Of a stretch of DNA of 64,000 nucleotides, positions 1-64,000 are shown piece after piece. The DNA is from Fervidobacterium pennivorans. GTDB lineage: Bacteria; Thermotogota; Thermotogae; Thermotogales; Fervidobacteriaceae. A program made the translations under genes and the position numbers. Below the pieces are notes generated by a model. The model did not search any database. It saw only the letters and a program-made list of their open reading frames with translations, and was not told where the DNA came from. The stretch covers positions 620,001 to 684,000 of the forward strand of contig NZ_CP011393.1 of NCBI RefSeq assembly GCF_001644665.1, in the 5' to 3' direction. The first letter of the stretch is position 1. Every line of letters starts with the position of its first letter.

Positions 1-123
1 CTTTACTACTGTTATCGTTACCCCGGGCATGATGCCAATGGCTCTGAGCTTTGGCGAAATTTCGGATTCTTCTACATCCTTGACCATTACTTTAGCACCA
101 ACGGGTGCCTCTGACAGTTTCAC
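1..123 (-). CDS. feoA: FeoA-domain protein, partial (C-terminus beyond window)
   Basis: The minus strand encodes the start of a small FeoA-type SH3-like domain, readable as VKLSEAPVGAKVMVKDV followed by LRAIGIMPGV and TITVV. The leucine/arginine-glycine-x-MPG segment is the usual FeoA core. FeoA proteins accompany the FeoB ferrous iron transporter and act at the cytoplasmic face. I chose the GTG at 123 because a GAGGTGA ribosome site sits about 6 nt before it; a GTG at 132 is the alternative. The gene runs off the left edge, so its length and any feoB partner cannot be seen. The upstream promoter and Fur-like site fit iron control. Confidence 0.8.
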   Translation of the reverse strand, partial: MKLSEAPVGAKVMVKDVEESEISPKLRAIGIMPGVTITVVK

Positions 124-180
124 ATATTTCACCTCGCATTTCAGGATTCAGAATTGGGAAGAATGGTTTTAGAGTTTTGT

Positions 181-195
181 TGAGAGTGATTCTCA
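181..195 (-). promoter_or_regulatory. Fur-family operator candidate in front of feoA
   Basis: TGAGAGTGATTCTCA is a 7-1-7 inverted repeat with one mismatch. This matches the general Fur/PerR box layout. It lies just downstream of the feoA -10 element, around the expected transcription start, where a repressor would block initiation. The position and symmetry are seen; the identity of the regulator is inferred. Confidence 0.5.
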
Positions 196-200
196 ATAAG

Positions 201-229
201 ATTGTAAATGGGAAAGAAAAGATTGTCAA
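201..229 (-). promoter_or_regulatory. Sigma-70 promoter for feoA
   Basis: On the minus strand TTGACA (229-224) is followed after exactly 17 nt by TACAAT (206-201). Spacing and both hexamers are near consensus. It drives the partial feoA gene. Confidence 0.65.
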
Positions 230-312
230 CACAATTTTTTTGAAACAAAGTGCAGCTCCTTTTTCGTATTAACTTTGCGTTGGACGATATTGCCGGAAAT
301 ATGTGATTATAA

Positions 313-341
313 TTGACTGTTAAGAGTAAAAGTGATAAAAT
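313..341 (+). promoter_or_regulatory. Sigma-70 promoter for glnA
   Basis: TTGACT (313-318), 17-nt spacer, TAAAAT (336-341). It lies about 70 nt upstream of the glnA start and diverges from the feoA promoter. Confidence 0.6.
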
Positions 342-408
342 ACAATTATAGTTGTTATTTCGTGTTTTTACTCACTATTTTTAGATTGCGAAGAGTGGGG
401 GGAAAGTT

Positions 409-1746
409 ATGGCGTCAAACAAAGACATAACTCGTGAGGAGCTTTTTAGGTTTGTGGAAGAAAACCAGGTCAGGTTTGTAAGATTGCAGTTTACGGATAT
501 CAACGGGATGATGAAAAATGTTGAAATCCCTGTTGATGAACTTGAGACAGCTTTAGAATCGGGTATCATGTTTGATGGTTCTTCCGTTGAGGGTTTTGCA
601 AGGCTTCATGAATCTGATATGTACCTTAAACCAGATTTGAGAACAGTTGCCATGCTTCCTTGGACATTTGATGGTCACAGAAGTGCGAGAATTATATGTG
701 ATGTTTACAACGATTCCGAACATCCATTCGAAGGTGACCCAAGATATAGGTTAAAGCTTGTTGAAGAAAAAGCTCGAAAGATGGGGTTCATTCCCTACGC
801 AGGTCCTGAGGTTGAATTTTTCATTCTTCCAAGACAAAATAACAGACCTGTTTTCGAATTCTTGGACAGTGGTAGTTATTTTGACCTTCTACCTGTTGAT
901 ATCGCAGAGCACATCAGAACAGAAGTGTCTGTCCACTTGGAGGAAATGGGTTTGGATGTTGAGACTACTCATCATGAGGTTGCCCCTTCACAACATGAGG
1001 TAGATTTTAGATACGCAGAACCTGTTATTGCAGCTGATAACGTTCAAACGGTCAAGCTTGTCATTAAAACGCTTGCTATAAAGAACAATCTCTATGCAAC
1101 GTTTATGCCAAAACCGTTCTTTGGTGTAAACGGTAGTGGAATGCATGTTCATATGAGCTTATTCACACTTGACGGGAAAAACGCCTTTTATGATGAAAGT
1201 GCTCCTGATGGTATTTCTCAAGTTATGAAATACTTCATAGGTGGTTTGATTGCACATGCGCGAGAAATAACGGCAATAACAAACCCAACGGTCAACAGTT
1301 ACAAAAGGCTTGTGCCTGGCTACGAGGCTCCCGTGAACATTGCTTGGAGTAAAGGAAACAGAACAGCGTTGATAAGGATACCAAAAGCCAGAGGAAAAGC
1401 AACAAGAATCGAGTACAGGTCTCCGGACCCATCATGTAACCCATACTTAGCATTTGCTGTAATTCTTGCGGCTGGTTTGGACGGAATTGAGAAAAAAATA
1501 GAACCGCCCGCGGCAGTTGAGGAAAACATTTATCAGATGTCCGAAAGTGAAAAGCAAAAACGTGGTATTTACAGACTACCCGCGAATTTAAAAGAAGCAC
1601 TAAACGAGGCGGAAAATAGCAAGCTTGTTAGAGAAGTCCTTGGCGAACATATTTGGGAAAAGTTCTTAAAATTGAAAGAGCGAGAATGGTGGGAATATTC
1701 AACTACCGTTACTGAATGGGAAAGAAAGAAATACGAGAATATATGA
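409..1746 (+). CDS. glnA: Glutamine synthetase, type I (GSI-alpha-like)
   Basis: This cytoplasmic enzyme makes glutamine from glutamate, ammonia and ATP. It is 445 residues, the length of the Bacillus-type GSI-alpha class. Visible signatures are the MFDGSSVEGF loop near residue 54, an Arg at 64 at the position used for feedback control in Bacillus, the metal/glutamate segment around GPEVEFF, HVHMS, and the ATP-binding stretch NPTVNSYKRLVPGYEAP. The segment that carries the adenylylated Tyr in enteric enzymes is replaced by SEKQKRGIYRLP, so covalent control by adenylylation is unlikely. The start is set by a G-rich ribosome site ending a few nt before the ATG. The following radical SAM gene overlaps its stop. 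Confidence 0.96.
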   Translation: MASNKDITREELFRFVEENQVRFVRLQFTDINGMMKNVEIPVDELETALESGIMFDGSSVEGFARLHESDMYLKPDLRTVAMLPWTFDGHRSARIICDVYNDSEHPFEGDPRYRLKLVEEKARKMGFIPYAGPEVEFFILPRQNNRPVFEFLDSGSYFDLLPVDIAEHIRTEVSVHLEEMGLDVETTHHEVAPSQHEVDFRYAEPVIAADNVQTVKLVIKTLAIKNNLYATFMPKPFFGVNGSGMHVHMSLFTLDGKNAFYDESAPDGISQVMKYFIGGLIAHAREITAITNPTVNSYKRLVPGYEAPVNIAWSKGNRTALIRIPKARGKATRIEYRSPDPSCNPYLAFAVILAAGLDGIEKKIEPPAAVEENIYQMSESEKQKRGIYRLPANLKEALNEAENSKLVREVLGEHIWEKFLKLKEREWWEYSTTVTEWERKKYENI

Positions 1747-3473
1747 AAAATTCTGACTTAAAGATGTTTTTACCAACGACAGAGGAAGAAATAAAACTGC
1801 GAAATTTAAAAAGTTTAGATGTTATCCTAGTGACGGGTGATGCCTATGTGGATCACCCGTCTTTTGGTGTTGCTTTACTTGGAAGGCTTTTGGAGGCGAG
1901 AGGTTATAAGGTAGGAATAATAGCGCAACCGGAAGGTCCAGAGGATATAAAAAGGCTTGGAAAACCTAATTTATTCTTTGGTGTTACATCAGGGAATGTA
2001 GACTCAATGGTTGCAAATTACACAGCATCCCGCAAGAAAAGAAAAAGTGATGATTACACTCCAGGTGGTATTAATAACAAACGCCCAGATAGAGCAGTCA
2101 TACAGTACGTAAACTGGATTAAACAAACGTTCAAGGATGTCAAGATTGTGATTGGTGGTATCGAGGCAAGTCTAAGAAGATTTGCACATTATGATTGGTG
2201 GAGTGATAAGGTAAGAAAGTCGATACTTCTGGATTCAAAGGCAGATATCTTAGTCTACGGAATGGGTGAACGCGCTATCTTAAAGATAGCTGAAAAGATA
2301 GCTTCTGGAAAGAGCCTCGATGGTATTTTGGGAACCGTAATATGGAAGAGCTCAATGGAAGGTTTAAACTTGGAAGAACAGTTCAATATCATTCATCTCC
2401 CATCGTATGAAGAGGTTGCAAATGACAAGCGAAAGTATGCAGAAGCTTATAGGATAATGGTCGAAAATACCGAACCTTTGAAAAAGGTAATTCTGGTTCA
2501 AAAGCACGACAGTCGATACGTTATCCAGTATCCCCCAGCTTTGCCCTTAACACAAGATGAGTTAGATGAGCTTTATTTGCTACCATACACCAGGAGAGTT
2601 CATCCTTACTATCTTGCTAAAGGACCGGTAAAAGCTATAGAAACTGTAAGGTTTTCCATCACAGCGGTGAGAGGTTGCTTTGGGAATTGTTCGTTCTGTG
2701 CGATTACGAATCACCAAACAACGCATGTTGTTTCACGCTCAGTTGATTCAATAATTGAAGAGGTCAGGATTCTAACCAAAATGCCCGAGTTTCACGGAAC
2801 TATTGTTGATGTTGGTGGTCCGACTGCAAATATGTTTGGTTTGGTTTGCCCGGTTAGGAATACCAAAGGGCAATGTCTTAGAAATTGTTTAACACCAAAC
2901 GTTTGTAAGTTATCCTTGACAGGCGAAACTAAAAATGATGCAGCTGCTGAATTCATTGAACTTTTGAAAAAAGTCAAGAGTGTCCCAGGGGTAAAACATG
3001 TATTCGTAGGCTCTGGTATAAGACATGATTTGATTCTTGCTTCAAAAAACGCAGATTACACAATATCTTCTCTGGTTGATTTTACATCCGGACAACTTAA
3101 ATTAGCACCAGAACATGCTCATCCATATGTTCTAAAAATTATGCGAAAACCTTCTGCCGAACAATTCCTAGAGTTCAAAAAAAGGTTCGAAGCAGCAGCA
3201 AAAAGGAAAGGTCAGAAGAAATACGTTATTGGTTATTTTATAGTCGCCCACCCTGGGGAGGGTGAAAAGGAAAACATTTACCTAAGGGAATTCATAAAAA
3301 AGCACCTTGGATATGTTCCTCAGCAAGTGCAGATATTCACGCCTACTCCTGGCACACTAAGTACAACGATATATTACACAGGCTTTGACCCATTCACCGG
3401 TGAAGAAATTTACGTTGAAAGAAGAGACAAGGTTAGAAATGCACTAAAGGAAAACATTATTAATCTTCGGTGA
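1743..3473 (+). CDS. YgiQ-family radical SAM protein
   Basis: This is a radical SAM protein of the uncharacterised YgiQ family. The N-terminal half (DVILVTGDAYVDHPSFG) is the typical cobalamin-binding-like region, and the family pattern VVIGGIEASLRR/FAHYDYW is present. The radical SAM cluster motif CFGNCSFC lies near residues 312-319. A later Cys-rich segment (CPVRNTKGQCLRNC) is also typical. I set the start at the ATG that overlaps the glnA stop (ATGA), because MFLPTTEEE then lies close to the N-terminus as in homologues; an in-frame ATG at 1716 is possible. The overlap suggests translational coupling to glnA. The substrate is unknown. The 3' end overlaps the convergent racemase-like gene by 14 nt. 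Confidence 0.88.
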   Translation: MKNSDLKMFLPTTEEEIKLRNLKSLDVILVTGDAYVDHPSFGVALLGRLLEARGYKVGIIAQPEGPEDIKRLGKPNLFFGVTSGNVDSMVANYTASRKKRKSDDYTPGGINNKRPDRAVIQYVNWIKQTFKDVKIVIGGIEASLRRFAHYDWWSDKVRKSILLDSKADILVYGMGERAILKIAEKIASGKSLDGILGTVIWKSSMEGLNLEEQFNIIHLPSYEEVANDKRKYAEAYRIMVENTEPLKKVILVQKHDSRYVIQYPPALPLTQDELDELYLLPYTRRVHPYYLAKGPVKAIETVRFSITAVRGCFGNCSFCAITNHQTTHVVSRSVDSIIEEVRILTKMPEFHGTIVDVGGPTANMFGLVCPVRNTKGQCLRNCLTPNVCKLSLTGETKNDAAAEFIELLKKVKSVPGVKHVFVGSGIRHDLILASKNADYTISSLVDFTSGQLKLAPEHAHPYVLKIMRKPSAEQFLEFKKRFEAAAKRKGQKKYVIGYFIVAHPGEGEKENIYLREFIKKHLGYVPQQVQIFTPTPGTLSTTIYYTGFDPFTGEEIYVERRDKVRNALKENIINLR

Positions 3474-4548
3474 ATACTTTTTCCACATACGGACTTGTGA
3501 AGGCCCTCAATGCGCAGCCATAGCTCATTCTGAAACGAACTATGTCTCCTAATTTAAATGTTTCAGTACTTTCTGTTGTATCTACTATCAAGTGGTCACT
3601 TGATGCGTGAAGAACGTGTAAACCTTTTTCAAGAGGTATTAATCCGTCAGGTTTCACATCCTGCTCGCCTACAGCAAGTATAATTCTTTTTCTGTATCCT
3701 TTGTCTTCAAAGTGTGGTGTCCTTCCAAATGCATCTTTCCCGAGCTCTCCAACGGGAACGGACGGTTTGTAATCTACTTCTATAACTTCTGCCTCCAGAA
3801 TTACTGTGTCTTGTCTTAGATATGGAATATCCCTATCTCCCGTAGCATCGGTTCCAAGTATTATGCCTTCGCCTACCCTGAATTGATTAATCCCTTCTGG
3901 TAACGCACCATTTTCCAAAAGAGCGAGCGTAACTGTACTTCCACCGCTAATTACCAACTCGTATCCAAGTTTAGATTCTAGTTCTTTCCCAATTTCTACA
4001 AGCATGGTCATATTTTCTTTTGTTGGTAAGACTCCACCGTAACATCCAACGTTTGTTCCTATTCCTCTTAAAATGGCGTGTTTTAGTTTCACTGCAACTG
4101 AAAGAATCTCATCAACTGCGTGTTCAAACCAGACACCTTCTCTTAAATCTCCAACATCTATCATGTAGATAATGCTAACGTTTTTATCCAATTCGCCCGC
4201 TTGTTTATCAATCTCAAAAGCAGCTTCAGGCATAGAAACCAAGAATTCATCAACCAAACGCACAGCTTGAGGGATTTCTGAGAGCATAGGAATCCTTAGC
4301 AACTGGAAGGGACTTGGGACACCATTTTGATAAAGATTTATAATATTCTTCAGTCGAGATTCTCCAATTTTATCGACGCCTGCAGATTTCATTACCTTTG
4401 CAATCGCTGGATTTCCAAGCGAAAGTTTCGTCACACCAACAAGTTCTATGCCCCTTGAATGGCAAAATTGTGCAACTTTTGAAGCATTCTCTGTTATGGC
4501 GGAAAGATTTATTATCAAACGCGGATACCTTGCTGCTGGTTTTATCAT
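3460..4548 (-). CDS. PLP-dependent alanine/ornithine racemase-family protein
   Basis: The fold is that of the fold-III PLP enzymes (alanine racemase N-terminal barrel). The PLP lysine is expected in ELVGVTKLSLG, near Lys41. Further matches are GESRLKNI and the glycine-rich VISGGSTVTLALLENG, followed by a C-terminal beta domain. The sequence style resembles the ornithine racemase (Orr)/YhfX group rather than classic Alr. The substrate could be alanine, ornithine or lysine; Thermotoga peptidoglycan is reported to contain D-lysine, so a basic amino acid is plausible. The start at 4548 is chosen for its AGGGGGAA ribosome site; the longer reading at 4572 has none. It is convergent with, and overlaps, the YgiQ-family gene. 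Confidence 0.75.
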   Translation of the reverse strand: MIKPAARYPRLIINLSAITENASKVAQFCHSRGIELVGVTKLSLGNPAIAKVMKSAGVDKIGESRLKNIINLYQNGVPSPFQLLRIPMLSEIPQAVRLVDEFLVSMPEAAFEIDKQAGELDKNVSIIYMIDVGDLREGVWFEHAVDEILSVAVKLKHAILRGIGTNVGCYGGVLPTKENMTMLVEIGKELESKLGYELVISGGSTVTLALLENGALPEGINQFRVGEGIILGTDATGDRDIPYLRQDTVILEAEVIEVDYKPSVPVGELGKDAFGRTPHFEDKGYRKRIILAVGEQDVKPDGLIPLEKGLHVLHASSDHLIVDTTESTETFKLGDIVRFRMSYGCALRAFTSPYVEKVFTED

Positions 4549-4583
4549 ACTGTTCCCCCTTTCAATCTTCATAGTTTTTTGGC

Positions 4584-4611
4584 TTTGGTTTTGAAGAACT
4601 TGTGGTATAAT
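4584..4611 (+). promoter_or_regulatory. Extended -10 promoter for the purine phosphorylase operon
   Basis: TTTGGT, 16 nt, then TATAAT (4606-4611) preceded by TGTGG, which gives a TGnTATAAT extended -10. The same TGTGGTATAAT string recurs at the 35371-35381 promoter. Confidence 0.55.
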
Positions 4612-4689
4612 AAAATCAAAAACGAGAACTACAACTCAATTTTAAAACAAGAATGAGATAATGCAAAGAGCTCTTTAGGAGGGATTTTC

Positions 4690-5493
4690 GTGGATAAGCG
4701 GGTTAAAGAAGCATATAAGTATATAGCTTCAAAAATTTCTTCAAAACCCAAGGTAGCACTCATACTTGGCTCCGGATTGGGTTTTTTGGCTAATGGGGTA
4801 AAGAACGCTACACATATAAGTTATAAAGACATACCTAGTTTTCCTTATTCTACAGCACCTGGGCATGAGGGAAAACTAATTTTTGGTGAACTCTTCGGTA
4901 AAGAGGTTGTTGTTTTGAATGGAAGATTTCATATATACGAAGGATGGAATCCAAGTGATATAAAGGTTGTTATACACACATTAAAACTGCTCGGAATAGA
5001 GCGAATGCTCATCACAAACGCTGCAGGTGCAATTAATACAAGTTACAAGCCAGGTGACATAGTTTTAGTTAAGGATGTTATAAACCTTATGTTCCGAAAT
5101 CCTCTGAGAGGTCCAAATGATGAAGATATAGGTCCAAGGTTTCCAGACATGCTTGGAGTTTTTGACAGAACATGGATGGAAAAAGTAAAGAGCGTCTTTC
5201 AAGACATGAACGAGGGAGTCTATCTAGCTGTAACCGGTCCTACTTATGAGACACCGGCGGAAATAAGAGCTTTTAGAAAACTCGGTGCTGACTTAGTAGG
5301 AATGTCGACAGTTCCAGAAGTAATCGCTTGTGCACACGCCGGTATAAAGGTTTTAGTATTCTCTTGTGCCACAAATATGGCAGCCGGTATACTTGACCAG
5401 CCTTTGTCGCATGAGGAAGTTGTTGAGGTTGCTAACAAGGTGAAAGAAAGATTCACAGAAGTAATCAAGAAAGCATTGGAGGTGCTCGAATGA
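4690..5493 (+). CDS. Purine-nucleoside phosphorylase (trimeric class)
   Basis: This enzyme cleaves purine (deoxy)ribonucleosides with phosphate in purine salvage, in the cytoplasm. At 267 residues it has the size of the trimeric PNP class. Motifs are ALILGSGLG near the start, GRFHIYEGW, TNAAGAIN, GPTYETPAEIR, GMSTVPEVIACAHAG and the late SCATNMAAGI. It starts at GTG with an AGGAGGG ribosome site. The next gene begins inside its stop (ATGA), so the two are probably translationally coupled. Pairing with a nucleotide-type phosphoesterase fits nucleotide salvage. Confidence 0.92.
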   Translation: MDKRVKEAYKYIASKISSKPKVALILGSGLGFLANGVKNATHISYKDIPSFPYSTAPGHEGKLIFGELFGKEVVVLNGRFHIYEGWNPSDIKVVIHTLKLLGIERMLITNAAGAINTSYKPGDIVLVKDVINLMFRNPLRGPNDEDIGPRFPDMLGVFDRTWMEKVKSVFQDMNEGVYLAVTGPTYETPAEIRAFRKLGADLVGMSTVPEVIACAHAGIKVLVFSCATNMAAGILDQPLSHEEVVEVANKVKERFTEVIKKALEVLE

Positions 5494-6485
5494 ATCGCGA
5501 TTTCCTTTCGATAGTAGGCGAACTTAATCTTGCTAAAAAAATTTTAGTTGTTGGGCATATAATGCCTGATGGCGATGATATAAGCTCAGTTCTGAGTGCT
5601 ACGTTAGGGCTTCAAAAACTAGGCAAGGAAGTTGTGGCATGTATCGACTGGAGAATTCCTTGGTATTTTTACGAGTTTGATGAGACGAATCTTATTAAAG
5701 GTTACGACGAAGTGGTTAACAGCGGTTTTGAACCAGATTTTATGCTAATCGTTGATGCATCAAGTCCTGATAGAATTGGACGGTTTCAAGAGTTTCTTGG
5801 GAAAGTAACAACGGCTGTAGTGGACCATCATGGTACAAATACACTTTTTGGAACTCTGAATTGGGTTGATACAAAGTTTGGTTCTACGGCTCAGATGATT
5901 CTCAGAATTAACACTGAACTTGGTGTATCATACGATGAAAGACTTGCTACAATCAATCTTATGGGAATAGCCACGGACACAGGCTTTTTCAGGTACTCCA
6001 ACGCAGACGAAATTGTCTTTTCGGATGCGACAAAACTTGTTTCTATGGGCGGAAAAGCATATTTAGTTTCGAGGATTTTTGAAAATAAGAGAATCGAACA
6101 GTTTAAACTACTGTCGACGATGGTGGAGCATATTTGCACAGAAAACGATGGAAAGATAGTCTATTCTTACCTTTCGAAAAAAGATTACGAATCAAACAAC
6201 TGCACGGAAGATGACAGTGGTGGCTTTGTTGGGGAATTACGTTCAATACAGGGCGTAGAACTTGCAATTTTCTTTTCTGAATATGAAAAGAATGAGGTAC
6301 ATATAAGCTTCCGCTCCAAGGATTGGTTTGACTGCAGTAAGCTTGCAGTTCTTTTAGGCGGCGGTGGACATCCAAGAGCCGCAGGATGTACGCTGAAAGG
6401 AGAATTATCCGTTATCGTAGAACAAGTTGTTAGAGAAGCTAAATTGATGTTTAGCACACAATTAGAGGCTGTTAAGAATATTTAG
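5490..6485 (+). CDS. DHH-family phosphoesterase (NrnA-like)
   Basis: This 331-residue DHH/DHHA1 protein has the first metal motif in HIMPDGDDISS, the DHH motif in VVDHHGTN, and the DHHA1 substrate-binding motif GGGGHPRAAG near the C-terminus. These architectures act as nanoRNases, pAp phosphatases or cyclic dinucleotide phosphodiesterases. Which substrate applies cannot be told from sequence alone. Since two GGDEF proteins follow directly, degradation of pGpG-like dinucleotides is an attractive but unproven role. The gene overlaps the purine phosphorylase stop by 4 nt. Confidence 0.85.
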   Translation: MNRDFLSIVGELNLAKKILVVGHIMPDGDDISSVLSATLGLQKLGKEVVACIDWRIPWYFYEFDETNLIKGYDEVVNSGFEPDFMLIVDASSPDRIGRFQEFLGKVTTAVVDHHGTNTLFGTLNWVDTKFGSTAQMILRINTELGVSYDERLATINLMGIATDTGFFRYSNADEIVFSDATKLVSMGGKAYLVSRIFENKRIEQFKLLSTMVEHICTENDGKIVYSYLSKKDYESNNCTEDDSGGFVGELRSIQGVELAIFFSEYEKNEVHISFRSKDWFDCSKLAVLLGGGGHPRAAGCTLKGELSVIVEQVVREAKLMFSTQLEAVKNI

Positions 6486-6574
6486 AATATTTAGATGCCC
6501 AACATTACCAACAAGACAAAATAGCTTTAAGTCTTTGTTGATATCGCTTTTCTTAATTTCCAGGGGGGATAACT

Positions 6575-9500
6575 ACGCGTTTAAACTGCAACCTGGCACT
6601 CATTAGAGATTTACTTTGTAAAGAAGAGATTACCGAAACAGACGACGGAAGGGACTTAAAATGGACTTTTGACAGCGGTTTTGTTAACAACTTTCACGAC
6701 TTTGTAGTCCATTTAAACAGTTACACATTTTCTAAGAGATTTTTGCTCCCTGTTAGAGTAGAACGTGCAGATAAAAATATCTCAGTATTCTTCAGATACT
6801 CAGGTGAGAAGCATATTGTAACCTCATCTGGTGAATTAGTCTCGCTATCTTACGAGGAACGAAAGAGACTCATAGAATCAATCTTAAGAATTGCAAAGTT
6901 TGTCTTGCTTGGTAATATCCCTCCGTTTCCTGCTATAAGCTTGTTCGATATCTACACATACGCAGGAGAATTTTTCTTTAGACCTCCCTTAATCTTTAGT
7001 TCGGAATTTTACAAACAGTTATTGGATAGCTCCAAAATGGTGAAATCATCAGATGGTTTTAACTGTGTTTTTGTTGACGAAGAGTATCTTAAAAATGGCA
7101 TCTACGATAAAAATTCAACAATGCGGATTTTGGCTGAGATTATTGAACTTTTCGATGAAAACGGAGAAAAAGCAAGTATAGTTTCAAAACTTAAGAACAG
7201 TAGCATTACCGTTGTTGATTTAGAAAAAGATATGTTAAGTGATGACACACTTTACAGGATAATTTCAGAAATCACAATTGCTGAGAAAAACTACACAGTG
7301 GTCCAAATTGATACTGAAGGATACTATCGTTTATTTAAGGATTACATCGCAAGAATTGATTACCACTTTACAGAAAAAAATGAGACGATATTTTATATAG
7401 GCGATGATTTTACAAACGTTGTAAGACAGTTGCTTTTGAAAAAAAGGAATGAATTAACGCAAGAAGAATTCTCAGGCTTGGTGAAGTGCTTATATTCAGT
7501 TTGCAAATTTGACACAACGGTTGGTGAACTAATTAATATTTTCAAGAGATTCGGGAGGATAACACTGATTGTCAAAGATGTTGACGAACCGCATTACCTT
7601 GTAAGACGATTCTTAGAGATTTTGAAGAATTCTGAAATTAAAACGGTGGTTTTGACTTACAAATCAAAGCAACCGGATAAAAAATTCATTATTGAAATAC
7701 CAGGGAAGAAGTTATCTGACAAAGATATTGAAGCAAAACTTTCACGTGTGGCGGAAGACTTGCTGTTGATAAAAACCTTAGGGAAGGAATTTGATAGGCA
7801 AGACCTGATGATATTCAGTTCAGTAACAGGCAAAGATGGAGAAAGTATGCTAAGAAAACTCATAGAAGAACAATTAGTAAGGTCGGACGATGGTGAGTAC
7901 ATAGTTGATCACGATTTGACATCTCGAATAGAAGATGACGCGCAATTAAAACTAATTCATGAGATGATGGCAAAAGAGTACAGTAGACACATTAGTCCAT
8001 ATAATCAATACGCGCTTAAAGCTGCTTTTCACTACCTGCGGGCTGGTAGGGAACTATCTGCAGCAGTTACTTATCTTAGGTTTGTGAAGATAGGATTGGA
8101 AAAATACACATTTTCTCCTTCTTTTCTGTCGGATACTTTATACGAAGCTTACGAAATCTTAAAGAAAAATTGTAAAGAAGAATCATATGCATTCCACAAG
8201 TTGAGACTTGAACTTGAAAATCGAGCAGGAATTAGTTTAAATTTTAAAAGCATACAGCTTCCAGAAAAAAGAATTTTTACTTACCTGAAAGCACTTGAAC
8301 TATTCGTTGAAGAAAAGTATTTAGACTGTGTTTCTTATATTGACGATATTTTGAGGTCCTTCGAACTAACAAAATACAAGTCATTAAAACTATCTTTTAT
8401 CAAGGAAAGAGCATACTTGTCGTATTACGATAAACTATCAGATACTGGTCCTGACGTTGAAGAAATTCAAAAGATTAAAATTTGGAACGAAAAATGGGCC
8501 GAGTTAAAGGCGGAATGGTTATGGTTAATTGGCAATGCTTTGGTATACACGAATAGGAAGAAAGCTACAGTGTTTTTAAACCAAGCACTGGAGATTGCTA
8601 ATCAGTACAGTTTGAAACATCTTTTAGTAAGCATATATAACTCATTTGGTATAGCGTACCATGGATACCTACTCTCCATAGTGTATTTCAAAGAAGCCAT
8701 AAAAATAGTGGGTGAAATTGGGTACACGCGCCGCAGTTTGACCCAGAGGCTTAACCTGGCACATGAGTTACTTTATTTTGGAAAGTTCAAAGAACTATTT
8801 ACCGAGTTTTCCTTGTTAGAAAACTCTCACAAAGATTACTTAAGTTATTCTGATTTATCCTTCTTGTACAGACTCCATGGTATGGTTTATTCATATCTGC
8901 AGCGTTACGAAGAAGGTTTAAGATACTTTAAGAAAGCTTTTGAAATTGAATCTGAGAAAAAGTTACCTCATCACTCTTTGCGAGGATTGATTCTCCATGA
9001 AATGCTTTGCGGGAATAGAGAAAATGCAAAAGAATTGATCCAAAAACACCACGACGATCCAGCAATTCATGCAAGAGCCTTTGAATATTTCACCGCAATG
9101 ATAATGGCTAAGGATGATGAGGAATTCTTTAGAGCGTGGAATGATTATATTACATCGAATTACACTTTGCTGAGAGAAGAGATTTTATACCTATTTGTAG
9201 AGCAAATCTACAAGGTCGACAAAGAGAGATTGGCTGATGAGCTTGACAAATGGGACAGTTTCTATACTTCGGAAATGACAAAACTCTCTTTGCTTTACAT
9301 ACTTCTGGCTAAGCAAAAATATTATGAGCTAATTCAAAATGAGATCAAACGCGATTTAGTAAAGCTAAGAATCGCAAGGATTGTTTTTGATTTGGAAATT
9401 GAAAAAGACTTTGAGCAGCCTTTGAAGGATATTTTGTTTGTTGATTTCCAAAGAAATGCAGTGGAAAACGAGATAGTTGATACACTCGAGATATTAAAAT

Positions 9501-10330
9501 CAATCGACCAAAAGACAGGTTTGGATGAATTTCTAATGATACTTTCAAATATATTGATTAATCTTTTCGAGCCCAATCATGTTTTTGTATCAGTGAGGGA
9601 TAAAAAGACGAATCTAAGAGCATCTATAGGCATTGCGACATCTGATGAAAAGAAAAGCATTGTTACATTTGACCCTCTCGAGGTGCATATCAAGGATAAT
9701 ATAGACAAGGATAGCGATTATCTAATATTCTTCTCAAGCAACCGTTCAGTGTTGTCGGAAGAAGAGAAAAAGGATATATGGGATAAGATAACTTTGTTGG
9801 ATGAGTTATTTGCAAGTCAAGTAAGAGGCATAATATATAGAGAAAGGGCAACGAGGGATGTTTTGACAGGGCTATACAACAGATGGAGATTTTTGGAAAT
9901 TCTTCAAGAATACATGGAAGAACCCGCTGTTTCACGAAAGGAAAAAGAAGTAACTGTCTTTATAGCGGATATAGACAATTTCAAGAAAATTAATGATACT
10001 TACGGTCATTTGACTGGTGATATGGTGCTGAAAAATATTGCTACTATTTTGAAAGATGACATTGGAGAGAACGGGATTGTTGCAAGATACGGAGGTGAAG
10101 AATTCGTTGGTGCGATGAAAGTAGACAAAGCAAGGTGTGTTGAAATATGTGAAGGCGTTCGAAGGGCAATAGAAAAGACTTCCTATGATATTTTCGGGTT
10201 TCAAGTAACGATTAGTTTTGGAATTGCATCTTCTTTTGAGAAACAGAACATAACTGAGCTGATAGGACTTGCAGATAATAGATTGTACATTGCTAAAGAG
10301 ACCGGGAAAAACAGAGTCTGTTTTTCCTAA
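6575..10330 (+). CDS. Large TPR-containing GGDEF (diguanylate cyclase-like) protein, non-standard start
   Basis: This is a very large cytoplasmic-looking signalling protein (about 1250 residues). The N-terminal third has no recognised domain and no P-loop. Helical TPR-like repeats fill the middle, a GAF-like region follows, and the C-terminus is a GGDEF domain (DVLTGLYNRWRF, then FIADIDNFKKINDTYGH, then ARYGGEEF). GGEEF is a catalytically competent variant for making cyclic di-GMP. The inhibitory RxxD site five residues upstream is replaced by GENG, so product inhibition is not expected. The frame stays open upstream to 6557 without any ATG, GTG or TTG. A GGGGGG ribosome site at 6563-6568 is 6 nt before an ACG at 6575, which I take as the start. 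The first standard codon is TTG at 6743, which would drop 56 residues. Confidence 0.75.
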   Translation, partial: TRLNCNLALIRDLLCKEEITETDDGRDLKWTFDSGFVNNFHDFVVHLNSYTFSKRFLLPVRVERADKNISVFFRYSGEKHIVTSSGELVSLSYEERKRLIESILRIAKFVLLGNIPPFPAISLFDIYTYAGEFFFRPPLIFSSEFYKQLLDSSKMVKSSDGFNCVFVDEEYLKNGIYDKNSTMRILAEIIELFDENGEKASIVSKLKNSSITVVDLEKDMLSDDTLYRIISEITIAEKNYTVVQIDTEGYYRLFKDYIARIDYHFTEKNETIFYIGDDFTNVVRQLLLKKRNELTQEEFSGLVKCLYSVCKFDTTVGELINIFKRFGRITLIVKDVDEPHYLVRRFLEILKNSEIKTVVLTYKSKQPDKKFIIEIPGKKLSDKDIEAKLSRVAEDLLLIKTLGKEFDRQDLMIFSSVTGKDGESMLRKLIEEQLVRSDDGEYIVDHDLTSRIEDDAQLKLIHEMMAKEYSRHISPYNQYALKAAFHYLRAGRELSAAVTYLRFVKIGLEKYTFSPSFLSDTLYEAYEILKKNCKEESYAFHKLRLELENRAGISLNFKSIQLPEKRIFTYLKALELFVEEKYLDCVSYIDDILRSFELTKYKSLKLSFIKERAYLSYYDKLSDTGPDVEEIQKIKIWNEKWAELKAEWLWLIGNALVYTNRKKATVFLNQALEIANQYSLKHLLVSIYNSFGIAYHGYLLSIVYFKEAIKIVGEIGYTRRSLTQRLNLAHELLYFGKFKELFTEFSLLENSHKDYLSYSDLSFLYRLHGMVYSYLQRYEEGLRYFKKAFEIESEKKLPHHSLRGLILHEMLCGNRENAKELIQKHHDDPAIHARAFEYFTAMIMAKDDEEFFRAWNDYITSNYTLLREEILYLFVEQIYKVDKERLADELDKWDSFYTSEMTKLSLLYILLAKQKYYELIQNEIKRDLVKLRIARIVFDLEIEKDFEQPLKDILFVDFQRNAVENEIVDTLEILKSIDQKTGLDEFLMILSNILINLFEPNHVFVSVRDKKTNLRASIGIATSDEKKSIVTFDPLEVHIKDNIDKDSDYLIFFSSNRSVLSEEEKKDIWDKITLLDELFASQVRGIIYRERATRDVLTGLYNRWRFLEILQEYMEEPAVSRKEKEVTVFIADIDNFKKINDTYGHLTGDMVLKNIATILKDDIGENGIVARYGGEEFVGAMKVDKARCVEICEGVRRAIEKTSYDIFGFQVTISFGIASSFEKQNITELIGLADNRLYIAKETGKNRVCFS

Positions 10331-10380
10331 GAGCTTGTTGAAAGTTTTTAGTTTAAATTTAGCGGGAGGCGTGGTATAGG

Positions 10381-13300
10381 TTGGAAATACTCGAATACAT
10401 TGGTGATACCTACTGGAGCAGTGATTATATCGTTGAAATTCAGGGTTACAAAAAAGTAGCGAAATTCGTAGAAAAAAGCTTGATTAAAAGTAAGGCAGAT
10501 GCTATTCTGCGTTCAGGACTAGCTCGCAACGTTTACGGGCTTATAGTTCCTGAAATCTTTTATTTTGAAGAGGGCGAACGAGATATTCTTGTATATGATA
10601 TTCCTTCGTATGATTCTATTAGCAGGTACGGACGTGAACATGTTGAGAAACTCCTTCCACAGTTGCTTTCTATTATGAAGACAGTCTTACATATTCCTGG
10701 TCTCTTTGTTCCTTACATGGGGCTAGATGACTTAGTTATTGTTAACGATGAAATTAGGATATTTCTGCCGTTGATACAATCTTTTGAACATGTTGAAAGT
10801 ATGGCAAAAACTGGAAAAGTGTTTGCTGCTCCCGAATACTTCAGAAAAGAAATAACAGACAAATCAACAATCTATGTCTTTGGCAAAATAATCCACGATT
10901 TGACTAGCAATGAAGAGCTCAAAAGAATTGTTCAGCGTATGATAGTTGAGGAGCCAAGTCAGAGAGACTATGTGGAGGAGATTCCTTTTCAGAATGTGTT
11001 TGGTTCCAAGAAGATTCTGACTATAAGAAGAATTCACAGAGAAGAGGAGAACCAAATAGTAGAACTTGTTCTACGACCACTGCCAGGGCAAGGCTTTATA
11101 GGTGTTATAGGTCCACAACGGATAGGTAAAACTACCATGATTGAGAATTTGCAGAGTAACTTCAGGCAAAAAGGAATACCTTTTTTGCACGTTACCAGTG
11201 GATCTGATTTAATTGCACAAACATTGCAAGTTTGTTCAGACAAAGTATCAGAGAAGCTGGTTTCGAGTTTATCTTATTGTCTGGAAAACGTTTGCACTAC
11301 AGACACAGTGAGCATAGATGTGGTTCAAGCTTTGACGCATCTTGATAACGTGGTTATATTCGTTGATGACTATCAAGAAGCAGATGAACGACTGAAATCA
11401 TTCTTAAGAAGACTTGCAAGCTTTGACAGTACTGGGAGAATAAAAATTCTTGCTTTCTCTGTTGAGGACTCGGAAGACTTCCATCTTCGTGTTGAATTAA
11501 AAGCGTTTGACAAACATACAATAAAAAGGCTTTTAGACTCGTCTTTCTTAAAAATACAAAATCAAGACATCCTCGTTGATTGGCTCTATGCTGCCAGTGG
11601 AGGCTTACCAGGGCTTATAGTTGAATACCTTAGATACCTTTACGAACAAGATGTACTAAGAAAAGAGCACGAAGGATTTGTTTTCGATGCGGAAAGACTT
11701 GAAGAAGTTAGGGTTGAATCTATTTTTGTCGAGAGAGTAGAAAAATTCAAGAACTCAAACGCGAAATATCTTTCAGTTCTCGGGCAAAAGTTTAACCTGG
11801 TAGAAGTAGAAACCTTGGAAAAGTTATTGGGTGAAAATATAGATTTGACAAAGCTTCTAGAAGATGGGATACTTTACAGAGAATACAATATAATCCGCTT
11901 CACACTCAAACAGTATTGGGAAATACTGTACGAATCGATTGTTGAAGAGGAAAGGTTAGAACTCCATAAAAAATTGGCATCTTCTTTGGCTGACTATGAG
12001 AAGAGGGCTTGGCATTTGGAATCATCAGGAAATGAAGTGTCAGCTGCTGTTGCTTATCTAAAGTACGCAATGGAGCTTCTAAATTTTTACGCATCTCCAT
12101 CAGTTATATACGCTGTGCTACAAAAAGCGAGAAAAATTCTTAAAAATCGAGAGTCTTACGCTTATTATAAATTCCTACTCGAACTTGCTGAACGAACAGA
12201 AGACGAAAACTATATAAGAGACTTGGACATTCCGGATAAAAAGATATACGTCTATCTGAAATCGTTCAAATACTACTTAGTTTACGACTACAAGAACGCA
12301 GTAGAACTTCTCAAAAATTCGCACGTCGAGCTTGGACCGTTTGGTAATTTGAAGCGTGAGTTTTTACTATTACGGTCCGAAGTGGGACAAGCTCCTGGAA
12401 GAAAAGATTATTACGAAAGAGCAAAACGAATAATGGAACAACTTGACGAAAACAACCCGTTGCACGTGAGGCTTCTTATTGACATTTACATATTTATGTC
12501 GGTTATAGCTCGTTCGAACCCATCAAAGGCTTTAGAGTACTTAAGAAAGGCTGAAAAGCTAGCACTTGATTGCAATGTTGCACATAAACTCCCATCGATT
12601 TATAACAACATTGCTGTTGAGATTACAAACACCACTATTTCTATGCAGTACCTTGAACGAGCAGTAAAGGCTGCTGAAAACATTGGGTTGCCTGCTCGAA
12701 GCTATTTATCAAGGTTAAACATACTTTCCCACGCACTTTATGCAGGTAAGATAGGAGAATTCATATCTGGTATTGCTGAATTAGAACCAAAACTTGAAAT
12801 GTTAAACTTAAGAAATGAGATAATCTTTGCACAAACACTAGAGGCTTATTATCATAGTTATAATTTCGAAGTTGAAGAAGCTCTTCAACATATTGAGCGT
12901 ATAAAAGAACGTTACGGGGTGGATAGTTCATTCGACATTTTTGCTGTTCACTTTATAACAAGAAACCTTCCTAAAGCAATGGAGTACAAACAAAGTGTCT
13001 TGAGTAGCGAGGAGTATGATGAAAACACAAAGGAGATTGTCGAGGTCATTTCTGCAGTCGGAACAGAGGAGTTTGCAATAAAATGGAAAAAGTATAGAGA
13101 TGCTGGTTCTAGGTATTTCAGGGAAGAAATAGTAGCAGTTTTGGGAAACGAATTGGCAAGAACTGTTCCTGAATTATTCAAAGAGGAACTTGAGTATCTC
13201 GAAACGAACTACGTGCTTGATGGAGCTTTGTTATCCTTGGCAATGGTGTACGAAGGATTTGGTCATTACTATAAAGCCCTCGGTAATGAATACAAATCAA

Positions 13301-14331
13301 AGTCATACTATTCTAAGGCGATAACTATTTATAAAGACATAGGACTTGAAAATGCTGCTAGAATGTTATGTGAACTCTACGGAGTCGAATTAGAAAAAGA
13401 CGAAAAAGAAAAGCATTCAAAACAACTGAGCACGCTTTCATATGATTTGCTCTCCAGTTTAAAAGCAATTGACCCGAAAACAGAGCCGGAGAAACTTTTA
13501 AATTACTTTGCCGCGAAAGTTTTGTCGCTGATACCAGCTAGAAGCCTTTTGCTTAGGCTTTACGATAAGGTTCTAGATAAAACATTCGAAACGAGCTTGG
13601 GAACAGCAGACAGAGAAAAACCAGTTAGAGAGACTTTAAGTGTGGCTCCATTGGAGCTATACGTTAACGATAAAATTGACAAGAACGCAACGTATGAACT
13701 TTGGCTTTCAAACCAAAATGTTCGATTTCCTGAAGAATACAAGAATGAGCTTTTACCAATCTTACAATTACTTGAGTATAGTTTCGTAGCAGTTATGAAG
13801 GGAACACTAACATGGCTAAGAAGCTTAATAGACCCTCTCACAAAACTCTATACGAGGTATCATTTCAGCGAAGTGTTGCAACATTACTTTGAAAAAGCTC
13901 AATCTGAGCAAGGGGAATTAAGTGTTGTTATGTGCGATATCGACAATTTCAAGAGGATAAACGATACATATGGTCACCTTACAGGTGACGCAGTCTTAAA
14001 GGAAGTGGCAAGAATATTGAGAGACAACGTGCGTTCAACAGATGTTGTAGGACGTTTTGGTGGCGAGGAATTCGTTTTACTCTTCCCGTCAACGGGTGAG
14101 GAAGAAGCAAAGACTGTTGTTGAAAGATTGAGAAGATTAACTAGGGATTTGAACAAATTCCCATTTAACATTACCCTTAGTTATGGAATAGCGGTTTATC
14201 CTGCATGCAAGGTCAACGATTCCGAAGAGTTGATACAAAAAGCGGATATTGCACTATACCATGCTAAGAACACAGGGAAAGACAAAATTGTTGTTTATAC
14301 GGAGGGAATGAGCGGTGGATTACACGCATGA
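10381..14331 (+). CDS. Pseudokinase-STAND ATPase-TPR-GGDEF signalling protein
   Basis: A 1316-residue multidomain sensor. Residues 1-200 resemble a Ser/Thr kinase that lost its catalytic HRD and DFG motifs but kept a kinase-like AAPEYF element followed by STIYVFG. Near residue 245 there is a Walker A motif, GPQRIGKTT, and a Walker B-like VVIFVDDYQEAD, as in STAND signalling ATPases. TPR-like repeats follow, then a GAF-like region, then a GGDEF domain (DPLTKLYTRYHF, CDIDNFKRINDTYGH, GRFGGEEF). The I-site is present as RSTD. It starts at TTG with a GGGAGG ribosome site, 50 nt after the previous gene, and overlaps murB. It is clearly a paralogue of its upstream neighbour in architecture, with the added ATPase. 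Confidence 0.85.
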   Translation: MEILEYIGDTYWSSDYIVEIQGYKKVAKFVEKSLIKSKADAILRSGLARNVYGLIVPEIFYFEEGERDILVYDIPSYDSISRYGREHVEKLLPQLLSIMKTVLHIPGLFVPYMGLDDLVIVNDEIRIFLPLIQSFEHVESMAKTGKVFAAPEYFRKEITDKSTIYVFGKIIHDLTSNEELKRIVQRMIVEEPSQRDYVEEIPFQNVFGSKKILTIRRIHREEENQIVELVLRPLPGQGFIGVIGPQRIGKTTMIENLQSNFRQKGIPFLHVTSGSDLIAQTLQVCSDKVSEKLVSSLSYCLENVCTTDTVSIDVVQALTHLDNVVIFVDDYQEADERLKSFLRRLASFDSTGRIKILAFSVEDSEDFHLRVELKAFDKHTIKRLLDSSFLKIQNQDILVDWLYAASGGLPGLIVEYLRYLYEQDVLRKEHEGFVFDAERLEEVRVESIFVERVEKFKNSNAKYLSVLGQKFNLVEVETLEKLLGENIDLTKLLEDGILYREYNIIRFTLKQYWEILYESIVEEERLELHKKLASSLADYEKRAWHLESSGNEVSAAVAYLKYAMELLNFYASPSVIYAVLQKARKILKNRESYAYYKFLLELAERTEDENYIRDLDIPDKKIYVYLKSFKYYLVYDYKNAVELLKNSHVELGPFGNLKREFLLLRSEVGQAPGRKDYYERAKRIMEQLDENNPLHVRLLIDIYIFMSVIARSNPSKALEYLRKAEKLALDCNVAHKLPSIYNNIAVEITNTTISMQYLERAVKAAENIGLPARSYLSRLNILSHALYAGKIGEFISGIAELEPKLEMLNLRNEIIFAQTLEAYYHSYNFEVEEALQHIERIKERYGVDSSFDIFAVHFITRNLPKAMEYKQSVLSSEEYDENTKEIVEVISAVGTEEFAIKWKKYRDAGSRYFREEIVAVLGNELARTVPELFKEELEYLETNYVLDGALLSLAMVYEGFGHYYKALGNEYKSKSYYSKAITIYKDIGLENAARMLCELYGVELEKDEKEKHSKQLSTLSYDLLSSLKAIDPKTEPEKLLNYFAAKVLSLIPARSLLLRLYDKVLDKTFETSLGTADREKPVRETLSVAPLELYVNDKIDKNATYELWLSNQNVRFPEEYKNELLPILQLLEYSFVAVMKGTLTWLRSLIDPLTKLYTRYHFSEVLQHYFEKAQSEQGELSVVMCDIDNFKRINDTYGHLTGDAVLKEVARILRDNVRSTDVVGRFGGEEFVLLFPSTGEEEAKTVVERLRRLTRDLNKFPFNITLSYGIAVYPACKVNDSEELIQKADIALYHAKNTGKDKIVVYTEGMSGGLHA

Positions 14332-15253
14332 TGCACTTAGCGAACAAATCAGGGGCTTTAACAGGAGGTTGGTTGAAAAACTTTGGGATTTAGGATGTGA
14401 TCTGTTTTTTAACGAACAGCTTTCACATCATGTTAGTTTTAGGCTTGGTGGAAGTGTTCCACTCTTCATAATTCCAAGTTCAATGGAAGGGTTTTTAGAT
14501 ACGTTAAGGCTTCTCAAAGAATATGAGGTCCCTTTCAGAATAATTGGTAAGGGAACGAATATAATTCCAACAGATGACGAAAAGGATTTTGCAGTTATCT
14601 CGACGGAAAGAATAGACTCCATAGAAATTCACGACGAATTGATTAACGTATCAGCTGGAATGTCATTCAAGACCCTTTGTTTAATAGCACTTGAACATTC
14701 ACTTTCAGGTTTGGAAAGGGCTTTTGGTTTGCCAGGTAGTGTTGGTGGAGCTGTCTACATGAACGCAGGTTGTTATGGTTGGGAAATGGCTCAAAACGTT
14801 GTTAGTCTCAAAGTGTTTGATGGAAAAAATGTTATAACCATAAGTCCTTCTGAGGCACAATTTGGTTACAGAGATAGTATATTCAAACACGAAAAATCTC
14901 TGATAATAATCTCAGCAGTTTTAAAACTAGCAAAAGGTAACAAGGAAAGTATCCGTGAAATAATGATTGATACCATGCGAAAACGTTACGAGAAGCAACC
15001 GTTAGAATATCCTAGTGCTGGTAGCGTTTTTAAAAGACCGAGGCCTGATTTTTACGTTGGGACAGCTATAGAATCTCTTGGTTTGAAGGGTTATCAAATA
15101 GGTGGTGCACAAGTTTCCGAAAAACACGCCGGGTTTATAATTAATAGGGGAAATGCAAAAGCCTCAGATGTTTTGAAATTGATTAACTTTATCAAAGGCA
15201 AAGTTAAAGAATATTACGGCGTGGAACTAGAAACAGAGGTCGAAATCTGGTAA
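14315..15253 (+). CDS. murB: UDP-N-acetylenolpyruvoylglucosamine reductase
   Basis: MurB performs the NADPH-dependent reduction that gives UDP-N-acetylmuramic acid in peptidoglycan synthesis. The 312-residue protein shows the FAD-binding signatures IIGKGTNII and GLPGSVGGAVYMNAGCYG, and YRDSIFK. It also has the catalytic-serine loop SAGSVFKRP and GGAQVSEKHAGFIIN. The start is GTG, with a GGAGGG site located inside the end of the preceding GGDEF gene (17-nt overlap), so the two are co-transcribed. Cell-wall synthesis may thus share control with the signalling genes. Confidence 0.95.
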   Translation: MDYTHDALSEQIRGFNRRLVEKLWDLGCDLFFNEQLSHHVSFRLGGSVPLFIIPSSMEGFLDTLRLLKEYEVPFRIIGKGTNIIPTDDEKDFAVISTERIDSIEIHDELINVSAGMSFKTLCLIALEHSLSGLERAFGLPGSVGGAVYMNAGCYGWEMAQNVVSLKVFDGKNVITISPSEAQFGYRDSIFKHEKSLIIISAVLKLAKGNKESIREIMIDTMRKRYEKQPLEYPSAGSVFKRPRPDFYVGTAIESLGLKGYQIGGAQVSEKHAGFIINRGNAKASDVLKLINFIKGKVKEYYGVELETEVEIW

Positions 15254-15290
15254 ATTATATAAATCCTAAAAAACCTGGAGGTGGCTGAAA

Positions 15291-16634
15291 ATGGGACTGA
15301 ATGAACTAGTATGGAGAAAACGAACAAGGGAAGAGATTGAACATTTTTCCGATAGGTACAAGGAATTTATTGATTATGCTAAAACTGAGCGGTTAGCTAT
15401 CGAATATTTTGAAAAAATACTTTTGGAAAATGGATACATTCCTCTCGAAAAATACACAGGAAAGGAAAATAAAGTTTTCTACATAAATAGGGAAAAATCG
15501 CTGGTTGCAGTTAACGGAGAAATACTGAACGGTATTAATTTTGTTGCAGCACATGTCGATGCTCCAAGAATTGATTTGAGACCAAACCCATTGTATGAAG
15601 ATTCAGGGATAGCACTTGCGAAGACCCATTATTATGGTGGCGTTAAGAAATATCAATGGTTGAGTTTACCCCTGGCACTTGTAGGTGTTGTTGTAAAAGA
15701 AAACGGCGAAAAAATTAAAGTGTGCATAGGCTGTGAAGACAAAGACCCAGTTCTTGTTCTTCCCGATTTGCTCCCTCATCTGGATAAAGAAGACAAAAAG
15801 GTAAGTGAACAGTTCAAAGCAGAGAAAATGAACGTCATACTTGGTTCTATACCTTTAGAAGGTGAAGAAAAAGAACCGGTTAAGAAATACATCCTGAAGC
15901 TTTTGAAAGAGAAGTATAACATTGAAGAAGAAGACTTCATAAGCGCTGACTTAGAGCTTGTTCCCGCTTTGAAACCACGGGATGTGGGCATAGATAGCAG
16001 TTTTATTGGTGCATATGGTCACGATGATAGAATATGCGCTTTTGAGGGTGTTATGGCATTACTGAACGCACAACCAAAAAGTAAAGCTATAGGTGTTATT
16101 TTGTTTGACAGGGAAGAAATCGGTAGCGAAGGTGATGCAGGAGCTCAAGCAAGATTTTACAGAGCATTTTTGAGAAAGATGCTTTCTGTTAAGGGATTTA
16201 ATGATACCGAACAATTGCTAGATGAGATTATTGATAAGTCAACAGTTCTATCAGCTGATGTAACCGCCCTTTTTGACCCATCTTATCCGGATGTTCATGA
16301 TAAGCTCAATGTTGCTAAATCAGGTTACGGTGTTGCTATAGTAAAATACACTGGCAGAGGTGGAAAAGGTGGGGCAAGTGAAGCACATGCTGAACTGGTT
16401 GGCAAAGTAAGAGCTATACTCAATCGAAATGGTATCTCTTGGCAGGTTAGCCTCTTGGGTAAAGTTGACGTTGGTGGTGGCGGAACTGTTGCAAAGTTCC
16501 TTGCAAAAGAAGGATTTGATACAATTGATATAGGACCTGGGTTAATGAGCATGCACGCTCCCTTCGAACTAGTTTCAAAAGCGGACCTTTACGAAACTTA
16601 TCTCGCATTCAAAGTTCTTATGGAAGAGTTGTGA
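15291..16634 (+). CDS. M18-family metal-dependent aminopeptidase
   Basis: A 447-residue cytosolic aminopeptidase of the M18 (aspartyl aminopeptidase-like) family, which trims N-terminal residues from peptides with two metal ions. Metal-binding segments are AAHVDAPRID, YGHDDRICAF, FDREEIGSEG, SADVTALFDP and the late HAPFELVSKADLYE. The start has a textbook GGAGGTGG site. It sits 37 nt downstream of murB, and a MarR regulator follows by 17 nt, so it is probably part of the same transcript. Confidence 0.92.
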   Translation: MGLNELVWRKRTREEIEHFSDRYKEFIDYAKTERLAIEYFEKILLENGYIPLEKYTGKENKVFYINREKSLVAVNGEILNGINFVAAHVDAPRIDLRPNPLYEDSGIALAKTHYYGGVKKYQWLSLPLALVGVVVKENGEKIKVCIGCEDKDPVLVLPDLLPHLDKEDKKVSEQFKAEKMNVILGSIPLEGEEKEPVKKYILKLLKEKYNIEEEDFISADLELVPALKPRDVGIDSSFIGAYGHDDRICAFEGVMALLNAQPKSKAIGVILFDREEIGSEGDAGAQARFYRAFLRKMLSVKGFNDTEQLLDEIIDKSTVLSADVTALFDPSYPDVHDKLNVAKSGYGVAIVKYTGRGGKGGASEAHAELVGKVRAILNRNGISWQVSLLGKVDVGGGGTVAKFLAKEGFDTIDIGPGLMSMHAPFELVSKADLYETYLAFKVLMEEL

Positions 16635-16651
16635 AAAACTGAGGTGGTTCG

Positions 16652-17116
16652 ATGTTCGGAGAAATAACTTATTCAGAGAGCGATTTGAAAAACGGGTTGC
16701 CTGCACACTTAGAACAATTGCTAAGGACCATATGTTTTAGAATACGAGTACACGGTCGTGAGGCTCTGAAGAACTACAGCATTACTGCAGCACAATTTGA
16801 CTTACTCCAAAGGGTCTATTTCAACGGTCCCCAGACGATGACGAAATTGAGTCAATCTTTAGGTATTGCAAAAAGTACAACTAGCGGCCTTGTTATGAGG
16901 CTTGTGAGGGATGGATTTTTAAATCGAAGAAGAGATGAAACGGATAGAAGAGTTTTTAAGGTAGAAATAACACCTCTTGGCGAACGAGTGATAAAAGCTG
17001 TTATAGAGATGCGAGTCAAATACATTGAAGAGGTTATCACGCAAATATCTGAGGATAAGACAAAGCTAATTCATGAGGCTTTAGACGCTCTTTACGAGGT
17101 TATAAGTTCTAAATAA
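16652..17116 (+). CDS. MarR-family transcriptional regulator
   Basis: 154 residues with a winged helix-turn-helix of the MarR type: TMTKLSQSLGIAKSTTSGLVMRLV is the recognition region, and GFLNRRRDETDRRVFKV is the wing. MarR proteins bind DNA as dimers and release it on ligand binding. A GAGGTGG ribosome site precedes the start. The gene lies between the M18 peptidase and the envelope-protein group, so it may control either; its ligand cannot be inferred. Confidence 0.9.
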   Translation: MFGEITYSESDLKNGLPAHLEQLLRTICFRIRVHGREALKNYSITAAQFDLLQRVYFNGPQTMTKLSQSLGIAKSTTSGLVMRLVRDGFLNRRRDETDRRVFKVEITPLGERVIKAVIEMRVKYIEEVITQISEDKTKLIHEALDALYEVISSK

Positions 17117-17160
17117 TCTGAGATTCCGAAATTCTAAGTTCTAATAAGGGGCGAATCTCG

Positions 17161-18582
17161 TTGAGAGAAAATATGAAACTTGGAAGTTTGTTGAAGCTTG
17201 CTTTTCTACTAATAGCATTATTTTCAGACCTTGCTTTCTCGCTAACAGTTTACGCACCTAAAGGAAGTATGGTTTACTACAATGACAAATTTGTAGGGGT
17301 TGTGCAAAAAGACTCCATAAGTTTCAACGCAGAGTTTCCAGGAACTCTCAAGGTTGTAAAACCCGGTTTTGTGCCGTTTGAAAAAACTCTTACAGACGAT
17401 GCGACTGTAACCGTAGAACTCTCATTGCCATCATTCTTGAATCTAAAAGTAACTCCGAAAAATGCACGGGTTTTTGTCAATGGTCAATTGGTTGAGGTTG
17501 ATACTTTCAACGGTACCGCAAGACTTCAGATAAATTCTGGGGTTCACGAAATTAAAGCAGAAGCTCCGGGATATGCTACCAAAACTCTCAGAGTCGAAAT
17601 CAACCCGTATGAAGAAAAAGATTTGGAAATAACACTGAAAAGAACGGTAACATTGAAATTGGTTTCTGAAAAAAACATCGACAATGCTATCTTAGGCGGC
17701 ATGCTAATAAACTTACCTTCAACGATAGAGGTAGAGCCGGGTAAATACAAACTTTATTTACCAAATATCTTTTTGAAGAGCATTCAAGAAATTGAGGTAC
17801 CGTTTCTTGATGAATATGTGTACAAAGTCGACTCTACCCAGATGTTTAAATTGATAATTGATGGAAGCCCTGCTGGAGCTTATGCTTGGATATCAGGTCA
17901 AATTTGGAAACTTCCAACAACGATAGTACTACCGGAGAATAGTTATGATATTCGAATATTCTCCCAAAACTATGAAGATTATGAAACAAAGGTTGAGTTA
18001 AGGAAAGACACGAAGATTTTCTATAATCTGAAACCTAAATTGGAGGTAAGCCAAAGAACAGTTAACAACAACTATGTTATTGAGTATGATGGATATGTAA
18101 GGGACAGAGTGGTTGTCAAACCGTGGTTTACGACGATAAAAGATAATGCGGGAAATATAGTGTGGTATGGTTTCAGCGATGGAAGTCTTAAAAACCTGCC
18201 TAAGACCGTTCCTATCTTGATAAGTAAAGATATGATTTGCATGGTAGGAACTACGATATTCAAAGGACCCACGATTTTACAGGTGGCGTCAGGCACTAAT
18301 ATTCTCGTTTTCGACAATAGAAGAGCTAAGAGCGAAGAAAGGATACAAGTGGAAGGGCCCACAGTGATTGACACTGAGGACAGGGTTTTGGTGAATGTAT
18401 ATTCAAAAGATGTCTGTGAAGTTTACTGGGATGATGAATTTATAGGGAATACCCCGATATATTTCTTTGTCACATCAGCAGGTAAGCACAAGTTAACTTT
18501 TGTACGAAATGGTTTAAAGGTTAACGAACAAATTGTTGATGCAAAGCAAGGACAGCTCAACGAATTTCGCCAATCGTTTTGA
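17161..18582 (+). CDS. Exported PEGA-domain protein
   Basis: A 473-residue secreted or surface protein. It has an N-terminal signal (KLGSLLKLAFLLIALFSDLAFS) followed by repeated PEGA-type beta units: tracts such as KVVKPGFVPFEKTL, EIKAEAPGYATKTLRV and a late KDVCEVYWDDEFIGNTP/GKHKLTFVRNG. PEGA domains are common in surface-layer and wall-associated proteins. The TTG at 17161 has an AGGGGC site 7 nt upstream; ATG at 17173 is the alternative. It leads a run of envelope genes that reaches the LptA-like gene. Confidence 0.82.
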   Translation: MRENMKLGSLLKLAFLLIALFSDLAFSLTVYAPKGSMVYYNDKFVGVVQKDSISFNAEFPGTLKVVKPGFVPFEKTLTDDATVTVELSLPSFLNLKVTPKNARVFVNGQLVEVDTFNGTARLQINSGVHEIKAEAPGYATKTLRVEINPYEEKDLEITLKRTVTLKLVSEKNIDNAILGGMLINLPSTIEVEPGKYKLYLPNIFLKSIQEIEVPFLDEYVYKVDSTQMFKLIIDGSPAGAYAWISGQIWKLPTTIVLPENSYDIRIFSQNYEDYETKVELRKDTKIFYNLKPKLEVSQRTVNNNYVIEYDGYVRDRVVVKPWFTTIKDNAGNIVWYGFSDGSLKNLPKTVPILISKDMICMVGTTIFKGPTILQVASGTNILVFDNRRAKSEERIQVEGPTVIDTEDRVLVNVYSKDVCEVYWDDEFIGNTPIYFFVTSAGKHKLTFVRNGLKVNEQIVDAKQGQLNEFRQSF

Positions 18583-18618
18583 AATATCATTTCCAGACCA
18601 CAACGTGAGGTGAAGGGC

Positions 18619-19893
18619 ATGAGTTATGTTTTCTATCGGTTGTTAAAATATCGAGGTATCATCCCTCTTTTCCTAATTTCCATTAGCATCTATGTTTTTT
18701 CTGCCACAATAAAAGACCTTTCTCCATCCGCAGCTGAATATAAAGCTGTGAATTTCCTTGTAGAACAAAGGATTATGGATGTAGATGCCAATGGAAACTT
18801 TAAACCTTCTTTGCTTATAACGAAATTGGACCTTGCACGCTATTTGTATGCAATTATAGATAGATATAATTTAACAAGTTTACAAAGTACCAAATCTGAT
18901 GATTTGGTAAAGCTTGAATCAAGGATTACTACATTGGAAAGGCAGATATCTAGTATTCCTTCCAGTCAGTTTCAAAGTGCTTCGGCTTTACAAAGTGAAT
19001 TGAATGATTTAAAAAGAAGGCTTTTAGCAGTTGAAAGTAAAGTTACGAACCTTGAAAATAAAAGTACTGATTCTTCAAAGGACCAGCAAACAATTACCTC
19101 ACTACAGAGTGAACTTTCGGCACTAAATAAAAGAGTTACTGCTGTTGAAAATAAAATTTCAGCACTTTCCCAATCAAAAGATTTTACTAAAGACATAGCG
19201 CAATTGACAGCTCAAATAAATAGTTTAGAAGCGAGACTAAATGAATACGCTCAACTTAAGTATTACGGTGATGAAATTGAAAAACTTAAAGCAAGGGCAA
19301 CAGATTTAGAAAAAAAGGTTAACCACGCAACAAATACTATTAATTCACTATCAGAAAAAGTTTCCAAACTAGAAGCAGGTACTTCGGAAGATATTAAGAA
19401 TTTGCAGAATTTAACTTTGGCGAATATAAACGATTTGAGAAATCAGGTATTAGCGGAAATTGAGAAATTAAAGTCTCGAATTGGAACTATTGAGGAAGTT
19501 TTGGGAAAAGGGCAAGACTTTTTACAACGTTTAGAAGCCTTGGATGCTTTGACAATAATCAATACATTCTCTAACTTGGAAGTACTTTCCAACCGATTTG
19601 ACCAACTTGAAGCAAGATTCAAAAAGCTTGAAGATGGTCTTTCACAAGTGGTCTTGGAGCAAAAATATATTCTAGACAAACTTGTCATTTCTCAGAATTC
19701 TGAGGAAAAGATAGACTCTTTAGAGCAAAAAGTTTCTCAACTTGAATCTTCTAATACAACTAATAACGAGAACTTGAAAAAACTTTCATCGCAAGTAGAG
19801 AACTTAAACAGTCAATTGATGACTATGCGAACAATAACTTACATTAGTTTGTTAGTTGCCATAGTCGCAGGAATTCTTGTACTTCTCAAATGA
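18619..19893 (+). CDS. Omp-alpha-like tether: SLH domain, long coiled coil, C-terminal membrane anchor
   Basis: About 424 residues. After a signal-like hydrophobic segment there is an SLH-type domain (LSPSAAEYKAVNFLVEQRIM, then a GNFKPSLLITKLDLARYLY core), which in this phylum binds the cell wall. Roughly 300 residues of heptad-rich coiled coil follow, and the protein ends in a single hydrophobic helix (YISLLVAIVAGILVLL). This order matches the Thermotoga Omp-alpha protein that spans the periplasm and links the toga to the wall. I use the ATG at 18619, which has a GAGGTGA site; the GTG at 18610 is too close to it. It is co-oriented with the PEGA protein and the patatin genes. Confidence 0.82.
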   Translation: MSYVFYRLLKYRGIIPLFLISISIYVFSATIKDLSPSAAEYKAVNFLVEQRIMDVDANGNFKPSLLITKLDLARYLYAIIDRYNLTSLQSTKSDDLVKLESRITTLERQISSIPSSQFQSASALQSELNDLKRRLLAVESKVTNLENKSTDSSKDQQTITSLQSELSALNKRVTAVENKISALSQSKDFTKDIAQLTAQINSLEARLNEYAQLKYYGDEIEKLKARATDLEKKVNHATNTINSLSEKVSKLEAGTSEDIKNLQNLTLANINDLRNQVLAEIEKLKSRIGTIEEVLGKGQDFLQRLEALDALTIINTFSNLEVLSNRFDQLEARFKKLEDGLSQVVLEQKYILDKLVISQNSEEKIDSLEQKVSQLESSNTTNNENLKKLSSQVENLNSQLMTMRTITYISLLVAIVAGILVLLK

Positions 19894-19923
19894 ATGTAGA
19901 ATAACCAGAAAGGAATTGTGATT

Positions 19924-20706
19924 ATGGTTGGACTTGCTCTTCAAGCCGGAGGCGTAAAGGGATTTTCGCATATCGCAACACTGAAAGTTTTTGAAGAATG
20001 CAACGTCAAACCTGATGTTATTTCAGGTTCATCGGCAGGTTCTATTGTTGGTGCGTTATATGCATTACATGGCAGTTCAGAAATTGCTTACAAGGTCTTT
20101 GCTGAAACAGTTCGTAAATTTCTCAAAAAACAAAGAACAAAACCTGAGCCAATAATGAATTTAGAGATGGTTATAAAAGATGCTCTTTACAGCCTGGATG
20201 AGTTCTACCAGTTTTTCAAAGAAATGTTTGGTAAGAAAAAATTTTCAGAGATAAAGACCAAACTTTTAGTCGTAGCTTTCGATATTGAAACTTGGAAGAG
20301 TTTCGTTATAGATGAAGGTTATCTTGTCGATGCGGTTCTAGCAAGTTGCACTGTTCCCGGAGTGTTTGAGCCTACGTACATTGCGGGTGCTCGAATGCTT
20401 GATGGTGGTGTTTTATCACCAATTCCTACTTTTGAATTAAAAGACTACGGGGCTGATACCATAGTAGCTAGCGCTTTTGAAGAACTAATACCACCGTACG
20501 CAACACATACGGAACTCATGCTTACCGTAGATGCAGTTAAAGAGTCGTACATTGTGCAAAACGAACTCAGTGAAGCGGATTTCACATTTTTTTATCCCGT
20601 AAGTGTTAACTGGCAGGATTTTGCTAAATACGAAGAAGTTTATAAAAATGCTTTAATTGTTGCAAGGAGAGTGAAGGATGAGTTTGAGAATTTCATTAGG
20701 CGGTGA
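19924..20706 (+). CDS. Patatin-like phospholipase
   Basis: 260 residues with a complete patatin catalytic set: the glycine-rich oxyanion loop LQAGGVKGFSH, the nucleophile elbow GSSAG (GxSxG) and the Asp of the dyad in LDGGVLSP. Such proteins hydrolyse acyl esters of phospholipids, usually at the inner membrane. ATG at 19924 is preferred over GTG at 19918 for ribosome-site spacing. The next gene starts 29 nt before this one ends and appears to be a degenerate relative. Confidence 0.88.
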   Translation: MVGLALQAGGVKGFSHIATLKVFEECNVKPDVISGSSAGSIVGALYALHGSSEIAYKVFAETVRKFLKKQRTKPEPIMNLEMVIKDALYSLDEFYQFFKEMFGKKKFSEIKTKLLVVAFDIETWKSFVIDEGYLVDAVLASCTVPGVFEPTYIAGARMLDGGVLSPIPTFELKDYGADTIVASAFEELIPPYATHTELMLTVDAVKESYIVQNELSEADFTFFYPVSVNWQDFAKYEEVYKNALIVARRVKDEFENFIRR

Positions 20707-21433
20707 TATTCCACATTATTTGGGAGCTATTGGACTCTTAAATGCTCTTTCGGAAAAGAAGGTTACAGAAAGAGAAGATTTAGAGATACATTGTAGCGGT
20801 TTTTCTTGTATCCCTTTGATTTTATGGACATATCAAAGAAATAATTCATACAACATTCTTTCAACAATGTGGGGTGAAGCTTCCAAGTTTTTCAAAGGTA
20901 TCTCTAAACCTTCCTTACCAGACATTGGGAAAGACATTCTGCTTTTGTATAAGATGCAGAAAAAGGTAGATTTAGAGTCATCAAGACAAAAACTCAGTGA
21001 ATTTGTTGAGAAGTGGATTCCAAATGTGGAAATTGAAGAGCATGACAAAATAAAAATACATGCTTTTAATTTAGATAAAAAACAGAATGAAATTCTTTAC
21101 GGCAATGCAAGAGAAGTTTTAATACATGCTCTTCCTTATCCTATTGATTTTGCTCCTGTTGACGGGTATATTTCTTCAAGTTGGGTCGTTGGAATTCCTG
21201 AAGGTGATGGTATAATATACATTGATTGGTATGTTCCTTTTGAACCTCGTAGGGCCACTGACTTCCTTCTGATGGCTACCTTTGCCAGGACATCTTCTCT
21301 TATTAAGCGTGTAACTGAAAAAGCAAAAGCAACAGTAAGTATCAGACTTAGTGGTTCCGCTTTTACGGATTTTAGATACGTCAGTAATCGTTTTTATTTA
21401 GCTGGTAAAGAGCTCATAGAAAAGTGTTTGTGA
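20678..21433 (+). CDS. Probable degenerate patatin-like protein
   Basis: 251 residues. The N-terminal LGGDIPHYLGAIGLLNAL is laid out like the patatin loop in the upstream gene. The nucleophile region reads CSGFSCIP, so the serine is kept but the final glycine of GxSxG is lost. PVDGYISSS occupies the position of the DGG element. Overall similarity to the neighbour is low and the assignment rests on motif order. It may be a catalytically weak or regulatory partner of the upstream lipase. Start has a clear AAGGAGAG site inside the preceding gene, which implies coupled translation. Confidence 0.55.
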   Translation: MSLRISLGGDIPHYLGAIGLLNALSEKKVTEREDLEIHCSGFSCIPLILWTYQRNNSYNILSTMWGEASKFFKGISKPSLPDIGKDILLLYKMQKKVDLESSRQKLSEFVEKWIPNVEIEEHDKIKIHAFNLDKKQNEILYGNAREVLIHALPYPIDFAPVDGYISSSWVVGIPEGDGIIYIDWYVPFEPRRATDFLLMATFARTSSLIKRVTEKAKATVSIRLSGSAFTDFRYVSNRFYLAGKELIEKCL

Positions 21434-21484
21434 TCAGCAATATCGAAATCTAAAGAAAAATTAATACACTTCGGAGGGATGCTT

Positions 21485-22153
21485 ATGAAAAGGTTTTTTA
21501 GGATAGCTGGCATTATTATTTTATTGGTTGCCGTTGTAGTAGTTTTGACTTCTCAAACCTCAACAACGGCAACTCAGAAAAAATCTAAGACAGTGCGGGT
21601 TTCAGCAGATTATGTTGAACCAAAAAGTGACGTTATTTACTACAAAGGTCGTGTTTTTGTAAATATCGATGAGGATAAGGTAAGTCTTAGAACAACGGAG
21701 ATGTACGTTAAAAAGGTTGGAGACAAGTGGAAAATCGTAGAAATTCCAACTAAGGTCGAATTCACATTTGATGGTGGTAGCGCCGTTGCCGATAAAATGA
21801 CCTATGACTTAGATAACAGAACGGGTGTTCTGACCAACTCGACAGTCACTATTATTGATACGAAAAGTAATGAGAAAATAATTGTGGTTACGGACAACCT
21901 AAGTTACGACCTTGAAAACGACAAATACAGTGGAACTAAAAAAGGCGGGGTAAGTATTACAAAAGGTGACATAACCGCTGTGGCTGACAGGTTCGAATAT
22001 GACAAAAAGAAAGGAGAAGTTTATCTTTACGGAGCGGTGGTAATTAACGACCCGAAAAAAGGTATTAAGATGACAGCATCAGATGCTGTTATATACACCG
22101 AAAAGAACGACATGAAAGCTAACAATGTTAGCATTGAACTGAAGGTTGATTAA
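21485..22153 (+). CDS. LptA/OstA-like periplasmic protein
   Basis: 222 residues with an N-terminal membrane anchor or signal (FRIAGIIILLVAVVVVLTS) and repeated OstA-type beta strands (VRVSADYVEPKSDVIYYKG, VVTDNLSYDLENDKYSG, VADRFEYDKKKGEVYLYG). LptA proteins form beta-jellyroll bridges that carry lipids across the periplasm. Thermotogota have an outer sheath but no classical LPS, so here a lipid or sheath-assembly role is only inferred. The second ATG is preferred (GGAGGG, 6-nt spacing). It closes the envelope run. Confidence 0.75.
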   Translation: MKRFFRIAGIIILLVAVVVVLTSQTSTTATQKKSKTVRVSADYVEPKSDVIYYKGRVFVNIDEDKVSLRTTEMYVKKVGDKWKIVEIPTKVEFTFDGGSAVADKMTYDLDNRTGVLTNSTVTIIDTKSNEKIIVVTDNLSYDLENDKYSGTKKGGVSITKGDITAVADRFEYDKKKGEVYLYGAVVINDPKKGIKMTASDAVIYTEKNDMKANNVSIELKVD

Positions 22154-22217
22154 ACGTTATTCACCAAACCCAGAATAAGAAAATTTTGAAGACTCTTCAA
22201 AAAGATGGGGGATTAAG

Positions 22218-23126
22218 GTGAAGAGGATAATAATTTCCGGACCAACCGCTTCAGGAAAAACCGAATTTTCGATCCAGCTCGCAGAACACTTACCGATAGA
22301 AGTCATCTCCATGGATTCTAGGCAGATATATAAATACATGGACATTGGAACGGCAAAACCGGATCCATACCAGTTATCGTTAGTAAAGCACCACATGATT
22401 GACATTATCGAACCAAACGAGTATTTTAACGCCTTTCTGTATCAAAAAATGGCAAAGGAGAAGGAAGAAGAGGTTAAAAAAGCTGGTAAAATACCAATAT
22501 ACGTAGGAGGCACAGGTCTATACATAGATGCCTTAGTAAAAGGCTTCTTTGAAGGTGTCTCTCGTGATGAAAACATTAGGAAAGAACTCAGTAAGCTAAA
22601 TGAGCAAGAACCGGGGATTCTAAGAAAGATGCTTGAGGAATTCGACCCAGAAGCTGCAGCCAGAATACATCCACAAGATGTGAAGCGTACGATAAGGGCA
22701 TTAGAGGTATACCTAAAAACAGGTAAAAGAATTTCTGAATTGCAGACCCAAAAAGCAAATTACGATGATTTCATTCTTATTGTTTTGAACCCGAAAAGGG
22801 AAGAACTTTACGAAAGAATAAATCAACGCGCTGAAAAGATGATAGAACACGGACTTATCGATGAAGTAAAGATGCTTGTGGAAAAATACGGTAAGAACCT
22901 TGATGCTTTCAAAACTATAGGTTACAGAGAGATAATCGACTACTTGGATGGAATTTACAGTCTAGAATTGGCTTTGCACTTAATAAAAAGAAATACTCGC
23001 CATTACGCAAGAAGACAGATAATTTACCTTAGAAGGTTTCCAAATGCTGTATGGCTTGAACCTGGTAAACAGGCTTTGGAAACAGTGCTTAAAATCATAC
23101 AAAAAGAAGTCCAATCGATCTTGTGA
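22218..23126 (+). CDS. miaA: tRNA dimethylallyltransferase
   Basis: MiaA transfers the dimethylallyl group to adenosine 37 of tRNAs that read UNN codons. 302 residues, usual length. Motifs are the P-loop GPTASGKTEFS, the catalytic SMDSRQIYKYMDIGTAKP, VGGTGLYIDAL and the late TIGYREIIDYLDG. GTG start with a GGGGG site. It is followed within the same operon by dnaX. Confidence 0.95.
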   Translation: MKRIIISGPTASGKTEFSIQLAEHLPIEVISMDSRQIYKYMDIGTAKPDPYQLSLVKHHMIDIIEPNEYFNAFLYQKMAKEKEEEVKKAGKIPIYVGGTGLYIDALVKGFFEGVSRDENIRKELSKLNEQEPGILRKMLEEFDPEAAARIHPQDVKRTIRALEVYLKTGKRISELQTQKANYDDFILIVLNPKREELYERINQRAEKMIEHGLIDEVKMLVEKYGKNLDAFKTIGYREIIDYLDGIYSLELALHLIKRNTRHYARRQIIYLRRFPNAVWLEPGKQALETVLKIIQKEVQSIL

Positions 23127-23167
23127 AATTTACATCAGTATTTCAGCGTTTAGCAGAGGTGGAGCAT

Positions 23168-24763
23168 ATGGAAGCGCTGTATAGAAAATATAGGCCTACA
23201 AGGTTCTCAGAAATAGTGGGACAAGAACATATCAAGAGGTTGTTAAAAAACGCCCTTGAAAAACGAAGAATTAGTCATGCATATATCTTTGCTGGTCCTC
23301 GTGGAACAGGAAAAACAACGACTGCAAGAATTATTGCAAAATCATTAAATTGTGAGAAGAATCAATATGGGGAACCATGCAACGAGTGTGTTTCTTGTAA
23401 AGCAATCGACAGTGGTTCGCATTTAGATGTTATAGAACTTGACGCTGCATCAAACAGAGGAATTGACGAAGTAAGGAGAATTAGAGATGGTGTCAATTTC
23501 ACACCAGTTATGGGGAAATATAAAGTTTATATTATTGACGAGGTTCATATGCTTACGAAAGAAGCATTCAATGCTCTTTTGAAGACCCTTGAAGAACCTC
23601 CCGAACATGTTGTCTTTATCCTAGCCACTACAAACCCTGAAAAGATACCTCCAACTATCATTTCTCGATGCCAGGTTTTGGAATTCCGAAACATATCAAA
23701 CGAAGAAATTAAAAACAGGCTCAGAGAGATTTGTATTAAAGAAGGTTACGACGTGACAGAAGATGCTTTAGAGAAAATAGTGAAAAAGGCCGCAGGTGGG
23801 CTTAGAGATGCACTTTCCATCCTGGAACAAGTAGTGAGGTACTCAGGTGGTGAAGTTACTGCAGAAACTGTGAACGAGGCTTTGGGATTAGTAAGCGAGG
23901 AAACAATCGATAAATTTATCGAGGCTATAATCACTGGGAATTTGGAAAGTATTGAAAGTATTATCGATGAAGTTTACACCGAAAGAGGAGATTTTGATAC
24001 ATTTTTGACACAAGTTATGGAAAAGCTATTGGAAAAGAAAAGCGGTCAAGGTATTAAATTAGCTTCTGAAATTTATAGAATACAAAAAGAGTTAAAACTT
24101 GCCGAAGAAAAACTACTGTTAGCAAAAGTGTTGTTAATTAATTTGGCGTTGCCATCCACTAAAGCAATTGGAACAACAACTTTAGAGATAACCTCGACAG
24201 TTTCAGCAAAAGGTGAAAGAATAACCAGCAACAATCAAGTCACAAATGAGAAGCAAGCGTTAACTCCTACGGAGCACGATAGAAAAGTCGGAGGAAATAA
24301 CCAAGAAAAAGAAGAAGTTATAGAAGTTATGCAACCAAGAGTAGAAATGCCACTTGAGCAATCTGGTGACGTCAAGCAAGAAGAAAATACGAGAGAATCT
24401 CCAAAACTTGTCGAATTTTCAACTTCAGATAAGAAAGATGTAGAACATTCTGCTTCAGAAAACGCCTCTCAACTAAATCAAACATTTGTAACAAAAGAAA
24501 TATTAGAAGAGTTAAAACTCAATGGAGACTTATCCATTTTTGTTGGTTTGTCGCTTGCGACAGTCTATGAACTCGACGATGTTGTAAGAATTGTCTTTGA
24601 CAAATCAAAACAGTTCAGTTATGAGGTAATGAAAGAAAAGAAAGACCAAATAGCTCTACTTTACCAGAAAAAATCAGGCAAGAACAGAGAAGTTGTTGTA
24701 GAGCTTTCGGATGATGAGCACGACCCTGTTTTGGAGAAGTTAAAGATTCTGCTCACGGACTAA
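23168..24763 (+). CDS. dnaX: DNA polymerase III subunit gamma/tau
   Basis: This clamp-loader ATPase begins with the typical MEALYRKYRPTRFSEIVGQ, so I start at 23168 with its GAGGTGG site, not at 23123. It has Walker A GPRGTGKTT, a Zn-binding cluster (Cys residues in CEKN...PCNECVSC), Walker B IIDEVHML and sensor 1 ATTNPEKIP. Domain III is followed by a Glu/Lys/Thr-rich linker (around residues 350-440) and a short C-terminal domain. At 531 residues it is a compact tau. I see no obvious long slippery run to generate gamma by frameshift. Confidence 0.94.
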   Translation: MEALYRKYRPTRFSEIVGQEHIKRLLKNALEKRRISHAYIFAGPRGTGKTTTARIIAKSLNCEKNQYGEPCNECVSCKAIDSGSHLDVIELDAASNRGIDEVRRIRDGVNFTPVMGKYKVYIIDEVHMLTKEAFNALLKTLEEPPEHVVFILATTNPEKIPPTIISRCQVLEFRNISNEEIKNRLREICIKEGYDVTEDALEKIVKKAAGGLRDALSILEQVVRYSGGEVTAETVNEALGLVSEETIDKFIEAIITGNLESIESIIDEVYTERGDFDTFLTQVMEKLLEKKSGQGIKLASEIYRIQKELKLAEEKLLLAKVLLINLALPSTKAIGTTTLEITSTVSAKGERITSNNQVTNEKQALTPTEHDRKVGGNNQEKEEVIEVMQPRVEMPLEQSGDVKQEENTRESPKLVEFSTSDKKDVEHSASENASQLNQTFVTKEILEELKLNGDLSIFVGLSLATVYELDDVVRIVFDKSKQFSYEVMKEKKDQIALLYQKKSGKNREVVVELSDDEHDPVLEKLKILLTD

Positions 24764-24789
24764 ATTAAAAGAAAGGATGTGAGCATCAC

Positions 24790-25847
24790 ATGGTTGATAT
24801 CTATGAAATCATAAGTAAAGCAAAAAATGCAAGGGCTACCGATGTTCATATATCTGTGGGAAATCCTCCGATAATTCGTGTGGACGGTTATCTAACAAAA
24901 ATGCAAGGTTATCCAACACTTTCTTATGGTGAGGTAAAGGAAATTGTAACTCGACTTTTGGAAGAACATGACATCATGAGTCATAATAAAGAAGTAGACT
25001 TTTCTTTCGGATTCGAAGATGTTAGGATTAGGGCAAATCTCTACTACGAACGTGGTAACCCTGCACTTGCCTTAAGAATTATTACCAAACGTATAAGAAC
25101 TTTCGAAGAACTCGGGCTGCCAACAACAATTCGAGATTTTTGTGACAGGGATACAGGGTTAATTATTATAACAGGTCCTACGGGTAGTGGTAAATCAACG
25201 ACCCTTGCAGCCATGGTTGATTACATTAACTCTAAATACGCTTACCACATTATTACAATAGAAGACCCCATAGAATACGTTTTCGAAAACAAGAACTCAT
25301 TGATCCATCAACGCGAAGTTGGAAGGGACACGGAGTCATTTGCAGATGGTCTCAAATACGCTCTCAGACAGGACCCTGATATAATTCTCGTTGGTGAAAT
25401 GAGGGATTTAGAGACGATATCATTAGCTTTAACTGCTGCCGAAACGGGACATCTTGTGCTTGGAACTCTTCACACAAATTCCGCCGCAACAGCTCCTGAG
25501 AGAATCGTTGATGTTTTTCCTGCACATCAGCAAAAACAAGTTTCTCTGCAACTTGCCAACACACTGGTTGGCGTTATCTATCAAAGACTTGTCCCAAAGA
25601 AAACGATAGGAATGATGCCAATTGCCGAAATTCTTGTAGCTAACGCTGCTGTAAAAAATCTCATAAGAGAGGGAAAGATACACCAAATAGAAAGTATCAT
25701 GCAAACTGCTCAAAAGCTTGGTAACGTGCTTTTTGACGACGCTTTACTAAAAGCATATTTCACTGGAGAAATAACGAAAGAAACAGTAATCGGTTTTGCT
25801 CGCAATCCAGAGGAGGTGGCTAAAAAGATAGGATGGACAGGAATTTA

Positions 25848-25848
<1 letters not shown>
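24790..25848 (+). CDS. pilT: Type IV pilus retraction ATPase PilT
   Basis: 352 residues. PilT depolymerises type IV pili for twitching and DNA uptake. It shows Walker [12 protein letters not shown], the Asp box [10 protein letters not shown], Walker [15 protein letters not shown], the His box [19 protein letters not shown], and the PilT-type AIRNLIRE-like segment (VKNLIREGK). No pilin genes are nearby. The stop overlaps the prfA start. Confidence 0.93.
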
Positions 25849-27523
<1,675 letters not shown>

Positions 27524-27577
27524 CGGTTTTTTATCATGGGTTAATGATTTTTTTGATTTTTAGGAGGTGGCTAATAA

Positions 27578-28846
27578 TTGAGCGAAGGTATCAGCATGAA
27601 ACAACTTGAAGAAATGACAATGAAAGAATTGTATGAGCTAGCGAGAAAATACGACATTCCAAGATATACTAGTATGAGGAAACAGGATTTAATATTCGAA
27701 ATTCTCGAAGCGAAAGCAAAAGCTGAAGGATACTTTTTTGGAGAAGGTGTACTTGAAATAGCCCCGGATGGCTATGGCTTTTTGAGAAGTTTGGAAACGA
27801 TGCTTTCAGGACCAAAAGACATATATGTTTCACAGTCGCAAATTCGAAAATTTAATCTGAATACCGGAGACATTGTTTCTGGTGTTATCCGTCCTCCAAA
27901 AGAGGGTGAACGTTTCAACGCAATGATTAAGATTGAAGCAATAAATTATAAACCACCAGAATTTGCCAACGAACGTGTCAATTTTGAAAACCTTACTCCA
28001 GATTATCCAAAAGAGCGATATATACTTGAAACCAAACCTGACGTTTTCTCTACAAGGCTTATAGATTTATTTGCTCCAATAGGAAAAGGGCAACGAGGTA
28101 TGATTGTTGCACCACCAAAAGCTGGGAAAACAACAATCCTTAAAGAGATTGCGAATGGAATTGCGGAAAATCATCCGGATACATTCAGAATAGTTTTGCT
28201 AATTGATGAAAGACCGGAAGAGGTAACCGATATTAAAGAATCTGTTGATGCAAAAGTAATTGCCGCTCCCTTTGATATGCCATCTGAAAAGCAAATAAAA
28301 ATAGCTGAATTAACATTGGAAATGTGTAAGCGACTTGTGGAGTACGGCAATCACGTTGTTGTGCTTTTGGATAGTTTGACAAGGCTTGCAAGAGTCTACA
28401 ATGTAACGGTACCACCGAGTGGGAAATTATTAACTGGTGGTGTTGACCCTGCTGCGCTTCATAAACCTAAGCAATTCTTCGGAGCTGCCCGTAACACTCG
28501 TGAGGGTGGAAGTTTGACCATAATAGCAACCGCACTTGTTGAAACCGGTTCAAAAATGGACGAAGTAATATTCGAAGAATTCAAAGGAACAGGTAACATG
28601 GAGCTGGTTTTGTCAAGACAACTTGCAAACAAAAGGATATTCCCAGCAATTAACATTACACTTTCTGGAACTAGAAGAGAGGAACTGCTCATTGAGCAGT
28701 CCAACCTTAAGAAAATCTGGTTATTGAGACGTATGCTTGATTCCATGAGCGAAGAAGAAGGTCTGAAATTACTTCTAAACAAGCTTAAAGATACGAAAAC
28801 AAATGCAGAATTCTTAGCACTCATAGATGCTCAAAAAAATGTTTAG
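27578..28846 (+). CDS. rho: Transcription termination factor Rho (intact copy)
   Basis: 422 residues. The N-terminal Rho-N domain (MKQLEEMTMKELYELARKY) and the cold-shock-like RNA-binding domain (EGVLEIAPDGYGFLRS) precede the RecA-type motor. The motor has Walker A APPKAGKTT, Walker [10 protein letters not shown] and the Q-loop region. It starts at TTG with an AGGAGGTGG site. This is the complete copy; a 5'-truncated second rho gene lies at 60101-60920 and differs by many synonymous changes. Confidence 0.96.
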   Translation: MSEGISMKQLEEMTMKELYELARKYDIPRYTSMRKQDLIFEILEAKAKAEGYFFGEGVLEIAPDGYGFLRSLETMLSGPKDIYVSQSQIRKFNLNTGDIVSGVIRPPKEGERFNAMIKIEAINYKPPEFANERVNFENLTPDYPKERYILETKPDVFSTRLIDLFAPIGKGQRGMIVAPPKAGKTTILKEIANGIAENHPDTFRIVLLIDERPEEVTDIKESVDAKVIAAPFDMPSEKQIKIAELTLEMCKRLVEYGNHVVVLLDSLTRLARVYNVTVPPSGKLLTGGVDPAALHKPKQFFGAARNTREGGSLTIIATALVETGSKMDEVIFEEFKGTGNMELVLSRQLANKRIFPAINITLSGTRREELLIEQSNLKKIWLLRRMLDSMSEEEGLKLLLNKLKDTKTNAEFLALIDAQKNV

Positions 28847-28875
28847 ATTTATTGAGCGGTGTGAGAGGTGCATTT

Positions 28876-30045
28876 ATGTCTTCTGAACGCTCCTACTTAC
28901 TGTGGGAACAACCCAATGGAAGATTTTTGGTTTTTCTAATCACATTTGTGATATTTTTAAGTCATGTGACCTTACTGTTAGCAGTTTCACAGAAGGCAAT
29001 AGAATATTACTCTGCTGCGGAACTTTCCTATAAATCCGGGGACTATTCGACTGCTTTGAAAAATTACGAGTTAGCGCTCTCGACCGATCCTACAATAGAA
29101 GGATACGATTCTCAGATAAAGTTTAAAATGGGTATATCTGCCTATATGGTGGGTGACTACGACAAAGCAAGAAGTTATCTTGCCGGTTACAACAATGAAT
29201 TTGTCAGAGCCCTGCTTGATTCTATAAGCCAGCGAAAAGCTCAGGATGAATGGAAAAAATGGATTTCAACCTACAGACCAACAACTGTAGAAGAAGCTAC
29301 ACAAGTAGCTTCTCAAGTGGAGAAAAAATCTAAAAGTAACTTTTTACCTATTTTTCTCATCTTTGTGATAACATTTGCTGTTCTTTTGATTGCAGAGTTT
29401 AGAATTTACAAAGCTAGAAGGATGGTAATTGAGCTTCCTAAAAAACCTGCCGAAGCCACCTTGCCACCCTCGACCGTTGGTCAAAATGTTTCTGAAAGTT
29501 TTGTAGAGCCTTCTGAAAAATTGTTTTCTGAGGAGTTCGAACTTATACCAAAAGAAGCAAGAATTGTTGATTTTGAACAACTATTGCAAAGTGAAATTGA
29601 TGTTTTCAAAGATATCTTCGAACAAATACCTCAAAAAGAGGAAACAAAGCAAAAACCAACAGAAGCTAAAGGTGCAGAAGAAATTGAAAAGGAACGTCTC
29701 GCTGAAGCAGCCGATAAAGCGGTTGAAAGAGAGAAAATCGTTGAGGAAATACTGGGTGAAACTAAGGAACTAATCGAGGATTTGGGGAAAGAAATCGTTG
29801 AACAACCTCAAGAAGAGGTACCTCAAACAGAACAAATAGAAATAGAAAGCATTGAAGCAGAACTTTTGAGTAAATTAAGGACTCAAAGAGATAGCTGGGC
29901 TGAAGAGAGCCAGCCCTCAGCCGAATTCTACGAGGAGATACAAAAAGATTTCTCAGAATATGACACTTTGGAAAAAATAACAGAAGAAGAAACTAAAATA
30001 TTAGTTGAAAAACTCATTAAACTTAGGCAGGGGGAGAATAATTGA
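28876..30045 (+). CDS. Membrane protein with TPR and acidic tail
   Basis: 389 residues. An N-terminal hydrophobic helix (FLVFLITFVIFLSHVTLLLAV) precedes TPR-like repeats (AIEYYSAAELSYKSGDYSTA, then FKMGISAYMVGDYDKA). A second transmembrane helix (FLPIFLIFVITFAVLLIAEF) follows, and a long Glu/Lys-rich cytoplasmic tail makes up the rest. This gives a periplasmic TPR loop between two helices. The ATG at 28876 is chosen for its GAGAGGTG site. No family function is recognised. It overlaps the next transporter gene by 4 nt, which suggests a functional link. Confidence 0.65.
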   Translation: MSSERSYLLWEQPNGRFLVFLITFVIFLSHVTLLLAVSQKAIEYYSAAELSYKSGDYSTALKNYELALSTDPTIEGYDSQIKFKMGISAYMVGDYDKARSYLAGYNNEFVRALLDSISQRKAQDEWKKWISTYRPTTVEEATQVASQVEKKSKSNFLPIFLIFVITFAVLLIAEFRIYKARRMVIELPKKPAEATLPPSTVGQNVSESFVEPSEKLFSEEFELIPKEARIVDFEQLLQSEIDVFKDIFEQIPQKEETKQKPTEAKGAEEIEKERLAEAADKAVEREKIVEEILGETKELIEDLGKEIVEQPQEEVPQTEQIEIESIEAELLSKLRTQRDSWAEESQPSAEFYEEIQKDFSEYDTLEKITEEETKILVEKLIKLRQGENN

Positions 30046-31289
30046 TTGGAATAGTTTTGCTTTTGTATGCAGTAGCTTACGCTTACATAATTTTTTTGCC
30101 TCAAATTTCTTCTGTAACAACGTTTTTGTTCGGCTTAACGTCTGTCTTAGTTATTGGTAACTTTGACTTTTCACGGTTATCCTTAATCATCGATTTTAAC
30201 ACTTTGTTTATTCTTCTTGGAATGATGACATTGATTTCCATTTTAAAGGGAAACGGTGTTTTTGTTGAAATCTCCAAAATAATCCTAAAAGCCAGTAGAG
30301 GAAGGGTTTACGTAGCTATATTCTTCATATACATCGCTATATTCTTCCTCTCGAGTTTCTTGGATAATGTCACTACTATTTTGATTTTCATACCGATACT
30401 TTTCTATATTTCCGACGCGCTTCAAATAGATTCTAAATTGCTCCTTATAAATGCTGTGCTTTTTTCCAACCTAGGTGGAATGACAACAGCCATAGGCGAC
30501 CCTCCAAACATAATTATTTACAGCGTGTCCCGTTTAAGTTTCATATCTTTTATAACCCATCTAATGCCTGTTGGTATAGCACTGCTGCTTGTACAATTTA
30601 TATTCTTAGGGAGAAAACTCCGTGCAGAAGCTGTAAATACGATATTCCAATCAAGTGTGGAGAACGATACTTCTCAAAACCGTAAATGGCAGTATTATCT
30701 ACTTGCATTTGTTTTTATTGTTACTTTGATGGTCTTTCACGAAGAACTTGGTATTGAGCTTGGAACAATAACAATGCTAGGAGCGATGAGCGTTTTGTTT
30801 GTTGAAGGGAAAAGTTTTCAGTCGGTTGTAGATGAAATTGACTGGGACACATTAATACTCATATCAGGTTTGTACCTTTTGAATTTTTCAATAGAGCACC
30901 TTAATTTTTATAGACCTTTTGTCTCTGTACTTTCCAAAATAAACAGCCCGTATTTGCTTGTTTTGTCTGTTCTGTGGTCTTCAATTTTCTTGACAGGATT
31001 TCTAAGCGCCCTACCAGTTACCCTAATGTATTTGGTCATCATTAAAAAATTAGTCCTTATGGGAGCACCCAATACACTGTACTGGGCCCTTGCCATTGGA
31101 GTTGGCATCGGGGGGAACTTGACCCCGATAGCATCTATGTGTAATATCGTTGGTAACAACCTTTTCAAGAATTTAAAAAACGAACGATTAACGTTTCTTC
31201 AGTTCACAAAGAATATGTTGAAGCCGGTTTTGCTTAGTGGTATAATCTCAAGTGTGTTTTTGTTAGTGTTTTCATTCACTGGGTTTTAA
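30042..31289 (+). CDS. ArsB/NhaD-type ion transporter superfamily permease
   Basis: 415 residues with about 11-12 hydrophobic segments. Signatures of the ion-transporter (IT) superfamily are FLDNVTTILIF, AIGDPPNIIIY in the first half and GGNLTPIASMCN in the second. Members move arsenite, Na+/H+ or dicarboxylates; the ligand cannot be told here. TTG start with a GGGGGAG site overlapping the upstream stop. A paralogue follows immediately. Confidence 0.8.
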   Translation: MIGIVLLLYAVAYAYIIFLPQISSVTTFLFGLTSVLVIGNFDFSRLSLIIDFNTLFILLGMMTLISILKGNGVFVEISKIILKASRGRVYVAIFFIYIAIFFLSSFLDNVTTILIFIPILFYISDALQIDSKLLLINAVLFSNLGGMTTAIGDPPNIIIYSVSRLSFISFITHLMPVGIALLLVQFIFLGRKLRAEAVNTIFQSSVENDTSQNRKWQYYLLAFVFIVTLMVFHEELGIELGTITMLGAMSVLFVEGKSFQSVVDEIDWDTLILISGLYLLNFSIEHLNFYRPFVSVLSKINSPYLLVLSVLWSSIFLTGFLSALPVTLMYLVIIKKLVLMGAPNTLYWALAIGVGIGGNLTPIASMCNIVGNNLFKNLKNERLTFLQFTKNMLKPVLLSGIISSVFLLVFSFTGF

Positions 31290-31315
31290 AGTAGCATTTT
31301 TAGGAGGTGACGCAG

Positions 31316-32599
31316 TTGAAATTAGTAGTAGCCTTGACGTTTTCGTTAGTTTTGTACTTTGTTGTTACTGGAAAACTCAACAAAACCATTGCCGCTATGG
31401 TTGGAGGATTAACATTATTAGCTATAAGAGTTTTTCCTGACCCGTATGAAGGTTTAAAAGAATCTATAGATATCAACACCTTACTCTTCCTCATTGGCAT
31501 GATGATATTTGTACGCGTAATGGAAACCTCGGGAATATTTGAATACATAGCTATTAAGACTGTCAAAATTGCTGGCACAAGCTTACCAAAATTGTTCTTT
31601 GCCTTAACTTTTGTTGTTGGTTTTGTCTCGGCTTTTATCGATAACGTAACAACGATTTTAATATTCGTTCCTGTTACATTTGCAATCAGTGATATTTTAA
31701 ACATAGACCCTGTTCCTTTTGTTCTTGGAGAGATATTCGCTTCTAACATTGGTGGTACAATGACCCCAATAGGAGACCCACCGAACATATTAATTACTTC
31801 CGCAGCTAAGATTCCATTCATTGAGTTCATAAAATATATGGTTCCAGTGAATTTAATTATACTGTTTTTAGCCGATGTTTCATTGCTCGTTATTTTCAAA
31901 AAGGAATTCAGCAGGCAATTTTCAAGAGATTTTCTGGAAGCGTTTGATGAAGCAAAGGTTGTTAAAAGCAGAAAACGGTTTGTATTAGCATCCGGATTCA
32001 TGTTTTTCATAATCTTTTTGTTTTTGCTGCAAAAACCTTTGAAGCTTGAAAGTTCCATTATAGGTTTGATTGCTGGCTTTTTCGGTTTGCTAATATTTGA
32101 ACCTCAAGAGATTACACCATTTTTGGAAAAGGTGGAGTGGGAAGTCATATTCTTTTTCTTAGGTCTCTTCATAATAACGGGTGCTATGGAAAAAGTTGGG
32201 ATAATGAAAGACATAGCAAATTTTCTTGTTAAAATAGCATCAGGTTCCGCGGTTACCTTAGTTTCCGTCATAGTGTGGGCATCTGGTATTGTTTCCGGAT
32301 TTGTAGACAACATACCATTTGCAGCAACAATGATTCCAGTGATAAAAGGCTTACCAACAATTAGTCCCCAATTTTCTAACATAACGCCGCTTTGGTACGC
32401 ACTGTCTTTGGGAGTTTGTCTAGGTGGTAATCTCACGCCTGTTGGCGCATCGGCAAATGTTGTTGGACTCACACTCCTGAAAAAGTACAAAGGAAAAGAG
32501 ATAGCGTTTCGCAGTTTTATTAAATATTCTTTTGCTGTTGTTACCATAAGTTTGGTAGTGTCAAATGTTTTTTCACTAATACTCCTCAAAATTCTTTAA
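31316..32599 (+). CDS. ArsB/NhaD-type ion transporter superfamily permease (second copy)
   Basis: 427 residues, a multi-spanning paralogue of the preceding gene. It has FIDNVTTILIFVP and PIGDPPNILITSA in the first half, and GFVDNIPFAATMIP and GGNLTPVGASANVVG in the second. This copy keeps all four repeat-related motifs and is closer to the canonical pattern than its neighbour. The start is TTG at 31316 with GGAGGTG; the GTG at 31307 lies within the ribosome site. The two may form a heteromer or have split substrates. Confidence 0.82.
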   Translation: MKLVVALTFSLVLYFVVTGKLNKTIAAMVGGLTLLAIRVFPDPYEGLKESIDINTLLFLIGMMIFVRVMETSGIFEYIAIKTVKIAGTSLPKLFFALTFVVGFVSAFIDNVTTILIFVPVTFAISDILNIDPVPFVLGEIFASNIGGTMTPIGDPPNILITSAAKIPFIEFIKYMVPVNLIILFLADVSLLVIFKKEFSRQFSRDFLEAFDEAKVVKSRKRFVLASGFMFFIIFLFLLQKPLKLESSIIGLIAGFFGLLIFEPQEITPFLEKVEWEVIFFFLGLFIITGAMEKVGIMKDIANFLVKIASGSAVTLVSVIVWASGIVSGFVDNIPFAATMIPVIKGLPTISPQFSNITPLWYALSLGVCLGGNLTPVGASANVVGLTLLKKYKGKEIAFRSFIKYSFAVVTISLVVSNVFSLILLKIL

Positions 32600-32620
32600 A
32601 AACATATTTTGGATATTGGA

Positions 32621-33292
32621 ATGAAAAGTATGGTTGATATTTCAAATTTTTTGTACCCAAAGACTCTAGAGGAAGCAGAAAGGATACAAAAAGAATTTTT
32701 GAAAAAACTTGTCTTACTTCCTCTTGATTTTTCTAAGGTGACTTTGATTGCCGGTGTTGATGTCAGCTATGTTGGAGATCAAGCATTAGGAGTCGTTGTT
32801 GTGATAAATAAAAACTTTGAGGTAATTGAAGTAATTCATGAGACATTGAAGGTTACATTTCCGTATGTTCCCGGGTTTCTTGCTTTTCGAGAAGCACCCG
32901 TAATTTTAAAATGTTTCGAAAAGCTTAAAAGCAAGCCTGATGTTGTATTATTCGATGGTCAAGGAATTGCACACCCTCGAAGACTTGGAATAGCATCTCA
33001 TGTTGGTATACTCTTAGATATCCCTACAATCGGAGTAGCAAAGAGTATATTATATGGAAAGTGTGAAAAACCATCCGATGTCGGACAAGCTACAGAACTA
33101 AAGGATAGAAATGGAGAGGTTATAGGTTTCTGTTATCTTTCAAAGAAAAACACAAAACCCATAGTAATCTCTCCGGGATATAAAACAAACTTGGAGAGTT
33201 CCCTCTACATCGTTAAATCCCTCATCAATGGTTTTAAGCTTCCGGAACCTGTAAGACTAGCTCATCACTATTCACAGAAATTAAAATCCTGA
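32621..33292 (+). CDS. nfi: Endonuclease V
   Basis: Endonuclease V nicks DNA one base 3' to deaminated adenine (hypoxanthine). About 223 residues, close to the Thermotoga enzyme. Catalytic and wedge motifs visible are AGVDVSYV (first Asp), FPYVPGFLAFREAP, FDGQGIAHPRRLGIASHVG (second Asp and the His/Arg segment) and TIGVAKSILYG. The start is uncertain: TTG 32609, ATG 32621 and ATG 32630 are in frame, and none has a strong ribosome site. Confidence 0.93.
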   Translation: MKSMVDISNFLYPKTLEEAERIQKEFLKKLVLLPLDFSKVTLIAGVDVSYVGDQALGVVVVINKNFEVIEVIHETLKVTFPYVPGFLAFREAPVILKCFEKLKSKPDVVLFDGQGIAHPRRLGIASHVGILLDIPTIGVAKSILYGKCEKPSDVGQATELKDRNGEVIGFCYLSKKNTKPIVISPGYKTNLESSLYIVKSLINGFKLPEPVRLAHHYSQKLKS

Positions 33293-33311
33293 TTGTGTAC
33301 ATTGTACACAA
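33293..33311. promoter_or_regulatory. 19-bp perfect palindrome, operator candidate
   Basis: TTGTGTAC-ATT-GTACACAA is an 8-bp inverted repeat with a 3-bp centre. It starts immediately after the endonuclease V stop, about 65 nt upstream of a TATAAT (33376-33381) that could serve the next gene. No T-run follows, so it is more like a protein-binding site than a terminator. Confidence 0.4.
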
Positions 33312-33438
33312 CAGTACTAGCCAAAGCACCGGAGATTATCCATAGCTTTCTAAGGATTTTCTAAGCTTCAATGGATATAATCATCAGTGGTAGTTGAAAG
33401 ATGAACTACTATTTATTCTTAGAAGGGGAGGTGTTGCC

Positions 33439-34101
33439 ATGAGAAAAGTATTACCGTTACTCTTTGTGCTGCTTACATCACTCTTAGTATTTTCAGCTAC
33501 CCAACCGCAGATGAAAGCTCTTTTAAACAACTTTATTTTAGAAAAGGAGCCCTTTGAAATTACAGGAACAGTTAAGGAAGTTGTATACAGACCTGGAAGG
33601 TTTGGATATTTGGTTTTGACAACAGAGGCAACAGAGGTTAAAGTGCCAGTTGACGAAAAACTTTCATTGGTAGTAAAACCTGATGAAAAAGTAACTGTCA
33701 AAGGCTCAAAGATTACGGCTTTCATACCTATTAGCTTGGAAACAAAGGGCTACAGACTTGTTTTCAGAAATAAGGTTCCAAAAAACGTTCAATTAACAGA
33801 ACTTAAAGCCAAAATCAAGAAAATCGAAGTTGGTAAAAACTATGCAAACATTGTAATCCTGGACGAGAACAACAAAGAGTACAAATTCCCCGCTGGTTTA
33901 GTCCCGTTCTGGAGGAATTTAAAAGAAGGCGATGAAGTTAACATCTCAGGTTTCGAAAGAGTATTTGAAATCAAAGAAAGCATCACTGTCAATGGAAAGA
34001 CATACATATTACCTGCTAAAGAACTTTTGACAAATCTTAGTCGACGCACTATTGTGTTTAAGCAAAGATTCACGCCGAGATTTTTCAGACATAGACTCTG
34101 A
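33439..34101 (+). CDS. Exported protein of unknown function
   Basis: 220 residues with a clear signal peptide (KVLPLLFVLLTSLLVFSA). Two beta-rich segments look alike: FEITGTVKEVVYRPGRFGYLVL...VKVPV and TELKAKIKKIEVGKNYANIVIL...YKFPA. This suggests two OB-like modules. The C-terminus is basic. I do not recognise a family. The ATG at 33439 has GGGGAGGTG; the longer reading from 33394 has no such site. A strong terminator follows. Confidence 0.6.
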   Translation: MRKVLPLLFVLLTSLLVFSATQPQMKALLNNFILEKEPFEITGTVKEVVYRPGRFGYLVLTTEATEVKVPVDEKLSLVVKPDEKVTVKGSKITAFIPISLETKGYRLVFRNKVPKNVQLTELKAKIKKIEVGKNYANIVILDENNKEYKFPAGLVPFWRNLKEGDEVNISGFERVFEIKESITVNGKTYILPAKELLTNLSRRTIVFKQRFTPRFFRHRL

Positions 34102-34111
34102 TGATAAAAGC

Positions 34112-34148
34112 AAAACAAAAGCCAGGCTTCATGCCTGGCTTTTGTTTT
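34112..34148. terminator. Bidirectional intrinsic terminator
   Basis: A 16-bp perfect stem (AAAACAAAAGCCAGGC with its complement) and a 5-nt loop lie between two convergent genes. The A/T-rich arms give a U-tract in both directions. Confidence 0.85.
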
Positions 34149-34172
34149 GAATTTTATGATTTCCTTGGTCAA

Positions 34173-34658
34173 TTATTCTCTACTTCCAAGTTCTCTATCG
34201 AGCATATATAAACCTGTTGGGCTATCTTGGAGCTTTTTAAGTTTTCTAACTATCAGGTCTGTTTGAGCCTCTTCTTCAACCTGCTCTTTTATAAACCATG
34301 CAAGGAACTGTTCGGTAGCATAGTCTTTCTCTTTCCTTGCGATTTCCAGTATATTGTTGATGCTCTTTGTTATGGATTTTTCATGTTCATACGCTGCTTC
34401 AAATGCTTCTAACGGGCTTTTCCAAGTGCTCTTAGGTTTTTCCAAAGCAGGAAGTTCAACCTTTGACCCGCGTTCATAAAGAAAATCATAAATTTTCATT
34501 GCGTGTCCTAATTCTTCCTTGGCTTGCACTTTCATCCATTTTGCAAAACCTGGCAAATCCATAGCATCAAAGTAGGTTGCCATTGAAAGATATAAATATG
34601 CTGAGAAAATTTCCTTACCTACCTGCTCGTTTAAAGCCTTAAGTACCTTTTCATTCAT
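34173..34658 (-). CDS. ftn: Ferritin (non-haem)
   Basis: 161 residues forming the four-helix ferritin fold that stores iron. Ferroxidase ligands are seen in EIFSAYLYLSMA (first Glu), KEELGHAMKIYDF (Glu and His), and the later Glu/Gln positions around YEHEKS and FIKEQVEEEAQ. I start at MNEKVLKALNEQ (34658) with a GGTGGGA site; the longer reading from 34709 reaches into the peroxiredoxin gene. It is downstream of, and probably co-transcribed with, the peroxiredoxin gene, pairing iron storage with peroxide removal. Confidence 0.92.
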   Translation of the reverse strand: MNEKVLKALNEQVGKEIFSAYLYLSMATYFDAMDLPGFAKWMKVQAKEELGHAMKIYDFLYERGSKVELPALEKPKSTWKSPLEAFEAAYEHEKSITKSINNILEIARKEKDYATEQFLAWFIKEQVEEEAQTDLIVRKLKKLQDSPTGLYMLDRELGSRE

Positions 34659-34683
34659 GCTAAATCCCACCCTTTCATAGTTT

Positions 34684-35136
34684 TCAAAGTACCTTTTCAA
34701 TTTCATCATACGATGGTTCTATTCTTGGGTCTTCGGTAACCCAAGCGTAAATTACTTGTCCGTTTTCAACAACAAAAACAGCTCTCTTAGCAACTGTGTA
34801 ATTTGGAATACCGACAAAGTTCTCATGCACACCACCGTATTGCCGAGCAACAATGCCTCCAAAATCTGAGAGCAACCTAAAATTCAGTCTGTTTTTCTCG
34901 GCAAATGCTTTGTTAGCAAACGGGCTATCAACACTGATTCCAAGCACAGTTGCATTCAAATTGTTGAATCTTACTAGCATGTCTCGGAAAGTACAAAGCT
35001 CCTTTTCACAGACACTCGTAAATGCACCGGGATAAAAGGCCAAAACTACCTTACCCTGAATTTCGGAAAGTTTCACTTTTTGTAGATTAGTATCGAATAA
35101 TTCAAAATCTGGGGCTATTGAACCTTTTTGAACCAT
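34684..35136 (-). CDS. Peroxiredoxin (AhpC/TSA superfamily)
   Basis: 150 residues from MVQKGSIAPDF. The active-site motif PGAFTSVCEKELCTF carries the peroxidatic Cys in the PxxxTxxC context, and a nearby second Cys in KELC could resolve it. It reduces peroxides in the cytoplasm. The start at 35136 has an AGGAGG site; the earlier in-frame codon at 35172 lies between promoter and ribosome site. It leads a two-gene operon with ferritin. Confidence 0.9.
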   Translation of the reverse strand: MVQKGSIAPDFELFDTNLQKVKLSEIQGKVVLAFYPGAFTSVCEKELCTFRDMLVRFNNLNATVLGISVDSPFANKAFAEKNRLNFRLLSDFGGIVARQYGGVHENFVGIPNYTVAKRAVFVVENGQVIYAWVTEDPRIEPSYDEIEKVL

Positions 35137-35179
35137 AAACTCAACCTCCTCGTGGTAAAAAATTTGTATCACCTAACAT

Positions 35180-35208
35180 ATTATACCAAATATAAATTTG
35201 TAAGTCAA
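35180..35208 (-). promoter_or_regulatory. Sigma-70 promoter of the peroxiredoxin-ferritin operon
   Basis: TTGACT (35208-35203), 17 nt, TATAAT (35185-35180) on the minus strand; near-consensus hexamers and ideal spacing. Confidence 0.75.
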
Positions 35209-35351
35209 CCAATTTTGAAAAACAAAATCGTTGGCTAGACTGGTGCGTAAATCCAATCGACAGAGATATTGAGTTTGAAAAAGAAAATTACAGTAATTTA
35301 CACTAATCTTCCTTTCCTCACTTTAAGTCACTGAAAACTTCAAAGTAACAA

Positions 35352-35381
35352 TTGCAACTTTTTTGAAATGTGTGGTATAAT
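35352..35381 (+). promoter_or_regulatory. Promoter of the solute-binding protein gene
   Basis: TTGCAA, 18 nt, TATAAT (35376-35381) preceded by TGTGG as an extended -10. The 309-nt gap 35137-35445 otherwise holds only the divergent promoter and a short leader with a GAACCCACTGTGCGGGTT hairpin at about 35389-35406. Confidence 0.65.
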
Positions 35382-35445
35382 ATAGCTGAACCCACTGTGC
35401 GGGTTAATAGTCTCTCATCACATCCTTTTTGAAGGGGGGATTTTT

Positions 35446-37293
35446 GTGAAAAAGGTAGTAGTAGCATTCCTAAGTGTTTTCCTCGCGGTAGTGCTCCTTG
35501 CGTTTGACCCTACGGTCTACGTGGCGGCAACCATAGGTGAACCAGACACACTCGACCCACATCTAGCTTATGACACTGCAAGCGGTGAAGTTATCTACAA
35601 CGTATATGAAAACCTTATTCAGTACAAAGGCAGAAGCGTTAGTGAATTTGAACCAAGGCTTGCAACGGAAGTTCCAACAGTCAAGAACGGACTCATTAAA
35701 GACGGCGGGAAGACATATGTATTTCCAATCAGAAAAGGCGTAAAGTTCCACAATGGCAATCCGCTGACACCAGAAGATGTTGAATACTCATTTGAACGCG
35801 GTCTTCTTTACGACCCAGAAGGCGGTCCAATGTGGATGCTTTGGTATGCAATCTTTGGTGTGCACTCAAGAGATGAGGCTCTCGAAGAGTTTGTTGGAAA
35901 ACCAGTTAGTGAAATATTCGATAAAAGCGGAGAGCCAAAACCAGAATATAAACAAAAACTGATAGACTTTTACAAACAAGTTGTCGATCCAGCAATAGAA
36001 GTCCAGGGAGACAACGTAATTATTAAGCTCAAAAGACCATACGGTCCATTCCTCAACATCATTGCACAAAGTGCAAACTGGGCAGCAATCCTTGACAAAG
36101 AAACATGTATTAAACTTGGCCTTTGGGATGGAAAACCAGATACATGGTGGAAATACAAGGATATGCAAAAAGAACAATCACCACTCTATGCATGGGCAAT
36201 GGGTACTGGACCTTTCAAATTTGTAGAATGGGACAGAAAGCAACAAAAAATCACGCTTGTTGCTAATGAAAATTACTGGAGAGAACCTCCAAAACTTAAG
36301 AAAGTAATAATCTGGGGTATTGACGAATGGTCAACAAGAAAAGCAATGCTTGAGAAAGGTGACGCAGATTCTATAGCTGTTGTTCTTGAATACCTCGACC
36401 AACTCAGAGGTAACAAGGATATTCAGATTATCGAAAACATTCCAACACTCTCTGTGACAGTTGTTGGTTTCAACTGGTCCATCAACCCATCAAGTAAGTA
36501 TGTTGGAAGTGGAAAACTGGACGGTAACGGAATACCTCTTGACTTCTTCAGCGACGTATATGCCAGAAAAGCTGTTGCAGCAGCTATTAACTACGATGCA
36601 CTCATTAGGGATGTTCTAAAAGGTTTCGGTAAGAGAATTCCAACGGCGTTGCCAGAAGGATTACTTGGATTTGACCCAACTCTTCCACTTTACAAATTTA
36701 ATTTGAACGAAGTGCGCGCAAATCTCCAGAAAGCTTGGAAAGGAGAAGCATTGAAGAAAGGAATCAAGTTCAGTGTTGCTTACAACCAGGGTAACGTTGC
36801 AAGACAAAGAATTGCAGAAATGATAAAGATGTACATGGAAATGGCAGCGCCGGGAAAAGTTAAGATAGATGTTCAACCACTTCAGTGGCCAACATTCTTG
36901 GATGCAACGAAACGCGGCGAACTGCCAGTGTTTATACTCGGATGGCTTGCTGACTTCCCAGACCCAGATAACTTCATCTTTACATACTACCACAGCAACG
37001 GTGACTACTCATCAAGACAAGGTGAGAACTTCAGAAAATTCGTAAGCACTCCAAGAAAAGAACTTGGCGGTAAGAGCCTTGACGATCTCATCGAACAAGC
37101 CGCAGCAGAAACAGATCCAGCAGTTAGGGCAAAACTTTACTTGCAGATTCAAAAGTTCGTTATTGACAACTGTATCAGTGTTCCAGTTTACCAACCAGTT
37201 GGTGTTCGTGTCCAAAGAACGTGGGTAAAAGGTTGGTATGACAACCCAATGAGACCTGGTAACGACTTCTACATACTCTACAAAGCAAAATAA
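35446..37293 (+). CDS. ABC transporter solute-binding protein, family 5 (peptide/oligosaccharide type)
   Basis: 615 residues. A signal peptide (VVVAFLSVFLAVVLLAF) precedes the SBP_bac_5 fold: GEPDTLDPHLAYDTASG, KGVKFHNGNPLTPEDVEYSFER, a GTGPFKF segment and VANENYW. In this phylum such proteins bind peptides or oligosaccharides. No permease or ATPase gene is adjacent, and a strong promoter and terminator isolate it as a single-gene unit. It must rely on transporter parts encoded elsewhere. GTG start with a GGGGGG site. Confidence 0.9.
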   Translation: MKKVVVAFLSVFLAVVLLAFDPTVYVAATIGEPDTLDPHLAYDTASGEVIYNVYENLIQYKGRSVSEFEPRLATEVPTVKNGLIKDGGKTYVFPIRKGVKFHNGNPLTPEDVEYSFERGLLYDPEGGPMWMLWYAIFGVHSRDEALEEFVGKPVSEIFDKSGEPKPEYKQKLIDFYKQVVDPAIEVQGDNVIIKLKRPYGPFLNIIAQSANWAAILDKETCIKLGLWDGKPDTWWKYKDMQKEQSPLYAWAMGTGPFKFVEWDRKQQKITLVANENYWREPPKLKKVIIWGIDEWSTRKAMLEKGDADSIAVVLEYLDQLRGNKDIQIIENIPTLSVTVVGFNWSINPSSKYVGSGKLDGNGIPLDFFSDVYARKAVAAAINYDALIRDVLKGFGKRIPTALPEGLLGFDPTLPLYKFNLNEVRANLQKAWKGEALKKGIKFSVAYNQGNVARQRIAEMIKMYMEMAAPGKVKIDVQPLQWPTFLDATKRGELPVFILGWLADFPDPDNFIFTYYHSNGDYSSRQGENFRKFVSTPRKELGGKSLDDLIEQAAAETDPAVRAKLYLQIQKFVIDNCISVPVYQPVGVRVQRTWVKGWYDNPMRPGNDFYILYKAK

Positions 37294-37310
37294 TAGTTTT
37301 CATTAGTTTA

Positions 37311-37344
37311 AAAGGGTCGCCTTGCAAGGCGACCCTTTCTTTTT
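37311..37344 (+). terminator. Intrinsic terminator of the solute-binding protein gene
   Basis: A 14-bp palindromic stem, AAAGGGTCGCCTTG with its complement, folds with a TTGC loop and is followed by CTTTTT. The group II intron begins immediately after the T-run at 37345. Confidence 0.9.
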
Positions 37345-37736
37345 GTGTGCCCGGCATGAGCGGCAGCTTGGCGGTAAAAGTTTTGCTATGGGCTTGGTAG
37401 TGGGAACGTAAATGTGGCAAGTAAATGGGATGAAAGTGGGCGTTCTTACCCCAGGACGGATACACCTATTGTTAACCTACTCATTGATGTGTAGCTGAAT
37501 CGTCAGAAATCAGCAAAGCTCAGTAGCCGAAAGGTGATGGGAAGCAGAAAACCGAAGAGTGATAGCTTGGAGAAAAAATGGTGGAACCCGGGCATAACCA
37601 AGCAGTGTTAATGCCATCAACGACAGTTCCAGAATCACAAGCCAGTGTGCAGTAGCGCAAATCAACTAAGAAACCGCCGTATACCGCACGGTACGTACGG
37701 TGGTGTGAGAGAACATTGGGTAAATTACCTAATTAC
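37345..37736 (+). mobile_element. ORF-less group II intron, class C (IIC)
   Basis: The stretch starts with GTGTG, the group II 5' consensus GUGYG, exactly after a terminator T-run, which is the known IIC target. Domain V is at about 37673-37704. ACCGCCGTA pairs with TACGGTGGT, then TACC/GGTA closes a GCAC loop, with a 2-nt CG bulge. The catalytic triad is CGC, as usual for IIC. Domain VI follows as ATTGGGTAA-A-TTACCTAAT (37715-37733). The end is near 37733-37736. At about 390 nt there is no room for the reverse transcriptase/maturase of domain IV, so mobility or splicing would need help in trans. The 3' boundary is uncertain by a few nt. Confidence 0.85.
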
Positions 37737-37755
37737 CTAGCTCCTACTCGATTAT

Positions 37756-38682
37756 TTACATTATCTTAGCCCTTTTGCCTTGGTAAGTATCTTTTTCTAT
37801 CAATCTATTTTCTATCAAGTTAACGATCTCGGTTTTTGTCCTTCCCCAATTTCCAAAAAGTGTACCAGTTAAGGGTGGGGCTGCAACAAGTCTGTGAATA
37901 ACTATCCGTGGCGACAGATTCTCGAGGAAAGTAACCGCTCGTTCAACGTATTCTTCAAGGGTTCCTACCTGTAATTTTCCTGACTTAAACATTTCACCAA
38001 AAACAGACCCCTCGACAATATACAGAGAGTGAAGTTTTACACCATCCACTCCAAGTGCGGAAATTATCTTTGCACTTTCTACAACATCTAATGTATTATC
38101 TCCTGGCAAATTCAAAATTACGTGCGATACAACTTCAAATCCATATCTTTTTAGAAGATTCACAGCGTAGATGTATTCTCCCAGGGTATGACCTCTGTTT
38201 ATCTTAACCAGAGTATGATAATTCGCGGTTTGTAAACCTACATCAAAAGAGACTTGAATACCGTGCCCTTTCCTTATATCATCAACCATATTTAAAATTT
38301 CTTCGTTTATGCAGTCTGGTCTTGTTGCGATATCAAGTTGAACAACATCTTCGTCTATTGCCTCTGTATAGGTCTTCCTCAAGACGTCTAATGGGGCGTA
38401 AGTGTTTGTATAGTTTTGAAAATACGCAATGAATTTTCTAATACCCTTTTTTCGATACTTCTCCTTCATTTTCTCTAACTGTTCTTTAACACTTAATCCT
38501 GCAAAAGTGCTAAAACCACTACCCGTTTCATCACAGAAAAAACAACCTGGTCTTCCATTTTCTCTATTTGGACATGTGAAACCTGCATTGAGTGGCAATC
38601 TTTGAACCTTTTCTCCAAATTTTTTCTTTAGTTCAACGCTTAGCTTTCTATACCTGTAACCATCCTCGAGAAAGTCGAAAAT
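37756..38682 (-). CDS. YhcC/TIGR01212-family radical SAM protein, non-standard start
   Basis: An Elp3-like radical SAM protein. The cluster cysteines lie in TCPNRENGRPGCFFCDE, and family features RPDCINEEIL, SFDVGLQTANYHTL and HVILNLPGD are present. The conserved N-terminal lead (YRKLSVELKKKFGEKVQRLPLNAG) lies upstream of the first standard start (TTG 38598). The frame has no ATG/GTG/TTG before a stop. A TGAGGAGGTG site at 38700-38691 is 8 nt before ATT at 38682, which I take as the likely start (308 residues). It overlaps the end of mtaD. The true substrate is unknown. Confidence 0.75.
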   Translation of the reverse strand: MFDFLEDGYRYRKLSVELKKKFGEKVQRLPLNAGFTCPNRENGRPGCFFCDETGSGFSTFAGLSVKEQLEKMKEKYRKKGIRKFIAYFQNYTNTYAPLDVLRKTYTEAIDEDVVQLDIATRPDCINEEILNMVDDIRKGHGIQVSFDVGLQTANYHTLVKINRGHTLGEYIYAVNLLKRYGFEVVSHVILNLPGDNTLDVVESAKIISALGVDGVKLHSLYIVEGSVFGEMFKSGKLQVGTLEEYVERAVTFLENLSPRIVIHRLVAAPPLTGTLFGNWGRTKTEIVNLIENRLIEKDTYQGKRAKIM

Positions 38683-39872
38683 TTTTCCAGCACCTCCTCA
38701 ACGTCAACCGTCGGATATGAGCCGTTAATATAGACGAATCTACCATTTACCATTGTTGCATAAACTCTATCCGTGTAAGCATGAATGAGGTTCTGCAAAA
38801 AGTTATCGACTGGTTGTAACTGGATGTGTGAGGCTTCAAAAATTGCAAAATCTGCCGGGCTTCCCACTTCAATTGTCCCACCAGTCAAACGAAGTGCCGA
38901 ATAACCGTTCTTTGTTAAGGCGTTAAATGCCTCTTCAACTTTGAAATTCTCAGGTGAATAGCTCTTCTGAGCCAAAACGGATATACGCAAATCAAGGAGC
39001 AAATTTTGTGAGTTGTTGCTTGCAGGTCCATCTGTTCCAATTGTAATTTTGATTCCATTTTTGAGCATTTCAGTGACAGGTGGTATTCCATTCCCGAGTT
39101 TCATATTACTTACTGTGTTTATTGACGGAAATGAGCCATCAAGCAAACGTATATCTTCACGCTTTAACTGCGTGCAGTGGACGGGAATGAAGTGTACTTC
39201 GTGGAATCCTATGTCCATGATTTCCCTGGGAGTATACATTTCGTATTCCCATGCATTTTCAAAAAAATGCATTGTTACTGGAACATCTTCAGTTTTTGCG
39301 ATATCTACAATCTTTGAAAGATAACTTTTGGAACAGCTGTAAGGAGCATGTGGACCAAGTCCAACGTAGATTCTATCTTCATATCCATTCCACTTTCTGA
39401 ATAATTTCAAATTCTCTTCAAGTCTACCGTTGTCATCACCGCCAATGTCAACAAGACCTCTTGTCAGCAATGCCTTCAAACCAAAATCTGCAACAGCTTT
39501 TGCCACCATATCTTCATGGAAATACATGTCGCAAAAGGCAACAACACCATGCGCTGCCATTTCCATCATCGAGACTAGGGAACCGTAGTAGACGGCTTCA
39601 GGAGTGAGTTTTTCTTCTGCTGGGAGTATTTTACCAAAGAGCCACTCTTTGAACGGAAGGTCTTCCGCATATCCTCTGAGTAAGGACATAGCAACATGGG
39701 TGTGAGTGTTAACAAAGCCAGGAGTAATTATCTTCCCTGTAAGGTCAACAACCTCTTCATTGTCTAGTGGAACCAAATTTTCCGATATTTCCTTTATTAT
39801 TCCATTCTCTATTCTGATATCACACTTTTTAAGTTCTAATCCAATAAGAGCTTTCCCATTCTTCAAAAGCAT
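38640..39872 (-). CDS. mtaD: 5'-methylthioadenosine/S-adenosylhomocysteine deaminase-type amidohydrolase
   Basis: 410 residues, close in length and pattern to the Thermotoga maritima TM0936 deaminase. Metal and substrate motifs are GFVNTHTHVAMSLLRG, HFFENAWEY, VHCTQLK and TIGTDGPASNNSQNLLLDLR. It likely converts MTA and SAH to inosyl products in methyl-cycle salvage. It overlaps the rsfS stop at its 5' end and the radical SAM gene at its 3' end, so it is part of a tightly coupled operon. Confidence 0.88.
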   Translation of the reverse strand: MLLKNGKALIGLELKKCDIRIENGIIKEISENLVPLDNEEVVDLTGKIITPGFVNTHTHVAMSLLRGYAEDLPFKEWLFGKILPAEEKLTPEAVYYGSLVSMMEMAAHGVVAFCDMYFHEDMVAKAVADFGLKALLTRGLVDIGGDDNGRLEENLKLFRKWNGYEDRIYVGLGPHAPYSCSKSYLSKIVDIAKTEDVPVTMHFFENAWEYEMYTPREIMDIGFHEVHFIPVHCTQLKREDIRLLDGSFPSINTVSNMKLGNGIPPVTEMLKNGIKITIGTDGPASNNSQNLLLDLRISVLAQKSYSPENFKVEEAFNALTKNGYSALRLTGGTIEVGSPADFAIFEASHIQLQPVDNFLQNLIHAYTDRVYATMVNGRFVYINGSYPTVDVEEVLEKFSTFSRMVTGIES

Positions 39873-40228
39873 TAAAAAACAACCCTTTCTGCATCAATCC
39901 ATAGGTGCTCTAAATCGTAGAACTCTCGAGCACTTTTAGTGAATATGTGTACCACAATATCGCCAGCATCGATAAGAACCCAATCGTAACCTTCTCCTCG
40001 GTCGTAATAGATAATTTCTTTACCTTTTTCATTAAAAAACTCAACAACTTCATCTCTAAGGCTTTTCATATGGATATTACTGTTTGCCGTGCAAATGACA
40101 AAATAGTCAGTTAAGAGTCTTGTTTTACTCATATTAAGCACAACAGGTTCAATTGCTTCCTTTTTTTCAAGTAATACAAGTAAATCTTTGATTAAGCTGA
40201 TTTCACTTTTTTCTTTGCTCACCAACAC
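39872..40228 (-). CDS. rsfS: Ribosomal silencing factor RsfS
   Basis: 118 residues of the RsfS/Iojap family, which binds protein uL14 and blocks subunit joining in starvation. Visible core: TDYFVICTANSNIHMKSLRDEV, GYDWVLIDAGDIVVHIF, and REFYDLEHLW. GTG start with a GGAGGTG site. It sits between folC and mtaD. Confidence 0.93.
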   Translation of the reverse strand: MLVSKEKSEISLIKDLLVLLEKKEAIEPVVLNMSKTRLLTDYFVICTANSNIHMKSLRDEVVEFFNEKGKEIIYYDRGEGYDWVLIDAGDIVVHIFTKSAREFYDLEHLWIDAERVVF

Positions 40229-41539
40229 TTACGCACCTCCTATCGTTAGTTCTTCACTTATCTTTCCATTCAATAGATAATCGCGAACATACCCAACCAG
40301 ATAAAATGAACCAGTCACAAATTTAACATCTTCATCTGTTTCTTTTAGCAAGTCGACGGCTCTAATATAGTCTGGTTCAAGAATCACGTTTGGATTATAT
40401 CTCTTCGCAATTTCGTAGGTTTCAGCTACTTTTTCGGCCCTTTTTGAAGGTGGCTTTGTGACTATTATTAGATCGAATTTCGGAGCAATTACTTTTAGCA
40501 CACCCTCTTTATCTTTGTCATCTACTATACCAAAAACTGAAGCTCTTCTTTTTCCAGGGAAGTATAAATCTAGATTTTCGGCGAATTTTTCGGCCGCTTG
40601 TGGATTATGCGAACCATCTAATACTACTCCGTTCACCATTTCAAATCTGCCGGGTATAAATGCTTCTTCAAATGCTTTTTTTACAGCTTTTTCATTAATT
40701 CTGTGCGTAACTTCAAAAGCTTTTAATGCCAGTCCAACGTTGTATAGCTGGTGCTTTCCATTCAACCGAACTTTTATACCTTTGATGGTTGTATCACCGT
40801 AGTAATCATAGACATTTTCGTTAAACGAAAACTGAACAGGTTCCACATAGAAATCTTTCCCGTATTCGTATACTTTAGAATTTTTCTGTTTGGCAATTTG
40901 CCTTATTACTTCTAATGCCGAATCTGCCATTAAACCAACGACGACAGGCTTCTTTTCTTTTATGATTCCGGCTTTTTCAAAGGCAATTTGCTCAACAGTA
41001 TTACCGAGAACGTTCGTATGTTCTAAAGAGACGGTGCAAATTACGGAAATTTCTGGTATTATAACGTTCGTTGAATCAAACCTTCCTCCCAATCCAACTT
41101 CAACACTTCCATATTCTGCGTTCTTTTTTTTCGTTATGTAAAAATACATCGCAGTCATATACTCAAAGAAACTCGGAGAGAATTCTTCACCAAGTTTATC
41201 CATCTCTTCCGCATGTTTTTTGACCTCAAATGCTGCTTCCACAAATTCTTCTTGACTTATATTCTGTGTGTTGTAATGGAACCGCTCCAGGATTGTTGAT
41301 AAGTGTGGTGAGTAAAATCCCGTTACATTATGCCCATGGTGATATGTCAAGTATTCAAGAAAAGTTGTAACACTCCCTTTTCCATTTGAACCAGTCACAT
41401 GGAAATATTTAACTCCAGAATGGGGGTTACCCATTCTGGAGAGGAGATTTTCTATTCTGAACAAACCAAGCTTCATTGTGTTGTAAGGGCGTGTGAAGTA
41501 TAGATATTTTAGAGTGTCTAAAAATGTTGCGGAAATCAT
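40229..41539 (-). CDS. folC: Folylpolyglutamate synthase/dihydrofolate synthase
   Basis: 436 residues. This Mur-ligase-fold enzyme adds glutamates to folates. ATP loop HVTGSNGKGSVTTFLEY near residue 50, the omega-type segment GGRFDSTNVI, HTNVLGNTVEQIAFEKAGI and the C-terminal LDGSHNPQAAEKFAENL are all present. Its start overlaps the valS stop by 4 nt. Confidence 0.93.
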   Translation of the reverse strand: MISATFLDTLKYLYFTRPYNTMKLGLFRIENLLSRMGNPHSGVKYFHVTGSNGKGSVTTFLEYLTYHHGHNVTGFYSPHLSTILERFHYNTQNISQEEFVEAAFEVKKHAEEMDKLGEEFSPSFFEYMTAMYFYITKKKNAEYGSVEVGLGGRFDSTNVIIPEISVICTVSLEHTNVLGNTVEQIAFEKAGIIKEKKPVVVGLMADSALEVIRQIAKQKNSKVYEYGKDFYVEPVQFSFNENVYDYYGDTTIKGIKVRLNGKHQLYNVGLALKAFEVTHRINEKAVKKAFEEAFIPGRFEMVNGVVLDGSHNPQAAEKFAENLDLYFPGKRRASVFGIVDDKDKEGVLKVIAPKFDLIIVTKPPSKRAEKVAETYEIAKRYNPNVILEPDYIRAVDLLKETDEDVKFVTGSFYLVGYVRDYLLNGKISEELTIGGA

Positions 41540-44139
41540 CCCTGAGCCTCCAAGTCGGAAATTATCAATTCAATTCTATTTATCTGTTCTAAGAATGTCC
41601 TTTGCTTTTCTTTTGTTTCTTCGACGATATCCTCAGGAGCATTCTTAAGGAAGTTTTCATCTTCCAGTTTCTTTGCAAATTTTTCTAAATCTGCCTTTAG
41701 TTTTTCAACCTTTTTCTTGAGCCTTTGAACTTCCGCATTCACATCGATAAGTTCTCCAAGAGAAACGTAAGCTTCTAAGTTTAATGACACGTAAGCTGTT
41801 GCACAAAGCTTTGGCCTTGATTCTGTAAACTGAATGTTTGAAACATTGCCAAGGAATCTTATATATTCTTGCTCTTCTTCATTTAGCATTCCTTTGATAA
41901 AGAGATCTACTTTTGTTGATTGCGGAACATTTACTTCGGCTCTAACATTTCTGACGCCTCTAATGAGAGCCATTATTTCTTCGAATCTCTTCTCGGCAGT
42001 TTCGTCAACATATTCCTCTGCTACCTTTGGCCAGGGAGCAACAACTATTGATTCACCAGCAGTTGGAAGTTTTGTCCACAATTCCTCCGTCAAGAACGGC
42101 ATAAATGGATGCAACAGTCTTAAGCTCATATCGAGTACGTAAACAAGCACGTTTTGTACAATTTTCTTGTCCTCAGATTTAAGCCTATTCTTTACAGCCT
42201 CGATATACCAGTCGCAGAGTTCATCCCAGAAGAAGTTATAAATTTCTCCCGCCGCTATATTGAAATCATAGTTATCAAGTGCCTCTGTCACTTTTTTAAT
42301 CGTTTTCTGTAGCCTCGAGAGAATCCATTTATCTGACAATTTCAGGTGCTCTTTCTGAATTTCCATCTTTTCAAAGTCATCAAGGTTCATGAATACGAAT
42401 CGAGAGGCGTTCCATATCTTATTAGCAAATTTCTTGTATGTATCAAAGAATCGTACATCAAGTTTTAGGTCCCTTCCTTGTGCGGCAAGGATAGCAAGTG
42501 TAAACCTCATAGGATCGGCACCATATTCATCAATAACTTCGAGCGGATCGATTCCGTTTCCAAGAGACTTGCTCATCTTTCTACCGTATTTATCTCTTAC
42601 AAGTTGGTGTATATACACTTCACTGAACGGTTTTTCCTTCATGAATTCATAGCCCATCATTATCATTCTTGCAACCCAGAAGAAGATAATGTCAAAACCT
42701 GTGACTAAAACATCGGTTGGATAGTATCGTTTCAAGTCTTCTGTCTCCTCAGGCCAGCCCATTGTACTAAATGGCCAAAGTGCTGAGCTGAACCACGTGT
42801 CAAGTACATCTTCGTCTTGTCTTAGATTTGCGCTACCACATTTTTCACAAACCTTCGGTTCATCTTCTGAAACGTTGTAATGTCCACAATCTTGACATTG
42901 CCAGACAGGAATCCTGTGTCCCCACCAAAGTTGTCTGCTTATACACCAATCTCTGATTTCATACATCCAATTTAGATAAACTTTCTTCCATCTTTCAGGA
43001 ATGAACCTGACTTCGTCATTTTCAACAGCTTCTATCGCTCTCTTTGCCAGTGGTTTCATACTCACAAACCATTGGTCCATCAACCTTGGTTCTACAACAG
43101 TGTCACATCTGTAACAATGTCCGACTGAGTGTTTAATCTTTTCAATCTTTACAAGGTATCCCTGCGCTTCCAACTCAGCAATGACCGCCTTCCTTGCTTC
43201 AGATGCGGTTAATCCCTTGAATTTACCACCATTTTCGTTGATAACAATATTTTCGTCGAATATATCAACAAACGGCAAGTTATGCCTTTGACCTATGAGA
43301 TAGTCGTTTGGATCGTGCGCTGGTGTTACCTTCAGTGCACCAGTCCCAAACGATGGGTCAACGTAATTATCGGCTATGATTGGTAACTCTCTTCCAACTA
43401 ACGGCAATATCGCAGTCTTTCCTACGTAATTTTTGTATCTCTCATCTGACGGATGAACTGCAACAGCGGTATCACCAAGCATAGTTTCAGGTCTTGTGGT
43501 AGCTATCACCAAATAATCCTCTTCGCCTTTGATTGGATATTTGATATAGTAAAGAGCTCCCTCTTCCTCGTGATATTCCACTTCCTCATCTGAAAGCACT
43601 GTTCCACATCTGTGACACCAATTAACTATGTACTTACCTTTATAGATTAAACCCTTCTTATATAACTCTACAAAAACCTTTCTGACTGCCTTGGACAAAC
43701 CTTCATCTAGCGTGAAACGTTCACGAGTCCAGTCAACGGACGCACCAATTGACATTATTTGCTTTTTTATCTCTTCTCTGTATTTATTTGCCCAATCCCA
43801 TACAATCCTTAAGAACTCTTCTCGAGTAAAGTCTCTCCTACTTTTGCCCTGAGTAGCAATGTATTTCTCAACAGCTGTTTGCGTTGCAATACCTGCGTGG
43901 TCTTCACCAGGAAGCCATAGTACGTCGAAACCTTGCATGCGCTTGTAACGACTTAAAATATCTTGAATAGTGATATTAAGGGCATGTCCCATGTGAATTC
44001 TGCCCGTGATATTTGGCGGTGGAATAACAATTGAGTACTTTGGACCACTCCCCTTTGGCGTAAAATAACCTTTTTCAAGCCACTTTTTGTACCACTTCAT
44101 CTCAATATTTGTTGGGTCATATCGCGTTCCTATCTCCAT
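41536..44139 (-). CDS. valS: Valyl-tRNA synthetase
   Basis: 867 residues. Class I synthetase with HIGH-type PNITGRIHMGHALN, the KMSKS loop RKMSKSLGNGIDPLEV, two Zn-type CysXXCys pairs (CHRC, CQDC/CEKC), an editing domain (ATTRPETMLGDTAVAV) and a C-terminal coiled coil. The start at 44139 (MEIGTRYDP) has a GGAGGTG site; the 44160 reading does not. It overlaps the upstream degenerate GGDEF gene by 23 nt. Confidence 0.96.
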   Translation of the reverse strand: MEIGTRYDPTNIEMKWYKKWLEKGYFTPKGSGPKYSIVIPPPNITGRIHMGHALNITIQDILSRYKRMQGFDVLWLPGEDHAGIATQTAVEKYIATQGKSRRDFTREEFLRIVWDWANKYREEIKKQIMSIGASVDWTRERFTLDEGLSKAVRKVFVELYKKGLIYKGKYIVNWCHRCGTVLSDEEVEYHEEEGALYYIKYPIKGEEDYLVIATTRPETMLGDTAVAVHPSDERYKNYVGKTAILPLVGRELPIIADNYVDPSFGTGALKVTPAHDPNDYLIGQRHNLPFVDIFDENIVINENGGKFKGLTASEARKAVIAELEAQGYLVKIEKIKHSVGHCYRCDTVVEPRLMDQWFVSMKPLAKRAIEAVENDEVRFIPERWKKVYLNWMYEIRDWCISRQLWWGHRIPVWQCQDCGHYNVSEDEPKVCEKCGSANLRQDEDVLDTWFSSALWPFSTMGWPEETEDLKRYYPTDVLVTGFDIIFFWVARMIMMGYEFMKEKPFSEVYIHQLVRDKYGRKMSKSLGNGIDPLEVIDEYGADPMRFTLAILAAQGRDLKLDVRFFDTYKKFANKIWNASRFVFMNLDDFEKMEIQKEHLKLSDKWILSRLQKTIKKVTEALDNYDFNIAAGEIYNFFWDELCDWYIEAVKNRLKSEDKKIVQNVLVYVLDMSLRLLHPFMPFLTEELWTKLPTAGESIVVAPWPKVAEEYVDETAEKRFEEIMALIRGVRNVRAEVNVPQSTKVDLFIKGMLNEEEQEYIRFLGNVSNIQFTESRPKLCATAYVSLNLEAYVSLGELIDVNAEVQRLKKKVEKLKADLEKFAKKLEDENFLKNAPEDIVEETKEKQRTFLEQINRIELIISDLEAQG

Positions 44140-44548
44140 CCTTGACACCTCCGGTAGCACTTATTTCTATGTCACAATCTATCTGTATTCTCTCTGAACC
44201 GTAGGTTAACAGAAGGTAGTGCAAAGAATCCTTTATTCTATTAGAAATCTTCATGACCTCATTTTCTCCTACCCCGTGGAGAACTATACAAAAATCGTTC
44301 CCTTCAAGTTTGCAAACAAAATCCTTGGGTATCCTCACACTGTGTTTTATAACAGAAGAAACTCTAGAGAGCACAAAATTTCTTAAATCTTCGGTGCTAG
44401 CTTGAAATTTCAGTGTGATGTGCAAAACATAAAATTTTTCATTGCTTTGCCTAAGTTCTTCAAATACGTTTTTTACGAACTCCTGATTTGGAAGTCTCGT
44501 AATTGGATCAACCCATTCGCCTGTTAATAACTTGTGAATACCCTTCAT
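44117..44548 (-). CDS. Degenerate GGDEF-domain protein
   Basis: 143 residues. DPITRLPNQEFVKNVFEEL matches the D(P/A)LTGLxNR start of GGDEF domains. At the catalytic position it reads LEGNDFCIVLHG instead of GGDEF, so cyclic di-GMP synthesis is unlikely. It could bind GTP or a nucleotide as a sensor. The start (MKGIHKLL) follows a GGGAGG site. It leads the valS-folC-rsfS-mtaD operon and overlaps valS. Confidence 0.6.
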   Translation of the reverse strand: MKGIHKLLTGEWVDPITRLPNQEFVKNVFEELRQSNEKFYVLHITLKFQASTEDLRNFVLSRVSSVIKHSVRIPKDFVCKLEGNDFCIVLHGVGENEVMKISNRIKDSLHYLLLTYGSERIQIDCDIEISATGGVKDGDRNAI

Positions 44549-44578
44549 CCGAATACCTCCCACTTTCCTGTTTAAATT

Positions 44579-44627
44579 ATTTTACCACATTTGTCATATT
44601 GTGAGAATATGGCATGTGTGATAGAAT
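44579..44627. promoter_or_regulatory. Overlapping divergent promoters
   Basis: Minus strand: TTCTCA (44607-44602), 17 nt, TAAAAT (44584-44579) for the valS operon. Plus strand: TTGTGA (44599-44604), 17 nt, TAGAAT (44622-44627) for the MFS gene. The two -35 elements overlap, so use of one may exclude the other. Confidence 0.4.
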
Positions 44628-44715
44628 AAGTAACGAAATTTAAATTGTTCGCATGACAAACTTTTAAATGACTAAAAGTGATAAACAAGAACCTAGAAAG
44701 GAGTGTAAAAATTTT

Positions 44716-45831
44716 ATGGGGTTTAATTTAATGTCGCTACTTTCAATATTTTCACACTTCTTTTTAGACTTTTACGTTTCTTTCTTCAATCCCTTGGGAC
44801 CGTTCATTATTCAGAAATTTCCAATAGAAATTCGCATACTCACCTCTTTTTTGGCATTATCATCAGCGATAGCTAGCCTTTTGCAGATATTCTTTGGATT
44901 CTTTTTTGACAGAGTCAAATACACCAAGAGTTTGCTCTTTACAATGTATGTTTTGGAAGCGATAGGTGTATCACTGATAGGTATTTCCACAAACTTTTGG
45001 ATGTTCATATCCGCGGTTTTTGTTGTTAGAATTGCAAACTCTGCCTTTCATCCTTTAGGTGCTTCTATGGCTGGCGAGGTTGGTGGTCGGAGTGTTGCAT
45101 TCTTCTCTATTGCAGGAACAATTGGTGCTGCACTCGGACCTGTTTTTATATCCATTTATGTATCACATTTTCCGATAGAATCACTTTGGGTTGTATCACT
45201 ACCGGCATTTATTTTAGCTAGTTTCTTACTCAGACTTAATATTCCAAACAGGACTGTGCACAACTCAAAATTCGACTTAAGAGAGGTTGCAAAACTATTG
45301 CCCATACTATTAGTTGTCACGGTTCGAAGTTTTCTCATGTCTGTTGTCCACGCTTATACACCTATATACGTCACAAAAATACGCTCTTATTCGATTTCTC
45401 TCTCAGGTTTGTTAATAACAAGTGGAATGATTGCAGGCGTCTTTGCAAACTACCTCGGAGTTATTTTAATGGAGAAAATAGGTGCGAAGAAACAAGATTT
45501 AGCAGCATTTATAGGTATGGGGTTAGCGATATGCTGGTTAATATCCAGTAAAAGTGTTTTACCAATTTTCATTTCCTTTGTCCTTTTTGACTTTTTTGGA
45601 TTTTTGCTCATGTCAGCAAATGTTGTTCAAGCACAGAAAATATTACCGAATAGGAAAGCCTTAGCATCATCTGTTGCTATGGGGTTTGCATGGTCATTGG
45701 GGGATTTCATAGCAACTGGTTATAATTCTGTATTCGGCAACGATGTGGTTTTATCATTAGGGCTTGCTATACCCGTAGCTTTTGTAGCGTCGATATATTT
45801 CGGGATCGTCCAAAAATTTGATACAAAATAA
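44716..45831 (+). CDS. MFS transporter
   Basis: About 371 residues with 12 predicted membrane segments. The motif between helices 2 and 3 reads GFFFDRVKYTKS, and the helix-4/5 region reads RIANSAFHPLGASMAG, a pattern seen in fosmidomycin-resistance-like (Fsr) exporters. The substrate is unknown. The ATG at 44716 follows AAAGGAG; the ATG at 44668 has no ribosome site and would add 16 polar residues. Confidence 0.8.
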   Translation: MGFNLMSLLSIFSHFFLDFYVSFFNPLGPFIIQKFPIEIRILTSFLALSSAIASLLQIFFGFFFDRVKYTKSLLFTMYVLEAIGVSLIGISTNFWMFISAVFVVRIANSAFHPLGASMAGEVGGRSVAFFSIAGTIGAALGPVFISIYVSHFPIESLWVVSLPAFILASFLLRLNIPNRTVHNSKFDLREVAKLLPILLVVTVRSFLMSVVHAYTPIYVTKIRSYSISLSGLLITSGMIAGVFANYLGVILMEKIGAKKQDLAAFIGMGLAICWLISSKSVLPIFISFVLFDFFGFLLMSANVVQAQKILPNRKALASSVAMGFAWSLGDFIATGYNSVFGNDVVLSLGLAIPVAFVASIYFGIVQKFDTK

Positions 45832-45891
45832 TCTGTGTGTTAAAATTGGGTAAGAATGACTTAGACACGATAAAGCAGGAGGAAGATGGTT

Positions 45892-47262
45892 ATGACTGAT
45901 AAAGACTTTTACAAAAAAAGTGAAAAAGTTGAGCAACTTTACACAGTTTACATAGAAAGGTACGCTTACGGAGGGTACGGTATTGGAAAACTGCCCGGTG
46001 GTAAATTGGTTTTTGTTGAGGGGACATATCCGGGTGATTTGGCTGAAATAGAAGTCGTGCAAGAAAAATCTGATGTGGCTTTTGGAAGGTTGAAAACTTT
46101 ACTTGAAAAGTCAGAGTTTCGAAGAACACCTAGGTGTAAATATTACGGTATTTGTGGCGGATGTCAGATGATGGACGTCAAGTACGAAAAGCAACTTGAA
46201 TTAAAGACCCTGGTTGTAAAGGAACAGTTGAAACGGATAGGAAAGATTGATGTCGATGTAAATCCAACTATTCCAAGTGATTTAGAATTCGGATACAGGA
46301 ATAAAATGGAATTTGCGTTTTTTTACAGCAATACTGAAGGAGTTATACTGGGATTGAAAATGAGAAATAGCAACAAGGTAATAAATATAAAGGAATGTCC
46401 TATTTCGCCTTCTTCATTTAACAAGGTGCTCGAAGTCGCGCCTGAAATTGTTGAATTGAGCAAAGCTAAGATTTACAATCCGAGAACGGGTTCTGGTATG
46501 CTTAAGCATTTGGTTATGAGGTATTCCCATTCAAATAATCAAACTATGGCAATATTCGTAACAAAAACCGAAAGGTTTGATGAGGCAAAATTTATACGTG
46601 CTGAACTACTTAGAAGAGTTCCACAAGTAAACTCTATTATCCATGTTATGAACTCTTCCGACAGCGTAGTTTTAAGAGGACCGTATAAAACACTTTATGG
46701 TTCAGGCGTTTTGGAAGTGGAGATGGATTATGAAAAATTCCAAATTCCACCAACCGCTTTCTTCCAAAATAATTACCATATAGCAGCTAAGATGATAGAA
46801 TACGTTACTAAGCAACTTGACCTAAAAGGAAACGAAAAGGTCTTAGATTTATACGCAGGCGTAGGAACGTTTACAATGAGGTTGGCGATGCTTTCGAAAT
46901 ATGTTGTCGCTGTTGAAAGTTCGCATATAGCGGTCAAAGCAGGGAGAGCAAACGCCAATATAAACAACTTGAGAAATGTAAAATATGAAGAAACAGATGT
47001 TGAGGAATTCATTCGTTCTTACGATGATAAAGCAAATGTAATCGTGCTCGACCCTCCAAGAGGAGGCGCAGGAAAGTCCGTATGTGAACATATAATAAGA
47101 GTTAAACCCGAGAAAATCGCATATATTTCTTGCGATCCATCAACACTTGCAAGGGACTTGGCCGTTTTGAAAGAACACTACAACATACTAGCCGTTCAAC
47201 CATTTGACATGTTTCCTCAAACGTATCATGTTGAGACGGTGGTATTGATGTCAAGGGTATAA
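45892..47262 (+). CDS. rlmD: 23S rRNA (uracil-5)-methyltransferase, RlmD/TrmA family
   Basis: 456 residues. A TRAM-like N-terminal domain, a four-Cys Fe-S site (CKYYGICGGCQ and neighbours), the SAM loop LDLYAGVGTFTMRLA, the motif LDPPRGGAGKSVCEH and the catalytic ISCDPSTLARDL are clear. It methylates U in 23S rRNA or tRNA; which position cannot be told. The second ATG is preferred (GGAGG, 8 nt). Its last 14 codons are matched by a diverged copy at 49849-49893. Confidence 0.9.
   Translation: MTDKDFYKKSEKVEQLYTVYIERYAYGGYGIGKLPGGKLVFVEGTYPGDLAEIEVVQEKSDVAFGRLKTLLEKSEFRRTPRCKYYGICGGCQMMDVKYEKQLELKTLVVKEQLKRIGKIDVDVNPTIPSDLEFGYRNKMEFAFFYSNTEGVILGLKMRNSNKVINIKECPISPSSFNKVLEVAPEIVELSKAKIYNPRTGSGMLKHLVMRYSHSNNQTMAIFVTKTERFDEAKFIRAELLRRVPQVNSIIHVMNSSDSVVLRGPYKTLYGSGVLEVEMDYEKFQIPPTAFFQNNYHIAAKMIEYVTKQLDLKGNEKVLDLYAGVGTFTMRLAMLSKYVVAVESSHIAVKAGRANANINNLRNVKYEETDVEEFIRSYDDKANVIVLDPPRGGAGKSVCEHIIRVKPEKIAYISCDPSTLARDLAVLKEHYNILAVQPFDMFPQTYHVETVVLMSRV
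47222..47262 (+). repeat. 3' end of rlmD, shared with 49849-49893 (possible attachment site)
   Basis: GTTGAGACGGTGGT, then TTGATGTC and GGGTA, are identical in order to the segment at 49855-49887. All but one of the differences are synonymous. The pair flanks the recombinase-bearing segment. Confidence 0.5.
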
Positions 47263-47292
47263 AAATAAGGTGTATTTAAAACATTGATAAAT

Positions 47293-47376
47293 CAAGGGTT
47301 TCCAAGTGTAGTTAGTTTTTCTAGATTATTTTCTAGAGCTGATAATGCTGGGAAACCCTTATTTTTAGTGGTTGAG
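47293..47376 (+). terminator. Terminator-like inverted repeat after rlmD
   Basis: CAAGGGTTTCC and GGAAACCCTT form a 10-bp stem with a long loop that contains a second inverted repeat (TCTAGA...TCTAGA), and TATTTTT follows. The rest of the 320-nt gap to 47583 is AT-rich with no gene seen. Confidence 0.55.
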
Positions 47377-47582
47377 GAAACATATCAAAGACTAAAATTG
47401 CCATAGGGTTGAGTTGACAGATTAGATGGATTGGTAGGGTTGTGGAGATAGGATAGATGTGATAAGATATTTTAAATAGCCTACATATCATAAATAATGT
47501 TTTGCTATATGTTGAATAGTCAGTGTGTACGTTTATAAAATTTTAAGGCTTTATTTTATATGAATTGGAAGTGGGGATCAGC

Positions 47583-47843
47583 ATGTTTAAAAAAATAAAT
47601 AATTTCTTGAATTGTTTAATTGGTTCATTTATCGGTGTGTTTATTGCTCATAGTATATATACATATTTTGATTTTAGAAATAATCCAGGTTTATATGAGA
47701 TTCAATCGACACCTTGGCACATGAGTATTCAAGTATATGGGTGGGGTACTGCTGTAATAATATTTATTGCTATTATTCTTAAGTTATTAATAAAAAAGAA
47801 AATGAAAGAAATTAATAATACTTTTTATGTTGATTGTTTATAA
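47583..47843 (+). CDS. Small two-helix membrane protein
   Basis: 86 residues with two hydrophobic helices (IGSFIGVFIAHSIYTYF and GTAVIIFIAIILKLLI) and a basic segment after the second. The sequence is more AT-rich than the core genes and looks like Firmicutes DNA. A GGGG-containing site precedes the ATG at 47583. It lies 24 nt ahead of the recombinase and is probably cargo of the same element. No function is recognised. Confidence 0.5.
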   Translation: MFKKINNFLNCLIGSFIGVFIAHSIYTYFDFRNNPGLYEIQSTPWHMSIQVYGWGTAVIIFIAIILKLLIKKKMKEINNTFYVDCL

Positions 47844-47867
47844 AAAATATTAATTTGGAGGTAGAAC

Positions 47868-48794
47868 ATGTCTAAAAACCCAAAAGTTCATTTTATACCA
47901 CCTAAACCTCCAAAACGAGAGAAAAGAGTAGGTATTTACTGCCGGGTCAGTAGTAATAGTTTTGAACAATTGAAAAGCCTTACTGCTCAAGTATCTGCCC
48001 TTACAAGGGTAACTGCGGCCACGCCTCAATGGTTACTTGTTGATGTTTATATGGATATTGCCTCTGGGAAAACCGGTTCTTCTCGCAAAGAGTTCTCTCG
48101 TATGCTTGAAGATTGCAACTCCCATAATCTAGATATAATACTCACTAAGAGTATTAGCCGATTTGGTAGAGATACAGTGGATACACTTGAAGCATTAAAT
48201 CAACTAAAAACGTTAGGAGTTCGTGTAATATTTGAGCAAGAAGATCTAGATACTGCAAATACAGATAGTGACCTTATGATATCTATCATCGAAGCTATTG
48301 CACAGGCGGAAAATGAATCTAGAAGTGATAATATAAAATGGGGTATTAAACAAAGAGCGGCACAAGGCACTTCAAAGCTGTATAACCGTAAATGTTATGG
48401 CTATAAAAATGATGTTGATGGCAGTCTTATTATAGATGATGAAGAGGCTAAAAATGTACAGCTAATATTTGATTTTTACCTTCAAGGCAAAAGTATTATA
48501 GGAATAATTGAAGAGTTAGAAAAGCTTGGTATTAAATCCCCAACTGGAAAAGATAAGTGGAGTAAAAGGACAATTGATGTAATGTTAAGTAATGAAAAAT
48601 ATATAGGAATAGTTCGACTATTAAATTCAGGGAAGTACGAAGCTCATTATATTTCTGAAGATAATAATCCTTCTATTATAAGTGATGAACAGTTTAAGGC
48701 AGTACAGATTGAGAAGGCAAATAGAAGTAATGTTATAAAGGGTGAAGATGGCAACCAGAGAAAAAATAAAAAGTACAGTTCTAAGAGAAAATAG
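47868..48794 (+). CDS. Serine recombinase (resolvase/invertase-type N-terminus)
   Basis: 308 residues. Resolvase domain with the nucleophile in GIYCRVSSNS, and YMDIASGKTGSSRKEF and SISRFGRDTVDTLEAL as in site-specific serine recombinases. A Recombinase domain (AAQGTSKLYNRKCYGYK, SIIGIIEELEKLGIKSPTG, MLSNEKYIG) follows. The protein ends soon after this domain, so it lacks the coiled-coil C-terminus of large integrases and may be truncated or of a short class. GGAGG site. It is the likely driver of the 47263-49887 insertion. Confidence 0.85.
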   Translation: MSKNPKVHFIPPKPPKREKRVGIYCRVSSNSFEQLKSLTAQVSALTRVTAATPQWLLVDVYMDIASGKTGSSRKEFSRMLEDCNSHNLDIILTKSISRFGRDTVDTLEALNQLKTLGVRVIFEQEDLDTANTDSDLMISIIEAIAQAENESRSDNIKWGIKQRAAQGTSKLYNRKCYGYKNDVDGSLIIDDEEAKNVQLIFDFYLQGKSIIGIIEELEKLGIKSPTGKDKWSKRTIDVMLSNEKYIGIVRLLNSGKYEAHYISEDNNPSIISDEQFKAVQIEKANRSNVIKGEDGNQRKNKKYSSKRK

Positions 48795-48823
48795 CAAATT
48801 TGGATTTATGGAGGTTATTTGGA

Positions 48824-49690
48824 TTGAAAAAAATGAAAAATAATAATAAATCAAAAAGAATCATCATAATTACAATTCTAATCTTATTGGCTGTTTTTGG
48901 AGGTATAACCGTCTGGGGTAATCTTACAGTAGGCACCACTCGTTATAAGATAACTTTGGAGCGTTTGCCAGTTGCATTTGAAGGATATAAGATTGCACAG
49001 ATTGCAGATTTGCATAATTCAGAATTTGGAGAGGATAATTCGAAAACAATTAAAATCTTGAAAGAGGAGAATCCTGATATCATTGTTATTACTGGTGATC
49101 TGGTAGATTCAAATCACATGGACATAGACATTGCAATAAAGTTTATTCAACAGGCGGTAAAAATTTCTCCGTGCTATTATGTGACAGGCAACCATGAGGC
49201 ATGGATTGGAGATATCTACTATGAACTGGAAGAACAATTGCTCGACGCAGGTGTCACTGTATTACGTGATGAGGTGATTACAATATCGAATGATAAAGAC
49301 AGCATTCAACTGATTGGTTTGGACGATCCTGATTTTTCAGATCAGGCTCCTTACCTTCAAGAGAGCATGCTAGAGGCTAAACTTTACAATATGAATTTAA
49401 AAGATGGGTTCAAGATTTTATTGTCGCACAGACCAGAATTCTTTGGAGTATATGTAAAAAATGACATTGATTTAGTTCTCAGTGGTCATGCACATGGCGG
49501 GCAGTTCAGAATTCCTTTTATAGGGGGCGTTATTGCTCCAAATCAGGGGTTTTTCCCAAAATATGATGCAGGAGAATATCATGAAGCCAATACTACGATG
49601 ATTGTCAGTCGTGGTATTGGAAACAGCATAATTCCTGTAAGAATTAATAACAGGCCAGAAGTGGTTATTGTCCAATTATATTCTCAATGA
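48824..49690 (+). CDS. Membrane-anchored calcineurin-like metallophosphoesterase
   Basis: 288 residues. One N-terminal transmembrane helix (IIIITILILLAVFGGITVW), then the full two-metal set: IADLHNSEF, VITGDLVDS, VTGNHEAW, LLSHRPEFF and GHAHGGQFR. It resembles the YkuE-type group that acts on phospholipid headgroup-like or nucleotide phosphates outside the membrane. TTG at 48824 follows GGAGG; ATG 48833 is possible. It is the main cargo gene of the recombinase element. Confidence 0.85.
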   Translation: MKKMKNNNKSKRIIIITILILLAVFGGITVWGNLTVGTTRYKITLERLPVAFEGYKIAQIADLHNSEFGEDNSKTIKILKEENPDIIVITGDLVDSNHMDIDIAIKFIQQAVKISPCYYVTGNHEAWIGDIYYELEEQLLDAGVTVLRDEVITISNDKDSIQLIGLDDPDFSDQAPYLQESMLEAKLYNMNLKDGFKILLSHRPEFFGVYVKNDIDLVLSGHAHGGQFRIPFIGGVIAPNQGFFPKYDAGEYHEANTTMIVSRGIGNSIIPVRINNRPEVVIVQLYSQ

Positions 49691-49848
49691 TAAAACCTAG
49701 CTTACAGGGTCTTTTGAAGCATAAAAACAAAATAGCCTACTTTCTTAAAGGTAAGCATAGATGACATAGAAAAGAAAAACGACGAGTAAACATTGATAAA
49801 TAAAGATATCTTACGATTTATTGACTTATTCCATAAATAGCCTAAGTA

Positions 49849-49893
49849 TTTCACGTTGAGACGGTGGTCTTGATGTCGCGGGTAGATAAGTAA
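49849..49893 (+). pseudogene. 3'-terminal fragment of an RlmD/TrmA-type gene
   Basis: The frame reads VFHVETVVLMSRVDK then stop, against TYHVETVVLMSRV at the end of the intact gene. Codon changes in the shared part are almost all silent (CAT/CAC, GTA/GTC, TCA AGG/TCG CGG). Nothing upstream matches rlmD. It is either the displaced original gene end after integration, or the tail of a diverged paralogue. Confidence 0.6.
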
Positions 49894-50018
49894 GAGTGTA
49901 GAAAAGCCTTGAAATAAGGGCTTTCCGGGGTTAGAGCGCAATAATCCGATGAGTAAAAATCATGAAAATATCGGCTCAAGGGAACAAGTCCAAAGGCATG
50001 ATTTCGAACGTGACAGAG

Positions 50019-50089
50019 CGATTTAGATAACATACGTTTGCGTGTGGTCGATTTAGATAACGTGGGCTTGAAGTGGTCGATTTAGATGC
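50019..50089 (+). repeat. Three copies of GTCGATTTAGATA-like motif at 29-30 nt spacing
   Basis: CGATTTAGATA/G starts at 50019, 50049 and 50078, preceded in two cases by GGT. Multiple subterminal repeats of this kind mark IS21-family ends, where the transposase binds. An IS21 istA remnant lies on the minus strand further on, so this is probably its far end. Confidence 0.5.
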
Positions 50090-50139
50090 CATTTTTCAAG
50101 TTTCCAAATTAGATATCTTGGGAGCAAGGAGTTGTGTAA

Positions 50140-50700
50140 ATGGGGAGAAACTATAATGTTATTGAAATTATAAAAGTATATATTTTGGGGAGCATAGCCT
50201 ATTTAATTGGCGGTATCACTTCTTTATCGTTTGAATGGATCAGAGAAAATACATTTTTATATCCAAGAGTACCGTTAATTGCTGCAGGTTTGGGTGGCTT
50301 ATTAGTAGGAATTTTGCTTAATGGATGTAGAAAACAAGACTTGCTCAGATTCTTGATCATATCAATTACTTCATATTTGGCAGTAATTCTTATCAATTTT
50401 ATGTTGTTGACGAGCACATTTGGGCAAGAGTTTTCATTAGCCCAAATCGTATTTCGAATTATGCTACCTGTTATTGTTTACAGTGTAGTCTTTGGAATTC
50501 AATTGCACGGATGGCAATCGATACCCCACTTTTTGATTTCGAGCTTTTTTTCAACGTTGCCAATTTTAATACTCGTTTTTGTTTTCTACTTAAATAAAAA
50601 TACACCATTAGGCTTTGAAAGCCTTTGGATGTACATCTCTTTAGGTGCCTCTGTTGCTGTATCTATAAAGTCCTACAATATAGCAGATGTCAAGGACTAA
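50140..50700 (+). CDS. Multi-spanning membrane protein of unknown function
   Basis: 186 residues with about five to six hydrophobic helices (for example VPLIAAGLGGLLVGILL, SYLAVILINFMLLTS, LPILILVFVFYL). No catalytic motif is seen. An AAGGAG site precedes the ATG. It lies inside the IS-rich zone between IS21-type repeats and an IS3 remnant, so it may be a passenger or relic host gene. Base composition is typical of the accessory zone. Confidence 0.5.
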   Translation: MGRNYNVIEIIKVYILGSIAYLIGGITSLSFEWIRENTFLYPRVPLIAAGLGGLLVGILLNGCRKQDLLRFLIISITSYLAVILINFMLLTSTFGQEFSLAQIVFRIMLPVIVYSVVFGIQLHGWQSIPHFLISSFFSTLPILILVFVFYLNKNTPLGFESLWMYISLGASVAVSIKSYNIADVKD

Positions 50701-50828
50701 TAAAAGTTTCGGATTTATTCCCAGGATGTAAACATGAGACCTATCGATATCTATCTAGCCCCCTAATAGATTTGGAGAAAAAATGCGTAATATGTTAGCA
50801 TAAATAATAGAAATAGGGGGTAATTGAA

Positions 50829-51083
50829 TTGGCTAAAAAACAATATAGTTTAGAATTTATAGAACAAATAATAAATGAGTGTCAGGAGACTGGTAATGTT
50901 GCAATAGTTGCCCGTAGACATAATATATCAGCAAGTACAATACACACCTGGATTAGTAAAAAACGCCAAAGAGGCTCTGTAGCATCACTACCTAAAACTA
51001 AAGAAGCAAGATATAAGACAATGGAAAAACAATTAAAAGAAATAAGCACTGAAAACGATATGTTAAAACGTCTAATAGCCTAA
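50829..51083 (+). CDS. IS3-type transposase OrfA (HTH)
   Basis: 84 residues: a helix-turn-helix (VAIVARRHNISASTIHTWI) and a C-terminal leucine-zipper-like end (EKQLKEISTENDMLKRLIA). This is the standard OrfA of IS3 elements, which binds the IS ends. The start is TTG at 50829, with GGGGG upstream. The OrfB half downstream is incomplete. Confidence 0.8.
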   Translation: MAKKQYSLEFIEQIINECQETGNVAIVARRHNISASTIHTWISKKRQRGSVASLPKTKEARYKTMEKQLKEISTENDMLKRLIA

Positions 51084-51104
51084 AAATAATTAGATTTAGC
51101 AATT

Positions 51105-51571
51105 TTAAGGGAACTAAGGGATAAGACAAACTCTCGGTAGCCGACAAAGTTGCTATTGCTAAAAGGTGGATCCAAAAAGGATATAGAGTAACTATTGTCC
51201 TTGGCTTTGTCGGTTTATCTTTATCCACCTACTACTGTATTGCTAGAAATAATATAAATAACAAAAATAAAGCACAACAGCATAAACCAGGACGCAAAAT
51301 TTCTGGTTATACCCAGGATAAAAAGGGTAATAAGATACCTGATGAAAGTGTAAAAGAACATCTCTGTGAGCTTATAACTGGTGATGGCTATCCCTATGGT
51401 TATAAGAAGCTGACCACTTGTTTACAAGAGGATTATAAGCTGGTAATTAACCACAAGAAAGTATATAGATTATGTAAAGAACTAGATATTTTGCGTCCCA
51501 AGAGAAAAACATACCCTAATCGTCCCAGGAAGTTAGCTAAACGCGAGAAAATAACTGGCTCCAATCAACTT
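51105..51571 (+). pseudogene. IS3-type transposase OrfB, N-terminal part only
   Basis: The plus frame reads ...SVADKVAIAKRWIQKGYRV, then KPGRKISGY, GDGYPYGYKKLT, INHKKVYRLCKELDIL and REKITGSNQ, which is the pre-catalytic part of IS3 OrfB (HTH_21). It stops where the IS21 remnant begins, so the DDE catalytic core is gone. A frame interruption also lies near 51118-51130. Confidence 0.75.
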
Positions 51572-52766
51572 TCAACAGATTATCAAATTTCTTTAGGTTC
51601 TCCTCACATATCTTGTTAAGCTCTTCTTTTTGACCAACTCTCATTAGCATTAGCTGTTTGTAATCTTCATCGTGATAATTGATACTTTTTTCATCAATAA
51701 CATGTATCCTTAACAGGTTTGTGTTATAATAAATATAAATTTTGTTTTCCACCTCCTTTACTTGGACTGTTTTTCCTATGTATTCGGGTGGAACAGAGTA
51801 TTTACTTCCCTTGTAGTAAATCAGAGAGTCCTTTTGGACTTTAACTGACTTGTAGGAATTTAGGTAACTCTCTATTAACCTTTTGTCTGGCAAGGGTTGT
51901 AAATACTCTTTTTCTTTTTGAAACAGAAGAGCAGGTGGGACTTGAGTTGTTTGATTTGGCTGCATACTGACCTTTGCGTTTATCTCTTTTATTATCCTTA
52001 CTAAGTCCTCTTCTGTTTCAAATTCACCCTGTTATGGCAGTATCCAATCTATAAACTTGTTTGCTGCTTCAACTTTTCCTTTTGTGTACGAATGTCTTGG
52101 TTTGCACAGTTTCACTTCAAACCCAAAGTCTTTTGCAAAACTTTTAAATCTTGAATTTACTTTAATTTTCTCACCTGTTATATCAACAACTGCTGCTGCA
52201 TTGTCAAATAAAATCTCTTTAGGTACTCCGCCTATATCTTTGAATATTCTTATTAGACTTTCTATTAATTCTTCTTGAGTTTTTGTCCTGTTTATCTCAA
52301 AGCAGCAATATCTTGAATAACCTAATTTAAAATCAAGAACATTAATAACAAACTCCTCTCCATTTCTTGAGACAAGCTTTATATTCTCTTTCCAATCAAC
52401 TTGCGCTTGCTCACCTGGATCTGTCTCAAATCTTGGGTGACCTTTTACTTTCTTCTCTGGCTTTAATCCTTTTTTCTTAACATACTTATTGAAATTTGAG
52501 TATGTTCCTATTGTCTCATCTTTTGATTTTAAATACTCATAAACACCCTTGACTGTAACTCCTTTGATAGCAAGCTTTGATTTTATCTCATCATAGTATT
52601 TGTCCAATTTACTTGGTTTATTTCTATTCTTAGGTTTTCCTTCATAACCCTCATAATACTTTTTTACTGTTCTTCTGTCTATCCCATATATTCTTGCAAG
52701 TTCTGAAAAGTTAGGTTTCATTTTCATCGCCCTTATCATGTTTAAATGTGCTGTTAAGTTCTGCAT
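51537..52766 (-). pseudogene. IS21-type transposase IstA, interrupted by an in-frame stop
   Basis: The N-terminal part has the HTH (SELARIYGIDRRTVKKYYEG) and the DDE core start (VDWKENIKL, LDFKLGYSRY, ILFDNAAAVVDI, KGKVEAANKFIDWILP). Then CCA-TAA-CAG gives a stop at 52034-52032, with the same frame continuing as QGEFETEEDL to the C-terminal domain (SVPPEYIGKTVQVKEVENKIYI). So one base change, not a frameshift, splits it. The 3' end is fused to IS3 sequence and no istB follows. Non-functional. Confidence 0.8.
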
Positions 52767-52864
52767 TTGATATCCCTCCTCACTATGAGAAAGGATATCA
52801 TATCAATGTACAATTTTGTACATCCTTATATTCCACTTTCAGTACATTTTTATTTTATCATTAA

Positions 52865-53458
52865 CACGTCGTTATAGACTTTCGAGTTGATGAGATCGAT
52901 TTCGATGTGGTCAACGTGGATAACGTAACCGGTGGTTATCTGGCTATGAAATATCTTTACGACCACGGACACAGAGATATATTGTTTATCCCTGGTCCTG
53001 AGTTATCTCCAGCAGCGCAAGACAGGGAAAAAGGTATTCGCAAGTTCCTCGATAAAATATCAAAGAAAGATGAAGTAAAGGTGTACCTTGGTGAACACCG
53101 TGGGTACGACTCCGAGCATGGATGGGTTAGTGTAACACAACATCTAAACAAATACGGATTGAACTTCACCGCAATATTTGCCGTAAACGATTGGGCGGCT
53201 CTTGGCGCAATAGATGCACTGAAAGATTACGGTATAAAGGTACCTGACGAAGTATCGATAATAGGTTTCGACGATGCACCGTTTGCACAATACACAAACC
53301 CGAGATTAACAACTGTGATGCAACCACGCTGGGAGATGGGCACAACCGCAGCACAACTTTTGATAGAACGTATCCTTGACAAACATCTCAGATTACCAAG
53401 AAACGTTATATTACCCACAAAAATAATCGAACGAGAATCTGTGAAAAAGATAATGTGA
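52865..53458 (+). pseudogene. LacI-family regulator, 5'-truncated
   Basis: About 198 residues of the LacI/GalR effector domain remain: HVVIDFRVDEIDFDVVNVDN, GGYLAMKYLYDHGHRDILFI, AIFAVNDWAALGAIDAL, VPDEVSIIGFDDAPFAQYTNPRLTTV and the end. The HTH and hinge are lost at the IS21 boundary. The coding frame is intact up to the break, so the event may be recent. What sugar operon it ruled is not seen; the RiPP cassette is convergent to it. Confidence 0.8.
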
Positions 53459-53471
53459 TCATATGAAAACA

Positions 53472-53522
53472 AAACCATCCCCGGAAAGATTGTTTGATAG
53501 TCTCTGGGGATGGTTTATTTTT
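53472..53522. terminator. Bidirectional terminator between lacI fragment and RiPP transporter
   Basis: AAACCATCCCC (53472-53482) pairs with GGGGATGGTTT (53506-53516), with a 23-nt loop and ATTTTT after it. The A-rich left flank gives a U-run for the minus strand too. Confidence 0.75.
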
Positions 53523-53531
53523 GCAAACATT

Positions 53532-54347
53532 TTAAAACCCATGTACTCCTTTTTGGCGTGCTTTGTGTTGGAGTATAACGTAACTCAAGTAACCAGCGAT
53601 AATATAGAGAAAAGATATCACTGTGAAAATCATAAACTCACTTTTCAAATCAAAAATCGTTTTTGTACCCATCAGAAAATGTCTTGATAAATCTAAGCCC
53701 CACGTAAAAGGAAAGACGTACGAAACGTAACGTAAGAACTTCGGTAATACGGTCACTGGAAAGAACATCCCACCTATCAAAGGTGCAGCGTTTCCTACCA
53801 AGCTTACCAGTTCATCGGCGTCCTTTAAAAGTAACGTTAACCCAAAGAAAAGGAAGACAAATCCGAACGATGCAATAATGGAAATAACAAATGAACATAT
53901 AAAAAGTAACAAGTTTAGTGGTTTTATTGTCAATAAATTGCTCAAAAGTGCAAGTATTAATATAGGTACAGATTCTATGGTTACTCTTGAAATGCCGAAC
54001 ACACTCCAAGATAGAATGTACTCAAGTCCGCTCACTGGTGTTAAGAAAATTTCTTCAAATTGTCCTATTCTCATGTAACGTCTCAATGTGAAGATTACTC
54101 CCCACAGAATTTCAACGTAATTCCAGTAGGCAGCACCAAGCGCAAGGTAACCGAAGATATTCGTTGTATTCGATGTCCCATAGAAAAACTTTACGATATT
54201 CGATTTACTACCAAGATAGTACAAGAATAATAACGGAATTATTGTGAGCAATGGCACGAAGAACGAACCGTAAAAATCTATCTTGTACCTTTTAGCCGAA
54301 AGAAATTGTGCTTTAATCAAGTACAAACCTCTTACCATTCTTCCCAT
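53532..54347 (-). CDS. ABC-2 type permease, RiPP cassette (second)
   Basis: 271 residues with six hydrophobic segments in the ABC-2 arrangement (for example FYGSFFVPLLTIIPLLFLYYLG and FGFVFLFFGLTLLLKDADELVSLVGNAAPLIGGMFFPVTVLP). The LIGGMFFPVTVLPKFLRYVSYVFPFTW tract is the typical ABC-2 signature. It overlaps the first permease by 16 nt and ends the operon. The pair is likely to export the modified peptide or confer self-protection. Confidence 0.85.
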   Translation of the reverse strand: MGRMVRGLYLIKAQFLSAKRYKIDFYGSFFVPLLTIIPLLFLYYLGSKSNIVKFFYGTSNTTNIFGYLALGAAYWNYVEILWGVIFTLRRYMRIGQFEEIFLTPVSGLEYILSWSVFGISRVTIESVPILILALLSNLLTIKPLNLLLFICSFVISIIASFGFVFLFFGLTLLLKDADELVSLVGNAAPLIGGMFFPVTVLPKFLRYVSYVFPFTWGLDLSRHFLMGTKTIFDLKSEFMIFTVISFLYIIAGYLSYVILQHKARQKGVHGF

Positions 54348-55120
54348 TCTCCTTTTTGCCTTATCAAGTGTTCTGCTTTTTTCAACATCGCAACACCGAC
54401 AACAAGATACACTACACTAATGATACTCACTGTAAGTAAATTAAAGAAAAACTTCGTAACATCGTTGGAGTTTAAGATTACCCTTCCAGCTTCGATTAAA
54501 TACGTTAATGGCAGTAAGTAACTTGCTATACGAATATAGAACGGGAAATTGCTAACAGGATTTACCATACCAGATAGAAGACCTATTCCGTACTGAATCG
54601 AATAATTTAAAGTTCCGATGCGTTTGTACAGAAGATTCAAACCAGCAAAAAATATCGAAAAGAAAGTAATATAAAGCCCACTCACAAGTAACAATAAAAA
54701 GAAATAGAACGATAAATAAATATCTATGCCAAGCAACCAAAAAAACAAGAGTGTGAAAAGTGTTATGTACAAATTCATAATGAATGTATCAATTGCTTTT
54801 GAAAATAAAAATGCAACTGTGGAAATCGGTGATAAAACAATTGTTACAAGTGTTCCTTCCATACGTTCTTCCGAAAAGCCATCACCAACACCGAAAAAGT
54901 ATTGATTCAACCAATACCAAAGGAGTGTACCAATAAGTATGTTGTTTACTATATCTTGCTGAGTTGTTATCTTTGCACTGAAAACGTACGGTGCAATCAT
55001 AAAAAATGGAGTGAGCGCCATATTTATCCAGACAAATTTGTACTTCCTACGCACTTTCAAGTCTTTCATCGCTAAGATAAACACACTTTTTAAAGTATCC
55101 AGCACGTTCTTCACCTTCAT
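54332..55120 (-). CDS. ABC-2 type permease, RiPP cassette (first)
   Basis: 262 residues, six hydrophobic helices, with GLLSGMVNPVSNFPFYIRIASYLLPLTYLIEA as the ABC-2 signature and GDGFSEERMEGTLVTIVLSPIS in the cytoplasmic loop. It is distinct in sequence from the second permease, so a heterodimer with the shared ATPase is expected. It overlaps the ATPase stop by 4 nt. Confidence 0.85.
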   Translation of the reverse strand: MKVKNVLDTLKSVFILAMKDLKVRRKYKFVWINMALTPFFMIAPYVFSAKITTQQDIVNNILIGTLLWYWLNQYFFGVGDGFSEERMEGTLVTIVLSPISTVAFLFSKAIDTFIMNLYITLFTLLFFWLLGIDIYLSFYFFLLLLVSGLYITFFSIFFAGLNLLYKRIGTLNYSIQYGIGLLSGMVNPVSNFPFYIRIASYLLPLTYLIEAGRVILNSNDVTKFFFNLLTVSIISVVYLVVGVAMLKKAEHLIRQKGEWEEW

Positions 55121-55854
55121 TCGTTTTCAGCATATTCGGAAGATTGCAAAAAGAGTTCAGAAAGCTGGTTGTAAACATCTTTACTTGCGAAAATATCACC
55201 GTACCTTGAAATAAGCTCAATTTTTCCATTTTTCAGAAGTACTATCTTTGCATCCTCACTCAAATTGTGCAGTATGTGACTTACCATAACGACAGTCACA
55301 CCATCTTTGCTCGACTTTTCTAAAAAAGAATTAACCTGAATGACGGCGTTAACATCGAGACCATTCAAAATCTCATCTATGAAGAGAATCTTTGGTTGAT
55401 GAATTAAAGCTTTACAAAGTAACAATTTCTTACGCATTCCAGTTGAATAATCTTCAACGAGCTTATCTTTGTCATCGTATAAACCAAAAAAGTTAAGTAA
55501 CTCTTCGGCACGTTCTATTCGCTTCTTTTTTGGAACATTGTAAATTCCACCGAATATGTCAAGGTTTTCCCAAGCCGTTAGCTTCCAATATAAACTTCTT
55601 TCGTTAGCAAGCACAACACCGATATACCTTGCGAGTTTTTTCCAGTGCTTTTTTACGTCAAAACCTAAGATGTTCACTTCACCTTCATCTGGTAAAAGTA
55701 AACCTACCATGATTCGCAAAAGCGTACTCTTACCAGCGCCGTTTGGACCTACCAATACGGTGAATTCACCTTCTGAAATGTTCAAACTTACATTTTCAAG
55801 CACTCTTTGGTCTCCAAAGGATTTACTAACACCTTTCAATAAAACAAGACTCAA
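55117..55854 (-). CDS. ABC transporter ATPase, RiPP cassette
   Basis: 245 residues. Walker A VGPNGAGKSTLLRI, signature YSTGMRKKLLLCKAL, Walker B ILFIDEILNGLD and the H-loop His in VSHILHNL. No C39 peptidase domain is fused, so leader removal, if any, needs another protease. Its start overlaps the maturase stop by 4 nt (ATGA), which ties transporter and maturase into one translation unit. Confidence 0.92.
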   Translation of the reverse strand: MSLVLLKGVSKSFGDQRVLENVSLNISEGEFTVLVGPNGAGKSTLLRIMVGLLLPDEGEVNILGFDVKKHWKKLARYIGVVLANERSLYWKLTAWENLDIFGGIYNVPKKKRIERAEELLNFFGLYDDKDKLVEDYSTGMRKKLLLCKALIHQPKILFIDEILNGLDVNAVIQVNSFLEKSSKDGVTVVMVSHILHNLSEDAKIVLLKNGKIELISRYGDIFASKDVYNQLSELFLQSSEYAENE

Positions 55855-57098
55855 GGAACGATCACCCTTTCTTGATTTAATACATATAATTCAATTAAAT
55901 CTGAACTATACAATGTTTCTAAAAATTCTTTCCAACAATCTTTCGGAGTTTGCTTTAAAAATGAGTTGTATTTACAGCCACCATCACAAATTGGAAGAAA
56001 AGTACAACTCATACAAGTTTTATCATGAGAAATGGATTCTAAGAAATTAGCATATTTTTTAATGAATATCTCTTCGTTAGACATTATCTCTTCGTAATTT
56101 GCGATTTTGAAATTACTTACTCCAATTCCAGAAATACAATTGTATACATCACCATTCGGAGCTAAGACAAGGTCGGATTCTTTTTTGTATGTGCAAGGCC
56201 AAACATTTAGAAAATCGATGATCCTAAAGCCAAAATTAATCACAGATTTGACTGCTTCAACGTATTTTTCGGCGTACTCTTTTTGACAAATATTGATTCC
56301 TTTTAATGATAATCCACCATTTTCTGGATTCGTTAATAAACCAATATTAAAAATAACCCTTTCTGATAATACTTTCACTCCGAATATCTCAACGAGCTCG
56401 TCTAGCATCTTCTTGTAATAAAAATTAGAGTTTGTCTCATCTAAAACGGTATGAATCACCACAGTTGAATTTGAATAACAAAATATTTTACTCATGTTAT
56501 CCATTATTCTGTCCCAACTACTTGCCCCATCTTTTCGTGGACGTCTTGCATTATGGAGCTCTCTTGGACCATCTAATGTCAACTGAATAACTCCAAATTT
56601 TCTGTGGTTTAATATTGAAAACAAATCATCAAAAACAAAATTTCCATTTGATATTATATTAAACTGTTTAAACTTTTCTTCAGATTCAATTTGTTCAAGA
56701 ACCTGCTGCAAATAATCAATTTTTAGCGAAGGTTCCCCGCCAAAAAATGTAATAATAAATGATTTTGGATTGAAGATACTGAGAAGTTTTCTGTAAAGTT
56801 CCACTTTCTTCACAGTTTCAATTTCCAGTTGGGTTTTGTCTATTTTTGGTCCATTTTGCATGCAATATACACAACTTAAATTACAATCATAGGTAATTGC
56901 ATCTGTTATTGACAAAGTATCGTTTGAATATTTTATCTTATTATTAATATAATTCATTAATGCAATTCTTTCATCTGAATCATAACTTTCGAATTTTGTG
57001 TTCAATGAGTTCTTATTTACTATCTTAATTTCACGCATTAAAAGATCATAATATATTATCTTATCATATTTATCAATTTTTACAACAAATCTACTCAT
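55851..57098 (-). CDS. SPASM-domain radical SAM peptide maturase
   Basis: 415 residues. The radical SAM motif is CNLSCVYC near residue 70. A PqqE-like barrel (FFGGEPSLK, FNIISNGNF, IQLTLDGPRELHNARRP) follows. The C-terminal SPASM domain holds CISG, then CMSCTFLPICDGGC and a late Cys, enough for two auxiliary Fe-S clusters. Such enzymes install thioether or C-C crosslinks, or epimerise residues, in ribosomal peptides. It has a GGGAGGA ribosome site. A 32-residue candidate substrate is encoded 108 nt upstream. Very AT-rich, unlike the nfn genes, which suggests transfer. Confidence 0.92.
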   Translation of the reverse strand: MSRFVVKIDKYDKIIYYDLLMREIKIVNKNSLNTKFESYDSDERIALMNYINNKIKYSNDTLSITDAITYDCNLSCVYCMQNGPKIDKTQLEIETVKKVELYRKLLSIFNPKSFIITFFGGEPSLKIDYLQQVLEQIESEEKFKQFNIISNGNFVFDDLFSILNHRKFGVIQLTLDGPRELHNARRPRKDGASSWDRIMDNMSKIFCYSNSTVVIHTVLDETNSNFYYKKMLDELVEIFGVKVLSERVIFNIGLLTNPENGGLSLKGINICQKEYAEKYVEAVKSVINFGFRIIDFLNVWPCTYKKESDLVLAPNGDVYNCISGIGVSNFKIANYEEIMSNEEIFIKKYANFLESISHDKTCMSCTFLPICDGGCKYNSFLKQTPKDCWKEFLETLYSSDLIELYVLNQERVIVP

Positions 57099-57173
57099 TT
57101 CGGTTCCTCCCTATTTCGAATTTCAGTTATTTATTCTGAAATTCAAGTCTTCTAATTCGATCCAATAAAATAT

Positions 57174-57187
57174 TAGACCCGGGTCTA
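57174..57187 (-). promoter_or_regulatory. 14-bp palindrome between precursor and maturase genes
   Basis: TAGACCCGGGTCTA is perfectly symmetric, and an AT-rich tail (ATATTTTATT) follows on the minus strand. It lies 19 nt after the precursor stop. It could be a weak terminator or processing site that yields more precursor mRNA than maturase mRNA. Confidence 0.4.
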
Positions 57188-57206
57188 GTAACATTAAACC
57201 ATTAGG

Positions 57207-57305
57207 TTATTTTTTACTAATCTCAATGCTCGCACATCTTTGACTTCTATTTATACAACCACCAAGTGGAACATTACCATTGATTAATCTTTTCAAAATA
57301 TTCAT
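57207..57305 (-). CDS. Candidate RiPP precursor peptide (32 residues, two Cys)
   Basis: Read on the minus strand: MNILKRLINGNVPLGG, then CINRSQRCASIEISKK, then TAA. A strong AAGGAGG site lies 8 nt before the ATG. Features typical of a RiPP precursor are the tiny size, a basic/hydrophobic leader, a Gly-Gly motif placed just before the first Cys, and a hydrophilic core with Cys17 and Cys24 six residues apart. It lies directly upstream of a SPASM maturase and ABC exporter on the same strand. It could become a sactipeptide, ranthipeptide or epimerised peptide; sequence alone does not decide. No known precursor family is recognised. Confidence 0.75.
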   Translation of the reverse strand: MNILKRLINGNVPLGGCINRSQRCASIEISKK

Positions 57306-57349
57306 CTGTTATACCTCCTTGTAAGAATCAATAATTTTTAACACGATTT

Positions 57350-57407
57350 ACTCTGCGCAGAGTTATTTTAATTATATCAAAAAAAAAAAAAAAAAAAAAA
57401 AAGTCAA
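57350..57407 (-). promoter_or_regulatory. RiPP promoter with 24-nt poly-T spacer and palindromic operator
   Basis: On the minus strand TTGACT (57407-57402) and TATAAT (57376-57371) are separated by 25 nt, of which 23 are T (part of a run of 24). The perfect 14-bp palindrome ACTCTGCGCAGAGT (57363-57350) lies about where transcription would start. The spacer is 8 nt longer than optimal, so slippage in the run could tune the promoter. Confidence 0.5.
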
Positions 57408-57455
57408 TACTGTAACACCATATTCGTTGAATAGAAATAAAATCACCTATAAGAT

Positions 57456-57497
57456 ATAAAAAATCCCCCGACGAAGTTAAATGTGTTTCCGGGGGAT
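57456..57497 (-). terminator. Intrinsic terminator of the nfn operon
   Basis: ATCCCCCG and CGGGGGAT form an 8-bp stem (57463-57470/57490-57497) with TTTTTT after it on the minus strand. It insulates the nfn genes from the RiPP cassette, which is transcribed in the same direction. Confidence 0.85.
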
Positions 57498-57510
57498 GTT
57501 CATTTCTCAA

Positions 57511-57783
57511 TTACTTTTGCCTTTGAAATTTTTCCGCACTGATGGTGACGATGTATTTGTTGCCATCAACTTCAACTTGGTAATTTATCGAAAAAGTATC
57601 AGGTAGGTTTTTCAAAACCGTGTCATCGATCGTTTCCCAAAAGATATTTTCCGCTTTTAATTGGGCTTTCTCTTGCCTTAGTGCTTCTTCAAGCATGTTT
57701 CTTTGCATGGGGATAGTTGATAAGACTATTGCAACGAGTATTAGAAGAACAATTATCGCAGATAGTATTTCGATGTAAATCAC
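57511..57783 (-). CDS. Small membrane-anchored protein, pilin-like N-terminus
   Basis: 90 residues. MIYIEILSAIIVLLILVAIV followed by a helical, polar stretch (RNMLEEALRQEKAQLKAEN) resembles a pseudopilin N-terminal helix with its Glu, but the Gly cleavage site before it is missing. The C-terminal half has a short beta domain (SINYQVEVDGNKYIVTI). It follows nfnB by 13 nt and ends the operon. Function unknown. Confidence 0.55.
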   Translation of the reverse strand: MIYIEILSAIIVLLILVAIVLSTIPMQRNMLEEALRQEKAQLKAENIFWETIDDTVLKNLPDTFSINYQVEVDGNKYIVTISAEKFQRQK

Positions 57784-57796
57784 ATCATCTTCACCT

Positions 57797-60054
<2,258 letters not shown>

Positions 60055-60100
60055 TGATAATTCCTCCTATACTTAGGTGAGCAAAGAAAAAAATGTATTG

Positions 60101-60920
60101 TTATACTGTTTTCTGGGCGTCTATTAAAGCTAAGAACTCTTCGTTCGATTTCGTTTCTTTCAATTTTGAAAGTATGAGTTTGAGACCTTCTTCTTCAGAC
60201 ATAGAGCTCAACATACGCCTAAGGATCCACACTTTCTTCAATTCGTTTTGCCCAATCAATAATTCTTCTTTTCTTGTACCCGAAAGTGCAAGATTGATGG
60301 CTGGGAAAATCCTTTTGTTAGCAAGCTGTCTTGAAAGCACAAGTTCCATATTACCTGTACCTTTGAATTCTTCAAATATCACTTCATCCATCTTCGATCC
60401 AGTCTCTATGAGTGCGGTTGCGATGATGGTTAAACTTCCACCTTCTCTTGTGTTTCTTGCAGCACCGAAGAAATGTTTGGGTTTGTAAAGTGCAGCCGGA
60501 TCAACACCACCAGTCAACAGTTTACCACTTGGTGGAACGGTTATGTTATAAACCCTTCCAAGTCGTGTAAGACTATCAAGGAGCACAACAACGTGATTTC
60601 CATATTCAACAAGTCTTTTGCACATTTCAAGCGTAAGTTCAGCAATTTTTATCTGCTTATCGGAAGGCATATCAAACGGGGCTGCTATAACCTTTGCATC
60701 TACCGATTCTTTGATATCTGTAACTTCTTCAGGTCGTTCATCGATGAGTAATACGATTCTAATTGTATCAGGATGGTTAGTTGCAATTCCGTTGGCAATT
60801 TCTTTGAGTATCGTGGTCTTACCGGTCTTCGGTGGAGCGACGATCATTCCCCTTTGTCCTTTACCTATCGGTGTGAACAAGTCAATCAACCTTTGGTGGT
60901 AAACCTTTCTTGATATATTT
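60101..60920 (-). pseudogene. Second rho gene, 5'-truncated by IS110
   Basis: The frame gives the C-terminal motor of Rho from about [15 protein letters not shown] to the end (Walker [25 protein letters not shown]). The Rho-N and RNA-binding domains are missing. Protein identity to the intact Rho looks very high, but the DNA differs at many third positions, so this is not a fresh duplicate. The break lies at the IS110 end near 60921-60928. Without RNA-binding it could not terminate normally, though it might still join hexamers. Confidence 0.85.
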
Positions 60921-60928
60921 GACCAGGG

Positions 60929-62128
60929 CTAGAGCATTGCAAAGATCAAAGGAATTAAGCGTCTTGCGGTGAGGACGAGGGCACGTTTATGCTGATGCTT
61001 GGTAACCTCTGAGAACTTCTTGTTGTAGAAGGCTTTGTAACGTACTGTGTGCACCCTTACACAGTTAGCAGCTTCAACAAGATAGTATCTCAGGTATTGG
61101 TTACCACACTTAGCTAATGAGACATCTTGGGCATTGAAATTGCCTGATTGATATTGAGTCCAAACCAGGCCAGAGTATTTAGCTAAAGCAGCTTCATTTT
61201 TGAAGCGCTTGATATCACCGATTTCAGCGCAGATAGCGGCTGCGAGAACGTCACCTATGCCAGGGACGGTTGTTAATGTTTGAGAGAAAGCTTTAAGAAG
61301 TTTTGAGATTTCTTTGTCAAGTTTTTTGAGTTGTTCTTGCATAAATCTAATGTTTTCAAGTGTCATAGACAAAGCTAAATCATTTGCCTCAGCCAACAGA
61401 GGATGTAATCTAAAAGAGCGATTAGCAGCAGTTTTAAGTATTTCAGCAATTTTATTAACATCTGAGAGTCTGTTATTGCCGTTATCGGATACGAATTTAA
61501 TTAAGTCTTCTAAAGGCATAGAAGCGATATCATCAGGTGTAAAGTTTTCGATGATAGCGCAAGATGCCTTACCGAAGATATCTGAAAATGGACAGTCTTG
61601 AGAGTAAGTAGAGAATTTAAGGTATATGAGATTGAGAGCTCTGTTTTTTTCACGAGTTAGATTATGAACAAGGTGGTAGCGCATTCTGGTAAGACGTTGT
61701 AGTGCAGCATATTTAAAGTCTGGTAAAGGAGTAGGATTGAGTTTGCTGAACCTGACACATTCAGCGATAATGATGGCATCGATGTTATCTGTTTTAGGCA
61801 AGAAAGTGTAGATTTTTTTAAATCCTTTGACGATGCTTGGGTTAAGTACGTAGAAGGTTGGTTTGTAAGGTAGTAGTTCAGAAGAAGAAGCAAGATGAAG
61901 GTGAAGGTGCCATGTGTAATGTGAAGTAGCTTCCATGCCAAACTTAATACAGGATAGATTATACTGGCTGAGACAATCAATAACTCTTTTGATTAATTCG
62001 TTAGCGCCTTCTTGATCGTTAGGCAAGGAAAAAGGTTTTTTAATCAAGTGATTACCGGCATCATCGATGAAGAAGATAGAATTTGACTGACTACTTATAT
62101 CAATGCCCACAATTAAAGTGTTTGGCAA
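60929..62128 (-). CDS. IS110-family transposase (DEDD)
   Basis: 399 residues. The RuvC-like DEDD domain shows Asp in LIVGIDISSQ, Glu in KFGMEATSHY and Asp residues in LPKTDNIDAIIIAE. The C-terminal Tnp_IS110 domain has TTVPGIGDVLAAAICAEIGDI and the conserved Ser region AKYSGLVWTQYQSG. It appears intact. These recombinases use a bridge RNA encoded in the element; a structured region lies upstream at 62180-62400. The 3' end of the gene abuts the rho fragment with about 8 nt between. Confidence 0.93.
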   Translation of the reverse strand: MPNTLIVGIDISSQSNSIFFIDDAGNHLIKKPFSLPNDQEGANELIKRVIDCLSQYNLSCIKFGMEATSHYTWHLHLHLASSSELLPYKPTFYVLNPSIVKGFKKIYTFLPKTDNIDAIIIAECVRFSKLNPTPLPDFKYAALQRLTRMRYHLVHNLTREKNRALNLIYLKFSTYSQDCPFSDIFGKASCAIIENFTPDDIASMPLEDLIKFVSDNGNNRLSDVNKIAEILKTAANRSFRLHPLLAEANDLALSMTLENIRFMQEQLKKLDKEISKLLKAFSQTLTTVPGIGDVLAAAICAEIGDIKRFKNEAALAKYSGLVWTQYQSGNFNAQDVSLAKCGNQYLRYYLVEAANCVRVHTVRYKAFYNKKFSEVTKHQHKRALVLTARRLIPLIFAML

Positions 62129-62179
62129 TTGAAAGACCTCCTTTCTAAAGTGTGGTGTTAGGAAAAGAGTTAAGCCCTT

Positions 62180-62400
62180 TATCCCTGGGGATTACATGAC
62201 AATAGCAGCCTCGCCGATATTAGAGCTACGGAGCAGTTTACAGGGTGCACACATCTGATATGCTCAAATCAGATGTGGTAAACTGACCGTGCACAGCAAA
62301 CGAGTAAACATTACTCATGTAATCCTTTGGGGTTCAGTCTCTCGCAAGCTGTGGCGTGCAGTTATCAAAGCACGTCCAGCAGGGGTGAGCCAAAAATATC
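62180..62400 (-). ncRNA. Candidate IS110 bridge RNA region
   Basis: This non-coding stretch upstream of the transposase folds by eye into nested stems. GGATTACATGA (62189-62199) pairs with TCATGTAATCC (62315-62325), 11 bp. Inside it CAGTTTAC (62234-62241) pairs with GTAAACTG (62278-62285), and within that CACATCTGAT/ATCAGATGTG (62250-62277) closes an 8-nt loop; an unpaired GGGTGCA lies on one side of the internal loop. A further stem is GGCGTGC/GCACGTC (62353-62376). Stem-loops with internal loops next to the tnp start fit the bridge RNA of IS110 elements. The transcribed strand is assumed to be that of the transposase. Confidence 0.6.
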
Positions 62401-62404
62401 CAAC

Positions 62405-62443
62405 AAACTAAAATCAGGCTTAACTTTTTTCTGATTTTAGTTT
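62405..62443. repeat. 13-bp inverted repeat near the IS110 left end
   Basis: AAACTAAAATCAG (62405-62417) and CTGATTTTAGTTT (62431-62443) are perfect complements with a 13-nt centre. No T-run follows on the plus strand, so it is more likely an end-binding or regulatory element than a terminator. Confidence 0.45.
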
Positions 62444-62549
62444 ACCAAAGATAAAGGGCAAATTTAAGCTGTAGCAGTCAATTTTAATATTCAATTTTTA
62501 AGAAGTGAGTGTTTAGGGAAGAGAATTTAATTTAATGAATTTCCAGTAA

Positions 62550-62583
62550 TCAATTGGTACTAATAATTTAATGTACCAATTGA
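62550..62583. repeat. 11-bp inverted repeat
   Basis: TCAATTGGTAC (62550-62560) and GTACCAATTGA (62573-62583) with a 12-nt AT-rich loop lie in the gap between the two IS110 copies. The stretch 62444-62657 holds no gene. It may be part of the second IS110 end or its RNA. Confidence 0.4.
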
Positions 62584-62657
62584 GAAATAAATTTTTTATT
62601 GATTTGATAATCATATTATACGAGCATTCCTGTAAGGAAAAATAGATTTTGAAAAAA

Positions 62658-62714
62658 GTATCGCCTCCTGATAATATATAATTACCCCATCACACTAAAA
62701 TCAGGAGGCGATAC
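62658..62714 (+). promoter_or_regulatory. Hairpin that hides the ribosome site of the second IS110 transposase
   Basis: GTATCGCCTCCTGA (62658-62671) is the exact complement of TCAGGAGGCGATAC (62701-62714), which contains the AGGAGG site just before the ATG. Transcripts entering from outside would fold this 14-bp stem and block translation, a known IS self-restraint design. A start inside the loop would avoid it. Confidence 0.6.
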
Positions 62715-62715
62715 C

Positions 62716-63162
62716 ATGGAACAAAAGTATGTTAATCCAAAAGTTTCAAGAATTTCTCAAGACACTCTAATTGTCGGTATTGATGTTGCTAAAAGAAATC
62801 ATTGGGTTAGGATGACTGATTATCGTGGAATTGATTTGATTAGCCCTTTCAAGATTAATAATACCATAGATGGTATTAAAATGTTAGAGGAAAAAATAAG
62901 AATTATTAAGCAAAAGGAAGGGTTAAACAACGTAATCTTAGGCATGGAACCATCAGGGCATTATTGGAAGGTTTTAGCTTGGCAAATGAAATCTAACGAG
63001 CAAGTAAATTATCTTGTTGGAGTAAATCCATATCATGTGAAGAAAAGCAAAGAATTTGATGATAACTCACCTAGTAAAAATGACAAGAAAGATGCAGGAT
63101 TAATAGCCAAATTAATCAAAGATGGAAGATATTTCGATATGCATTTCATATTCACCCCATGA
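62716..63162 (+). pseudogene. IS110-family transposase, 3'-truncated by IS3
   Basis: About 145 residues of the DEDD domain (LIVGIDVAKRNHWVRM, NVILGMEPSGHYWKVLAW, VNPYHVKKSKEFDDNSPSKNDKKDAGLIAKLI) remain. Then the frame runs into an IS3 end around 63148-63160. It is a different subtype from the copy at 60929. The catalytic C-terminal domain is absent, so it cannot act alone. Confidence 0.82.
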
Positions 63163-63218
63163 AGGATTTGGAGGGAAATTAGGAGAGTGATAAAATTCAT
63201 CTTAGAGGGGTGAGTCGT

Positions 63219-63635
63219 ATGCAGAGCAGGAAAGAGTATTCTCCAGAGTTCAAACTTACTGTCGTCAAGGAATATCTTAACGGTGATAAGTCACAAGCGC
63301 AGATTTGTGAGAAATATTCAATCTCTCCCAGCATATTCTTCAGATGGTTGAAGAATTACAAGGAATCAGGATACGATGATTCAGTATTCAATGTCAGCAG
63401 AGGAAGGCCGGGATCAATCATATCAGATTATTCAAAGATACCGCCATTCATCTTTGAATCGGCAGGTGTTCGGAGAGACGATTCAACCAATCCGAACGAC
63501 ACAATTGCCTTGAAACGGAAACTTGAATACTACGAGAAGATACTGCTCGAGAAGGAAGTACAATTGAGGATAGCATTAGACCAAATAGAGTTATTAAAAA
63601 AAACAAACAGCAAGAAAGAGAATCAACAAAAGTAA
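63219..63635 (+). CDS. IS3-family transposase OrfA
   Basis: 138 residues. HTH_Tnp_1 (RKEYSPEFKLTVVKEYLNG, SQAQICEKYSISPSIFFRWL) and a coiled-coil C-terminus (LEYYEKILLEKEVQLRIALDQIELLKK). ATG at 63219 follows GGGGTGAG; an in-frame GTG at 63210 is within the ribosome site. Followed by orfB in the -1 frame. Confidence 0.85.
   Translation: MQSRKEYSPEFKLTVVKEYLNGDKSQAQICEKYSISPSIFFRWLKNYKESGYDDSVFNVSRGRPGSIISDYSKIPPFIFESAGVRRDDSTNPNDTIALKRKLEYYEKILLEKEVQLRIALDQIELLKKTNSKKENQQK
63596..63603 (+). promoter_or_regulatory. A8 slippery run for programmed -1 frameshift
   Basis: Eight A residues near the end of orfA (TTATTA then A8 then CAAAC). The -1 frame from here is open through QQERESTKVKSTNVG into orfB, as required for the OrfAB fusion transposase of IS3 elements. 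Confidence 0.55.
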
Positions 63636-64000
63636 AATCGACAAATGTTGGAGAATTGTTAATAAGTTTGAAGTACAAGAGAATTGGAGTATGCCTAAGA
63701 TATCTTTTAGGGAAGTTTCAAATGAGTTCAAGCACATTTTACGCAACAACACGAACGTTCTTTTCAATAGATTGGATAAAGGGAAAGAGCAAAAGAAGAT
63801 GCAAAGGCTACTCAACAAAGGTAACAGGGGAAACAATCAGCGACGAAGAAATAGAGGGACTTTTAGTTACGATATACGAGAATGAGAACTGTAATGATCC
63901 AGAATACTACATCAAGACACTTGGAGACAAGAAGCTCTCGAAAGTACTGAAGAGAAGATACGGAATAATAGTAAATCACAAGAAAATATACAGAATGAGG
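63604..64000 (+). CDS. IS3-family transposase OrfB, partial at window edge
   Basis: The frame reads STNVGELLISLKYKRIGV, SSSTFYATTRTFFSIDWIKG, SDEEIEGLLVTIYENENC and RRYGIIVNHKKIYRMR before the window ends. This is the N-terminal HTH_21 part of IS3 OrfB; the DDE core would lie beyond. It is in the -1 frame to orfA, so the first codons belong to the fusion. Confidence 0.8.

What the first reader, a model, noticed from the sequence alone, without database searches (positions are those of the whole stretch)
37311..37736. ORF-less group IIC intron placed exactly after a terminator
The 390-nt element begins with GTGTG right after the T-run of the solute-binding protein terminator, the hallmark target of class C introns. 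It has a domain V with CGC triad and 2-nt bulge, and a domain VI. It lacks any reverse transcriptase, so it is either a dying copy or a minimal ribozyme mobilised in trans. As an intact thermophile-derived IIC ribozyme of this size it would be of structural interest.
Basis: partly seen in the sequence, partly recalled or inferred. Interest (0 to 1): 0.66.

Follow-up and report, generated by a model that had tools for sequence, protein, structure and literature searches.

The report
Fossil mobile intron behind a terminator
This is the decayed remains of a self-splicing mobile intron that once jumped in behind a gene's stop signal in a heat-loving bacterium; it has lost the part thought to recognise its target and its copying enzyme, and its relatives found in the genus are decaying too.

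Summary
The element is real. It is a group IIC (terminator-targeting) intron, + strand, about 37345-37752 (408 nt), inserted in the T-run of the solute-binding-protein gene's terminator. It has a good domain V (CGC triad, CG bulge) and a domain VI. It is not an intact minimal ribozyme. Against full-length relatives in the same phylum it lacks about 157 nt of domain I, the stretch holding the inferred EBS1 loop. The reverse transcriptase (RT) is reduced to about 35 codons with stops.

The genome (one 2.06-Mb contig) has no RT hit, nor do the other eight genus genomes held. It carries three more relics: B (302 nt) and C (about 190 nt), both right behind terminator hairpins, and F, very decayed. 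The sister species G070 has A at the same place with a mutated triad, and a clean empty site at B. Only A, its orthologue and B share the same domain I deletion. So a copy already lacking that half either moved or was copied by gene conversion.

Verdict: an orphaned, decaying ORF-less IIC intron family. It is a known kind, unusual for bacteria because no helper RT remains.

The parts
37311..37344 (+). Intrinsic terminator of the solute-binding-protein gene (12-bp hairpin 37311-37338, tail CTTTTT); the 5' exon / target site of the intron
   Evidence: terminator scan; sequence; hairpins are seen by eye at the same place in relatives that lack the intron
37345..37408 (+). Intron 5' end GTGTG and first part of domain I, up to GTGGGAAC
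   Evidence: 73-82% identity to the 5' ends of phylum relatives; model R2 finds such 5' ends in G000 x3, G070, G072 and G083
37407..37409 (+). Junction of the deletion of about 157 nt of domain I (inferred EBS1-loop half), identical in copy B and in the G070 orthologue
   Evidence: alignments; distance from start to the TTACC motif 98-99 nt here against 243-255 in full-length relatives that have the motif
37409..37472 (+). Remaining 3' strand of domain I (..GGATGAAAG..GTTCTTACCCC..)
   Evidence: alignment with ORF-less relatives
37473..37542 (+). RF01998-like block (end of D1 to D3)
   Evidence: cmscan 27.4 bits, below the gathering score
37530..37625 (+). Remnant of the RT N-terminus in domain IV, with two stops in frame; the rest of the RT is deleted
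   Evidence: 34-residue tblastn alignment at 44% identity to the RT in L048, E 2.1, so weak alone; supported by the DNA alignments
37647..37658 (+). Short GTGCAGTAGCGC cap of domain IV left after RT loss (GCGCAATAGCGC in copy B)
   Evidence: sequence
37674..37703 (+). Domain V, CGC triad and CG bulge intact in this copy
   Evidence: RF00029; pair counts
37704..37752 (+). Domain VI and intron 3' end ..CTACTCGAT
   Evidence: RF00029; 10 of 17 helix-2 pairs change on both sides across 8 copies

Best explanation
The element is a degenerate, non-autonomous copy of an ORF-less group IIC intron. Proposed history: an RT-bearing IIC intron entered the ancestry of this genus; an ORF-less derivative (most of the RT lost from domain IV) spread to several terminators using an RT in trans; the RT source was then lost; the copies have since decayed by point mutation and deletion. 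In the lineage of copies A and B the inferred EBS1-bearing half of domain I was also lost. Today the copy sits behind a strong terminator, is probably little transcribed, and is predicted not to splice or move. Shown here: identity, boundaries, precise insertion (empty site at B), shared deletions, absence of an RT hit. Inferred: order of events, past trans-mobilisation, loss of activity.
For: RF00029 and RF01998 matches. Own-genome copies B and C and F. B has a clean empty site in G070. A is present at the same place in G070 and absent between the same two genes in the eight other family genomes aligned there. Domain I deletion against relatives, including the loop motif taken as EBS1, absent from A. 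RVT_1: 0 of 9 genus genomes, 23 of 103 in the phylum, with control genomes ringing; IIC RT protein: 1 of 20 family genomes, none in the genus. G070 copy: triad CGC to CAC and a further broken domain V pair. E in G072 decays differently.
Against: Domain V and VI of copy A are still well paired and its triad is intact. A and its G070 orthologue differ at only 22 of 300 columns, while the 150-nt flanks of B differ by 15-22% between the same genomes, so some constraint, or local recombination, at A is not excluded. Loss of splicing is inferred, not tested.
Confidence: 0.86

Rival explanations
1. Intact minimal IIC ribozyme: the 408-nt intron still self-splices (for example by hydrolysis) without EBS1, or with a replacement exon-binding site.
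For: Domain V triad, bulge and domain VI intact in A. IIC introns recognise the terminator stem as well as IBS elements (passages of PMC7161350).
Against: Half of domain I missing; the orthologue's triad is mutated; MFE no better than shuffles, z 0.02; copy B has lost a further 110 nt.
Confidence: 0.06
2. A sub-question inside the best explanation: copies A and B share the domain I deletion by gene conversion. Two longer ORF-less copies were inserted, one was deleted, and the deletion was copied to the other by recombination.
For: A and B share the domain I junction and the domain IV cap. Recombination is active in this lineage: blocks of 98.6-100% identity to G070 alternate with blocks of 79-95% around A.
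Against: No direct evidence of a conversion tract; it would have to cover much of the intron and stop at both intron ends.
Confidence: 0.4
3. The relic has a present-day host function, for example as extra transcription-termination hairpins between convergent genes.
For: A and C lie between convergent genes. Domain VI of C is a perfect 8-bp hairpin with T-rich tails on both strands. The domain VI helix is kept across the 8 aligned copies, 93.4% of cells paired.
Against: In A the scan calls only the old terminator on the + strand. Copies from genomes with RTs are among the 8 rows, so pair counts reflect past splicing too.
Confidence: 0.07
4. Not an intron; chance resemblance.
For: Both Rfam scores lie under the gathering cut-offs.
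Against: Homologous copies with matching ends at other terminators, a clean empty site, and full-length RT-bearing relatives.
Confidence: 0.01

Closest known systems
Bacterial class C / group IIC introns (B. halodurans B.h.I1, O. iheyensis, Ta.it.I1)
   Same: GUGYG 5' end and CGC triad in domain V (recalled); insertion right behind intrinsic terminators (PMC4424553 and PMC7161350, passages)
   Different: Lacks about 157 nt of domain I and nearly all of the RT
ORF-less TeI3 introns of Thermosynechococcus elongatus (PMC2882425, passages read)
   Same: One ORF deletion with a remnant N-terminus, then spread of the short form by RTs in trans
   Different: There 28 introns, six of which could encode active RTs; here four relics, no RT hit, truncated ribozymes
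C.te.I1 of Clostridium tetani (PMC4424553, passages read)
   Same: ORF-less intron in a genome without a related RT gene
   Different: C.te.I1 self-splices robustly; copy A lacks the inferred EBS1 half of domain I
ORF-less IIC copies in family f10 of the same phylum (L023, L024, L037, L017, L028)
   Same: Similar 5' end and domain V; four of the five keep an RT remnant
   Different: Domain I complete; RTs are present in G049, G051 and G047, but not in G037

Membership tests
Group IIC intron | 5' end GUGYG.. and 3' end AY | tested here: met
   GTGTG..GAT
Group IIC intron | Insertion right after an intrinsic terminator | tested here: met
   A; B and C: hairpins read in the sequences (B's short T-run is not called by the scan)
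Group IIC intron | Domain V with CGC triad and 2-nt bulge | tested here: met
   not met in the G070 orthologue
Group IIC intron | Complete domain I with EBS1 | tested here: not met
   a relic of a member, not a functional member
Group IIC intron | Class C RT in domain IV, or in trans | tested here: not met
Group IIC intron | Self-splicing or RT-dependent splicing | not testable with these tools
   needs RNA
ORF-less group II intron | No functional RT ORF but complete ribozyme domains | tested here: not met
   RT gone, but domain I incomplete too

The most novel reading that the evidence does not exclude
A miniature group IIC element that had already lost its RT and the EBS1 half of domain I was itself mobilised in trans into a second terminator (copy B): a MITE-like group II element that relies on terminator recognition by a helper RT instead of EBS1-IBS1 pairing.
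Probability: 0.2. Interest if true: 0.65.

Novelty: new member of a known kind. Interest (0 to 1): 0.3.

Why it matters
The passages read in PMC4424553 state that bacterial ORF-less group II introns nearly always share a genome with a related RT, and name one exception. Here a genus has several ORF-less IIC relics and no RT hit in nine genomes, which shows the end stage of an intron family after helper loss. The two sites sharing a domain I deletion raise a testable question about how little ribozyme a IIC intron needs to be moved.

Tried and rejected
Rfam at gathering level gave nothing. Search for the D1-deleted form elsewhere by a gap pattern: 7 stretches in genome contigs and 65 in viral contigs; of these 72 loci, none had both a IIC-like start and a domain V-like motif. 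The test is narrow and misses other deletion lengths. Plasmids: 100 records match, none covering 80% of the query; the 20 rows listed all match only the domain V-VI end (query 328-408); the other 80 were not seen. Phages: no match. EBS1-IBS1 complementarity in 10 distinct relatives that matched a strict loop motif: observed 32 against 28.6 shuffled, p 0.09, not significant; starts not matching the motif were left out, so the EBS1 assignment rests mainly on position and recalled IIC anatomy. Tree of 14 copies on 179 columns: A with its orthologue plus B at support 85, C with D/F at 64, E nearer f10 at 63; one row (G045) lacked its 3' half and signal is low. Site counts put B outside A and its orthologue (29 against 12 and 9 of 300 columns), yet B is absent from G070; not resolved, since local recombination is strong. 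Papers: three searches naming hosts listed nothing on group II introns in Fervidobacterium or Thermotogae beyond passing co-mentions; only the listings were read for these (10 of 142 listed). Two more searches gave the papers whose passages were read.

Full report
Observation. The solute-binding-protein gene ends at 37293; its terminator hairpin is 37311-37338, followed by CTTTTT and then GTGTGCCCGGCATG at 37345. Rfam finds a domain V-VI match at 37672-37752 (37.3 bits, gathering 40, E 1.1e-5) and a D1D4-1 match at 37473-37542 (27.4 bits, gathering 35, E 0.0068); at gathering level the whole window has 0 matches. The 3' end is about 37752: the RF00029 match and the homology to copy B run to CTACTC(G/T)AT. 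The minus-strand neighbouring gene is 37756-38598.

Copies. The window lies in a genome of one 2,061,852-base contig. Copy B, G000:C1 about 34334-34635 (-), 302 nt, 86-88% identical by block, lacks a further 110 nt (window 37500-37609). Copy C, G000:C1 about 1525599-1525790 (+), keeps the first 62 nt and the domain IV tail, V and VI; it follows the hairpin GATGGCCTGGTTTTCAGGCCATC and a T-run behind a lemA-like gene (name recalled). Copy F, about G000:C1 153.53-153.90 kb (-), and its orthologue D in G070 (flanks collinear, 77% over 3 kb) are very decayed and lie between a cmr6-like gene (name recalled) and a repeat array that looks like CRISPR. E, G072:C164 3755-4027 (-), 273 nt, keeps part of the domain I stretch that A and B lack, so it decayed on its own path. 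Models R1 (domain V-VI) and R2 (5' end), built from 8 copies each including A, its orthologue, B and C, hit 3 of 20 and 4 of 20 family genomes; of these hits only those in G072 and G083 were not in the training rows.

Insertion. At B the sister species G070 has an empty site..CCTGAGCCTCTTG-TTTTTAAA.. against ..CTTGTTT|B|TTTAAA... A is in G070 at the same place, 92% identical, with collinear flanks. In the eight other family genomes aligned at this locus (six of the same genus, two of another genus of the family) no intron lies between the two genes.

Truncation. [quoted passage not shown] in A, its orthologue and B it is 98-99; many other starts gave no motif hit and are not counted. Alignment with five ORF-less relatives places the gap after GTGGGAAC. 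The missing stretch contains the motif GAGTTTG-Cnnnn-CAAAACGAAGTCC, whose four loop bases vary between copies; by position and recalled IIC anatomy this is the EBS1 loop; a complementarity test was only suggestive (p 0.09, n 10). The RT is left as about 35 codons with two stops (weak alone).

RT. RVT_1: 0 of 1 in the own genome, 0 of 9 in the genus (two of these 81% and 60% complete) and 23 of 103 in the phylum. A IIC RT protein finds 1 of 20 family genomes, G084, outside the genus.

Decay. Among 300 gap-free columns: A = orthologue, B different 29; A = B, orthologue different 12; orthologue = B, A different 9; all different 1. The orthologue's domain V has CCACCAUA for CCGCCGUA, hitting the triad G. 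Domain V and VI pairs across 8 copies: 93.8% of cells paired, 10 of 30 pairs with changes on both sides, all in domain VI; this shows past selection on the RNA, including copies from genomes that have RTs, not present activity. The MFE of A is as expected from shuffles, z 0.02.

Two sites, one deletion. A and B share the domain I junction and the domain IV cap, but have unrelated flanks. Either the truncated form moved, or gene conversion copied the deletion, or the deletion recurred. C begins its deletion at about the same base (GGGGAAC) but ends it in domain IV, so a weak spot for deletion is possible. Blocks of 98.6-100% identity between G000 and G070 near A, beside blocks of 79-95%, show much recombination. 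I hold gene conversion more likely than mobilisation, because known IIC splicing and reverse splicing use EBS1 (recalled; exon recognition passages in PMC7161350).

Comparison. PMC4424553 (passages): bacterial ORF-less introns are rare and nearly always live with a related RT; C.te.I1 is named as the sole exception. PMC2882425 (passages): T. elongatus ORF-less introns share one ORF deletion and spread with RTs in trans. PMC8919778 (passages): C-type introns sit right behind terminators and are rarely transcribed. The present case fits these as a later stage, after RT loss.

Noticed in passing
L004:1552-1574 (G000:C1 about 1525756-1525778): Domain VI of relic C is a perfect 8-bp hairpin with T-rich tails on both strands between convergent genes; it may serve as a bidirectional terminator.
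   Followed up: partly
window 27000-29500 and 40500-48000: Blocks of 98.6-100% identity to G070 alternate with blocks of 79-95%: recent recombination between the two species.
   Followed up: partly
L006 and L220: Relics F and D lie between a cmr6-like gene and a repeat array with about 70-nt period that looks like CRISPR.
   Followed up: no
G079:C3:103327-103791 and G082:C5:33324-33788: RT domains inside open frames of 1375 and 1419 codons in sister genera of the family; a IIC RT query does not hit them.
   Followed up: no
L023, L024, L037 (G049, G051): ORF-less IIC copies of equal length (564-565 nt to domain V) at different sites, full domain I, with RTs in the same genomes: looks like a living trans-mobilised family.
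   Followed up: partly
G083:C44:396-458: 5' part of a IIC intron, cut off within about 200 nt, in another genus of the family.
   Followed up: no

Follow-up and report, generated by a model that had tools for sequence, protein, structure and literature searches.

The 'novel peptide TM1316' of T. maritima was reportedly described by Frock et al. in 2013 (doi 10.1128/AEM.01627-13) and, going by the title of that work, is induced in stationary phase; a description of the chemistry of its product was not found in the literature citing the 2013 paper. Several better characterized systems have components in common with the locus analyzed here. The ranthipeptide synthases (CteB/SCIFF, PapB) have the same SPASM radical SAM architecture as its maturase, and in sactipeptide systems (streptosactin, suisactin; the GGG and QMP streptococcal subfamilies) a short Cys-bearing peptide is likewise combined with a single radical SAM enzyme. 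Streptococcal systems of the streptosactin/suisactin type are quorum-controlled, and Rgg/SHP regulation is found at streptococcal RiPP loci (PMC13361665). The motif of the precursor peptide considered below falls outside the 16 streptococcal subfamily motifs listed there (PMC13361665).

The locus is a minus-strand cassette in a 64-kb stretch of Fervidobacterium pennivorans DNA, hereafter the window. Its features, and those that surround it, are as follows.

57207..57305, minus strand: precursor peptide gene, 32 aa, MNILKRLINGNVPLGGCINRSQRCASIEISKK (ORF reading, profile, selection).
55851..57098, minus strand: radical SAM/SPASM maturase, 415 aa (Pfam, NCBIfam, ortholog alignment).
55117..55854, minus strand: ABC ATPase with a TTG start; best match DrrA-like, under the subfamily cut-off (Pfam, NCBIfam).
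54332..55120, minus strand: ABC-2 permease 1 (Pfam ABC2_membrane).
53532..54347, minus strand: ABC-2 permease 2 (Pfam ABC2_membrane).
57313..57320, minus strand: perfect ribosome binding site AAGGAGGT, 7 nt 5' of the precursor ATG (read directly).
57371..57407, minus strand: promoter TTGAC-T24-GATATAAT, with -35 box TTGACT at 57407-57402, extended -10 box TGATATAAT at 57379-57371 and a spacer of 25 nt.
57379..57402, minus strand: poly-T tract of 24 T, the longest homopolymer in the genome.
57350..57363, no strand: perfect palindrome ACTCTGCGCAGAGT, just past the -10 box and near the expected 5' end of the transcript.
57174..57187, no strand: perfect palindrome TAGACCCGGGTCTA, between the precursor and maturase genes.
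57458..57497, minus strand: intrinsic terminator of the gene upstream of the cassette, a hairpin followed by T6.
53466..53525, minus strand: strong terminator hairpin past permease 2 (-21.1 kcal/mol, z -4.9).
52867..60905, no strand: segment of about 8 kb, shared at 99.9% identity with three further genomes of Fervidobacterium (G004, G006, G007).

The five minus-strand ORFs of the original prediction, a peptide, a SPASM protein, an ATPase and two permeases, lie where it had placed them; the strong ribosome site ascribed to the tiny peptide gene is AAGGAGGT at 57320-57313, and the last four ORFs overlap as described, by 4, 4 and 16 nt in the order maturase, ATPase, permease 1, permease 2. Pfam matches were obtained for the maturase (Radical_SAM, 6.6e-13), the ATPase (ABC_tran, 6e-30) and both permeases (ABC2_membrane). 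The maturase scores above the cut-off of the SPASM model TIGR04085 and under that of the Pfam SPASM model. Because terminators occur before the promoter and after permease 2, the cassette looks like a single transcription unit.

The precursor has no matching family in Pfam or NCBIfam, as predicted, and its relatives were sought by two routes. A maturase search of 60 relatives returned copies at 98-100% identity in three congeners, and orthologs at 44-46% identity in G029, G031 and G033, which belong to one genus, and in G049. A precursor profile run against 103 genomes of the phylum matched 11 genomes at E <1e-16, with matches in other Thermotogota at 1e-17 to 1e-22; through it one more family, represented by G087, G088 and G090, joined the set. 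Each precursor match in other Thermotogota sits just 5' of an orthologous maturase; these relatives, beside maturases that are 42-46% identical, occur in three other families of the phylum. The original prediction had turned on whether homologous maturases carry a short ORF upstream, and one is present in every ortholog locus. The order precursor-maturase-ATPase-permease-permease is constant wherever the locus is complete (G031, G049, G087, G088); in G090 the contig stops inside the maturase. G044 and G055 gave weak precursor matches (E 0.003-0.01), but these fall within long ORFs and we attribute them to chance. No precursor match was found in viral contigs and plasmids, and a search of genome contigs returned only one locus, in metagenome-assembled Thermotogae. 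The precursors of the relatives read as follows.

G031: MNVLKRIANHSIPLGGCTNRSQRCAVVTP.
G049, with a TTG start: MNVLKRIVSRSIPLGGCTNRSQRCAVITP.
G088: MNILKRIVSGKIPLGGCTNRSQRCADLTQ.
G090 and G087, identical over the first 25 codons: MNILKRIISGKMPLGGCTNRSQRCADLTQ.

Residues 13-25 form an invariant core, PLGGC[T/I]NRSQRCA, followed by a tail that is variable past Ala25. The peptide has two cysteines, C17 and C24, both invariant; the GG directly before the first and the spacing of seven residues to the second are as originally described, and N19, R20, S21, Q22 and R23 equal the cysteines in invariance. In pairwise comparisons among the divergent genes, the core codons carry 3-7 synonymous changes in 8.7 sites and 0-2 nonsynonymous changes in 30. 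The 32-residue ORF is a genuine gene and its core is under strong purifying selection. By synteny and co-conservation the peptide would be the obvious substrate of the maturase.

In four of the five loci the precursor gene lies between perfect palindromes rich in GC, each with p of 0.009 or less against base shuffles. They measure 14 and 14 nt in the window (at -58 and +20), 16 and 18 nt in G031, 12 and 16 nt in G088, and 10 and 16 nt in G087; in G049 they are only short (8 nt) or imperfect. Perfect palindromes that reach 12 nt and contain 6 or more G+C occur seven times in the whole 64 kb, and two of these are the ones flanking the precursor gene. Since the dyad is kept while the sequences differ between loci, the palindromes probably act as a structure or a binding site. 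Such elements on both sides of the ORF in most relatives would also suit a non-coding leader or attenuator, with the enzyme acting on another target, but we consider this highly improbable: the amino acids are under strong purifying selection, which we regard as already refuting it, and the ORF has a good ribosome site and a conserved start. The palindromes of the window are weak as RNA hairpins.

The radical SAM motif CX3CX2C of the maturase (C72/C76/C79) and its SPASM pattern, C302-x13-G316-x4-C321 and C362-x2-C365-x5-C371-x3-C375 followed by C388, are invariant in six orthologs. As the SPASM cysteine set is invariant, the enzyme is predicted to hold two auxiliary iron-sulfur clusters in addition to one radical-SAM cluster. 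No equivalog cut-off of NCBIfam was reached. The top model, CefB (153 of 600 bits), matches all six maturase orthologs, and the best models are those of peptide maturases: CefB, Clo7bot, geopeptide and PapB. Among solved structures, 5wgg (5.5e-19), the ranthipeptide synthase CteB, is closest in sequence. The maturase nevertheless scores far under the ranthipeptide cut-offs (83 vs 425 bits for SCIFF, TIGR03974; 88.5 vs 340 bits for PapB, NF047865), and its precursor has two cysteines instead of six and no repeated Cys-X3-Asp. A PqqD-like N-terminal recognition domain (RRE) gave no Pfam match in the maturase. The N-terminal region is about 25 residues shorter in the window maturase than in the orthologs, which could make this enzyme less active. 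An AlphaFold model of the maturase built from three sequences had a mean pLDDT of 52, too poor for fold comparison. A defence function was considered and rejected, as the viperin-like matches were weak and came from the radical SAM domain.

Taken at the level of sequence, the original reading of a RiPP cassette in Thermotogota, in which a genuine precursor is accompanied by a SPASM maturase and an ABC exporter dedicated to it, holds up, and the cassette very probably makes, modifies and exports a tiny peptide. Our preferred account, to which we assign a probability of roughly 0.55, is that of a TM1316-family RiPP with one or more thioethers at Cys17/Cys24. The precursor would be translated from its own strong ribosome site, and the SPASM enzyme would most likely form one or two thioether bonds in the core, with Cys17 and Cys24 as donors and backbone or side-chain carbons as acceptors. 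A general protease rather than a C39 peptidase would then trim the product, a DrrAB-type ABC exporter would secrete it and perhaps also serve self-protection, and the secreted peptide may act as a signal or an antagonist. The near-invariant core is unusual for a bacteriocin and counts against this explanation.

The GG motif suggested a peptidase site of the GG-leader type. This idea was not supported: a search for C39 peptidases came up empty in the cluster, the window genome and four related genomes, whereas the control search gave matches in 8 of 14 well-known genomes. Another protease would therefore act, or the leader is not cleaved at GG.

The type of crosslink is not readable from sequence, since SPASM maturases vary in the bond that they make; C-C, ether and Arg-Tyr bonds are also formed by this enzyme class (PMC13361665, PMC8326336). 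A thioether is favored because the nearest structure and several of the top family models are thioether-forming and both precursor cysteines are invariant. The same observations weigh against a rather unlikely variant in which the same cassette performs other chemistry, either a C-C or C-N crosslink at Arg, Asn or Gln of NRSQR or an isobaric D-residue, and in which the cysteines serve only for a disulfide or cluster binding. Residues N19 to R23 match the cysteines in invariance, as this variant would have it, and streptococcal relatives of the enzyme class make Lys-Trp, Arg-Tyr and ether bonds (PMC13361665).

The almost constant core, kept across families in which maturase identity is only 42-46%, is also what would be expected of a fixed small-molecule scaffold. 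The peptide might on that ground be matured into a small cofactor with a redox or metal-binding role, following the logic of PQQ or mycofactocin, and neither a secreted weapon nor a signal. We regard this as quite improbable, because the dedicated ABC exporter is conserved, the unit has no tailoring or peptidase genes, and the cassette is patchy, mobile and missing from many relatives.

The thioether-forming RiPP cassette preferred here does not appear to be a stand-alone new class, as had been suggested, because the family occurs in at least four Thermotogota families and the published TM1316 locus is almost certainly among its members. The latter assignment concerns the locus in G031, which we take to be T. 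maritima MSB8; the G031 precursor is followed, about 7.5 kb downstream, by a HicAB-like pair, read from translations, and such a pair is reported for MSB8. On the present sequence evidence the TM1316 family is a known one, scattered in the phylum. The TM1316 locus has the same five-gene order as the window cassette, and its precursor MNVLKRIANHSIPLGGCTNRSQRCAVVTP has the same core apart from one Ile/Thr difference. In T. maritima the precursor is preceded by a small ORF, whose start resembles a signal peptide, and by a decayed copy of a regulator gene; the window has neither, and its promoter carries a T-run.

Small ORFs with a hydrophobic start lie 5' of the precursor in G031, G049 and G087, and next to them a divergent TPR-type gene occurs in G031, in decayed form, and in G087. 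Beside TM1316 this gene is fragmented and interrupted by stops. In T. maritima an intact paralogue has a TPR_12 domain and a Cro/C1 HTH, a layout that by analogy resembles RRNPP regulators, as in the streptococcal Rgg/SHP RiPP loci; the G087 protein has no Pfam match and is only distantly similar. As in the Rgg/SHP-controlled streptococcal RaS-RiPPs (PMC13361665), Thermotogota relatives have a TPR protein and a small peptide gene with a hydrophobic start beside the RiPP genes, but neither is present in the window cassette. No TPR-HTH regulator or signal-peptide gene was found in the stretch upstream of the window precursor. Neither the window genome nor G006 or G007 yielded a regulator homologue; one is present in G004, at another site.

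Other peptide systems were encountered in these relatives. The regulator family is expanded, with 5 matches in G031 and 12 in G087 (e.g. L048:15311-16918), some adjoining small peptide genes, and RRNPP-type peptide signalling in Thermotogota is possible. Several RiPP systems of the radical SAM kind seem to exist in T. maritima: a paralogous SPASM enzyme of G031 is preceded by a tandem array of three genes for Cys-rich peptides that begin MEFLN.. (L025:785-1283), L012 holds a similar gene, and relatives with an MxWI.. start occur in L009. On the contig that carries the G049 cassette, a candidate precursor, MQGVKVVRKPKSVPIAPAGNGTCNGNCNCVL, precedes a second SPASM enzyme (L052:2602-2697).

The Fervidobacterium copies of the promoter differ in the length of the T-tract, which is 24 in the window, 19 in G006, 17 in G007 and 12 in both G004 copies, giving -35/-10 spacers of 25, 20, 18, 13 and 13 nt, respectively, in a comparison that draws on one genome per species and in which homopolymer sequencing error is possible. 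In the alignment of the shared segment, only two substitutions and a one-base insertion in G004 differ besides the tract. The tract of G006 is its sole T run of 12 or more. The 2.06-Mb window genome has just one other run that reaches 14 T's; this run (L055, approximately 1498-1511; G000:C1:1466097) lies about 45 nt before a ruvC-like ORF and is possibly also a variable tract. The promoter was missing from a consensus scan because that scan permits spacers of 16-18 nt only. The poly-T tract was rejected as the U-tract of a terminator, as the upstream hairpin has its own T6 and stops about 55 nt upstream.

Slippage between the -35 and -10 boxes is a phase-variation mechanism known elsewhere, and the tract may be a phase switch of the cassette. 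Tract length would set promoter strength, and of spacers of 25, 20, 18 and 13 nt only 18 would be near the optimum; the extended -10 box TGATATAAT could keep the promoter active at any tract length. The T-run may, speculatively, have taken the place of the TPR regulator. As a tentative proposal, which we hold at somewhat below even odds, slippage in the tract would be a phase switch that brings the -35 and -10 boxes into or out of register and thereby tunes the RiPP cassette up or down in single cells, in place of the peptide-sensing TPR regulator found with the family elsewhere, and on a mobile island spreading among thermophiles. No earlier description of a length-variable promoter on such a cassette was found.

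The mobility of this island is evident from the surrounding DNA. The shared 8-kb segment contains a 5'-truncated lacI, the cassette, a 90-aa ORF, gltD/gltA-like genes and a truncated rho. Core DNA of the window genome (6-kb sample) is 97% identical to G004, which is probably F. pennivorans DSM 9078, 74-78% to G006, probably F. nodosum Rt17-B1, and 74% to G007; G006 and G007 are 74-78% identical to each other in their core (4.5-kb sample). Since the segment is 99.9% identical while the core is only about 75% identical (G006, G007), sequence comparison indicates that the cassette was recently transferred horizontally between Fervidobacterium species. The DNA common to G006 and G007 extends over at least 16.7 kb at 99.8% identity, with serine-recombinase-like ORFs beside a truncated rho. 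In the window, transposase-like ORFs (names read from sequence) cut the segment on both sides and the start of the LacI gene is lost. Both locus copies of G004 (L046:6416-7661 and L047:8512) lack an intact maturase: one has a one-base insertion in this gene, and the other stops just before its start and adjoins a more extended part of the foreign rho region. The truncated foreign rho of the window (60101-60889) occurs besides the native rho (28058-28843), with 90% protein identity over the common part. The 90-aa ORF (57511-57783), between the gltD-like gene and the cassette, has a pilin-like hydrophobic start and a weak ComGE match (E 0.11).

This analysis ties TM1316, an orphan peptide for a decade, to a conserved RiPP family that is scattered in the phylum and has an almost frozen core. 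The thermostable enzyme-substrate pair makes the chemistry of the family directly testable. The four Fervidobacterium copies, near-identical over 8 kb and differing mainly in promoter spacer length, are a natural experiment, and if the proposed switch is real it would represent a phase-variable RiPP in a thermophilic phylum.
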